The notes under the pieces are model-generated. The model saw nothing but the letters and a program-made list of their open reading frames with translations, made no database searches and was not told the DNA's origin. From Gemmatimonadota bacterium (GTDB lineage: Bacteria; Gemmatimonadota; Gemmatimonadetes; Gemmatimonadales; Gemmatimonadaceae): a DNA stretch of 34,616 nucleotides. Shown here in pieces: positions 1 through 34,616 of the stretch. Both the position numbers and the translations under genes were made by a program. Positions within the stretch are counted from its first letter, which is position 1. The number at the start of each line of letters is the position of its first letter. The stretch is taken from contig JAJTGR010000044.1 in NCBI GenBank assembly GCA_021299375.1, positions 1 to 34,616 of the forward strand. Reading direction: 5' to 3'.

Positions 1-66
1 CGAGTAGTCGAGGCGAAGTGGAGTCGCGCGGAGCGTCGCCGGGCTCGTGCGGTCCGCGAAGCGCAT
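1..66 (-). CDS. Possible start of a gene leaving the window at its left edge
   Basis: On the minus strand an ATG at 66-64 opens a frame that stays open to base 1 (22 codons seen, beginning MRFADRTSP and ending LRLDYS). A GAGGAAA stretch lies 4 bases before the ATG and would serve as a ribosome binding site. The ATG falls just where recognisable similarity of the neighbouring IS1380 transposase remnant ends, so it may be the first real gene past the remnant, or chance. Too little is visible to name a product. Confidence 0.3.
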   Translation of the reverse strand, partial: MRFADRTSPATLRATPLRLDYS

Positions 67-71
67 GCGCT

Positions 72-611
72 TTCCTCGAGGGCTCCGGCGCGGGCAGCGC
101 GATCCGCGGGCCGCGGGCGCGCGCACAGCAGGTGCTCGCCCACGACGAGGGAGAGCGGCCGATGGCAGGCGTGGCCGTCGTCGCCATGGAAGCAGCGGCC
201 TGCCTGCGCGCCGTGCACGGGATCCGCGGTGGCATCGAGATTCAGGATGAGTTCGGTCGGCGGCGTCGTCGCGTGCGCGTGCACGAACACGTCGACGAAG
301 GGCCGCTCCACGGCGTCGAGATCATTCAGATCCTCGTACCCGAACGCGAGCCCGTACCCGCGCGGCCGCACGAGCGCCTCGACCGGATGCGTGACGCGCG
401 TGGGATCGCGGTCCTTCGTCACGCAGGCGGCACACCGGGCCAGCAGGCCGGTCGCACGGTCGGTCTCCCGGAGCCGCACCGTGCCGCCGTCGGCGGTCAG
501 CGTGCCGCCATCACACTGCGCGACCACGTCGCGCCCCGCCACGGCGCGAAAGGCCAAGGATTCCGTCGCACACGCTGTGGGCACCACGGCCGGCTCCGCG
601 TGTGTGGTCAG
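72..611 (-). pseudogene. Remnant of an IS1380-family transposase with internal deletion
   Basis: Translating the minus strand from the CTG at 611-609 gives an uninterrupted frame with the IS1380 N-terminus: a DGGTLTADGG segment, RLRETDRATGLL, a run matching the 'RDP.R..H...ALVR.R.YGLA.GYEDLND' block, then LILNLDATADPVHG, which corresponds to the family's DLDATDDPLHG motif carrying the first acidic catalytic residue, followed by GRCFHG and GEHLLCARPRPAD. Intact family members are about 430-480 residues. Here the block between GYEDLND and the segment before the DLDAT motif is missing (roughly 60-90 residues), and recognisable sequence stops after GALEE near base 72, so the second half of the catalytic domain is absent. 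No normal start codon is in frame at the expected place; CTG is there instead. The element is not expected to be active. No terminal inverted repeats were identified. Confidence 0.8.
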
Positions 612-693
612 GGGTTCTCGACCAACACCCTTCTGCCACCCGGAGGGGCCGTGAGGCAATCGCTACGTGCGAAAACCGGGCGAGCATGGGTGC

Positions 694-1272
694 CTACCCG
701 GGTTTCGTCAATCGCCAGTGCGCACGAGGACGCTCAGGACCGCAGCGACGCGCCGGCGAACACGAGCGGCAAGTCACCGAGCCCATCACCCCGAGGCGCG
801 ACGCCAGTCGATAGCGCGCGCCGATCCGGAACCCGACACCGGTATCGGTATGGCTGTCGTCGTCGTCGCCCACCAGCGCGCCGGTGAACGCCACCGACAC
901 CCGCACGAGGCCGAGGCTGGCTCTGGTGTAGAGATCGAGCTGTGGATTGGCGCGCACGGGAAAGTGCGCGTTGGCCACCCCCATGACTGGATTGGCGGTC
1001 GTGGACACCTCGAGCGTGTCGGCACCCGTGGTCTGCCGCTGGAGGCCGGCGAACGCGCCCACCGACAGCGTGGCACTGCGAAGCGCGCCCACTCCCCATT
1101 CGAGTCGGGATCCGTCGTAGCCACCGCCGGTCATCGCGCCCACCGACAGCAGACGGGTGCCGCTACTGGGGGCCTGCGCGGCGCCCACCGACGGCACGGC
1201 GAAGCAGAAAGCGGCCGCTACAGCGCGGCTGACGCGAATCGATGGCCAACGCAGGAACAACTCCCTGGTCAT
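694..1272 (-). CDS. Outer-membrane beta-barrel-like protein, probably frameshifted at its C-terminus
   Basis: The predicted protein (192 residues as read) begins with a Sec signal peptide (hydrophobic AVAAAFCFAVPSVGAA, cleavage near AQA) and continues with alternating strands typical of a small outer-membrane barrel, such as LSVGAFAGLQ, LDLYTRASLGLVRVSVAF and GVGFRIGARYRLA. The last ~25 residues (CRSCSPARR onwards) are unlike a barrel. In the neighbouring frame the DNA reads DLPLVFAGASLRS and stops at 734, which is what a last strand should look like. A single missing base near 773-776 (GTG-GAC reading as GTGAC) would explain both, so the original gene probably ended at 734. Family and function are not recognised. 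It lies 51 bases downstream of the HAD gene on the same strand. Confidence 0.6.
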   Translation of the reverse strand: MTRELFLRWPSIRVSRAVAAAFCFAVPSVGAAQAPSSGTRLLSVGAMTGGGYDGSRLEWGVGALRSATLSVGAFAGLQRQTTGADTLEVSTTANPVMGVANAHFPVRANPQLDLYTRASLGLVRVSVAFTGALVGDDDDSHTDTGVGFRIGARYRLASRLGVMGSVTCRSCSPARRCGPERPRAHWRLTKPG

Positions 1273-1323
1273 GGCGAATCAACGAACGAATGCCACGCGC
1301 GTCGCGGCGGGTCGCGCACGCGC

Positions 1324-2028
1324 TCAGGACGCCGACGCGGGCGCCGGCACGAGCAGCGGCAGCACGTGTGACAGATGGGCCACGGTGCATGCCGCGCCGG
1401 CAGCCAGCAGCCGCTCGGGGGCCACGAGCTCCGCAAAGCCGATCACCGTCATCCCCGCCGCGTGAGCCCCCCGCACGCCGAGCGGGCTGTCTTCCACCAC
1501 GATGGTCCGCGATGGGTCGAAGCCGAGCACCTGTGCCGCGTGCAGGAAGAGGTCCGGTGCCGGTTTGGGGCGCGCCACATCCACCGCCGAGAAGCGTCGC
1601 CCCTCGAAACGTGGCAGCAGTCCCGTGGCGCCGAGTGTCGTGCGCATCTTGTCGTGTTCACCGTTCGACGCCACGCCGTACGGCACCCCAGCGATCTCGA
1701 GGGCGTTGAGGAGGGCGACGATGCCGGCCACCGGCGTCACCTCCGTGGCCAGTGCCACCTTGACGTCGGCGTAGAAGCGCGGCAGCAGGTCGTCGGGCGG
1801 TGTACGGCCGAAACGGTCCTCGACGATCTCGAGGCAGCGCGCCATGGAGTTGCCGAGGTACGTGGCGAGTGACTCCTCGGTGGTGGTGGGCATGCCGTAG
1901 CCGGTGAGTAATCCCGCCCACACCCGGCTGGTGATGCGCTCACTGTCCACCAGCACACCGTCGCAGTCGAACAACACCCCGTCCAACTGCGGCAGCAGCG
2001 GTGCCACGGCAATCGGGTCCCCTCGCAT
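1324..2028 (-). CDS. HAD-superfamily phosphatase, beta-phosphoglucomutase/phosphoglycolate-type
   Basis: A 234-residue haloacid-dehalogenase hydrolase. Motif I is DCDGVLVDSE with nucleophile Asp21 and acid/base Asp23. An alpha-helical cap follows (about residues 35-95), then motif II VASNG, the motif III lysine in KPAPD, and motif IV VVEDSPLG with the Mg-binding acidic pair. The cap and the DSPLGVRGAHAAGM end match the beta-phosphoglucomutase/phosphoglycolate phosphatase branch (subclass I). The exact substrate cannot be read from sequence; it should be a small phosphorylated metabolite in the cytoplasm. The ATG lies only 2 bases past the argH stop, so it is almost certainly the last gene of an argR-argH-HAD transcript. 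A role in arginine metabolism is not implied by the family. Confidence 0.88.
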   Translation of the reverse strand: MRGDPIAVAPLLPQLDGVLFDCDGVLVDSERITSRVWAGLLTGYGMPTTTEESLATYLGNSMARCLEIVEDRFGRTPPDDLLPRFYADVKVALATEVTPVAGIVALLNALEIAGVPYGVASNGEHDKMRTTLGATGLLPRFEGRRFSAVDVARPKPAPDLFLHAAQVLGFDPSRTIVVEDSPLGVRGAHAAGMTVIGFAELVAPERLLAAGAACTVAHLSHVLPLLVPAPASAS

Positions 2029-2030
2029 GG

Positions 2031-3431
2031 TCAGGCCGAGGGCGCCGTGAGGCTGGCGCGCGCCTGCTGCAGCTGCGCCTGCACGGCCTCGGGGCCAGTG
2101 CCGCCGGCAATGTTGCGTGCCGCCAGCGACGCCTCGGCGCCAAGGGCATCGCGCGCGTCGGTGCCGAAGAGCGCATGTGCCGTCGCGAACGCCTCGGTCG
2201 GCAGCTCCGTCATCTCGATGTTCGCCTCCTCGGCTTGACGCACCAGCGCCCCCACCGCGCCATGCGCCTCGCGGAAGGTGGCGCCCTTCTTCACGAGGTA
2301 GTCGGCGAGGTCGGTGGCCATCATTGCGCTGGAGACGGCCCCGCGCATCCGCCCACGGTCGAAGCGCAGCTCGCTCACCGCGCCTGCCATGGCCGGCAGC
2401 ACGAGGTGGAGCAGGTCCACGGCGTTGAACACGGCACGCTTGTCGTCCTGCAGATCCTTGCTGTACCCGCTCGGCAGGCCCTTGATGGTACCCAGCAGCG
2501 ACACCAGGTCACCGAGAACACGGGCCCCGCTGCCGCGCGCGAGCTCGAACACGTCGGGATTGCGCTTCTGCGGCATCATACTGCTGCCAGTGCTGAAGCC
2601 ATCGCCGAACTTCACGAAACCGAACTCGCTCGACCCGTAGATGATGAGGTCCTCGGCGAGGCGGGAGCAGTGCACGGCGGTCATGGTGCACGCGAACAGC
2701 GCTTCGGCCACGAAGTCCCGGTCGCCGGTGGCGTCGATGCTGTTGGGCGAGAGGGCGTCGAAGCCGAGTTCGGCCTGAAGCACGTCGCGCGGGACCGGGA
2801 ATGCCGAGCCAGCGATGGCGCCCGAGCCGAGCGGCAAGGTGGACGTACCGCGGCGTGCGTTGGCGAAGCGCGTACGGTCGCGGTCGAGCGGCCAGAAGTG
2901 CGCGAGCAGCCAGTGCGTACCGCTCACCGGCTGGGCGCGCTGGAGGTGCGTGTAGGCCGGCAGAATCGCATCGCTGAGCGTCTCCGCCTGCGTGAGCAGC
3001 GCCTGCTGCAGCGTGCGAATGGCCGCATCGAGGGTGCGGCATGCCTCCATGGTCCAGAGCCGCGAGGCCGTGGCCACCTGGTCATTGCGCGAGCGGCCGG
3101 TGTGCAGCTTCGAGGCCACGGTGCCAGCCTCCTCGTGCAGCAGCCGGTCGATCATGGTGTGAATGTCCTCGTCCGTCGCGATGGGCTCGGCCCCATCGGC
3201 GATGCGCGCGGCAACCCGATCGAGCCCGGCGCGCAGTGCATCCGCTTCGTCTCGCGTGAGCACACCCGCCTGCCCCAGCGCGAGCGCCCACGCCCGCGAG
3301 AGGCGGATGTCGTGTGGCCAGAGGCGGAAGTCGGTGCCGATGGAGCGGTTGATGGCGTCGAGCAGCGGCGACGGGCCGCCGGCGAAGCGCCCGCCCCAGA
3401 GTTTGTGGGTGCCAGCGTCGGTATTGGACAT
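2031..3431 (-). CDS. argH: Argininosuccinate lyase
   Basis: Cleaves argininosuccinate to arginine and fumarate, the last step of arginine synthesis, in the cytoplasm as a homotetramer. The 466-residue protein has the superfamily landmarks in order: the N-terminal KLWGGRF, the KLHTGRSRNDQ segment, the THLQRAQPV block, and the C3 signature GSSMMPQKRNPD with the catalytic serine in the flexible loop. Length matches the family (about 455-470). The frame is open upstream to 3509, but the ATG at 3431 starts MSNTDAGTHKLWGGRF as in homologues, and the extra upstream residues are Arg/Pro-rich and unlikely. It is 74 bases downstream of argR on the same strand, so it is probably repressed from the shared operator at 4021-4056. 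Confidence 0.96.
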   Translation of the reverse strand: MSNTDAGTHKLWGGRFAGGPSPLLDAINRSIGTDFRLWPHDIRLSRAWALALGQAGVLTRDEADALRAGLDRVAARIADGAEPIATDEDIHTMIDRLLHEEAGTVASKLHTGRSRNDQVATASRLWTMEACRTLDAAIRTLQQALLTQAETLSDAILPAYTHLQRAQPVSGTHWLLAHFWPLDRDRTRFANARRGTSTLPLGSGAIAGSAFPVPRDVLQAELGFDALSPNSIDATGDRDFVAEALFACTMTAVHCSRLAEDLIIYGSSEFGFVKFGDGFSTGSSMMPQKRNPDVFELARGSGARVLGDLVSLLGTIKGLPSGYSKDLQDDKRAVFNAVDLLHLVLPAMAGAVSELRFDRGRMRGAVSSAMMATDLADYLVKKGATFREAHGAVGALVRQAEEANIEMTELPTEAFATAHALFGTDARDALGAEASLAARNIAGGTGPEAVQAQLQQARASLTAPSA

Positions 3432-3505
3432 GGACGGGAAATGTAGTCGGGGCCAAGATCGCGGCCTTGGGGTGAGGCACGGCCTTGCCCCCGCGCGCTC
3501 GATCG

Positions 3506-3967
3506 TCACCCCGCGATGTATGCGCGCAGCTTGCGGAGCACGCGCTCACGCCCTTCGGGACTGCGGCAGATGATGAGCACCGTGTCATCGCCGGCGATGG
3601 TGCCGGCCACGTCGGGCCACTCGAGCTGGTCGAGCAGCTCGGCAACCGGCTGGGCGCCGGACTTCATGGTGCGGGCCACCACCAGCACCTGCACGCCCTC
3701 CACCCCGGTGAGCAGTTCGGGGAGCATGCGTTCAAGACGGGCGAGTACGATCTCGCTGGTCGCGCCCTCGGGGAATGCGTAGCGCGCCCGCCCGGTGGCA
3801 TCGGGGATGCGCGCCAGGCGCAGTTCGCGCAGGTCGCGCGACAGGGTGGACTGCGTGACGTCCCAGCCGCGGGTGGCGAGCCGTCGTCGCAACTCTTCCT
3901 GGCTCGCCACGGCGTGTGCCGCCACGATCTCGCGAATGGCCTGCTGACGGGCGTGCTTGTCGGACAA
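3506..3967 (-). CDS. argR: Arginine repressor ArgR
   Basis: Hexameric arginine-responsive DNA-binding regulator. The N-terminal winged helix-turn-helix includes ELRRRLATRGWDVTQSTLSRDLREL, given here only as the region around residues 23-47, with SRDL being the recognition-helix hallmark. The C-terminal domain carries GTIAGDDTVLIICRS, the GDDT arginine-binding and trimerisation motif. I place the start at the TTG at 3967-3965: it has GGAG six bases upstream and gives 153 residues, the usual ArgR size, whereas the longer ATG frame from 4036 adds 23 residues that run into the operator. It is divergent from argC and first in a unit with argH. The operator just upstream implies autoregulation as well as control of both arg units. 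Confidence 0.94.
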   Translation of the reverse strand: MSDKHARQQAIREIVAAHAVASQEELRRRLATRGWDVTQSTLSRDLRELRLARIPDATGRARYAFPEGATSEIVLARLERMLPELLTGVEGVQVLVVARTMKSGAQPVAELLDQLEWPDVAGTIAGDDTVLIICRSPEGRERVLRKLRAYIAG

Positions 3968-4006
3968 CGGGGACTCCGGCGGCAGGTAACGGACGTGTCG
4001 TGCCGA

Positions 4007-4056
4007 TTGACAGCACGCGGGTGCAAAACTATGCATACATAGTGCATAGTATGCAA
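4007..4056. promoter_or_regulatory. Divergent argR/argC promoter with overlapping ARG-box-like palindromes
   Basis: Between argR and argC the local base composition becomes AT-rich and palindromic. A perfect -35 TTGACA (4007-4012) is followed after 17 bases by TATGCA (4030-4035), a plausible plus-strand promoter for argC. On the opposite strand TTGCAT (4056-4051) and CATAGT, again 17 bases apart, form a candidate promoter for argR. Overlying both are TATGCATA (4030-4037) and the perfect inverted repeat TGCATA-G-TATGCA (4043-4055), plus a further TGCA at 4022. Clustered short palindromes over a promoter beside argR are what ArgR operators look like, although these differ from the E. coli TGAAT-N4-ATTCA core. 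Binding is inferred. Confidence 0.7.
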
Positions 4057-4089
4057 CACAGAACGCAACCGTCTTCTGCTGGATCGATC

Positions 4090-5109
4090 GTGCCCGTGCC
4101 GTCTGCTACTCCGTCGTTTCGTGTGGGTGTGTTGGGGGCGTCCGGGTACTCCGGGCGCGAGCTGTGCGCGCTCGTCGCCGGCCATCCGCACTTCGAACTG
4201 GCGTTCGCCACCGCCAATACGCAGCGCGGCAGCACCCTGCGTGTCCGCGCGAGTGGGCGCATGCACGACGTCCCGCTCATCGGGCAGGAGGAGGCTGATC
4301 TGGCGGGCGTCGACCTCGTGTTTGCGGCGCTGCCGCACGGGGCGAGCGCGGAGTGGGTGGCCAAGGTTATCGCCGCCGGCACCCGCGTGGTGGATCTCTC
4401 GAGCGACTTGCGCCCCGGACACGGCGGCAGCACGCATGCCCTGCCGGCGGGCGTCCCCGCCGATGCGCCGTACGGCTTGCCGGAGCTGTTCCGCGATCCC
4501 GTGAAGGGCGCGCGGGTCGTCGCCAACCCGGGCTGCTATGCCACCAGCATTCTCGTGGCGCTGGCGCCATTGGCGAAGGCGGGCCTGATCGCGCCCGGGG
4601 CCACGGTGAACATCGCGTCGGCCAGCGGCGTGAGCGGCGCTGGGGCGAGCCCCAAGCTCGAGCTGCTGTTCGCCGAGGTCGCCGAAGACTTCCGTGCCTA
4701 TGGCGTGGGCAACAGCCACCGGCATCTCTTCGAGATGCGGGCGAGCCTGGCGCAGCTCGGCGCGGATTGCGATCTGCTGTTCACGCCGCACCTGCTGCCG
4801 GTGGACCGCGGCATCCTGTCCACCATCACGGTGCCGCTGTCGCGTTCCATCGACGAGCCGCTGGCGCCGTTCCGCGACGCCTACGTGCACGAGCCGTTCG
4901 TGGAGCTCACCACCGGGCTGCCGGCACTCGCCGACGTGCAGCATCGCAACGTGGTGCGCCTCGGTGCCGTGCTGCCCACCGGCATGCGGCGGCCCACGCT
5001 GCTGGTGTTCAGCGCCATCGACAACCTGGTGAAGGGCGCGGCGGGGCAGGCGGTACAGAACGCCAACCTCATGCTTGGCCTCGACGAGACGGCGGGGTTG
5101 CCGCAGTGA
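4090..5109 (+). CDS. argC: N-acetyl-gamma-glutamyl-phosphate reductase
   Basis: Reduces N-acetylglutamyl phosphate to the semialdehyde with NADPH, the third step of arginine synthesis. An N-terminal Rossmann motif VGVLGASGYSGREL is followed by FAALPHGAS, DLSSDLR, and the active-site NPGCYATS with catalytic Cys149 (numbered from this start); HRHLFEM supplies the conserved His region and GAAGQAVQNANLMLG ends the protein as usual. I prefer the GTG at 4090, which has GGA seven bases upstream and lies about 48 bases past the predicted transcription start. An ATG at 4051 gives 13 more residues but lies inside the operator, only ~9 bases from the predicted transcript start. The stop overlaps the argB start. 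First gene of argCBD. Confidence 0.94.
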   Translation: MPVPSATPSFRVGVLGASGYSGRELCALVAGHPHFELAFATANTQRGSTLRVRASGRMHDVPLIGQEEADLAGVDLVFAALPHGASAEWVAKVIAAGTRVVDLSSDLRPGHGGSTHALPAGVPADAPYGLPELFRDPVKGARVVANPGCYATSILVALAPLAKAGLIAPGATVNIASASGVSGAGASPKLELLFAEVAEDFRAYGVGNSHRHLFEMRASLAQLGADCDLLFTPHLLPVDRGILSTITVPLSRSIDEPLAPFRDAYVHEPFVELTTGLPALADVQHRNVVRLGAVLPTGMRRPTLLVFSAIDNLVKGAAGQAVQNANLMLGLDETAGLPQ

Positions 5110-5888
5110 TCGTCGTCAAGTTGGGCGGGCGTACCCAGAACGATCCGACGCTCCCCGGCGCCCTCGCCGCCCTCTGGCGCGCGACCGGCGGGCGCGTGGT
5201 GGTGGTGCACGGCGGCGGTGACCAGATCAGCGCGCTGCAGCGCCTGCGTGGTGAAGAACCGGTGTTCCTCGGCGGACGCCGCGTGACCACCGATACCGCG
5301 CTCGAGCTGGTGCGCATGGTGCTGTCGGGGCTCGCCAACAAGCAGCTGGTGTCGGCGCTCGTTGCCGCCGGTGCACCCGCGGTGGGCATCAGCGGCGAAG
5401 ATGGCGGCCTGCTGCGGGCCACGCCCATCGACGCGGCCACCTTCGGCCATTCCGGCACGCCAGCGTCGGTTGACCCCGGCGTCGTGACGGCGTTGCTGGC
5501 GACCGGCTACCTGCCGGTGATCTCGCCGGTGGCGGCGCGCGACACGATCGGTGAGGCTGGCGCGTACAACGTGAATGGCGACGATGCGGCCGCCGCGATC
5601 GCGGCGGCCCTCGGCGCCCGCGAGCTGTTCCTCATGGCCGATGTGCCCGGTGTGCTCGATGGCGACCGGCAGCGCATCGCGCAGCTGTCGCTCGACGCCG
5701 CGCGCGCGCTGGTGGCGAGTGGGGTGGCCGGTGGCGGCATGGCCGCCAAGTTGGACGCCTGCGCCGCGGCGCTGGCGGGTGGGGTATCCCGAGTGCGGAT
5801 CGGCGATCTCGCCGCACTCACTGTTCCCGACGCGGGAACCGCGATCGTTGCGCGCGTGGACGCAACAGATGTCGTTTCTTCCAGGTAG
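5106..5888 (+). CDS. argB: Acetylglutamate kinase
   Basis: Phosphorylates N-acetylglutamate with ATP, the second and usually feedback-controlled step of arginine synthesis. It is an amino-acid-kinase fold protein of 260 residues, close to the E. coli enzyme (258). Visible motifs: VVKLGG at the N-terminus (phosphate-binding Lys), VVHGGGDQI (glycine loop for substrate), LANKQLV, GISGEDGGLL, YNVNGDDAAAAIA (substrate and nucleotide contacts) and GGGMAAKLDAC (ATP-phosphate-binding Lys). The GTG start at 5106 overlaps the argC stop (GTGA), a sign of translational coupling. It lacks the N-terminal helix of arginine-sensitive hexameric NAGKs, so arginine feedback inhibition is less likely; that is inferred from length. 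Confidence 0.95.
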   Translation: MIVVKLGGRTQNDPTLPGALAALWRATGGRVVVVHGGGDQISALQRLRGEEPVFLGGRRVTTDTALELVRMVLSGLANKQLVSALVAAGAPAVGISGEDGGLLRATPIDAATFGHSGTPASVDPGVVTALLATGYLPVISPVAARDTIGEAGAYNVNGDDAAAAIAAALGARELFLMADVPGVLDGDRQRIAQLSLDAARALVASGVAGGGMAAKLDACAAALAGGVSRVRIGDLAALTVPDAGTAIVARVDATDVVSSR

Positions 5889-5893
5889 CTGCC

Positions 5894-7132
5894 ATGACTT
5901 CGACGATGCTCCCGCCCGAATCCACGACGACGCCGGCCCCCGCGCCGGCTCCGGCCGTGGCGGCCGCGCCGTTGCCCGCCATTCTGGGCACCTACAAGCG
6001 ACAGGCGCCGCTCTTCGTGCGTGGCGACGGCGTCTACATGATCGACGACACCGGCACGCGCTACCTCGACTTCGTGGCCGGCATCGCCGTCACCTCGTTG
6101 GGGCACAACGATCCCGGCGTGAACGCCGCCGTCCAGGAGGCGCTCGCCACGGGCCTCATCCACACCTCCAACCTCTATCGCACGGCGCCCGGCGAGGCGC
6201 TGGCGCAGTGGCTGGTCGACCACTCCTTCGCGAACAGCGTGTTCTTCGCGAACTCGGGCGCCGAAGCCAACGAGGGCGCGTTCAAGTTCGCGCGCCGCTG
6301 GGCCAGGAGCACCGGCCATCCGGCCAAGCACGAGATCGTCGCCCTGCGCGGCTCGTTTCACGGGCGCATGCCCGGCACACTGGCAGCCACCGATCGTCCG
6401 GCATACCGCCTGCCGTTCCGTCCACTCATGGGCGGGGTCACCATCGTGGAGCGCGACCTCGACGAACTGCGCACCGTGCTCGATCCGGAAACGGCGGCGG
6501 CGGTGATCGTCGAGCCCATCCAGGGCGAGGGCGGTGTGCGGGTGCTCGATCCCGAGTTCCTGCGCGGGCTGCGCGCGCTCACGCGCGAGCGCAACGTGCT
6601 GCTCATCCTCGACGAGATCCAGTGCGGACTCGGTCGCACCGGGTCCTTCTTCGCCTACCAGCAGCTCGGCTTCGCACCGGACATGCTCACCATCGCCAAG
6701 CCGCTGGCCAATGGGCTGCCGATCGGGGCGATCCTGGTGAACGAACAGGTGGCGCGCGTGATGCAACCGGGTGACCACGGCACCACCTTCGGCGGTGGCC
6801 CGCTGCTGGCGCACGTGGCTCATCATGTGGTGCAGCGGTTGTCCGACCCGGCGCTGCTGGCGCACGTGCGCGAAACGGGTGCGTGGTTTGGTCAGCAGCT
6901 GCAGGGCATCGCCGACCGCACCGGCACGGTGCGTGCCATTCGCGGCACCGGCCTGATGTGGGGCATGGACGTGCACGAGCCCGCCGCCGCGATCATTGGG
7001 CGTGCGTTCGCGCACGGGTTGCTGCTCGTGAGTGCGGGGGAACACACGCTGCGCTTCCTGCCGCCACTGGTGATCACGAAGGCCGAGCTCGCCCAGGGGC
7101 TGGACATGCTCGAGACTGCCCTGCGCGGGTGA
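5894..7132 (+). CDS. argD: Acetylornithine aminotransferase
   Basis: A PLP-dependent class-III aminotransferase converting N-acetylglutamate semialdehyde to N-acetylornithine (and often the LysN/DapC reaction). Of its 412 residues the first ~27 are a Pro/Ala-rich extension ([13 protein letters not shown]) not typical of the family. The core shows [27 protein letters not shown], the VEPIQGEGG segment, [12 protein letters not shown] with Asp240 contacting the PLP pyridine nitrogen, and [14 protein letters not shown] with the Schiff-base Lys269. The ATG is 5 bases past argB with AGGT upstream, so it is the third gene of argCBD. A related succinyl-/GABA-aminotransferase is the alternative, but the arg context makes argD very likely. 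Confidence 0.94.
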
Positions 7133-7296
7133 ACGGGCACCACCTGCCCGGCAGCGGGCGGGCGGTGCCGTGCAGTGCGGTAGGGAGTGGCCTCCGACCT
7201 CCCGACGCGCGCCGGGGGCGGACGTCTCGGCGGACCGACGGCCTGATCCCAGGCGCAACATCAGGTCCACTCACGGCGTTCCGGGAGGTTCGTTCG

Positions 7297-7953
7297 GTGT
7301 ACATCCCCGCCCCTTTCGCGGAGTCTGATCTCGACACGCTCCACGCCTTCATGGCGGCGCACCCGCTGGCCACGGTGGTGACGTCGAGCCCTGCGCACGG
7401 GCTGTCCGCCACGCCTGTGCCGCTGTTCGTCGATCGCGCTGCCGGTCGGTATGGCCGTCTCGAAGGACACGTGGCGCGCGCCAACCCGCATGTCGGTCGG
7501 GTGCGTGACGGCGACGACGCGTTGGTGGTCTTCACCGGCCCCGATGCCTACATCACGCCCGCCTGGTATCCGAGCAAGCAGGCGCACGGCAAGGTGGTGC
7601 CGACCTGGAACTACATCGCGGTGCACGCCACCGGCGTGCTACGGCTGCATGACGATCACGCCTTCCTGCTGGCGCATCTCGACCGCCTGACCGGAGTGCA
7701 TGAAGCGTCCCAGGCGCATCCGTGGGCGGTGGCCGATGCCCCGGCGTCATTCATCGAGCAGCTGGTCGCGGCCACCGTGGGCTTCACCATCGAGATCACG
7801 CAGCTGGAGGGGAAGTACAAGCTGAGTCAAAATCGACTGGGGGCCGACATCGACGGGGTGGTGCACGGCCTGCGTCATGCCGCGACGGCGCGTGAGCGCG
7901 AACTCGCCGAGCAGGTCGCGAGGCGCAAGCCGACGCGGGAATCCGCGTGCTGA
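7297..7953 (+). CDS. FMN-binding negative transcriptional regulator, PaiB family
   Basis: A 218-residue protein with the PaiB/FMN-binding split-barrel pattern. The N-terminus YIPAPFAESDLDTLHAFM is followed by PLATVVTS, ATPVPLFVD, GHVARANPH, the conserved AYITPAWYPSK, and VPTWNYIAVHATG, then EGKYKLSQNR near the C-terminus. In Bacillus the PaiA/PaiB pair affects protease and sporulation genes; most homologues have no proven function and may be flavin enzymes rather than DNA-binding proteins. The GTG start at 7297 is chosen because GGAGGT lies seven bases upstream and the protein then begins MYIP as in homologues. It stands alone, 164 bases after argD, with no paiA neighbour visible. Confidence 0.85.
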   Translation: MYIPAPFAESDLDTLHAFMAAHPLATVVTSSPAHGLSATPVPLFVDRAAGRYGRLEGHVARANPHVGRVRDGDDALVVFTGPDAYITPAWYPSKQAHGKVVPTWNYIAVHATGVLRLHDDHAFLLAHLDRLTGVHEASQAHPWAVADAPASFIEQLVAATVGFTIEITQLEGKYKLSQNRLGADIDGVVHGLRHAATARERELAEQVARRKPTRESAC

Positions 7954-7990
7954 TCCACGCGGTCCTCTGCACCGGGAAAATTCTGCCCTA

Positions 7991-8011
7991 GTGCATTTTC
8001 GCGGAATGCAC
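7991..8011. promoter_or_regulatory. Perfect 7-bp inverted repeat GTGCATT-N7-AATGCAC
   Basis: In the 342-base gap between the PaiB-like gene and the secreted phosphatase, GTGCATT (7991-7997) is mirrored by AATGCAC (8005-8011) around TTCGCGG. It is not followed by a T tract, so an intrinsic terminator is unlikely. The spacing (about 14 bases centre to centre) suits a dimeric regulator, and the TGCAT half-site resembles those upstream of argC, although the arrangement differs. The AT-rich CAATATTG follows immediately. An operator or a weak hairpin are both possible. Confidence 0.4.
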
Positions 8012-8114
8012 AATATTGCTGTCGCCATCACGTGCCTCCGTGATCGGCGCGGGATCTGCACGCGGTGCGTTCGCGTGGCATCACCGCGAAGCGCACCAGC
8101 CCGCGTGGCTCGAA

Positions 8115-8188
8115 TCACCGGCGGTGTTGGCCCTGTCCTGGTACGTCGATCCGGCGGCGTACTCGAGGCCGGACAGGGCCGCCGGTGA
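8115..8188. repeat. 74-bp structured inverted repeat in the intergenic gap
   Basis: TCACCGGC (8115-8122) and GGCCCTGTCC (8129-8138) on the left are mirrored exactly by GGACAGGGCC (8171-8180) and GCCGGTGA (8181-8188) on the right, with a 6-base bulge on the left arm. Inside, GTACG (8141-8145) pairs with CGTAC (8158-8162). Together this makes a three-segment hairpin with 23 perfect pairs. No T tract follows on either strand. It lies 107 bases before the phosphatase start and could be an RNA leader structure, a REP-like element or a folded remnant. I cannot tell which. Confidence 0.5.
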
Positions 8189-8295
8189 GGACATGGGGCG
8201 TGAGCACGCCGCCGGCGCCGTGACCAGCCAACGCCGCGGGTACCCGGATGGCTTCGGCGGGAACCGCAGCCACGCTCCCCTGCTACTTTTGACGC

Positions 8296-9900
8296 ATGTC
8301 CGCACCCCGACTGTTCCGCCGCGCATCGACCCTGTCCGCGCTGCTTGCTGCCGTCGCAGCTCCGATGGCCGCCCAGCCTGCGCCGCCCACACTGGTCGTG
8401 CAGATCACCATCGATCAACTGCGCCCCGACTATCTCGACAAGTGGGCCCACCAGTTCACGGGGGGGCTCGCGCGTTTGATGAAGCAGGGTGCGTTCTTCA
8501 CGCAGGCCTTCCACGACCACGCCGCGACCGAGACTGCCCCCGGGCATGCGACGCTCTGGTCCGGACGCACACCGGCGCACACCGGCGTGGTGCTCAACGA
8601 GATCGGCGTCGCCGACCCGCAGTCGCCGCTGCTCTTCGGCCGTGGCGGTGGTGCGTCGCCCTACCGCTTCCGCGGCTCGGCGCTCTTCGACTGGATCCGC
8701 AGTCGCGACCAGTTCAGCCGGGCGCTCTCGGTGTCACGCAAGGACCGTGGCGCCATTCTCCCGCTGGGCCGGGCCAAGCAGCAGGTGCTCTGGTATTCGC
8801 TCGACGGGCGCTTCACCACCAGCCGCTACTACGGTGACACGCTGCCCACCTGGGTGCAGCGCTTCAACGCCCGCGACTTCACCGCCAAGTACCTTGGCAC
8901 CAGCTGGAACCTGCTGTTGCCCGTGTCCGAGTATCCCGAGCCGGACAGCGTGGGCTACGAGCACGAAGGCAAGGACGTCGTCTTCCCGCACCGCCTCGAT
9001 GCCGACCGGCGCAACGGTACGTACACGTTCAGCGACTTCCCGTGGATGGACGACGTGACCGTCGATCTCGCGCTGGAAGGCGTCACGGCCCTCGACCTCG
9101 GCAAGGGCCCCAGCACCGACGTGCTTGCCGTATCGCTGTCCACCACCGACGCCGTCGGCCACGCCTTCGGTCCCGATTCGCGCGAGCTGCACGATCAAGT
9201 GCTGCGCGTCGACCGGGCGCTCGGCCGCCTCATCGACTCGCTCTATGCGCTGCGGGACTCCACGCGCATCGTGTTCGCCCTCGGCTCGGATCATGGCGTG
9301 GCGCCGTACCCCGAGCGGTTCTTCAGCGGCACCGACCCTGACCGCGGTCGCGTGGATACCCGTCCCGTCATCAACGCCGCGCGCAGCGCGCTCGCGGCAC
9401 ACGGGGTCGAGGGTGACGCGCTGCTGTTGCAGTCGGGCATTCTCTCCCTCGACCGTCGGCGTCTGGCCGCCAGGGGCGTGAACGCCGATTCGGTGGTGAC
9501 CGCCCTGCGCGCGGCCCTGCTGGCCATCCCCGGTGTGATGCGGGTCGACCGCGTGTCGCAGCTGGCGGCCAACGCCGCCCGCGGTGACACGTACGCCCGC
9601 CGCTGGCTCAATGCCGTGCCCCGCGACATGCAGGCGGTGCTCACGGTGACGAACAAGCCCAACTACTACTCGTTCACCACCCGCTACGCCACGCACGGCA
9701 CGCCGCACGACTACGACGCGCACATCCCCGTGCTCTTCCTGGGGGCCGGCATCAAGCCCGGCCGATACCCCCAATACGTACGGTCGGTGGATGTCGCGCC
9801 GACGCTGGCGGCGATCGTCGGCGTGGAGCCTATCGAGCCGATCGACGGCCGCATCCTGCGTGCCGTGCTGATGCCTGACGTCCTGCCGCCACGACGCTGA
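8296..9900 (+). CDS. Secreted alkaline-phosphatase-superfamily enzyme (PafA/nucleotide pyrophosphatase-like)
   Basis: A 534-residue protein with a Sec signal peptide (hydrophobic LSALLAAVAAPMA, cleavage near AAQ). The metallohydrolase fold is clear: VVQITIDQLRPDYLDKW holds metal ligand Asp40; ATETAPGHATLWSG holds the Thr nucleophile (probably Thr80); STTDAVGHAFGP and LGSDHG supply Asp/His ligands; and THGTPHDYDAHIPVLFLGAGIKPG supplies the final His. These match the PhoX-independent, Zn-dependent PafA-like alkaline phosphatases that use Thr rather than Ser. It probably hydrolyses phosphate mono- or diesters outside the inner membrane. A pyrophosphatase/phosphodiesterase activity cannot be excluded. 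It starts the co-oriented run that continues to 16175. Confidence 0.85.
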   Translation: MSAPRLFRRASTLSALLAAVAAPMAAQPAPPTLVVQITIDQLRPDYLDKWAHQFTGGLARLMKQGAFFTQAFHDHAATETAPGHATLWSGRTPAHTGVVLNEIGVADPQSPLLFGRGGGASPYRFRGSALFDWIRSRDQFSRALSVSRKDRGAILPLGRAKQQVLWYSLDGRFTTSRYYGDTLPTWVQRFNARDFTAKYLGTSWNLLLPVSEYPEPDSVGYEHEGKDVVFPHRLDADRRNGTYTFSDFPWMDDVTVDLALEGVTALDLGKGPSTDVLAVSLSTTDAVGHAFGPDSRELHDQVLRVDRALGRLIDSLYALRDSTRIVFALGSDHGVAPYPERFFSGTDPDRGRVDTRPVINAARSALAAHGVEGDALLLQSGILSLDRRRLAARGVNADSVVTALRAALLAIPGVMRVDRVSQLAANAARGDTYARRWLNAVPRDMQAVLTVTNKPNYYSFTTRYATHGTPHDYDAHIPVLFLGAGIKPGRYPQYVRSVDVAPTLAAIVGVEPIEPIDGRILRAVLMPDVLPPRR

Positions 9901-9931
9901 CCGCCGGCGTCGCCAGCCCCGCACCGTCGCC

Positions 9932-10519
9932 ATGAGCCTCGAGCGCGCCTTCGATGAATTGCGCTTCGGTCAGGGGCGCACGCTCAACCTGCGTGCGCTC
10001 CAGCCCACCGCGCTGCAGGCCACCGATTTCGCCGAGCGGTGGCTGCGCGAGCAGCAGGTGCTCGGGGTGGAGGAGGTGCTGCTCATCACCGGGCGCGGCA
10101 ACAACAGCGTGGACGGCTATTCGCCGGTACGCGAGGCCATTGTGCGGCTGCTGCCGTCCTTGCGGCGGCGCAATGTGATTGCCGGCTATGCCGAGCATAC
10201 GCCGGGGTCGTTCGTGATCACCTTTGCGCCCATCACGGCGCTCTTCGAGACGCCACGGCGCCGGCGCGAGAAGCCGGCCCCGGTCCCACGCCCCGCCTCG
10301 CTCAAGGCACTCGACGAGGAGACCATGCGGCAGCTCCGCGATCTGGCGGTGCTGTCGCTGGCGGTGCTCGGCCTTCATTCGCCGACGCGGTCCCAACTCG
10401 AGGATGAGATGCAGCGGCATTTCGACGTGCTGAGCGCCGCCCTACCCGCGGGGAACGACCGGGAGGCGCTGCTGCAGCAGGCGCTGTTGCGGGCGGCGGA
10501 GGAATACGAGGCGGAGTAG
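9932..10519 (+). CDS. Smr-domain-like protein
   Basis: A 195-residue cytoplasmic protein whose residues ~15-95 follow the Smr (MutS2 C-terminal) pattern: a leading strand LNLRAL, a helix of ~18 residues, a VEEVLLITGRG strand-turn, a helix with SPVREAIVRLLPSL, and a final strand GSFVITFAP. The family's LDLHG and HGKG motifs are altered here to LNLRA and TGRG, so the His-based catalytic site of nicking Smr domains is not obviously conserved. The remaining ~100 residues are Arg/Pro-rich and then helical, with no recognised domain. It lies 31 bases after the phosphatase. Nucleic-acid binding is the best guess. Confidence 0.6.
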   Translation: MSLERAFDELRFGQGRTLNLRALQPTALQATDFAERWLREQQVLGVEEVLLITGRGNNSVDGYSPVREAIVRLLPSLRRRNVIAGYAEHTPGSFVITFAPITALFETPRRRREKPAPVPRPASLKALDEETMRQLRDLAVLSLAVLGLHSPTRSQLEDEMQRHFDVLSAALPAGNDREALLQQALLRAAEEYEAE

Positions 10520-10604
10520 CGGCGGCCTTCGCCCTGCGGGCTCTTGCCCTGCGCCGAAAAACCGGGCACCCTCCGGCATCCTCCCACTCACCCGGAGTCC
10601 CGTC

Positions 10605-12737
10605 GTGTTCCTGCCCCGCCTCGCGCGTGTCCCACTTGCCCTGCCGCTGCTGCTCGCCGGTACGACGCTGCATGCCCAGCAGCTCCCCGCGGTCCCCGGC
10701 TATGGCCCCGCCTCCACCGCGATCCAGCGCCGACTCGAGCAGGACGCCATCAGTGGCCCGCTGCCGATCCGCGCCCGCGCGCATTCCGCCGAGCTGTCCC
10801 GGGAACCGCACGTGGCCGGCACACCGGCGCAGAAGCGTACCGCCGACTATGTCATGGCCCAGATGAAGGCCATGGGGCTCGAGACCGAGCTGCGCAGCTA
10901 CGACGTCTGGCTGCCGCACGCCACGAGTGTGCGCGTCACGCGCATGGGGCGCGACACGTCGGTACTCGACCTCGTCGAGACCCCCATCGGTTCCGATCCC
11001 GCCACCCAGCTGCCGCAGTATCTCACGGTGAACGGCTCCAGCGGGGCCGGCGTGGGCGAGGGTGAGCTGGTCTTCGTCAACTTCGGCCTCATCGAGGACT
11101 ACGCCACGCTCGATTCGCTCGGGGTGTCGGTGAAGGGCAAGGTGGTGCTGGCGCGCTACGGCCGCAGCTTCCGCGGCATCAAGGCGCGCGAGGCGGAGAA
11201 GCGCGGGGCGGTGGCGCTGCTCATCTACACCGACCCGCTCGACGACGGCTTCGTGCAGGGCGATGTCTACCCCGAGGGCCCGATGCGCCCGCTGCAGGGC
11301 GTGCAGCGCGGGAGTGTGTTCAACGGCACCGGGGATCCGCTCACGCCGGGCTACGCCAGCACCGCGGGTGCGCCGCGGATTGCGTTGTCGGAGGCGGCAC
11401 TGCCGAAGATTCCGGTGGTGCCGATCAGCGCCGCCAATGCGCAGACCCTGCTCGGACAGGTGAAGGGCACCGATATCCCACGCGGGTGGCAGGGCGGCAT
11501 GTCGCTGCGCTACCACGTGGGGCCGGGGCCGGTGCGCGTGAGGGTGGAGGTCACCACCGACGCCGCCACCGCCGGCACCAAGACCATCCACAATACCCTC
11601 GGCTATCTGCGCGGCAGCGAGTACCCCGAGCAGTACGTGTACATCGGCGCGCATCGTGACTCGTGGGGCCCGGGGGCGGCCGACAACATCAGCGGCACGG
11701 TGAGCGTGCTCGAGGCTGCGAAGGCGCTGGCCGACATGGCCCGTCGTGGCGACCGGCCGAAGCGCACCATCGTCTTCGCCACGTGGGATGCCGAGGAGTG
11801 GGGGCTGGTGGGGAGCACCGAGTACGTCGAGGATGACTCGCTGCGCCTCAAGAAGGGCGCCGTCGCGTACCTCAATCAGGACGTGTCGGCGCAAGGGTCG
11901 CAGTTCGGCGGCGGTGGCTCGCCGTCCCTGCGCGCCGTGCTGCGCGACATCGTCAGGAGTGTGCCCGACCCACGCGGGCGCGGCACGGTCTATGAGGCCT
12001 GGCGCCTCACCACCGGTACGCGCGCCGATACGCTCGAGCCGAACATGGGTGACCCGGGAGGCGGCAGCGACTTCGCCGGCTTCTACAACCACTTCGGCAT
12101 CCCCACCGCCGACTGGGGCTTCGGCGGGCCGGCGGGCACGTACCACTCGGCGTACGACACGTTCGCCTGGATGGAGCGTTTCGGCGATCCCGGCTTCGTG
12201 TACCACGCCACTGCCGGACGCATCGGCGCCGCCATGGCACTGCGGCTTGCCAATGCCGAGGTGCTGCCGTACGACTATGCGGAGTTCGCGCGCACCATGC
12301 GCCGCTACCTGGCGCCCGTGGAGCGCGGGCTCACCGCCAAGGGGTGGAGCACGACGCCCGTGGCAACGCTGGCGTCGGCCATTGCCGCGCTCGAGCAGGC
12401 GGCCATGCGCTTTGCCGCGACGCGCGATGCCGTGCTGGCCCGCGGCGCCAGCAGGGCCCAGCGCGAGGCCGCCAACTCGGCGCTGCTCACCGTGGAGCGC
12501 CACTTCGCACGCGACCGCGGCCTCAGGAGCCGGCCGTGGTACCGTACGCTGATCTACGCGTCGGATGTGGACAACGGCTATTCGAGCATGGTGTTTCCCG
12601 GCGTGAACGAGGCCATCCGCTACGGCACGGCGGCCGAAACGAACGAAGAGATCGCCGACCTCGTCGCGCGCTTCGAGGCCGCCGCGAAGGCGCTGGACGC
12701 CGCCCGCGCCGCACTCGAGGTGCCGGCAAAGAAGTGA
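10605..12737 (+). CDS. Secreted M28 metallopeptidase, glutamate carboxypeptidase II (NAALADase) type
   Basis: A 710-residue zinc peptidase with a Sec signal (LALPLLLAGTTLHA, cleavage before QQ). Order of parts: an N-terminal lobe; a PA-type insert at about 145-300 (VKGKVVLARYGRSFRG); the M28 catalytic domain with both zinc sites visible as His350 (GAHRDSWGPG), bridging Asp360 (AADN), catalytic Glu397 and ligand Glu398 (WDAEEWG), Asp426 (LNQD) and His514 (YHSAYD); and a C-terminal transferrin-receptor-like helical dimerisation region. GSDFAGFYNHFGIP is typical of GCPII homologues. It should remove C-terminal acidic residues or act as an aminopeptidase in the periplasm or outside the cell. The GTG at 10605 is the only start giving the full signal peptide. 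Confidence 0.93.
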   Translation: MFLPRLARVPLALPLLLAGTTLHAQQLPAVPGYGPASTAIQRRLEQDAISGPLPIRARAHSAELSREPHVAGTPAQKRTADYVMAQMKAMGLETELRSYDVWLPHATSVRVTRMGRDTSVLDLVETPIGSDPATQLPQYLTVNGSSGAGVGEGELVFVNFGLIEDYATLDSLGVSVKGKVVLARYGRSFRGIKAREAEKRGAVALLIYTDPLDDGFVQGDVYPEGPMRPLQGVQRGSVFNGTGDPLTPGYASTAGAPRIALSEAALPKIPVVPISAANAQTLLGQVKGTDIPRGWQGGMSLRYHVGPGPVRVRVEVTTDAATAGTKTIHNTLGYLRGSEYPEQYVYIGAHRDSWGPGAADNISGTVSVLEAAKALADMARRGDRPKRTIVFATWDAEEWGLVGSTEYVEDDSLRLKKGAVAYLNQDVSAQGSQFGGGGSPSLRAVLRDIVRSVPDPRGRGTVYEAWRLTTGTRADTLEPNMGDPGGGSDFAGFYNHFGIPTADWGFGGPAGTYHSAYDTFAWMERFGDPGFVYHATAGRIGAAMALRLANAEVLPYDYAEFARTMRRYLAPVERGLTAKGWSTTPVATLASAIAALEQAAMRFAATRDAVLARGASRAQREAANSALLTVERHFARDRGLRSRPWYRTLIYASDVDNGYSSMVFPGVNEAIRYGTAAETNEEIADLVARFEAAAKALDAARAALEVPAKK

Positions 12738-12762
12738 CCCTCGTGACCGCCCGACCCACGCC

Positions 12763-13884
12763 GTGACCCACGACGTCTTCGACCCGCGCTACGCCCGGCA
12801 GCTGGTGCTCAAGGGCTTCGGCCTCGCCGCGCAGGAGCGTCTGCGCGATGCCCGTGTACTCATCGTGGGCGCCGGTGGGCTCGGATCGCCGGCTGCGAGC
12901 TATCTCGCGGCGGCCGGCGTCGGGGCGCTCACGCTCGTGGACCACGACATCGTCGACCTCACCAACCTGCACCGGCAGCTGCTCTACGGTACGGCCGACG
13001 TGGGACGCCCGAAGCTGGCGGTCGCGCGCGAGCGGCTGGCCGCGTTGAATCCCTCGGTGCAGGTGACCACGCATGAGGGGCGACTCACCGCACACAACGC
13101 GCATGACCTCGTGGCGGGGCACCAGGTGGTGCTCGATGCCACCGACAATTTCCCCACGCGCTACGCGCTCAACGACGCCTGTCTCGATCGCGGTGTGCCG
13201 TTCGTCTATGGCAGCGTGGCGCGCTTCGAGGGGCAGGTGAGTGTGTTCGCCGCACCGGGCGGCCCCTGTTATCGTTGCCTCTTCCCCCACGCGCCCGCGC
13301 CCGGCACCGTGCCCACCTGTGCCGAAGAAGGCGTGTTGGGTGTGGTGCCGGGGGTGTTCGGCCTGTTGCAGGCCACGGAAGTGATCAAGCTGCTCACCGG
13401 CGTCGGAACGCCGTTGGTGGGCCAGCTGTTGTTGCTGGACCTGCTCGAGCACGACCTGCAGCGCATCGCGATCGCCCGGCGCCCGGACTGTCCGGCGTGC
13501 CGCGCGGTCGCGCGCGCCGGCACCGTCGCTGCAAACGCCCCCCCGCCCCACGTTGCGCCACCCATGGTCGATCATCGCTCTGCCGCCGACGTGGCGGCCC
13601 TGTTGTCCGGCGACGCGCCGCCGCACATCATCGACGTCCGCGAGCAGTGGGAGTACGACATCGCCCACATCGCGGGCAGTGAACTGATTCCGCTGTCGAC
13701 ACTGCCCGCCCGGGCTTCCACGCTCGACCCGTCGAAGCGCTACGCCATGCTGTGTCACCACGGCATGCGCAGCGAGATGGCGGCCCACTGGTTGCTGCAG
13801 CACGGCTTCACGCAGCTCATCAACATCGACGGCGGGATCGACGCCTGGAGCGTCGAGGTCGACCCGTCGTTGCCGCGGTACTGA
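12763..13884 (+). CDS. ThiF/MoeB-type adenylyltransferase with C-terminal rhodanese domain
   Basis: Residues 1-250 form an E1-like fold that adenylates the C-terminal glycine of a ThiS/MoaD-type sulphur carrier: GAGGLGSPAA (nucleotide loop, 36-45), DLTNLHRQ, DATDNFPTR, catalytic Cys186 in TVPTCAEEG, and the structural zinc pair CYRC (169/172) with CPAC (243/246). Residues ~268-370 are a rhodanese domain with active-site Cys331 in LCHHGMRS, which would pass on sulphane sulphur. The fusion resembles MOCS3/Uba4 and MoeZ, so molybdopterin, thiamine, cysteine or tRNA thiolation are all possible. No sulphur-carrier gene lies beside it. The GTG at 12763 is 25 bases past the peptidase stop. Confidence 0.92.
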   Translation: MTHDVFDPRYARQLVLKGFGLAAQERLRDARVLIVGAGGLGSPAASYLAAAGVGALTLVDHDIVDLTNLHRQLLYGTADVGRPKLAVARERLAALNPSVQVTTHEGRLTAHNAHDLVAGHQVVLDATDNFPTRYALNDACLDRGVPFVYGSVARFEGQVSVFAAPGGPCYRCLFPHAPAPGTVPTCAEEGVLGVVPGVFGLLQATEVIKLLTGVGTPLVGQLLLLDLLEHDLQRIAIARRPDCPACRAVARAGTVAANAPPPHVAPPMVDHRSAADVAALLSGDAPPHIIDVREQWEYDIAHIAGSELIPLSTLPARASTLDPSKRYAMLCHHGMRSEMAAHWLLQHGFTQLINIDGGIDAWSVEVDPSLPRY

Positions 13885-13894
13885 CGCGTCCCCC

Positions 13895-14827
13895 ATGGCG
13901 GCGGTCCTCCTCGGCGTGCTGGCCGCCGCCAGTGCCGCCGCGGTCGTCGGGATGAGGCGCTGGCGGGCAGCGGTCCGCCGACGGTTCGAACAGGCCGACA
14001 CGGCCCGCCGCCCGCGCACGGCGAAGGGCGTCGTCATCGGCGCCGAGGCGATTACCCTCGCAGGCGCCAACGGCCAGGCGGTGCTGGTGTTGCACGGCTT
14101 CAACGACACGCCGCAGTCCATGGCCTACCTGTGTGGACGGCTGCATGCGGCGGGCTATACGGTCCACGCGCCACGGCTCCCCGGGCACGGCGGTTCCCTG
14201 CGCGAGATGGCGTGCGAGGCCCGGGCGGGCGCCTGGCGGGCGCACGTCGCCGAGGCCTACGCAGCGCTCCGGCGCGAACACCAGGCGGTGTACCTGTGCG
14301 GGCAGAGTATGGGCGGGGCGCTGGCCGTGCTTCAGGCCGCCGGTGCCGCCGACGTGCCGGCCATCGCGCTCCTCGCCCCGTTCCTCGGCATGCCCGCCGC
14401 CATGCAGCGGCGCGCTCTGCTGGCGGCGCTGTCTCCCATGCCGTACCTGCGCAGCACCGGCGGCGAGCGTTCCATTCACGACCCCGTGGCGCGCCGGGCG
14501 GCGCTCGGGCCCGGCATCGTGACGGCCGCCGCGCTGCGCGCCTTGCGCCGGGTGGCGTTGGATGCGGAGGCCGCGCTCGGTCGCCTGCGCGTGCCGGTCC
14601 TGTATGTGCAGTCGCGCCTCGACAATCGCGTGAGCGAGGCCGACGGTGCGCGGCACTTCGAGGATATCGCGGCGCAAACGAAGAAGCAGGTCTGGCTCGA
14701 TGGGAGTGGCCACATCCTCTCCGCGGATCGCGAGAAAGACGTGGTGGCCGACCTCGTGTACGCCTGGTTCGCGCAGCATCCGGGCCCTGTGCCGACGGCA
14801 GCGCGGCGAGCGGCCGGAGGGCGGTGA
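13895..14827 (+). CDS. Alpha/beta hydrolase, carboxylesterase/monoacylglycerol-lipase type, membrane-anchored
   Basis: A 310-residue serine hydrolase. Residues 1-20 form a hydrophobic Ala/Val-rich segment (LLGVLAAASAAAVVG) followed by RRWRAAVRRR, which fits a single N-in membrane anchor rather than a cleaved signal. The fold shows VLVLHGFNDTP (oxyanion region), LPGHGG, nucleophile Ser138 in GQSMGG, Asp243 in SRLDNRV and His273 in GSGHILS, giving a complete triad. The Est30/monoglyceride lipase branch fits best, with short- to medium-chain esters or monoacylglycerols as substrate. It starts 10 bases after the ThiF-rhodanese gene, so it is probably cotranscribed. Lipid metabolism is echoed by the desaturase downstream. 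Confidence 0.85.
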   Translation: MAAVLLGVLAAASAAAVVGMRRWRAAVRRRFEQADTARRPRTAKGVVIGAEAITLAGANGQAVLVLHGFNDTPQSMAYLCGRLHAAGYTVHAPRLPGHGGSLREMACEARAGAWRAHVAEAYAALRREHQAVYLCGQSMGGALAVLQAAGAADVPAIALLAPFLGMPAAMQRRALLAALSPMPYLRSTGGERSIHDPVARRAALGPGIVTAAALRALRRVALDAEAALGRLRVPVLYVQSRLDNRVSEADGARHFEDIAAQTKKQVWLDGSGHILSADREKDVVADLVYAWFAQHPGPVPTAARRAAGGR

Positions 14828-15054
14828 GGCGCACGGCAGGCGACATCCCCGGGATTGGGCGACGGTTCAGCTCCGGGCCCACGCCCGAAACGTACCGGCT
14901 GATCCACGCCGAACGTGGTCGGCGTCTCGAACACACCGGAGTCCACCCACATCCCGTGTGCTCGGTGTTGTCCCACGGTTTCGTGTGCGCTCCCGAGTCG
15001 GCGCAGGTCGTGCCGCAGGGTGGCGCCGGCATGGCCGTGGACTAGGTTTGTGCG

Positions 15055-15089
15055 GGTGCCCGATCGCATCGACGTCTGCGTCGGGCACC
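15055..15089. promoter_or_regulatory. Hairpin in the desaturase leader
   Basis: GGTGCCCGA (15055-15063) is exactly complementary to TCGGGCACC (15081-15089). Continuing inward, CGCA pairs with TGCG after a single bulged T, leaving an 8-base loop, so the stem has 13 pairs. It lies 28 bases upstream of the desaturase ATG and just before the GGAG ribosome binding site (15109-15112). No T run follows, so a simple terminator is unlikely. A leader structure controlling the desaturase-yggX unit is possible. The rest of the 290-base gap from 14828 shows nothing else I recognise. Confidence 0.5.
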
Positions 15090-15117
15090 TGTGTTCGACA
15101 CCGATTTGGAGTAGGTC

Positions 15118-15891
15118 ATGCCCGAGTTCGGAAGTTGGGGTACCGACTGGTGGAAGCCGGTCGTGTTCGTGCTGGTCGCCGGTCATCTCACCAACATCTG
15201 CGTCACCCTCTTCCTGCACCGCTCGCAGACTCACCGCGGTGTGCAGTTCCACGGGTTCATCGAAATGCCCATGCGCGTGTGGCTCTGGTTGACCACCGCC
15301 ATTCGCACCAAGGAGTGGGTGGCCTGCCATCGCAAACACCACGCCTTCGCCGATCGTGAGGGCGATCCGCACAGCCCCGTCGTGGACGGACTGCGCAACA
15401 TTCTCCTCAAGGGCGCCTTCTACTACCGCAAGGCGGTGCGACAGCCCGGTGTGCTGGAGAAGTACGGGAAGGGCACCCCCGATGACTGGATGGAGCGTCA
15501 CCTGCTCGACAAGCGCTCGAGTGCGGGCATCGTGCTGATGCTGGCGATCGACATCTATCTGTTCGGGTGGTTCACCGGCCCCGTCGTCTGGGGGGTGCAG
15601 ATGATCTGGATTCCGTTCTGGGCCGCCGGGGTCATCAACGGCATCGGGCACGCGCTCGGCTACCGCAACCACGACGTGAAGGATGAAAGCCGCAACATCT
15701 CGCCCATCGGCATCCTGATTGCCGGTGAGGAGTTGCACAACAACCATCACGCCGATCCGCACTCCGCCAAGTTCGCCCATCGCTGGTTCGAGTTCGATAT
15801 CGGCTGGATGTACATCAGGCTGTTGTCTCTCTTCGGACTCGCCGAAGTGAAGTACGCGCGTGACGGCGCGCACGCCCGCATCGCGGAGTAA
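15118..15891 (+). CDS. Membrane fatty-acid (acyl-CoA/acyl-lipid) desaturase
   Basis: A 257-residue integral membrane di-iron oxygenase introducing a double bond into a fatty acyl chain. The three histidine clusters are complete: HRSQTH (34-39), HRKHH (71-75) and HNNHH (207-211), with auxiliary His in INGIGHALGYRNHD. Hydrophobic segments at about 12-33, 50-62, 136-160 and 163-178 give the usual four transmembrane passes. It is shorter than the ~300+ residues of many delta-9 enzymes and lacks a cytochrome b5 domain, so it needs external ferredoxin or another donor. GGAG sits six bases before the ATG. The yggX-like gene follows after 5 bases, suggesting iron handling is linked to this iron enzyme. 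Confidence 0.92.
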   Translation: MPEFGSWGTDWWKPVVFVLVAGHLTNICVTLFLHRSQTHRGVQFHGFIEMPMRVWLWLTTAIRTKEWVACHRKHHAFADREGDPHSPVVDGLRNILLKGAFYYRKAVRQPGVLEKYGKGTPDDWMERHLLDKRSSAGIVLMLAIDIYLFGWFTGPVVWGVQMIWIPFWAAGVINGIGHALGYRNHDVKDESRNISPIGILIAGEELHNNHHADPHSAKFAHRWFEFDIGWMYIRLLSLFGLAEVKYARDGAHARIAE

Positions 15892-15896
15892 CCACC

Positions 15897-16175
15897 ATGG
15901 CCGACGTGACCTGCACCCGTTGCGGCACCACCCGTGAGGGGTTCGAGCGACCGCCGTTCCCCGGCGCCATCGGCGGGCGTATCGTGACCGAGATCTGCAA
16001 GGACTGTTGGGGGCAGTGGCTCAAGCAGCAGACCATGCTCATCAATCATTACGGGCTCAATGTGATGGACCCGCAGGCGCGCACGTTCCTCACCCGCAAC
16101 ATGGACGCCTTCCTGTTCAAGGCCGGGCAGGGCGAGGACGTCGACACCAGCAAACAAGGCACCATCAACTGGTGA
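15897..16175 (+). CDS. YggX-like Fe(2+)-trafficking/oxidative-damage protection protein with two CxxC pairs
   Basis: A 92-residue protein matching YggX through GRIVTEICKDCWGQWLKQ (residues 28-45) and QTMLINHYGLNVMDP, the family's KQTMLINE..LN block, with the FLF element near the C-terminus. YggX limits iron-mediated oxidative damage and supports Fe-S proteins. Unlike the E. coli protein, which has a single N-terminal Cys, this one has CTRC (6/9) and CKDC (34/37), four cysteines placed to bind one metal. It is immediately downstream of the desaturase (5 bases), in the same transcript, with the ATG preceded by weak Shine-Dalgarno sequence. I left the symbol empty because the cysteine layout differs from classical yggX. 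Confidence 0.85.
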   Translation: MADVTCTRCGTTREGFERPPFPGAIGGRIVTEICKDCWGQWLKQQTMLINHYGLNVMDPQARTFLTRNMDAFLFKAGQGEDVDTSKQGTINW

Positions 16176-16199
16176 GGCTCGGCACCGCCTGACAATCGA

Positions 16200-16229
16200 A
16201 ACGCCCCGGCCGGACACGGCAGGGGCGTT
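16200..16229 (+). terminator. Hairpin terminator between convergent genes
   Basis: AACGCCCC (16200-16207) is perfectly mirrored by GGGGCGTT (16222-16229) around a 14-base loop. It lies 24 bases past the stop of the YggX-like gene and 30 bases before the stop of the minus-strand zinc-ribbon gene, where a bidirectional terminator belongs. The T content after the stem is modest (CTGCGTT). Confidence 0.65.
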
Positions 16230-16259
16230 CTGCGTTGCTGCAGGGATGCCGGGGCGCGA

Positions 16260-16469
16260 TCAGTTCACGCCGGCGATGTAGCGGGCCAGCCGCCCGCACC
16301 CCGTGCACTTCAACGTCACATGCGAGTTCGGCGGCGGCGGATGGGAGACCGGATCACGATCGATGTGTCCGGAGCAGGAAGGGCAACTCAGGGGCAGTCC
16401 AGTGCGGTCCGTTGCGATCAGATGCAACGCCTGCGCCGGGTTGTACGTGTTCGGTCGTGGCTTACGCAT
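16260..16469 (-). CDS. Small zinc-ribbon protein of unknown function
   Basis: A 69-residue protein from the ATG at 16469. It has CPSC near residue 34 and CTGC near residue 58, a four-cysteine knuckle pair of treble-clef/zinc-ribbon type, separated by a Pro-rich stretch (PVSHPPPPN). The N-terminus is basic (MRKPRPN). No family is recognised; nucleic-acid or protein binding through the zinc ribbon is plausible. The longer frame to 16580 adds a Gly/Pro-rich stretch unlikely to be translated. It converges on the YggX-like gene across the terminator at 16200-16229. Confidence 0.6.
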   Translation of the reverse strand: MRKPRPNTYNPAQALHLIATDRTGLPLSCPSCSGHIDRDPVSHPPPPNSHVTLKCTGCGRLARYIAGVN

Positions 16470-16509
16470 CACGAATCCTCGGGTTTGGTGCGCCGACCCA
16501 GTCGATCCA

Positions 16510-16630
16510 GGGGGGAACGGCGGAAACGTACACCCCCCGGAACGACGTCGGTACCAGCCCCCGTATTTTTTCGGAATCAACTAACCGGCAAACGACCATG
16601 TGTATGGTTTTTCATTCGGACCGATCGGTC
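16510..16630. promoter_or_regulatory. Intergenic control region with a perfect 12-bp palindrome GACCGATCGGTC
   Basis: The 301-base gap between the minus-strand zinc-ribbon gene and marR contains a GGGGGG/CCCCCC stem (16510-16515, 16533-16538), a T run (16565-16571) and, in an AT-rich patch, GACCGATCGGTC at 16619-16630, a perfect palindrome of the type bound by TetR-family regulators. It is about 140 bases upstream of the marR ATG and 150 upstream of the zinc-ribbon ATG, on the 5' side of both. No TetR gene is in the window, so the regulator would be elsewhere. Confidence 0.4.
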
Positions 16631-16770
16631 ATCTTCCAGATAGGACTCAGCTTCTAGTACCGGGAAACGTGCCCGCGCCGTCGCCTGATGCCGCGGGTGA
16701 CGGGAGGCCGCGCGGAGCCTCCAATGGGCCCTTGCGCGGCTTCCACGCTTCGCTGAGGCTTGTAGCTACG

Positions 16771-17301
16771 ATGGCTTCCACCGCCCGCTCCCCCCGTGAC
16801 CGTGCGCGTCACCCGGAGGCACACGATCCCCAGCTCGACGATGCGACCGAGGCCGCCTTGCGCCTCTGGGTCATTCTGTCCCGTGCGCAGGCCGCCGTGG
16901 CGCACCATGCGGCGGCGGATGTCGCGCGCCATGGCCTGACGCTCGCCGAGTTCGGCATCCTGGAGGCCCTGTACCACCGGGGGCCCATGCTGCTGGGCGA
17001 GGTCCAGAAGCGCATTCTCGTCTCGAGCGGCGGGATCACCTTCCTGGTCGACCGACTGGCCGCCAAGGGGCTCGTCGAGCGGCGCACCTGCGAAGCCGAC
17101 CGCCGGGCCCGCTATGCGGCGCTCACACCCGCCGGCTCGGCGTTGGTGGCGGAGATCTTCCCGGCCCACGCGGCGGTCATCGCCCGTGCCGTCAGCGCCG
17201 TGTCCGAGGAGGACCAGCAGGTCGCGGCCGACATCCTGCGGACCATCGGCCGAAGTGCGGCCGGTCTGCCTCCCCACACGGAGTCGGGGCGCAGCGGCTG
17301 A
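16771..17301 (+). CDS. MarR-family transcriptional regulator
   Basis: A 176-residue winged helix-turn-helix regulator that acts as a dimer. LTLAEFGILEALYHRGPMLLGEVQKRILVSSGGITFLVDRL is the helix-turn-helix region (about residues 52-92), with the wing at VERRTCEADRRARYAALTPAGSAL, the typical D-R-R wing motif of the family. Long N- and C-terminal helices give the dimer interface. I take the ATG at 16771; the longer frame from 16600 adds low-complexity residues. A YceI gene follows 115 bases downstream on the same strand, a pairing common for this MarR subgroup, so it probably controls yceI in response to a small lipophilic or phenolic ligand or oxidant. Confidence 0.9.
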   Translation: MASTARSPRDRARHPEAHDPQLDDATEAALRLWVILSRAQAAVAHHAAADVARHGLTLAEFGILEALYHRGPMLLGEVQKRILVSSGGITFLVDRLAAKGLVERRTCEADRRARYAALTPAGSALVAEIFPAHAAVIARAVSAVSEEDQQVAADILRTIGRSAAGLPPHTESGRSG

Positions 17302-17354
17302 GCCGCCGGCGTCGCCGGCGAGCCGACGAGAGGCCTTTGGCCGGGGCTCCTTTC

Positions 17355-17385
17355 TTGCACATGTTTCTCAGTACTAAGATACTAT
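17355..17385 (+). promoter_or_regulatory. Candidate yceI promoter with near-palindromic operator
   Basis: The bases between marR and yceI turn AT-rich. TTGCAC (17355-17360) and TACTAT (17380-17385) could be -35 and -10 boxes 19 bases apart. Between them CTCAGTACTAAG (17367-17378) is an almost perfect palindrome (10 of 12). A site between the boxes is where a MarR-type repressor would block transcription. This is an inference from position and symmetry only. Confidence 0.35.
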
Positions 17386-17416
17386 TCAGCCAACAACCAA
17401 ACTCTGTGGCTTTCTC

Positions 17417-17965
17417 GTGCAGTGGTCCCTCGATCCCGCGCACAGCCAGATCCAGTTCGCCGTCAAGCACATGGGCCTCTCCACCGTGCGCGGCACGTTT
17501 CGGCAGTGCCGTGGCACGATCGAGGACGACAACGGCATCGTGAAGCGCGTCTCCGTCGGCATCGACATGGCGTCGCTGAGCACGGGCAACGAACAGCGTG
17601 ACGGGCACCTCAAGAGCGCCGACTTCTTCGACGTCGCGAACCACCCACCGGCGTCGTTCACGCTCACCAGCTTCACCCGCACCGGCGACCAAGCGACGGC
17701 CACGGGCGAACTCACCATCCGCGGCCTCACGAAGCCGGTGACGTTGGTCGGCGAGATCGGTGGTCCGGCCACGGACCCCTCGGGCAATCAGAAGGTGTCG
17801 GCCGAGCTCGAGGCCACGATCTCCCGCAAGGAGTGGGGGCTGGTGTGGAACGTAGCCCTCGAGGCGGGCGGCGTGCTCGTGAGCGACGAGGTGAAGTTGC
17901 GCATCGACGTGCAGGCGGCGCCGGCGCCGGCCCGTCCGCGCGTCAGTGCTTCCACTCCGCGATGA
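17417..17965 (+). CDS. YceI-family isoprenoid-binding lipocalin-like protein
   Basis: A 182-residue YceI-domain protein, an extended eight-stranded barrel that binds polyisoprenoid or other long amphiphilic chains. Signature stretches are WSLDPAHSQIQFAVKHMGLSTVRG (start region), SVGIDMASLSTGNEQRDGHLKSADFFDVANHP, the FTLTSF strand, GELTIRGLTKPVTL and VSAELEATISRKEWGLVWN. No signal peptide is seen; with the GTG at 17417 the protein starts directly with the first strand, so a cytoplasmic location is likely. About 15 Ala/Pro-rich residues trail the domain. Its last 23 bases overlap the 3' end of the minus-strand PD40 gene. Regulation by the upstream MarR is probable. Confidence 0.93.
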   Translation: MQWSLDPAHSQIQFAVKHMGLSTVRGTFRQCRGTIEDDNGIVKRVSVGIDMASLSTGNEQRDGHLKSADFFDVANHPPASFTLTSFTRTGDQATATGELTIRGLTKPVTLVGEIGGPATDPSGNQKVSAELEATISRKEWGLVWNVALEAGGVLVSDEVKLRIDVQAAPAPARPRVSASTPR

Positions 17966-19028
17966 ACAGATTCGTCTCCCCCTGCTTGGTCGCCCCGCGA
18001 TTGCTGGCAAAAATCAGCTGCTTGCCGTTCGGGCTGAACATCGGGAAGCCATCGAACTCGGGGTTGAACGTGATCTGCTCCAGCCCCGTGCCGTCGAGCT
18101 TCACGGTGTACAGATCGAAGTTGCGGCTGCGCGGATTCTTGTGATTGCTCGAAAAGATGATCCGCTGGCCATCGGGGGTCCACGAGGGGCCGAAGTTGGC
18201 GCCGCCCAGCTTCGTGATCTGGCGCTGGTCGCTGCCGTCGGCGTTCATCACGAACAGCTCCATGCGGTTGGGGCGGATCATGCGCTTGCCGAGCAGGTCC
18301 TGATAGGCCTTGAGGTCCTGTGCGTTGTCGTAGTGCCACGCGCGATACACGATCTTCGTGCCGTCGGGGCTCCACCAGGGACCGCCGTCGTAGCCGGGCG
18401 TGGTGGTCAGGCGCTTCACGTCGGTGCCGTCGACATTCATGGTGTAGATGTCGAGGTCTCCGTCCTTGAGACTCGTGAACACGATGCGCTTGCCGTCGGG
18501 GCTCAGCACGCCTTCGGCCGTGTAGACGCCGTAGTTGGTGAGGCGCTTCATGTTCTTGCCGTCGATATCCGTGACGTAGATATCGTACGGATCGATGCCC
18601 CACACATAGCCGGCCGAGGGGTCGGGCTTGGGCGGGCAGGCGGAATCGGCGTGGTGCGTGGCGCCGAAGAAGAGCTGCTTGCTGCCGGGCAGGAACCAGC
18701 CGCAGGTGGTCTTGCCACCCTGCGACACCTTGGTGAGGCCGGTGCCGTCGGCGCGCATGACGTACTGCTGATCGCAGGTGCGGCCGTCGCGCGTGCTCTG
18801 GAAGGTGATGTACTTGCCGTCAGCGCTGAAATACGCCTCGGCGTTTTCCCCGCCGTCGGTGAGCTGCACCAGCTTGGTGAGATGCGCTTCGCCGCTATCG
18901 GCAGACACTGCCCGACGGAGGGGCTGAGAAGACGCCGCTGACGTGGTGGCCGGCGTGCGGGTGCAGGCCGCCATCGCGGCGGCTGAGGCGGCCACGAGGG
19001 CCATTCGGAGAGCAGGGGCTCGATGCAT
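17943..19028 (-). CDS. PD40/TolB-like beta-propeller lipoprotein
   Basis: A 361-residue lipoprotein. The ATG at 19028 gives a signal peptide ending in a lipobox (AAMAAC, lipidated Cys22); the frame extends to 19064 but would spoil the signal. The mature part holds about six PD40 repeats, seen as repeated 'SPDGKRIVFTS', 'SPDGTKIVYRA', 'TPDGQRIIFSS' and 'SPNGKQLIFAS' strands each with a following 'G.....LT' turn, as in TolB and peptide-binding propellers. It lacks the TolB N-terminal domain and a peptidase domain. It is probably anchored in the periplasm or outer membrane and binds a partner protein. Convergent with, and overlapping, yceI. Confidence 0.88.
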   Translation of the reverse strand: MHRAPALRMALVAASAAAMAACTRTPATTSAASSQPLRRAVSADSGEAHLTKLVQLTDGGENAEAYFSADGKYITFQSTRDGRTCDQQYVMRADGTGLTKVSQGGKTTCGWFLPGSKQLFFGATHHADSACPPKPDPSAGYVWGIDPYDIYVTDIDGKNMKRLTNYGVYTAEGVLSPDGKRIVFTSLKDGDLDIYTMNVDGTDVKRLTTTPGYDGGPWWSPDGTKIVYRAWHYDNAQDLKAYQDLLGKRMIRPNRMELFVMNADGSDQRQITKLGGANFGPSWTPDGQRIIFSSNHKNPRSRNFDLYTVKLDGTGLEQITFNPEFDGFPMFSPNGKQLIFASNRGATKQGETNLFIAEWKH

Positions 19029-19158
19029 GACGCGAACCGTACGCACGGGGGCGTCGGTCGGCAATCCGGAAAACTCCGAGGGTGTGTGCCGGCCCCGGGT
19101 CCGATGTCCCTGAACAATGGAGGCACGGGGGTGAGGAGCGCTGGCGCTCCAGGAAAGA

Positions 19159-19184
19159 AGAGGTGCCCCGGTCAGGGCACCTCT
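19159..19184 (-). terminator. Intrinsic terminator of the CtpA-like protease gene
   Basis: AGAGGTGCCC and GGGCACCTCT form a perfect 10-bp stem around CGGTCA. On the minus strand it is followed by TCTTTCTTTCC, a pyrimidine tract. It lies 39 bases past the stop of the S41 protease gene, and on the plus strand nothing needs terminating here. Confidence 0.8.
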
Positions 19185-19222
19185 CTCGTTCAGTACGCGT
19201 CAGCCCCGAGTCGGGTGCTGGC

Positions 19223-20830
19223 TCACGGTCCGCTGCGCCGCGCCACCCCGGGCTTGCTGGCCGGCTCCAGCGCGGCCGCCGTGAAGATCTCCTTCTGCGT
19301 GGTACCCTTGCGCATGATCTCCATGGCGCGGCGCAGCTGGTTGTCGTCCTTGAGACTGCGGCGGCGCACCAGCGTGTCGCCGAAGGCGATCTTGGCCACC
19401 CGCTCCTCGATGGCGCGGTCCACGTCGGTGGCCCCGGCGTCCCACACGGCCTTGTCGATCTTCACCGTGTCGGCCTGCAGCCGCTTGTAGACCTCCTCAC
19501 GCCACGCCGGCTCGACGGTGAAATCAGGCCGCACCTTGCCCTTCTGCTGTTCGGCCACCGCGGCCACGTGCGCGAAATACTTCTGGAAGCTCGGCGCCAG
19601 CGCCCGGCGCAGCGTCTGCTCGGCGCTGGAGAGCGTGTCCGGCTGCACGATCACGTCGGGGGTGATGGCGCCGCCGCCGTACACCGTGCGGCCGCTCGCC
19701 GACTTGAACACCGGGCGCGCCTTGCGCACCGAGTCTGTCTCCATGGAGTCGGGCATCACTTCGACGTACTGGCCCTCGGCGTTCATCTTGCGCTCCTTCT
19801 GGATGGAGCGCCCCGAGGGCGTGTACCACTTGCCGGTGGTGATCTTGAGGGCGTAGCCGCCATCGAGATTGTACACCGACTGCACGAGCCCCTTGCCGAA
19901 GCTCGTGGTCCCGAGCACCAGGGCCCGGTCGTAGTCCTGCAGCGCGCCGGCCACGATTTCCGAGGCCGAGGCCGAGCGGCCGTCGACGAGCACGACCAGC
20001 GGCACATCGGGCGCCAGCGGCTCCTGTTCGGCCACGAAGTGCTGGAACTCACCGCGCCCGCGCACCGAGAGCAGCTCCTTGCCCTTGGGAAGGAAGAGGT
20101 TCGACATGGCGAACGCTTCCTCGAGGATGCCGCCCGGGTTGCCGCGCAGGTCGATGATCACACCCTTGGCGCCCTGCTTGCGCAGCTGCAACACGGAGTT
20201 GGCAATGTCTTCGGTGGTCTGCTCGGAGAAGCGCTGCAGCGGAACGTAACCGGTGCGCTCGTCGAGCATCATGCTGAAGGGCACGGCAGGCACCTGAATC
20301 TGTGCCCGCTTGAAGTTCATCCTGATGGGCTGGCCCACGCCGATACGCCCGAACGTGACCGCCACCGGCGTACCGATGGGCCCCAGCAGCAGGTTCTGCA
20401 CCTGCTGGGTGTTGAAGCCGCGCGCGTTGGTGGTGTCGATGATCATGATCTTGTCCCCTTCCTGCACCCCGCCCCCTTCCGCGGGGGAGTTGGGGAAGAC
20501 CTTGTTGACCGTGACGTAGTCGCCGATTTTGCTGATCTCCATGCCGATACCGGCATAGCGCCCGTTGGTGTTGCGCGAGAACTCCGCCAGCTGCTTGGGC
20601 GTGAACAGCTCGGTGTAGGGGTCGTTCAGCTCCTTCACGAGCCCGCGGGCCGCCTTCTCGTAGAGCTGCTGGGCGTCGAGCGTGTCGACGTAGCGGAGCG
20701 CCACGAAGGTGAGCACCTGGTCGAGCAGCTGTGCGCCGCCGCGCGTGGCGCGCGCCTGCAGGGCAAAGCCCGAGGCGAGCAGGGGGACGAGCACGAGGCT
20801 GGCCAGGATGGCCTTGCGGTTGCGGGTCAT
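19223..20830 (-). CDS. S41 carboxy-terminal processing protease (CtpA/Prc-like)
   Basis: A 535-residue secreted or membrane-anchored protease that trims protein C-termini. Residues 8-24 are a hydrophobic signal/anchor (ILASLVLVPLLASGFAL). An N-terminal helical part leads to a PDZ domain at about 90-175 (YAGIGMEIS through GDKIMIIDTTNARG), and the S41 core includes DLRGNPGG (229-233 region), catalytic Ser288 in GRSASASEIV and Lys313 in SFGKGLVQS, 25 residues apart as in E. coli Prc. The C-terminal ~150 residues are a charged helical extension longer than in typical CtpA. It stands alone, with a terminator after it. Probable substrates are envelope proteins. Confidence 0.93.
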   Translation of the reverse strand: MTRNRKAILASLVLVPLLASGFALQARATRGGAQLLDQVLTFVALRYVDTLDAQQLYEKAARGLVKELNDPYTELFTPKQLAEFSRNTNGRYAGIGMEISKIGDYVTVNKVFPNSPAEGGGVQEGDKIMIIDTTNARGFNTQQVQNLLLGPIGTPVAVTFGRIGVGQPIRMNFKRAQIQVPAVPFSMMLDERTGYVPLQRFSEQTTEDIANSVLQLRKQGAKGVIIDLRGNPGGILEEAFAMSNLFLPKGKELLSVRGRGEFQHFVAEQEPLAPDVPLVVLVDGRSASASEIVAGALQDYDRALVLGTTSFGKGLVQSVYNLDGGYALKITTGKWYTPSGRSIQKERKMNAEGQYVEVMPDSMETDSVRKARPVFKSASGRTVYGGGAITPDVIVQPDTLSSAEQTLRRALAPSFQKYFAHVAAVAEQQKGKVRPDFTVEPAWREEVYKRLQADTVKIDKAVWDAGATDVDRAIEERVAKIAFGDTLVRRRSLKDDNQLRRAMEIMRKGTTQKEIFTAAALEPASKPGVARRSGP

Positions 20831-21105
20831 GCGGGTCTCGCGAAAGAGGAACTCGAAAAGTACTGCCTAGACATACGCGCGGGGCGCGCGAGCGTTCCGT
20901 TGGCAGAGGTCAACGGCGTGACGAGGGCGTACGGAGGCGGGACGTGTCACTCCAGCGCGGAGCCTGAGGTGGGCATCCGGACCGGGCTCGAGGCGGGAAG
21001 CCTGATCGGGCCTCCCACCTCGGCACCCATGAGGACGCCGACGTCCGTCTCCGCACCGGGGTCACGCGTCCCGGCTCTGGCCGTCCGCCCCCCGACGTCC
21101 GACGC

Positions 21106-21963
21106 TCACGCGTCTTCGCGTGGCCGGGCGCCCAGCACGTAGTCCACGTGCCACTGCCGTTCGTACTGGCGCACGGCGATGTCCCGCACCAGCCCGGCAC
21201 TCAGCAGCATCTCGTGCGCCGGCTGCAGCACGCGCTGGAGGTGCGACGGGTATCGCTGGGTCAGCGGCATCTGCTCCGCCAGCCGCTCCAGGGGAACGCG
21301 CCAGGAGAGGCGCCCGTCGGCCCGGGCCACTTCGAGAATGCGGTAGAGCCGCCGGGCCACCGGTGACGACAGCGCGTGGTACCGGGCGGCCGACAGCGTG
21401 ACGGTGTGCCGAGCGGCGAGATTGGCGCGCAGCGTGGGGGAAACAATGACCCGGGCGTCGCCGGGTTCGCCGGCAGCTAGGTTGCCGAACAGGTGCAGCT
21501 GCTCGCGGTCGGCCACCCGCCGCCGCTGCACCGAGACAGCGCTGAGCACGGTGAAGCTCACATCGGCCAGCCCGCCGGGGGCGGCCCAGTAGGCGCCCAC
21601 CGACTCGAGAGTGGTGCGCTCGAGTCGGCTGAGCGCGGCCCGCAACTGCTCATAGGTGCGCCCGTCGGCGCGGCGTCCCATCGAGCGCAGGAAGGCGTGG
21701 AGCGTGAACGTGACCGCGCCGTCAGGTGGGGCGCCCGCCTCGTGGTAGCGGTGCAGCAGTTCCACGTACACGTCCTGGTCGAACGTGCCGGGGAGCCGGT
21801 CGCCGGGCGCCGGGATGACACGCCAGCGGCCCCCGCTTTCGGTGGTATAGGAAACGGGGGTGTCGTCGGCGGAATCGCTCAGCCGGAAGAGCGGGAGCTC
21901 CTCGAGCGACTTGTCGAGGACGACTCCGCGCACGGCGGGGCGCCTGCGGGCGGCGAGGGTCAT
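21106..21963 (-). CDS. RepA-like replication initiator protein (PF10134-type winged helix)
   Basis: A 285-residue protein from the ATG at 21963; the open frame runs on to 22605 but only this start fits homologues. It begins LDKSLEELPLFRLS, then WRVIPAPGDRLPGTFDQDVYVELLHRY (a block typical of 'replication initiator protein A'), GRTYEQLRAALSRLERTTLE (helix-turn-helix-like), and a second winged-helix part PVARRLYRILEVARADG through YVLGARP. In plasmids such proteins bind iterons at the origin; chromosomal homologues occur in several phyla without known function. No iterons, parAB or origin-like repeats were seen nearby, so a role in local replication is unproven. The 275-base gap on its 3' side (20831-21105) has only a GAGGTGGG/CCCACCTC inverted repeat at 20966-21021. 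Confidence 0.75.
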   Translation of the reverse strand: MTLAARRRPAVRGVVLDKSLEELPLFRLSDSADDTPVSYTTESGGRWRVIPAPGDRLPGTFDQDVYVELLHRYHEAGAPPDGAVTFTLHAFLRSMGRRADGRTYEQLRAALSRLERTTLESVGAYWAAPGGLADVSFTVLSAVSVQRRRVADREQLHLFGNLAAGEPGDARVIVSPTLRANLAARHTVTLSAARYHALSSPVARRLYRILEVARADGRLSWRVPLERLAEQMPLTQRYPSHLQRVLQPAHEMLLSAGLVRDIAVRQYERQWHVDYVLGARPREDA

Positions 21964-22113
21964 CGCGGGGAAAGGTGGGCGCGGCCGAGGCGATGCGCCA
22001 GCCTCGCACCCGGCGAATGATGCCCGCCTCCGTGGTTCGGCGGGTAGAATGCAACGACGTCGCTCGCGCAAGGCGAGTGGTCGTGGCCATCCACCCCCAG
22101 TGTCCCCGAGAGA

Positions 22114-24141
22114 TTGCGCGCTAGCAAGTTGCGGATCCCTGAGGCATCCCGTTGCCGGAACGTCACGGCGGCGTTGTCGTTCGCGTTGTCGTTCGCGCTG
22201 GCCACGGTGGTAGAGGCGCAGCGTCCCTCGGCGAAACCGGCTGCCGATGAGCCGCCCGTGGTGCGGTGGGACACCGATCCGCTGATCGTGCGCACGCAGA
22301 TCGAAGCGCTGCTGCTGGGCGAGTTGGCGACGCAGCGTGAGGTGTGGCGCAGCCGCGAACAGTCGGTGCATCGGGTTGTGGTGGGGACCGAGTACAGCGC
22401 CTCGACGGCAGAACGCATACTGGCCACCCACTGTCACGTCGATCAGTTCGCCATCCGGAATATCGGGCGCGGTGGACCGGCGGGCGTGACCGTCCGTGCG
22501 GTCACCGACAGCGGCCTGCACAAGATCAGGAGCCGGCGGATGCGGGTGGCGGTCTGCCCGGCCTGGGAGCCCGTGGCTCGGCCTCTCGAGGATCTCGGCG
22601 AGCATACGCGCGCACTGCCGGCGTTCTCACCGCGTCTCCTCGCGCTGCTCGACACGGCCAGTCGGCGTTTCCCCGAACAGCCGTTCTTTCTGCGGCAACT
22701 CGTGCGGGCGCTCGTGGACGGCAACGCGGTCGCCGCCGCCGACACGGTGCTGCAGCGGTGTACCGGCGGTGCCCGCTGCGACGCGCTCAAGGGCTACGTG
22801 CGATACCAACTGGCGGACTGGCGCGGCGCCGACTCGCTGTTTCAGCGCGCGCTGGCGAGCGGACCATCGGCCGCGGTGTGCGGCTGGAACACGATCAGTG
22901 AACTGCAGACGAGCATCGCCGACTGGCGTCCGTTCAGTCGGTGCGCCGGCAACGCCGTCGATTCCACCGGCTGGTGGCTGGCCTGGCCACTCTGGAGTGA
23001 AGCGGAGAATCACCGCTGGCTCGCGCATGTGGCACGCCACATCAACTGGTCGCTGCGCAGCGACCTGCCGCGCGATCTCTACTGGCATCTGGCATCACGG
23101 CTCGGCGGTGATGCCATCCAGCAACTGCTGCTGCGCTACGGCACCCCGTCGCACGTCTTCAACGCCGGCGACCATCACGATCGTGATCACGATGCGTTCG
23201 TGCGGTCCACGGTGGGTCAGGAGTATCCCGGCCAGCCGTTCGCCGCCCCGGAGTACCGGCTCAGTAACCAGAGTGTGATGCCGCCTCCCAACGCGCTCAT
23301 CGCGCCATTGGCGCTCGCCAACGACGACTTCCCCTTCGCGCGATCACCAGACGACGCGCGCCCCTGGCCGCTGGAGTTCTTCCAGCACCCGAACGGCGCC
23401 CTGCTTGCATTGGCGGAGCCGCAACGCGCACTGCTGCGACGCCATGCGTACGCCCTGCTCGTGGCCAGCGTGCGCCTGCCGGTCATGGACACGGCGTGGC
23501 GGCCCGCGCCGGTGGCGGTGACCCTGTTGTCGCAGCACGTCGGCGGCCCTCGAACCGTGGTGGACGAGCAGGGCCGTACTCCGTGGGGAGCACGTGCCGT
23601 ACTGATGGGGGTCGCCGATCGACCGACGGTGTTGAGTCTCGAGGCCCTCGGCAACACGCCAGGTGTCGCCGGTGCGCGGTACCGCTGGGGGGTGCCGGTG
23701 ATTCCCACCTGGCACCCCGACGACGCGTGCGCGGTCTCCGACCCGCTGTTCCTCGAACTGCCGTTGGTCGCGCCCAGTATGGAGTCCGTGCGGGAGCGGG
23801 TGCGTTCGGACGTACGGTACGCACGCGGCGGGGCGACCGGTCTCTATTTCGAGAGCTACGGCTTCCATCGCGACACCGCGACCGTCGAAGTGGCCGTGGA
23901 AGACCCGACGCGACGGTCGGCGGTGTCACCGCTGCTGCCGGAGCGGCTGCTGTCAATCAGCTACCGCGACCTGCGGGGGCGAGACGCTTTCCTGCCCGTG
24001 GCCGACGATCCGTCCATCCAAGGGCGGCAGCTGTCGCTCGACCTGGCAGCGCTCAAGCCCGGAGACTACCTGCTGCGCATCACCATGAGTGCACGCGGGT
24101 GCGCTACGGCGACCAGTGTGCGGCGGTTCGAGGTGCGGTGA
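22114..24141 (+). CDS. Large secreted protein with TPR-like middle and C-terminal beta domain, function unknown
   Basis: A 675-residue protein with a Sec signal (AALSFALSFALATVVEAQ, cleavage after VEA). The signal-peptide DNA has a 12-base tandem duplication (22171-22194). Residues ~170-260 look like a pair of tetratricopeptide-type helical repeats (FFLRQLVRALVDGNAVAAAD, ADWRGADSLFQRALASG). The region around LLRYGTPSHVF resembles the GWxTD-type proteins of Gemmatimonadota and Acidobacteriota. The end is beta-rich, with GLYFESYGF, VEVAVEDP and LDLAALKPGDYLLRITM, a pattern of extracellular beta-sandwich domains. It starts with TTG at 22114 (another TTG follows at 22129). No enzyme motif is seen. 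It is divergent from the RepA-like gene. Confidence 0.7.
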   Translation: MRASKLRIPEASRCRNVTAALSFALSFALATVVEAQRPSAKPAADEPPVVRWDTDPLIVRTQIEALLLGELATQREVWRSREQSVHRVVVGTEYSASTAERILATHCHVDQFAIRNIGRGGPAGVTVRAVTDSGLHKIRSRRMRVAVCPAWEPVARPLEDLGEHTRALPAFSPRLLALLDTASRRFPEQPFFLRQLVRALVDGNAVAAADTVLQRCTGGARCDALKGYVRYQLADWRGADSLFQRALASGPSAAVCGWNTISELQTSIADWRPFSRCAGNAVDSTGWWLAWPLWSEAENHRWLAHVARHINWSLRSDLPRDLYWHLASRLGGDAIQQLLLRYGTPSHVFNAGDHHDRDHDAFVRSTVGQEYPGQPFAAPEYRLSNQSVMPPPNALIAPLALANDDFPFARSPDDARPWPLEFFQHPNGALLALAEPQRALLRRHAYALLVASVRLPVMDTAWRPAPVAVTLLSQHVGGPRTVVDEQGRTPWGARAVLMGVADRPTVLSLEALGNTPGVAGARYRWGVPVIPTWHPDDACAVSDPLFLELPLVAPSMESVRERVRSDVRYARGGATGLYFESYGFHRDTATVEVAVEDPTRRSAVSPLLPERLLSISYRDLRGRDAFLPVADDPSIQGRQLSLDLAALKPGDYLLRITMSARGCATATSVRRFEVR

Positions 24142-24165
24142 GATCGCAGCGTGCGGGGCATGTGC

Positions 24166-25470
24166 TCAATCGAGGCAGCGTGTGCGAAGCGCCTCCGCCT
24201 CTACCGCGACAATGCGGTGCAGCGTGTCGCACGTGACTTGATCGCCCGTCTGTGTCGCCACGGCCTGCAGCACGTCGTCGAGTGCGCCGGCCATGCAGGC
24301 CACCACGTCGTCCAAGACCTCGCGCACGAGCCCGGCTGTCAGCCCGAACTCGCGCGCGATGACGACAGGGGTGTGCGCGTTGAACGCGTCCACCTGTCGC
24401 GTGCCCCCCAAGGCGAGCGGCAACGTGCGGTCCAACTCCGGATAGGCCAGCGTGCACACGACATCGTAGGCCGGCGCCAGGCGACGGGTATCCTGCGCAT
24501 CGTACAGCAGGCTCACGTTCTTGGCGTGCGCATCGCGATTGCCGATGACGATGTTGGCGAGTGCCCAGCGGAGCAGCCGTTCACGATCGGTGGCCGCGTC
24601 ACCGCTGTAGCGGTTGAGCGCCGCCGACAGCATCTGAAAGGTGGGGCCGCTCGGGTCGGCGTACTTGTTGATGGAGACGAAGCCCGTGAGTTGGCACCCG
24701 TCTTCGGCGTGCAGCCGACGAATGCGGCCATCGGGCTGTGACAGACGATCGAACCGCGCCGTCTCGTACACCGCCTCGTGCAACGCATTGACCGTGCGCG
24801 GCGCCGTGGGAACACCGGCCCGTTCCATGAGGGACATGCTGGCAATCTCGTTGGCCACCAATCCCGGATAGTGCAGTCGGTCGCGCTTGCAGATGACGTT
24901 GCCGGGCGCGCCGTTGACAGGCAATCGGTAGGTCACATCGCGATCGCCGACCGTGGGTTCGCGACGGAGCACGATCTTGGCCTGCACCCCACTCATGGAC
25001 TGCCGAGCGAGGCGTTGGGGCAGCGGCCCGGACGCCGTCGGGGCCTCCGACACCGCGCGGCCGCCAAACAGACGCTCGAGCGTCGCCCGTGTGCACGGTG
25101 CATAGGCTGGGGGATCGGGCGGACCGAACCCCTCGGGCCACAACGTCAGGGCCCCGGCGCATTCCCCACCGATGACGCCCAGCAACCCCACCACATCATT
25201 CGGTGAACGGTGGGCGGACTGCGCCAGCACCGTACGGAGGTCGCTTTCGGGGAGCAGATTCTCGAAGCAGGGGAGTGCGTCACGATCCCCATACGGCGCG
25301 CGGCGCACCGGCAGGCGCACGCTGACTGCGCACTCGGGGCGATCCCATACCGCTTCGTGATACGTGAAGCGGAGTCGACCGCTCGCGTCACTTTCGAGGA
25401 TGCCGACCTCGGTGAGGTCACGCCACACCGTCAGTCGATGGTCTAAAGCCGAGCCCGTCAGGTCCGTCAC
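24166..25470 (-). CDS. hipA: HipA-type serine/threonine kinase toxin
   Basis: A 434-residue type II toxin of HipBA systems, a kinase that in E. coli phosphorylates glutamyl-tRNA synthetase and causes dormancy. The N-terminal Couple_hipA domain (about 10-110: WRDLTEVGILES, CFENLLPESDLR) precedes the kinase core: QSMSGVQAKIVL with the gly-rich loop and Ser158 at the place of the autophosphorylated Ser150, NIVIGNRDAHAKN with catalytic Asp313, and LAPAYDV with metal-binding Asp336. All kinase residues are intact and the length matches E. coli HipA (440), so it is probably functional. Its ATG overlaps the hipB stop (ATGA), the usual coupled arrangement. Confidence 0.93.
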   Translation of the reverse strand: MTDLTGSALDHRLTVWRDLTEVGILESDASGRLRFTYHEAVWDRPECAVSVRLPVRRAPYGDRDALPCFENLLPESDLRTVLAQSAHRSPNDVVGLLGVIGGECAGALTLWPEGFGPPDPPAYAPCTRATLERLFGGRAVSEAPTASGPLPQRLARQSMSGVQAKIVLRREPTVGDRDVTYRLPVNGAPGNVICKRDRLHYPGLVANEIASMSLMERAGVPTAPRTVNALHEAVYETARFDRLSQPDGRIRRLHAEDGCQLTGFVSINKYADPSGPTFQMLSAALNRYSGDAATDRERLLRWALANIVIGNRDAHAKNVSLLYDAQDTRRLAPAYDVVCTLAYPELDRTLPLALGGTRQVDAFNAHTPVVIAREFGLTAGLVREVLDDVVACMAGALDDVLQAVATQTGDQVTCDTLHRIVAVEAEALRTRCLD

Positions 25471-25808
25471 TCGGCTGACTCGGCGTCTGGTCCTCCGCGC
25501 TGGGCATCCCGCAGCGAGATGCGGGGGTCGCGCGGGACGAGGACAACATCCAGACCGAGGCCGGCGAGGATCTCGAGAGCGTTCTGGAGGCGCACGCCTT
25601 CGGTACCGCTCTCCAGGCGGTGCAGAACCGCCGTGCTCACTCCGAGTTGCCCGGCGGTGTCGCGCTGCCGCTTTCCGCGCAGCTGGCGAAGGTACCGGAC
25701 GACCTGCCCCAGCTCGTCAGCCGAGTAGACCGCGGCGCCTCGGGCGTGAGTACCGGGCGGCGGTGGGGGAAGGTCGGGCGTCTGGGGCTTGGAGACTGTT
25801 CTTGGCAT
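25467..25808 (-). CDS. hipB: HipB-type XRE antitoxin
   Basis: A 113-residue antitoxin and autorepressor that binds HipA and the operon operator. Residues ~30-95 hold an XRE-type helix-turn-helix (GKRQRDTAGQLGVSTAVLHRLESG, the region around 45-68, followed by RLQNALEILAGLGLDVVLV). The N-terminal ~28 residues are Pro-rich (TPDLPPPPPG) and extend past the usual HipB start; the C-terminal tail (RDAQRGGPDAESAE) is acidic and probably disordered. The ATG at 25808 is the first in frame downstream of an AT-rich promoter region. It is upstream of and overlapping hipA. Confidence 0.9.
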   Translation of the reverse strand: MPRTVSKPQTPDLPPPPPGTHARGAAVYSADELGQVVRYLRQLRGKRQRDTAGQLGVSTAVLHRLESGTEGVRLQNALEILAGLGLDVVLVPRDPRISLRDAQRGGPDAESAE

Positions 25809-26055
25809 TGGGGTAGTTTAGTATATCAAATACAATGTTTATTGTCGAATAAGTCAATTAGTGTTGTTTTCAGTGCTTTATGGCACAATATCTACTAAAC
25901 ACTGTTTTCGCTATGTATTAACCCTACGTGCCTTGCACGCTGGTATTGGTGCTCATCAGCGTCATTGCCGTCTGCTTCCGCGTAATCCATGGCCATTGTC
26001 ACGCCGCGACGAGCTCGTGATCTGGCGCCCGACAGGCGACATCAACGGCACTACG
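25809..26055 (-). promoter_or_regulatory. AT-rich hipBA control region with an inverted-repeat operator
   Basis: The 247 bases upstream of hipB are much more AT-rich than the rest of the window between about 25812 and 25925. ACAAT-GTTT-ATTGT (25832-25845) is a perfect inverted repeat 24 bases before the hipB ATG. GTTTAGTATAT near 25816 is imperfectly mirrored by ATATCTACTAAAC near 25890. These fit a HipB-type autoregulatory operator and one or more promoters. No gene was recognised in the remaining part up to the dehydratase stop. Confidence 0.55.
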
Positions 26056-27072
26056 TCACCCCTGCAACTGGGAGCAGAAGGTCGCCGCGTCGATGTTCCC
26101 CCCGCACACGATCAGCCCCACCTGCTGCCCAGCCAGCCGCTCCCGTAGTGGGAAGAGCAGCGCCGCCAGCGACGCCGCGCCGGCCGGCTCGGTGACCAGC
26201 TTGGCGCTGCGGAAGAGCAGCCGCATGCCGTCGCGGATCTGCTCGTCGCTCACCAGTACCACCTCGTCCACGAAGCGGCGGTTGAGCGCATACGAGTAGG
26301 GTTCGGCGCGCGGTGCGCCGAGCGAGTCGGCAATGGTGCGCACGGCGTCGATGCCCTGCGGCGATCCGGCGGCGAAGCTGCGGTGCATGGTGTCGGCGCC
26401 CTCGGGTTCGACCACGAACACGGCGGTTTCCGGCCGCAGTTGCTTCACGGCCGCTGCCACGCCAGCGGAGAGGCCGCCCCCGCCGGAGGCGATGAGTACG
26501 GCGTCGAGCGTACCGCCCGCCTGCGTCACCTGCTCCATGAACTCGAGCCCCAGTGTGGCGGTGCCGAGCGCGGTGCGCGGCCCCTCGTACGGGTGCACGA
26601 AGGTGCGCCCTTCGTCGCGCTCGATCTCGCGCGCCCGGGTGAACGCCTCGTGCACGGTGTCCACCAGTTCCACCGTCGCCCCCAACTCGCGGCACCGCTG
26701 CACACGAAACGCATTCGCGGTGCGCGGCATGACCACGGTGGCGGTGGTGCCGAGCACCCGCGCCGAGTAGCCGAGGGAGATGGCGTGGTTGCCGGCGGAC
26801 ACGCCGGTCACGCCACGAGCGAGCGCATCGAGCGGCAGGTCGCGCATCACCGTGAGCGCACCGCGCGGCTTGAAGCTGCCGGTACGTTGGAACAGCTCCT
26901 CCTTGAGCCACACGGTGGTGCCGGGCACGAGGCGCGCATCCACCGCATCGTCGCGCAGGCGGCGCACCGATGTGGTGTCCACCAGGTCGCCCAGCCGCGC
27001 CCGCGCTGCCCGGATGGCGTCGAGGCTCGGGACCTCGAGGCCATCCGGCGTGTGCGTGTTGGTGGAGATCAG
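26056..27072 (-). CDS. Threonine/serine dehydratase, PLP-dependent, without regulatory domain
   Basis: A fold-type II PLP enzyme that deaminates threonine to 2-oxobutyrate or serine to pyruvate; a serine racemase activity is possible for the same architecture. Visible parts: RTGSFKPRGAL with Schiff-base Lys68, SAGNHAISLGYSA (substrate loop), the phosphate loop ASGGGGLSAG, and the end GLIVCGGNID. It is 338 residues from a CTG at 27072, which overlaps the S51 gene stop and has GGAG five bases upstream. No ATG, GTG or TTG is available in the right place; a GTG at about 27134 would add ~20 unlikely residues. The ACT-like domain of biosynthetic IlvA is absent, favouring a catabolic role. Confidence 0.88.
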   Translation of the reverse strand: MISTNTHTPDGLEVPSLDAIRAARARLGDLVDTTSVRRLRDDAVDARLVPGTTVWLKEELFQRTGSFKPRGALTVMRDLPLDALARGVTGVSAGNHAISLGYSARVLGTTATVVMPRTANAFRVQRCRELGATVELVDTVHEAFTRAREIERDEGRTFVHPYEGPRTALGTATLGLEFMEQVTQAGGTLDAVLIASGGGGLSAGVAAAVKQLRPETAVFVVEPEGADTMHRSFAAGSPQGIDAVRTIADSLGAPRAEPYSYALNRRFVDEVVLVSDEQIRDGMRLLFRSAKLVTEPAGAASLAALLFPLRERLAGQQVGLIVCGGNIDAATFCSQLQG

Positions 27073-27881
27073 AGCATCTCCGGCTGCATCACGCGCTCGA
27101 CGACCTTCCCGTTGACGACACTCACGTAGTAGCACTTGGCTTCGGCGCGCGTGGCCACCACGCGCTTGACCTCGTTGTCCTCGAAGTAGAGGCCGGCGTC
27201 GTTGTCGCAGGCATAGCCCGGCGTCATCTCCCCCGAGCCGATCAGCTTCTGGTACAGCGGCCGCCGCCCCGGCTCGGCGTCGTAGTGCGGCGAGTGGCTG
27301 CCCTTGAGGAAACCAAGACACTTCACGATGGACAGCACCTTGGGGCGCGAGTCGGTGGTGCCTTCCTCGAACCAGCAGAGCGAGCCGGCGCTGGCGCCGC
27401 CGAGCACGATGCCGCGGTCCCACGCCTCGCGCAGCAGCACGTCGATGCCCTGCGCCTTCCAGATGGCCTGCTGATTGAGCGTGTTGCCCCCCGAGCAGAC
27501 GATGGCGTCGGCGGAGAAGATGACCTCGTCCCACCCCAGCGCCTGCGACGTGCTGGCGATGAACATGTTCTGCACGAACGGCTCGACGTTGAGTGGCGCG
27601 CAGGCCTGATAGAAACCGAGCGCCGACTCGGGGCGGTCGGCCGAGGCGGTGGGGAGGTAGAGAATGCGCGGCCGCGGCTTGCCGGTGAGCTGCGCCATGT
27701 AGCCGATGAACTTGGTACGGAAGCCGCCGCCGGCAATGAGGATCTTGCGCGTGGCGCGCGAGGTGGCGGCGGGAGCGGGCTCGGTCATGGGCAGGCTGGC
27801 GGTGAGGGCGTGGGCCGTGGCCGGCAGGGCCGTACCGGCGGCAGCGAGGGTGGTGGCGCTGACGAAGTCGCGGCGGTTCAT
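27069..27881 (-). CDS. Tat-exported peptidase S51 (cyanophycinase/dipeptidase E-like)
   Basis: A 270-residue protein. Its N-terminus MNRRDFVSATTLAAAGTALP is a twin-arginine signal, so it is exported folded. The S51 fold follows: ILIAGGGF (51-53 loop), ILYLPTASADRPE, CSGGNTL, and nucleophile Ser164 in GGASAGSLCWFEEG, with HSPHYDAEPGRR containing a conserved His region. Dipeptidase E cuts Asp-X dipeptides and cyanophycinase cuts the beta-Asp-Arg storage polymer. Which substrate is used here is unknown; no cyanophycin synthetase is in the window. Its end overlaps the dehydratase start by 4 bases, so the two are coupled and may degrade peptides and their amino acids together. Confidence 0.85.
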   Translation of the reverse strand: MNRRDFVSATTLAAAGTALPATAHALTASLPMTEPAPAATSRATRKILIAGGGFRTKFIGYMAQLTGKPRPRILYLPTASADRPESALGFYQACAPLNVEPFVQNMFIASTSQALGWDEVIFSADAIVCSGGNTLNQQAIWKAQGIDVLLREAWDRGIVLGGASAGSLCWFEEGTTDSRPKVLSIVKCLGFLKGSHSPHYDAEPGRRPLYQKLIGSGEMTPGYACDNDAGLYFEDNEVKRVVATRAEAKCYYVSVVNGKVVERVMQPEML

Positions 27882-28009
27882 GGGGGCACCGGTGAGAACG
27901 TGAGAGGTGAGGTGTACCCGATCGCGCAGAGGCCGGGAGGCAAGGAGGCGAGGAGGATTGCACGGTGCGGCATTCCTCCTTGTCTCCGCTGCTCCTGTTC
28001 TCCGTGTGG

Positions 28010-28780
28010 TCAGTTCAAGTCGTGTGGCGATTCACTGGCGAACTCCGCATCGAGCCGATCGAAGTAGCGCACGCAGGCCGCGAGCCACTGCTTTCGGATG
28101 TCCGGCAGCGGGTCGCCAGTGTTGAGCGCTTGGAGAACCTCGTCCAGCTCCGGCGCCTCGAGCGGCACGTCGTGCAGGCCGCCGAATACGTGCACGTCGT
28201 CCACGTCCATGATGTAGGCGAGTACCGCGAACTCCGGGGTGAGGCCGTGGCTGGACTCGGCCTCATAGACGTACGGCTCGCGGTCGTCGTCCGCTGGGGC
28301 GAGGCTGTTGCGCACGGTGAGTCCCACGCCCGGCTCCGGGTCGACCACGCGCCAGATGCCGAGCGTGCTCGCGCGGTGTGCCTGCACGAAGGCGACGGTG
28401 TCGGGGTCCATGCGGGCGCCGTGTCGGGCCTGCTGCGCGGCGAGCCACTGCGCGGCCACCGGGCCCTCCTCGGCCTTGGCGGCAAAGTGGTACACACCCC
28501 AAGTGGTAAACAGGTCGCCCTCTTCCTCCGGGAGATCGGCGTCGGGGGCGAGCCCCCACGCGTCGTAGGCGGTGTTCATCCACTCGGGGCCAAGCCGGCG
28601 ATCGGCCCAGTCGAGGATGTCCTGGGAGATGCGCTTGTTGCGCTGCCGCACGGCGTCGGCGCGGCGCACATTGGCGAGCACCGCGTGCGGCAAGGTGGCC
28701 GCCTCGGGGGAGACGGCGGCGCCGTGGCACTTCTTGAACTTGCGGCCGGAGCCGCAGGGGCAGGGGGCGTTGCGGTCCAT
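28010..28780 (-). CDS. SEC-C metal-binding motif protein
   Basis: A 256-residue protein whose N-terminus is a SEC-C motif: NAPCPCGSGRKFKKCHG (residues 4-20), a zinc-binding C-P-C-G-S-G-x-K-x-K-x-C-H cluster as at the C-terminus of SecA. The remaining ~235 residues are acidic and mostly alpha-helical (WGVYHFAAKAEEGPVAAQWL, TPEFAVLAYIMDVDDVHVFG), with no recognised enzyme motif. SEC-C appended to unknown domains is common and points to protein or ribosome contact, not a specific reaction. A long hairpin lies 34 bases upstream. Confidence 0.75.
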   Translation of the reverse strand: MDRNAPCPCGSGRKFKKCHGAAVSPEAATLPHAVLANVRRADAVRQRNKRISQDILDWADRRLGPEWMNTAYDAWGLAPDADLPEEEGDLFTTWGVYHFAAKAEEGPVAAQWLAAQQARHGARMDPDTVAFVQAHRASTLGIWRVVDPEPGVGLTVRNSLAPADDDREPYVYEAESSHGLTPEFAVLAYIMDVDDVHVFGGLHDVPLEAPELDEVLQALNTGDPLPDIRKQWLAACVRYFDRLDAEFASESPHDLN

Positions 28781-28813
28781 GGGCGGACGGGGTGGGGGTG
28801 TGCGACTGATTCT

Positions 28814-28906
28814 AACCCCCAGGGAACAGGGGGAAGGGGGTCAGTATGGAGTGAGCAGTCACTGCTTACTCCTTCCTGACCCCCTCCTTCCTGACGCCTG
28901 GGGGTT
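28814..28906. repeat. 93-bp long hairpin (45-bp arms, 3-base loop)
   Basis: Bases 28814-28858 and 28862-28906 are inverted copies without gaps, matching at 36 of 45 positions (by hand count), with loop TCA. The inner 23 pairs are 20/23 (GGGGGTCAG...GAGCAG against CTGC...CTGACCCCC). The right arm contains CTCCTTCCTGAC-type units in tandem (around 28870 and 28884). It separates the SDR stop from the SEC-C start. It could act as a terminator for the SDR gene, or be a MITE/REP-type element; no T tract is obvious. Confidence 0.75.
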
Positions 28907-28935
28907 CAATCCCCGCCGCCCACACAGCACCTGCT

Positions 28936-29673
28936 TCACGCCAGCGTCAACACCTGCCCCGTCACATTCCGCGCCATCGGACTCGCCAGGAATGCCACCA
29001 CGTCGGCCACGCTCCCACGCTCCACGTAGCTGGTCGAGTCGCCCATGTCGGCCACGTTCGACGCCGTGCGAATGGCCGTCGGCGCCACGGCATTCGCGCG
29101 CACACCGTGCGCCTTTTCGTCGAGCGCCACGGTGCGCATGAGGCTCAGCACCCCGCTCTTGGCGGCCGCGTAGGCGGCCATGCCTTTGGAAGAGCCGCCG
29201 GGGGTGGCGGCCACACTTCCGAAGTACACGAAGCTGCCGCGGGCGGCGCGCACGGCCGGAAGGAACGCGCGCGTGGTCGCGAATGCGGTCTCGAGGTTGA
29301 TGGTGAACTGCTTCGTCCACGCCGCCGGGTCAGCGTCGCTGAGCGGGCCGGTCATGCCGAAACCGCCGGCCACGCAGATCACCGCGTCCACCTGGCCAGC
29401 GTGATGTCGCTGGTGCGCAGCGAGCACATCGGCGGCCACCCGCTCGGCGTCGGCCGGGTCGGCGAGGTTGGCGGCGTGGGCGGTGACGGGGCCAAGCCGC
29501 TCGGCGGTCAAGGCGAAGGCGCGGTCGGTGACCTGCTCGAGCGCGAGATCGATGAGGGCCAGCGACGCGCCGCGCTGTGCGAAGCCATGGGCGATGGCCT
29601 CGCCCACCTGGCCGGCGCGGCCGACGCCGGTGATAACGATGAGGCGGCCGGAGAAGTCGAGGGGGTTGGACAT
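28936..29673 (-). CDS. Short-chain dehydrogenase/reductase (SDR family)
   Basis: A 245-residue classical SDR. It shows the nucleotide loop TGVGRAGQVGEAIA (residues 15-28, the TGxxxGxG type), and the catalytic triad Ser153 (YFGSVAA), Tyr168 and Lys172 (AAYAAAKSG). The NNAG motif is replaced by VAGG (101-104), a known variation. The C-terminal part ends FLASPMARNVTGQVLTLA, the usual SDR finish. Asp42 after the second strand favours NAD(H) over NADP(H). The substrate is not readable. The next upstream gene (CIA30) lies on the same strand about 66 bases before the start, and the SDR may follow in the same transcript. Confidence 0.9.
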   Translation of the reverse strand: MSNPLDFSGRLIVITGVGRAGQVGEAIAHGFAQRGASLALIDLALEQVTDRAFALTAERLGPVTAHAANLADPADAERVAADVLAAHQRHHAGQVDAVICVAGGFGMTGPLSDADPAAWTKQFTINLETAFATTRAFLPAVRAARGSFVYFGSVAATPGGSSKGMAAYAAAKSGVLSLMRTVALDEKAHGVRANAVAPTAIRTASNVADMGDSTSYVERGSVADVVAFLASPMARNVTGQVLTLA

Positions 29674-29739
29674 GGCACATAATGTGGCACGGCGGCGAAA
29701 GCGCCGACGGCTGCCGTACCGGTAGGCCGGCGCGCGCCG

Positions 29740-30381
29740 CTACTCGTCGCCCGCCCCGTACGAGCGCACCCAATCCACTTCCAGGCGAAAGGGCCCGTCC
29801 TGCCCATCGGCCATGTACAGCCCGAGTCCCCGGATGCGCGCCACATCGATGGGCGGGGCGTTCACCGCCCGCCCGAAGATGGTGCTCCGCAGTGCGCTGA
29901 AGGGCACCCGCACCACCGTCCACTCGGCCGACGTCGCAAACGGCGCCCGTCGCGACACGGTGCGGCCGTAGGCCCGCACGCCGTCGTCGAGCTCCACCTC
30001 GAACTGGCGGCCACTGCCGCGGACCCGGAGCTCGATCCCGAGCTGCCCGGTGAGATCCACCGCCCGGCGCGCCCGCACCGAGGTGAAGCCGCCGCCCTGC
30101 GTGACCAGGGTGCCGGTGAAGCGCAGCGTGCCCTGCTCGACCGCCACGAAACCCGCCGATCGGCCGCCCATGACGCCGTCATTGACCACGTCCCACTCGG
30201 CTTCGTCGGCGCGGTCGAAGGTGAAGAGCGTCACCGGCGCCGGCTGCAGTGCGGGTTGAGCGGCGGAGCGGCTCGGCCCCGCGAATGCCGCGAGTACGAG
30301 CAGCATGGCGGGAAGCACCCGTCGTGCGCGCCGGCGGCGCCACGATGACGGGCGACGGGTGCTGTTGGGTGCATGGGGCAT
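29740..30381 (-). CDS. Exported CIA30-domain protein
   Basis: A 213-residue protein with a basic N-terminus (RRPSSWRRRRARR) and hydrophobic signal (VLPAMLLVLAAFAGPSRSA, cleavage near AAQ). The domain matches CIA30/NDUFAF1-like jelly-roll proteins: FTFDRADEAEWDVVNDGVMGGRSAGF is the N-terminal hallmark (NDGVMGG), and WTVVRVPFSALRSTIFG with the C-terminal LGLYMADGQDGPFRLEVDWVR are the last strands. In mitochondria the domain helps assemble complex I; bacterial forms are poorly understood and an exported one is unlikely to do that. The ATG at 30381 is chosen over a much longer frame to 30723, which runs antisense through the vapB gene. Confidence 0.82.
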   Translation of the reverse strand: MPHAPNSTRRPSSWRRRRARRVLPAMLLVLAAFAGPSRSAAQPALQPAPVTLFTFDRADEAEWDVVNDGVMGGRSAGFVAVEQGTLRFTGTLVTQGGGFTSVRARRAVDLTGQLGIELRVRGSGRQFEVELDDGVRAYGRTVSRRAPFATSAEWTVVRVPFSALRSTIFGRAVNAPPIDVARIRGLGLYMADGQDGPFRLEVDWVRSYGAGDE

Positions 30382-30477
30382 GACGGGGTCCTGGTTGAGC
30401 GCAGCGCAGCGGGCATCCGTCGAGAAAGCGGCGCCGGAGGGGCCGGGTTCCATGGTGGCGATATTGACCGTGCCGCG

Positions 30478-30492
30478 TATATGCAGCATATA
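30478..30492 (+). promoter_or_regulatory. Palindromic operator TATATGC-A-GCATATA upstream of vapB
   Basis: A perfect inverted repeat with 7-base arms lies 6 bases before the antitoxin ATG in an AT-rich stretch of otherwise GC-rich DNA. Ribbon-helix-helix antitoxins bind such short symmetric sites over their own promoters. No Shine-Dalgarno sequence is visible before the ATG, so the transcript may be leaderless or nearly so. Confidence 0.6.
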
Positions 30493-30498
30493 TATGGC

Positions 30499-30729
30499 AT
30501 GAAGCGCACCACGGTGTTCTTTGATGACCAGATGATGCTCCAGCTGCAGCGGGCCGCGCAGCGTTCGGGCGTGAGCACGGCGTCGCTCGTGCGCGAGGCT
30601 GTCGCCAGGTATCTCGCGGCTCCCGGAGCGACGTCGCCGCTGCCGTCCATTGCGGGGCAGTTTGCGAGCGGCGCGAGCGATACCTCCGAGCAGGTGGACA
30701 CCCTGTTGTGGAAGGATCCGCACGGCTGA
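30499..30729 (+). CDS. vapB: Ribbon-helix-helix (CopG/VapB-type) antitoxin
   Basis: A 76-residue antitoxin. MKRTTVFFDDQMMLQLQR supplies the beta strand, and GVSTASLVREAVARYL (about residues 24-39) is the second RHH helix pair. The acidic C-terminal tail (SDTSEQVDTLLWKDP) is the expected toxin-wrapping segment. The stop overlaps the PIN toxin ATG (TGATG). The gene sits next to its own palindromic operator and should repress itself together with the toxin. Confidence 0.88.
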   Translation: MKRTTVFFDDQMMLQLQRAAQRSGVSTASLVREAVARYLAAPGATSPLPSIAGQFASGASDTSEQVDTLLWKDPHG

Positions 30730-31139
30730 TGGTCATTTGTGATACCGGGCCGCTGTATGCGCTGGTCGATCGCAGCGATGCGTGGCATGAGCGGGTGACC
30801 GCGTGGTGGACGGCCCAGGCGCGTCATGTGCGCGTGCCCATCACGGTGTTGCCCGAAGTGTGCTATCTGCTGCAGACGCGCATCGGCGCGCAGGCGGAGC
30901 AGGCGTTCGTGCGATCGGTGGCCAGCGGCGAGCTGCTCATCGAGCCGGTGGAATCGGACGACGTGGTTCGCGCCTCGGCACTGATGCGCGAGTACCTCGA
31001 CTTCCCCCTGGGCTTCGTGGATGCGACGGTAATGGCCGTCGCCGAACGACTCGGTGCCCGCGAGATCCTCACCACCGACCGGCGTCATTTCAGCGCGGTG
31101 CGCACGGAACGGAATCGATTGGTGTCGTTGGTGCCGTAA
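30729..31139 (+). CDS. vapC: VapC-type PIN-domain ribonuclease toxin
   Basis: A 136-residue PIN toxin, a Mg-dependent endoribonuclease (known VapCs cut initiator tRNA or rRNA). The acidic residues are all present: Asp5 (MVICDTGPLYAL), Glu43 (VLPEVCYLL), Asp98 (GFVDATVMAVAERLG) and Asp117 (ILTTDRRHF). The ATG at 30729 overlaps the antitoxin stop; a GTG at 30708 would add seven residues. Full length and intact, so likely active. It converges on the degenerate vapC that begins 32 bases after its stop. Confidence 0.9.
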   Translation: MVICDTGPLYALVDRSDAWHERVTAWWTAQARHVRVPITVLPEVCYLLQTRIGAQAEQAFVRSVASGELLIEPVESDDVVRASALMREYLDFPLGFVDATVMAVAERLGAREILTTDRRHFSAVRTERNRLVSLVP

Positions 31140-31171
31140 GCACGGCGTCCACCGCCACGGCCGCGGCGCGC

Positions 31172-31395
31172 TCAGCCCGGGAACTGCTCCACGTCGGTGC
31201 GCAGAAAATCCCCGCCACCGAAGAGCAACGGCAGCTGCCGATCCATGGCGAGCGCGTAGGCGTACAGGTCGCCGAAGTTGAGCGCGGCCGCATGTCGCCC
31301 TTCACGCCGAGGAGGCGTTCGGCGTGCGTCTCCCGGGTGGCAATGGCGACCAATGCGGACGTGTCGATGACCGCCGCGCGCGCCGACGCGATCAC
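31172..31395 (-). pseudogene. Degenerate VapC toxin: internal deletion plus frameshift
   Basis: The start is intact: a GTG at 31395 overlapping the antitoxin stop gives VIASARAAVIDTSALVAIAT, a normal VapC N-terminus with the first PIN Asp. After about 35 codons (near 31290) the frame changes. In the other frame the DNA reads AALNFGDLYAYALAMDRQLPLLFGGGDFLRTDV and stops at 31172, the typical end of this VapC group (GD.YAYAL...PLLF.G.DF..TDV). Around 65 residues that normally lie between these blocks are missing. A frameshift plus deletion therefore inactivates the gene. Each half is recognised by family pattern. Confidence 0.85.
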
Positions 31396-31579
31396 GTGGG
31401 CAGGCCGTGTTCGTCGTAGGCCAGCTCGCTGGTCGCGTTCGGGTCGACCACCGGCAGCGCCGCCAGCCGCTCCTGAACCCGCCGCGCCGCCTCACGCATG
31501 GGATAGCGACGCTCGGGACGCTTGTGGCGCTCCAGGCGCTCGGCGAGCGCTACGCGGATGGCCTCGGTGAGGGACGCAA
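31392..31579 (-). pseudogene. Degenerate VapB antitoxin (N-terminus missing)
   Basis: Minus-strand sequence reads SLTEAIRVALAERLERH, continues with an Arg-rich helical part, and ends AYDEHGLPT at the stop at 31392, as in the Rv0623-type antitoxin family (SLTEAV..AL.ERL.R). The normal N-terminal strand and helix before SLTEA are absent, and no start codon is in frame upstream before the neighbouring toxin gene. With the damaged vapC it forms a dead vapBC module. Confidence 0.75.
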
Positions 31580-31620
31580 ATCTAGATATGGCCGCACTGC
31601 TGAGTCGAACGGTCGGTGCC

Positions 31621-32058
31621 CTATCCCGCCACCGGGTCGATCACCTCGGCGAACCCCGCGCCAGCAAAGTCTCGCCCGCTGCGCGTGTACAGGCGCGTCA
31701 CCCCGTGCGCGCGCAGCGTGAGAGCGAGGACCGCGTCGAAGGTGCGACGCGCGGGGAAGTGTTGGTCGCGCCACTGCGCGTGGAGCCGCGCCATCTGCCC
31801 GGGCGCCCACGCACAGCTGGCCCATCCGCTGCGATCGCGATACCAGGCCACGGTGTCAGCGGCCGTGGTCGCGTCCAGCGGCTTGCGCAGCACCACGGGG
31901 TGCCGCAGCAGGCGATACAGCTCGAACCACACCTGGTCGGCGATCACCCATTGCTCAGGCTGCTCGAGGGCGCGGGCGACGAGTGCCCGGCAGAGCTCGT
32001 GCTCCGCGCAGTCCCGGTTGATGGCGTAGAGCAGGATGTTGGTATCAAGGCTCTGCAC
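31621..32058 (-). CDS. vapC: VapC-type PIN-domain ribonuclease toxin (second complete module)
   Basis: A 145-residue PIN-domain protein, a probable endoribonuclease toxin. Conserved acids are Asp5 (QSLDTNILLYAIN), Glu46 (VWFELYRLL), Asp108 (RTFDAVLALTL) and Asp130 (YTRSGRDFAG, with the TRN.KDF-like motif altered). The GTG at 32058 overlaps the antitoxin stop, giving coupled translation. The frame is open far upstream because it reads through the antitoxin gene in another phase, so the shorter start is preferred. Complete, so the toxin may be active. The degenerate vapB begins 42 bases beyond its stop. Confidence 0.88.
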   Translation of the reverse strand: MQSLDTNILLYAINRDCAEHELCRALVARALEQPEQWVIADQVWFELYRLLRHPVVLRKPLDATTAADTVAWYRDRSGWASCAWAPGQMARLHAQWRDQHFPARRTFDAVLALTLRAHGVTRLYTRSGRDFAGAGFAEVIDPVAG

Positions 32059-32320
32059 GATCCTCCCAGGCGCGGTCGCGCAGGGTGGCCGCGTCGGTGC
32101 AGAAATCGCCAAGCCCGTACACCGGCGGGCTCTCGCGCACGCGCGCCGGGCTCGGCGCGTTGGCCGCGAGCCACGCATCGACAGCGGCGCGCACCAGCTC
32201 GCTGACCGGGCGATCCATGACCTTGGCCGCCTGCCGCAAGCGGGCCAGCTGCGGCTCGGGAAAGAGGATCTGCAGTTTTTCAATGGATCCATGGATAACA
32301 TGGATCCATGCGCTTTGCAA
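32045..32320 (-). CDS. vapB: VapB-type ribbon-helix-helix antitoxin with unusual start
   Basis: A ribbon-helix-helix protein: KLQILFPEPQLARLRQAAKVMDRPVSELVRAAVDAWLA holds the strand and both helices (about residues 15-52), with an acidic C-terminal part (DAATLRDRAWEDRAEP). From the TTG at 32320 the first ~13 residues (QSAWIHVIHGS) are encoded by the palindromic operator itself. Homologues normally begin at the equivalent of 'xEKLQ', where the codon is ATT (32284). No ATG or GTG is available. The true start is therefore uncertain: TTG at 32320 or ATT at 32284. Its stop overlaps the vapC start. Confidence 0.82.
   Translation of the reverse strand: MQSAWIHVIHGSIEKLQILFPEPQLARLRQAAKVMDRPVSELVRAAVDAWLAANAPSPARVRESPPVYGLGDFCTDAATLRDRAWEDRAEP
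32283..32309. promoter_or_regulatory. Two copies of the palindrome ATGGATCCAT over the vapB start
   Basis: ATGGATCCAT occurs at 32283-32292 and 32300-32309; each is self-complementary and they are 17 bases apart. The pair overlaps the 5' end of the antitoxin coding region. Duplicate symmetric sites are typical of operators bound cooperatively by RHH antitoxin dimers. Binding is inferred. Confidence 0.55.
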
Positions 32321-32329
32321 CGGGCTATG

Positions 32330-32431
32330 CTACGCGTGGCACACGCGGCTGTCAGTCCAGCCGTTATCTTCATAGTATGCGGCGATTTCCCAGGCTTGAC
32401 GGGCCGCACACCGGAGCGCGGCTCCGTCCAT
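32330..32431 (-). CDS. Small ORF upstream of the antitoxin, doubtful
   Basis: A 33-residue frame (ATG at 32431, MDGAALRCAARQAWEIAAYYEDNGW region, stop at 32330) lies 10 bases before the antitoxin. Residues RQAWEIAAYYEDNGWTDS look protein-like, but no family is recognised and the third-position base use is mixed. It may be a leader peptide, a truncated gene or chance. Confidence 0.2.
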   Translation of the reverse strand: MDGAALRCAARQAWEIAAYYEDNGWTDSRVCHA

Positions 32432-32455
32432 TCCGTCTAAGTCGCAGCGGCGAGC

Positions 32456-32488
32456 GCCGGCGACCCATCCTGGGTCACCGGCATTTTT
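32456..32488 (+). terminator. Strong plus-strand intrinsic terminator with no gene in front of it
   Basis: GCCGGCGACCC (32456-32466) pairs with GGGTCACCGGC (32472-32482) with a single mismatch around ATCCT and is followed by ATTTTTCG. This is a textbook rho-independent terminator on the plus strand. There is no plus-strand protein gene upstream for over 1.3 kb (the genes from 31172 to 32320 are on the minus strand). An unannotated RNA starting in the 32300-32450 area would explain it. Confidence 0.65.
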
Positions 32489-32634
32489 CGTCTGCGAGGA
32501 CGCATGCCGTTGGCTCATTGGAGTGTGCAGTGTGGTGCGCCGAGGGTGACCTCGGCATGTGTGTTTCGCGCACGCTGTGCGCGGAGGCGGCCATGAGGGT
32601 CCACTAATCGGGCTCATTCCGTTTCGACACCGGC

Positions 32635-32889
32635 GTGGTCTGGCCTTCCGCCCAACGTCGCGCGTGGCCGACTGGTGCCCCACGGCCGCGGTGGTGCAGA
32701 ACCTCGTTGGCGAGGGGCGCCGCGAGGTGGTACATCAGCCCCTGGCTGCCGGTGCGCGGCTACCGCGAACGGCTGCGCTGGTGGGTCACCCGGCGCCTGG
32801 CCGGCCCTCGTGACGCGGTGCCCTTCGCGCCGCCGGTGGCGCAGGCGTTGGAGGCAGCGTGGCGGTGGGATGTGCGGCGTGGGGAGTAG
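32635..32889 (+). other. Gene-poor stretch 32321-33084 with a possible gene remnant
   Basis: The 764-base gap between the last vapB and the secreted repeat protein has no convincing complete gene. The frame ending at 32889 reads as if it were the end of a real protein from about 32728 on: WYISPWLPVRGYRERLRWW, VTRRLAGPRDAVPFAPP and ALEAAWRWDVRRG. The part before this in the same frame looks random, and the start (32635) is arbitrary. I regard it as a likely C-terminal remnant of a lost gene, of no recognised family. Confidence 0.3.
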
Positions 32890-33084
32890 GCCGATGTGTC
32901 GATGCCGTCTACATGACGAGGCCCATGTGTCGAACGAACGGTCAGATATCGACATGATCGGGCCGAACCGGCAGTCCGTGGCGGCGCCCGGGCTGTCAGA
33001 CCCCGGTGCGATCGTTGGCGTGTTGACCGGATTCCCGCATCACCGGCGGGACCGCCGACCCTCACCCGTTGCCAGGAGCTGACC

Positions 33085-33570
33085 ATGCACCGACTTCCCT
33101 TGCGACTCCTGCTGGTTGCGGCCGTCGTCGCCACGCCGCTGGCGGCCCAGCAAACCGTGCGCTGCACCGCCGACACGTACGGCACCACCACCAGCACGCG
33201 CTGCAGCAACGGCGTGCGCAGCACATCCGAGCGGATCGGCAACACGGTGTACACACGCGACAACACCGGCTATCGCAGCACGATCGAGGAACACGGCAGC
33301 ACGGCGTACTACCGCGCGAACACCGGCGTGCGCGGCACGGCCGAGACTTACGGCGGCGTGGCGGGCGCCGCGGGCAGCAGCACCACCACCTACTACCGCG
33401 ACAACACCGGCCGCCGCGCCACGGTGGACCGGTACGACACGCCGTACGGCAGCACCGCGACCTACCGCGACAACCAGGGCACGCGGGGCACGATCGATGC
33501 GTACGGCGGCAGTACGTATGGTCGGTTCAGCGCGCCACCAGTGGCGCCGTTGCTGTTGCCCAAGCGCTGA
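33085..33570 (+). CDS. Secreted protein built of short DNTG-type repeats
   Basis: A 161-residue protein with a Sec signal (LRLLLVAAVVATPLAA, cleavage before QQT) and two Cys soon after it (RCTAD, RCSNG). The rest is four to five ~20-30-residue repeats of the form Y-x-R-x-N-T-G-x-R-x-T-x-[ED]-x-Y-G (VYTRDNTGYRST, YYRANTGVRGT, YYRDNTGRRAT, TYRDNQGTRGT), each probably a beta-hairpin, as in YD- or MORN-like arrays. It is rich in Tyr, Thr, Gly and Arg. Family not recognised; surface location or binding to polysaccharide or nucleic acid is only a guess. GGAG lies seven bases before the ATG. Confidence 0.75.
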   Translation: MHRLPLRLLLVAAVVATPLAAQQTVRCTADTYGTTTSTRCSNGVRSTSERIGNTVYTRDNTGYRSTIEEHGSTAYYRANTGVRGTAETYGGVAGAAGSSTTTYYRDNTGRRATVDRYDTPYGSTATYRDNQGTRGTIDAYGGSTYGRFSAPPVAPLLLPKR

Positions 33571-33579
33571 CGTTAAGGC

Positions 33580-33861
33580 ATGTCGCCTAAACCTTCGGTG
33601 CCGAGTCAGATCATCGGCCGCATTCATGATGTGCAGTTGCCGCCGCCTCCGCCGGGTCACCGCGTCGGGAGACGGCCGGTGTCGCTCCAGCTGTGCCTTC
33701 GTGGTGCAGCTGGCCCCACCTACGAGTGGTTCTCGGTGCACCGGGAATTGCGGCAGCGGGTGTACGACCTGGCTCGGAACCGCTCGCTCCCGATGGACGC
33801 CACCTGCGCGTTCATGATCGACGAGACGGGGGCGATCGTGGGGTTCACGGTGGTGCGGTGA
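33580..33861 (+). CDS. Hypothetical 93-residue protein
   Basis: A small protein from the ATG at 33580, just 9 bases after the repeat protein. It has a Pro-rich region (QLPPPPPGHR), then a predicted helix FSVHRELRQRVYDLARNR and a final strand pair (CAFMIDETGAIVGFTVVR), i.e. a compact alpha/beta unit. No catalytic motif or family is recognised. Codon use and tight spacing between two real genes support it as a true gene. Confidence 0.5.
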   Translation: MSPKPSVPSQIIGRIHDVQLPPPPPGHRVGRRPVSLQLCLRGAAGPTYEWFSVHRELRQRVYDLARNRSLPMDATCAFMIDETGAIVGFTVVR

Positions 33862-33879
33862 GCGGAGGGCCACGTCAGC

Positions 33880-34443
33880 ATGGGGCGTGATACGAGGCCG
33901 GCGGGCCGGGCGACCGCGCCGGTGGCGCCACCGCGGTCGTTCACGGTGGTGCATCGCAGACTGCTGGGGGGTGAGCACCCATGTCCCGGTGGCGACTCGC
34001 GGGCGCACGGTGCGCGCCTCGCCGCGTTGCTCGCGGCCGGCGTGACCACGTTCGTGGATCTCACCGAACGCGATCGGGACAACGGCGTGTCGCCTTACGA
34101 CCGGCGCCTGCGGGGTGTGGTGCGTAATGGACTCTCGGTGGCGTACGTCAACGTCCCCATTCCCGATGCGCAGGTGCCACGGTCGCGGGCGCAGGTGGAG
34201 CAGGTGCTCGACGTGATCGATGCCGCGCTGGCCAACGGGGAGACCGTGTACCTGCACTGCAAGAGCGGCGTGGGGCGCACGGGGACCATGTTGGCGTTGC
34301 ACCTGGTGCGGCATGGGTACACGCCTCCGGAGGCATTACGGTTGGTACAAGCGGCGTGGCGGCAGGATGCGCGCAGCGCGATGTGGGTGCGCTGTCCGCA
34401 GACGGAGGGGCAGTGGAGGTACATTCAGACGAGCCAGCAATAG
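33880..34443 (+). CDS. Dual-specificity/tyrosine phosphatase
   Basis: A 187-residue cysteine phosphatase. The signature HCKSGVGRTG (residues 126-135) gives nucleophile Cys127 and phosphate-binding Arg133, with the general-acid Asp probably Asp96 (PIPDAQVP), consistent with a DSP/cyclin-dependent-kinase-inhibitor-3-like protein. TFVDLTERDR and VNVPIPDA are the usual neighbouring strands. It removes phosphate from phosphotyrosine/-serine or possibly from another phosphate ester or phosphoinositide. The N-terminal ~20 residues are basic and unstructured. It follows the 93-residue gene by 18 bases and is probably cotranscribed with it and the repeat protein. Confidence 0.88.
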   Translation: MGRDTRPAGRATAPVAPPRSFTVVHRRLLGGEHPCPGGDSRAHGARLAALLAAGVTTFVDLTERDRDNGVSPYDRRLRGVVRNGLSVAYVNVPIPDAQVPRSRAQVEQVLDVIDAALANGETVYLHCKSGVGRTGTMLALHLVRHGYTPPEALRLVQAAWRQDARSAMWVRCPQTEGQWRYIQTSQQ

Positions 34444-34487
34444 GACCAGGTAGACACCAACAGGCGAAGCGGAACGAAACGCACGCC

Positions 34488-34559
34488 ATGCCCTATGGCA
34501 ACAAGGACGACAGGCGGTACATTCACCACCTTCAGTCCCTCGGCTTGCCGCCTGAATGA
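34488..34559 (+). CDS. Short ORF near the right edge, doubtful
   Basis: A 23-residue frame (MPYGNKDDRRYIHHLQSLG onwards) lies 44 bases after the phosphatase stop on the same strand. It has an odd, charged, protein-like composition but only a weak ribosome binding site and no recognised family. Nothing else is visible from 34560 to the end of the window. Confidence 0.2.
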   Translation: MPYGNKDDRRYIHHLQSLGLPPE

Positions 34560-34616
34560 CGTGGACCGCGCGGCGACTTCCGCGTGTGCCCTTTGACCAT
34601 ATCCCCAGACGGAACA

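Follow-up and report, generated by a model that had tools for sequence, protein, structure and literature searches.

The window analysed here is a stretch of 34,616 nt from a Gemmatimonadota genome and contains a long hairpin at positions 28814–28906. This structure lies between a gene for a short-chain dehydrogenase/reductase (SDR), whose stop codon it follows at a distance of 29 nt, and a gene for a protein with an N-terminal SEC-C motif, whose start lies 33 nt further on (Table 1). Both genes were part of the original prediction and are confirmed by gene calls and Pfam matches. No other short-range inverted repeat in the window is as strong as this hairpin, whose two 46-nt arms are separated by a single nucleotide and are 80% complementary. 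A reading with 45-nt arms and 36 matches out of 45, as first proposed, is the same structure rewritten with a TCA loop, and the term ‘near-perfect’ used for it is an overstatement because nine of the 46 arm pairs are mismatched. The reality of the 93-bp hairpin is borne out by RNA folding, which yields –99.2 kcal/mol as against –66.7 ± 4.4 kcal/mol for dinucleotide-shuffled sequences, none of 200 being as stable (z = –7.4), and no hairpin of comparable score was detected in 1.2 Mb of block-shuffled sequence from Gemmatimonadota genomes. As anticipated, the right arm holds a repeated CTCCTTCCTGAC, present in two copies. A structural model, R2, recognizes the hairpin on both strands, the plus-strand match spanning 28808–28911 with 60.6 bits.

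Table 1. Features at the hairpin locus (window coordinates). Both arms belong to the 14 units on which model R1 was trained; model R2 was trained solely on hairpins from other genomes, with the window copy left out.
Feature	Position	Strand	Basis
Downstream gene, protein with N-terminal SEC-C motif	28010–28780	–	Pfam SEC-C
Whole hairpin, structural model R2	28804–28911	–	62.7 bits, E 4.2e-12
Left 46-nt unit of hairpin	28814–28859	+	Model R1, E 7.6e-12
Right 46-nt unit, inverted copy of left	28861–28906	–	Model R1, E 2.2e-12
CTCCTTCCTGAC sub-unit 1	28869–28880	+	Read directly, 15-nt period
CTCCTTCCTGAC sub-unit 2	28884–28895	+	Read directly
Upstream gene, short-chain dehydrogenase/reductase (SDR)	28936–29673	–	Pfam adh_short_C2/adh_short

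The hairpin had been judged to go far beyond a terminator. This holds for its length but not for its position, which is where a terminator or another 3′-end hairpin would sit. Intrinsic terminators combine a GC-rich stem with a T-rich tract; the tract is missing at the window copy, which is therefore no textbook example of this class. The remark that the structure is unrelated to CRISPR is correct though uninformative. A T-arm-like GGGGGTTCAATCCCC adjoins the right arm, and a tRNA or tmRNA remnant was considered and rejected when ARAGORN returned nothing. Known RNA families were likewise discarded: Rfam gave only miRNA models far below their gathering scores, of a kind that fits any long stem.

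Elsewhere in the window, a HipA-like kinase that contains Couple_hipA and HipA_C domains (24166–25808, –) adjoins a helix-turn-helix protein, the two constituting a HipBA-type toxin–antitoxin pair. A PIN-domain (VapC-like) gene is located at 30708–31139 (+), and the short ORF just upstream of it (30373–30729) is, from its position alone, a possible antitoxin.

The hairpin is a member of a repeat family. A whole-genome BLAST search of the kind proposed at the outset returned 17 matches to positions 28780–28935 in the window's own genome (4.48 Mb in 116 contigs, 96% complete), and the element is thus neither single-copy nor, as described below, devoid of conservation in relatives. Alignment of 14 arms without reference to structure produced the unit consensus AACCCCcAGGcaTCAGGggGaAGGGnnTCAGGaaGGAGgGaGCAGt. 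The 46-nt unit (AACCCCcAGGcaTCAGGRRgGAGGGnnTCAGGRRGGAGnGaGCAGT) has approximately 40 occurrences in this genome, where a sequence-only unit model gives 48 matches at E ≤1 and 43 at E ≤0.01; it is encountered both as inverted pairs and as lone units. The original prediction had therefore picked out a real feature and named the correct class among the several it listed: ‘REP-like element’ is right in kind, as the repeat is multi-copy, palindromic and extragenic, is located at gene 3′ ends and exists as inverted pairs and single remnants.

Beyond this genome, 60 stretches from public genomes carry the core motif RGGAGGGTRTCAGGRRGGAGG; 57 of them come from Gemmatimonadota MAGs, the relative G011 (CANHTA) among these. 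Close relatives show 30–60 matches to the hairpin model, both strands counted. The consensus arm of freshwater relatives reads AACTGCCAACnGCTTAGGRRGCAGGRRGGAGGGTRTCAGGRRGGAGGRnGCAGG and flanks a variable loop of ∼15 nt. Model R2, which was built on hairpins of such freshwater relatives, matches 26 of 30 congeners and, across the phylum, 23 of the 121 genomes drawn, all inside the order to which the window's genome belongs; the distant matches denote a shared type more than shared descent, because any long purine-rich hairpin gains stem score. When ∼1.2 Mb of sequence from five genomes was scanned for hairpins without bias, long ones appeared in all five, nearly all of them intergenic and differing in sequence between lineages.

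The distribution of the family relative to genes is strongly skewed. Complete hairpins at public loci occupy 21 convergent gaps, 11 co-directional gaps and no divergent gap, whereas the corresponding background counts are 62, 176 and 56, which corresponds to a convergent enrichment with an odds ratio of 7.1 (p = 5e-7); these counts rely on a simple codon-usage gene caller and are approximate. At these loci a paired hairpin lies at a median of 14 nt from a stop codon, and in each of the 11 co-directional gaps it is closer to the 3′ end of the upstream gene. The 14 hairpin pairs checked in the window's own genome show the same pattern, with eight convergent, six co-directional and none divergent. 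Some copies in relatives carry T5–6 directly 3′ of an inner stem. Among convergent gaps, a T-tract terminator is found in 2 of the 25 that hold a hairpin as opposed to 9 of the 35 that do not, a difference that is suggestive only of hairpins substituting for such terminators.

Orthologous sites display both retention and turnover. In the closest relative, G006, a homologous but diverged hairpin is kept after the SDR stop codon and is followed by a different gene. In G031, presumably G. aurantiaca T-27, ∼55 bp separates SDR from the SEC-C gene next to it, and the hairpin is missing. In two other relatives, long hairpins unrelated in sequence were observed, in G002 (L199) at the same position behind the SDR gene and in G036 (L189) near it. 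One G011 copy has a near-identical hairpin in five relatives, the six genomes being 97% identical in the hairpin versus ∼87–88% in the flanks, and the same site is empty in G041 and G032. Filled and empty orthologous sites, a trait of ERIC and MITE elements, thus both exist, with insertion boundaries that are not recoverable exactly. Another G011 copy is retained at the same place in seven genomes, its arms having diverged through multi-base changes that are paired; a separate ordinary terminator is located 3′ of this hairpin.

The pairing itself is conserved. Across 35 aligned hairpins, 89.0% of cells are paired versus 86.4% in shuffles, and double-compensated cells number 87 as against 54.7 ± 7.7 (0 of 500 shuffles as high); sliding controls of the alignment bring pairing down to 41–55%. 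Covariation is restricted to the outer stem (permutation p below 2e-4) and emerged only when 45–46 hairpins were available, an early comparison between arms within one genome having given none. Between copies there is wide variation in the loop and at the inner positions. Three inner positions are paired in only 10, 10 and 4 of 45 hairpins versus roughly 22, 15 and 13 expected, with several different mismatch types, and the matching alignment pairs 43–94 and 50–87 are unpaired in 22 of 35 and 27 of 35. These conserved inner mismatches may go back to a master copy as a founder effect, or they may be the outcome of selection for an internal loop; they constitute a lead only, because the columns were chosen after the data had been seen.

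The window hairpin is one copy of a lineage-specific dispersed palindromic repeat of Gemmatimonadota that probably, though by no means certainly, acts as a symmetrical 3′-end hairpin. As family copies are almost always located just after stop codons, a gene-end RNA hairpin is the most likely identity. The 46-nt unit, arranged as an inverted pair behind stop codons and preferentially between convergent genes, is presumably transcribed, and whichever strand is read, the RNA would fold into a long stem. Once Rho-dependent release and exonuclease trimming have taken place, this stem may mark the end of the transcript and protect it; the hairpin itself may pause or stop RNA polymerase. Such a manner of action would be that of REP/BIME and ERIC elements. 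Rho is present, and position, symmetry, conservation of pairing and Rho all fit a 3′-end hairpin that serves transcripts arriving from either side; a terminating or stabilizing function is suggested by position and conservation. There are precedents for such a role. REPs are reported to lie mostly 3′ of coding regions, where the neighbouring ORFs are unidirectional or convergent (PMC3733652), stem-loops cluster at gene 3′ ends in many genomes (PMC1590033) and E. coli 3′ ends devoid of U-tracts carry REP hairpins that stabilize RNA ends and do not terminate transcription (PMC13289151).

A possible, though rather unlikely, alternative is that the family is a selfish non-autonomous element, REPIN- or MITE-like, moved by some transposase, with single units as decayed remnants and with survival at gene 3′ ends only because insertions are least harmful there. 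The 3′-end position could accordingly reflect tolerance of insertions instead of function. Dispersed copies, lone units alongside pairs, the presence/absence polymorphism described above (six filled sites against the two empty ones, and SDR/SEC-C without a hairpin in G031) and the inverted doublet, which is the REPIN layout (PMC3116915), are in keeping with mobility. A mobile origin at some point is indeed likely, since copies are dispersed and sites polymorphic. As an account of the present-day family, the selfish element is opposed by the many copies that, with compensatory changes, have kept their site across diverged species and by the lack of an evident mover. No REP transposase (Y1) was found in the window's genome; Y1 transposases occur in 8 of 30 congeners, unlinked to the family, and a REP transposase was rejected as partner. 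Three Y1 transposase genes checked in hairpin-rich relatives (L286, L287, L288) end in or beside a different hairpin of their own, TTCAAGGGGTCAGAGTCGTTGAA. In none of the genomes checked was a cognate REP-associated tyrosine transposase found with the repeat at its flanks; these genomes are mostly drafts of varying completeness, so that this absence is not proof. Target-site duplications are not apparent either: among 36 copies, six share 2–3 nt at the junction versus about two expected, and none has TA termini, the ends typical of ERIC and MITE elements. The suggestion of a MITE is thus unsupported.

A broader extension of the 3′-end reading may be offered, with considerable doubt: fast-turning families of long symmetrical hairpins might form a standing system in Gemmatimonadaceae by which convergent transcripts are ended or insulated. 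Sequences would be particular to each lineage, stems would be kept by compensatory change and the inner mismatch (a two-base internal loop plus one mismatch) would be under selection as a recognition mark or against cleavage of perfect palindromes.

It is less probable still that the element operates at the level of DNA, as a cruciform or as a binding site for a protein (a nucleoid protein, gyrase or a domain boundary) where transcription units collide; we know of no such protein here. Strand symmetry, the conserved inner mismatches and the retention in the arms of the blocks GCAGG, GGAGGG and TCAGG besides pairing would be explained. On the transcribed strand, co-directional copies have 41 G-U and 39 A-C mismatches, hence no G-U bias; this gives no sign of RNA-level selection on one strand and leaves room for a DNA-level role. 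The absence from divergent gaps and the proximity to stop codons are nonetheless a better match to a role at transcript ends.

A source of processed small RNA or double-stranded RNA, which had also been proposed, would accord with a long stem on both strands and is very improbable in view of Rfam matches nowhere near gathering score and a loop and inner positions that are highly variable between copies. Integron attC sites or scattered derivatives were considered because the window's genome encodes integron integrases, and imperfect hairpins after stop codons are in line with them, but this identity is virtually untenable: the RYYYAAC and GTTRRRY boxes are both present in 0 of 60 family hairpins, no unit lies near the four integrase genes examined and, unlike cassettes, the copies are mostly between convergent genes. 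Two homologues of integron integrases were noted, at G000:C60:41443-42378 and G000:C72:1029-1967, and one of them contains an in-frame TAG.

Compared with known systems, the 3′-end hairpin family most closely recalls the REP, BIME and REPIN elements of Pseudomonas and enterobacteria, which are also repeated extragenic palindromes, often inverted doublets besides singlets, located 3′ of coding regions between convergent and co-directional genes (PMC3733652, PMC3116915). The Gemmatimonadota unit differs in its length (46 nt versus 20–40 nt), in its tens rather than hundreds of copies, in the missing transposase and in the absence of a GTAG or CGTC end tag from both the unit consensus and the freshwater consensus. 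The ERIC/IRU and YPAL/RU-2 elements of enterobacteria are long intergenic palindromes of 127 and 168 bp, ERIC having TA termini and target duplications (PMC2229807). The present family is of similar size and likewise has no linked transposase, whereas its sequence is unrelated and those ERIC hallmarks are not seen. ERIC acts mainly by destabilizing upstream mRNA, in one orientation; the Gemmatimonadota element has no preferred orientation. The untagged stem-loop families Bor, Ype and Efa are repeated near gene 3′ ends and have no known transposase (PMC1590033), but differ in sequence and phylum; for the Gemmatimonadota family, the present analysis describes covariation and inner mismatches. 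Bidirectional intrinsic terminators share the GC-rich hairpin between convergent genes; the stem here is about twice the usual length, has a repeated sequence and usually lacks the T-tract.

The family is apparently new, although its kind, a REP/ERIC-like dispersed palindrome, is familiar: a limited search of the Gemmatimonas literature revealed no description of such repeats, and nothing was found on long hairpins between convergent genes. If the 3′-end reading is correct, the family would furnish gene-end markers for Gemmatimonadota, where 3′-end biology appears little studied, and a natural experiment in the origin and replacement of palindromic repeats without a visible transposase. It would also call for caution, as family repeats can be points at which contigs break in draft assemblies of these genomes.

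A few further arrangements deserve mention. G006 harbours tandem palindrome arrays with CTGCCGTCTG units (G006:C1:7066-7996 and 97473-98637; L256, L260), each palindrome being ∼217 bp with ∼238-bp spacing. A lone family unit apparently falls within an ORF, at what seems to be one locus in several MAGs (L111, L114, L135, L153, L156, L166); the arrangement recalls the palindromic elements found in Rickettsia genes. Finally, in four MAG loci (L110, L152, L154, L167) a lone unit lies between divergent genes, its distances being similar from locus to locus, and may represent a regulatory site.
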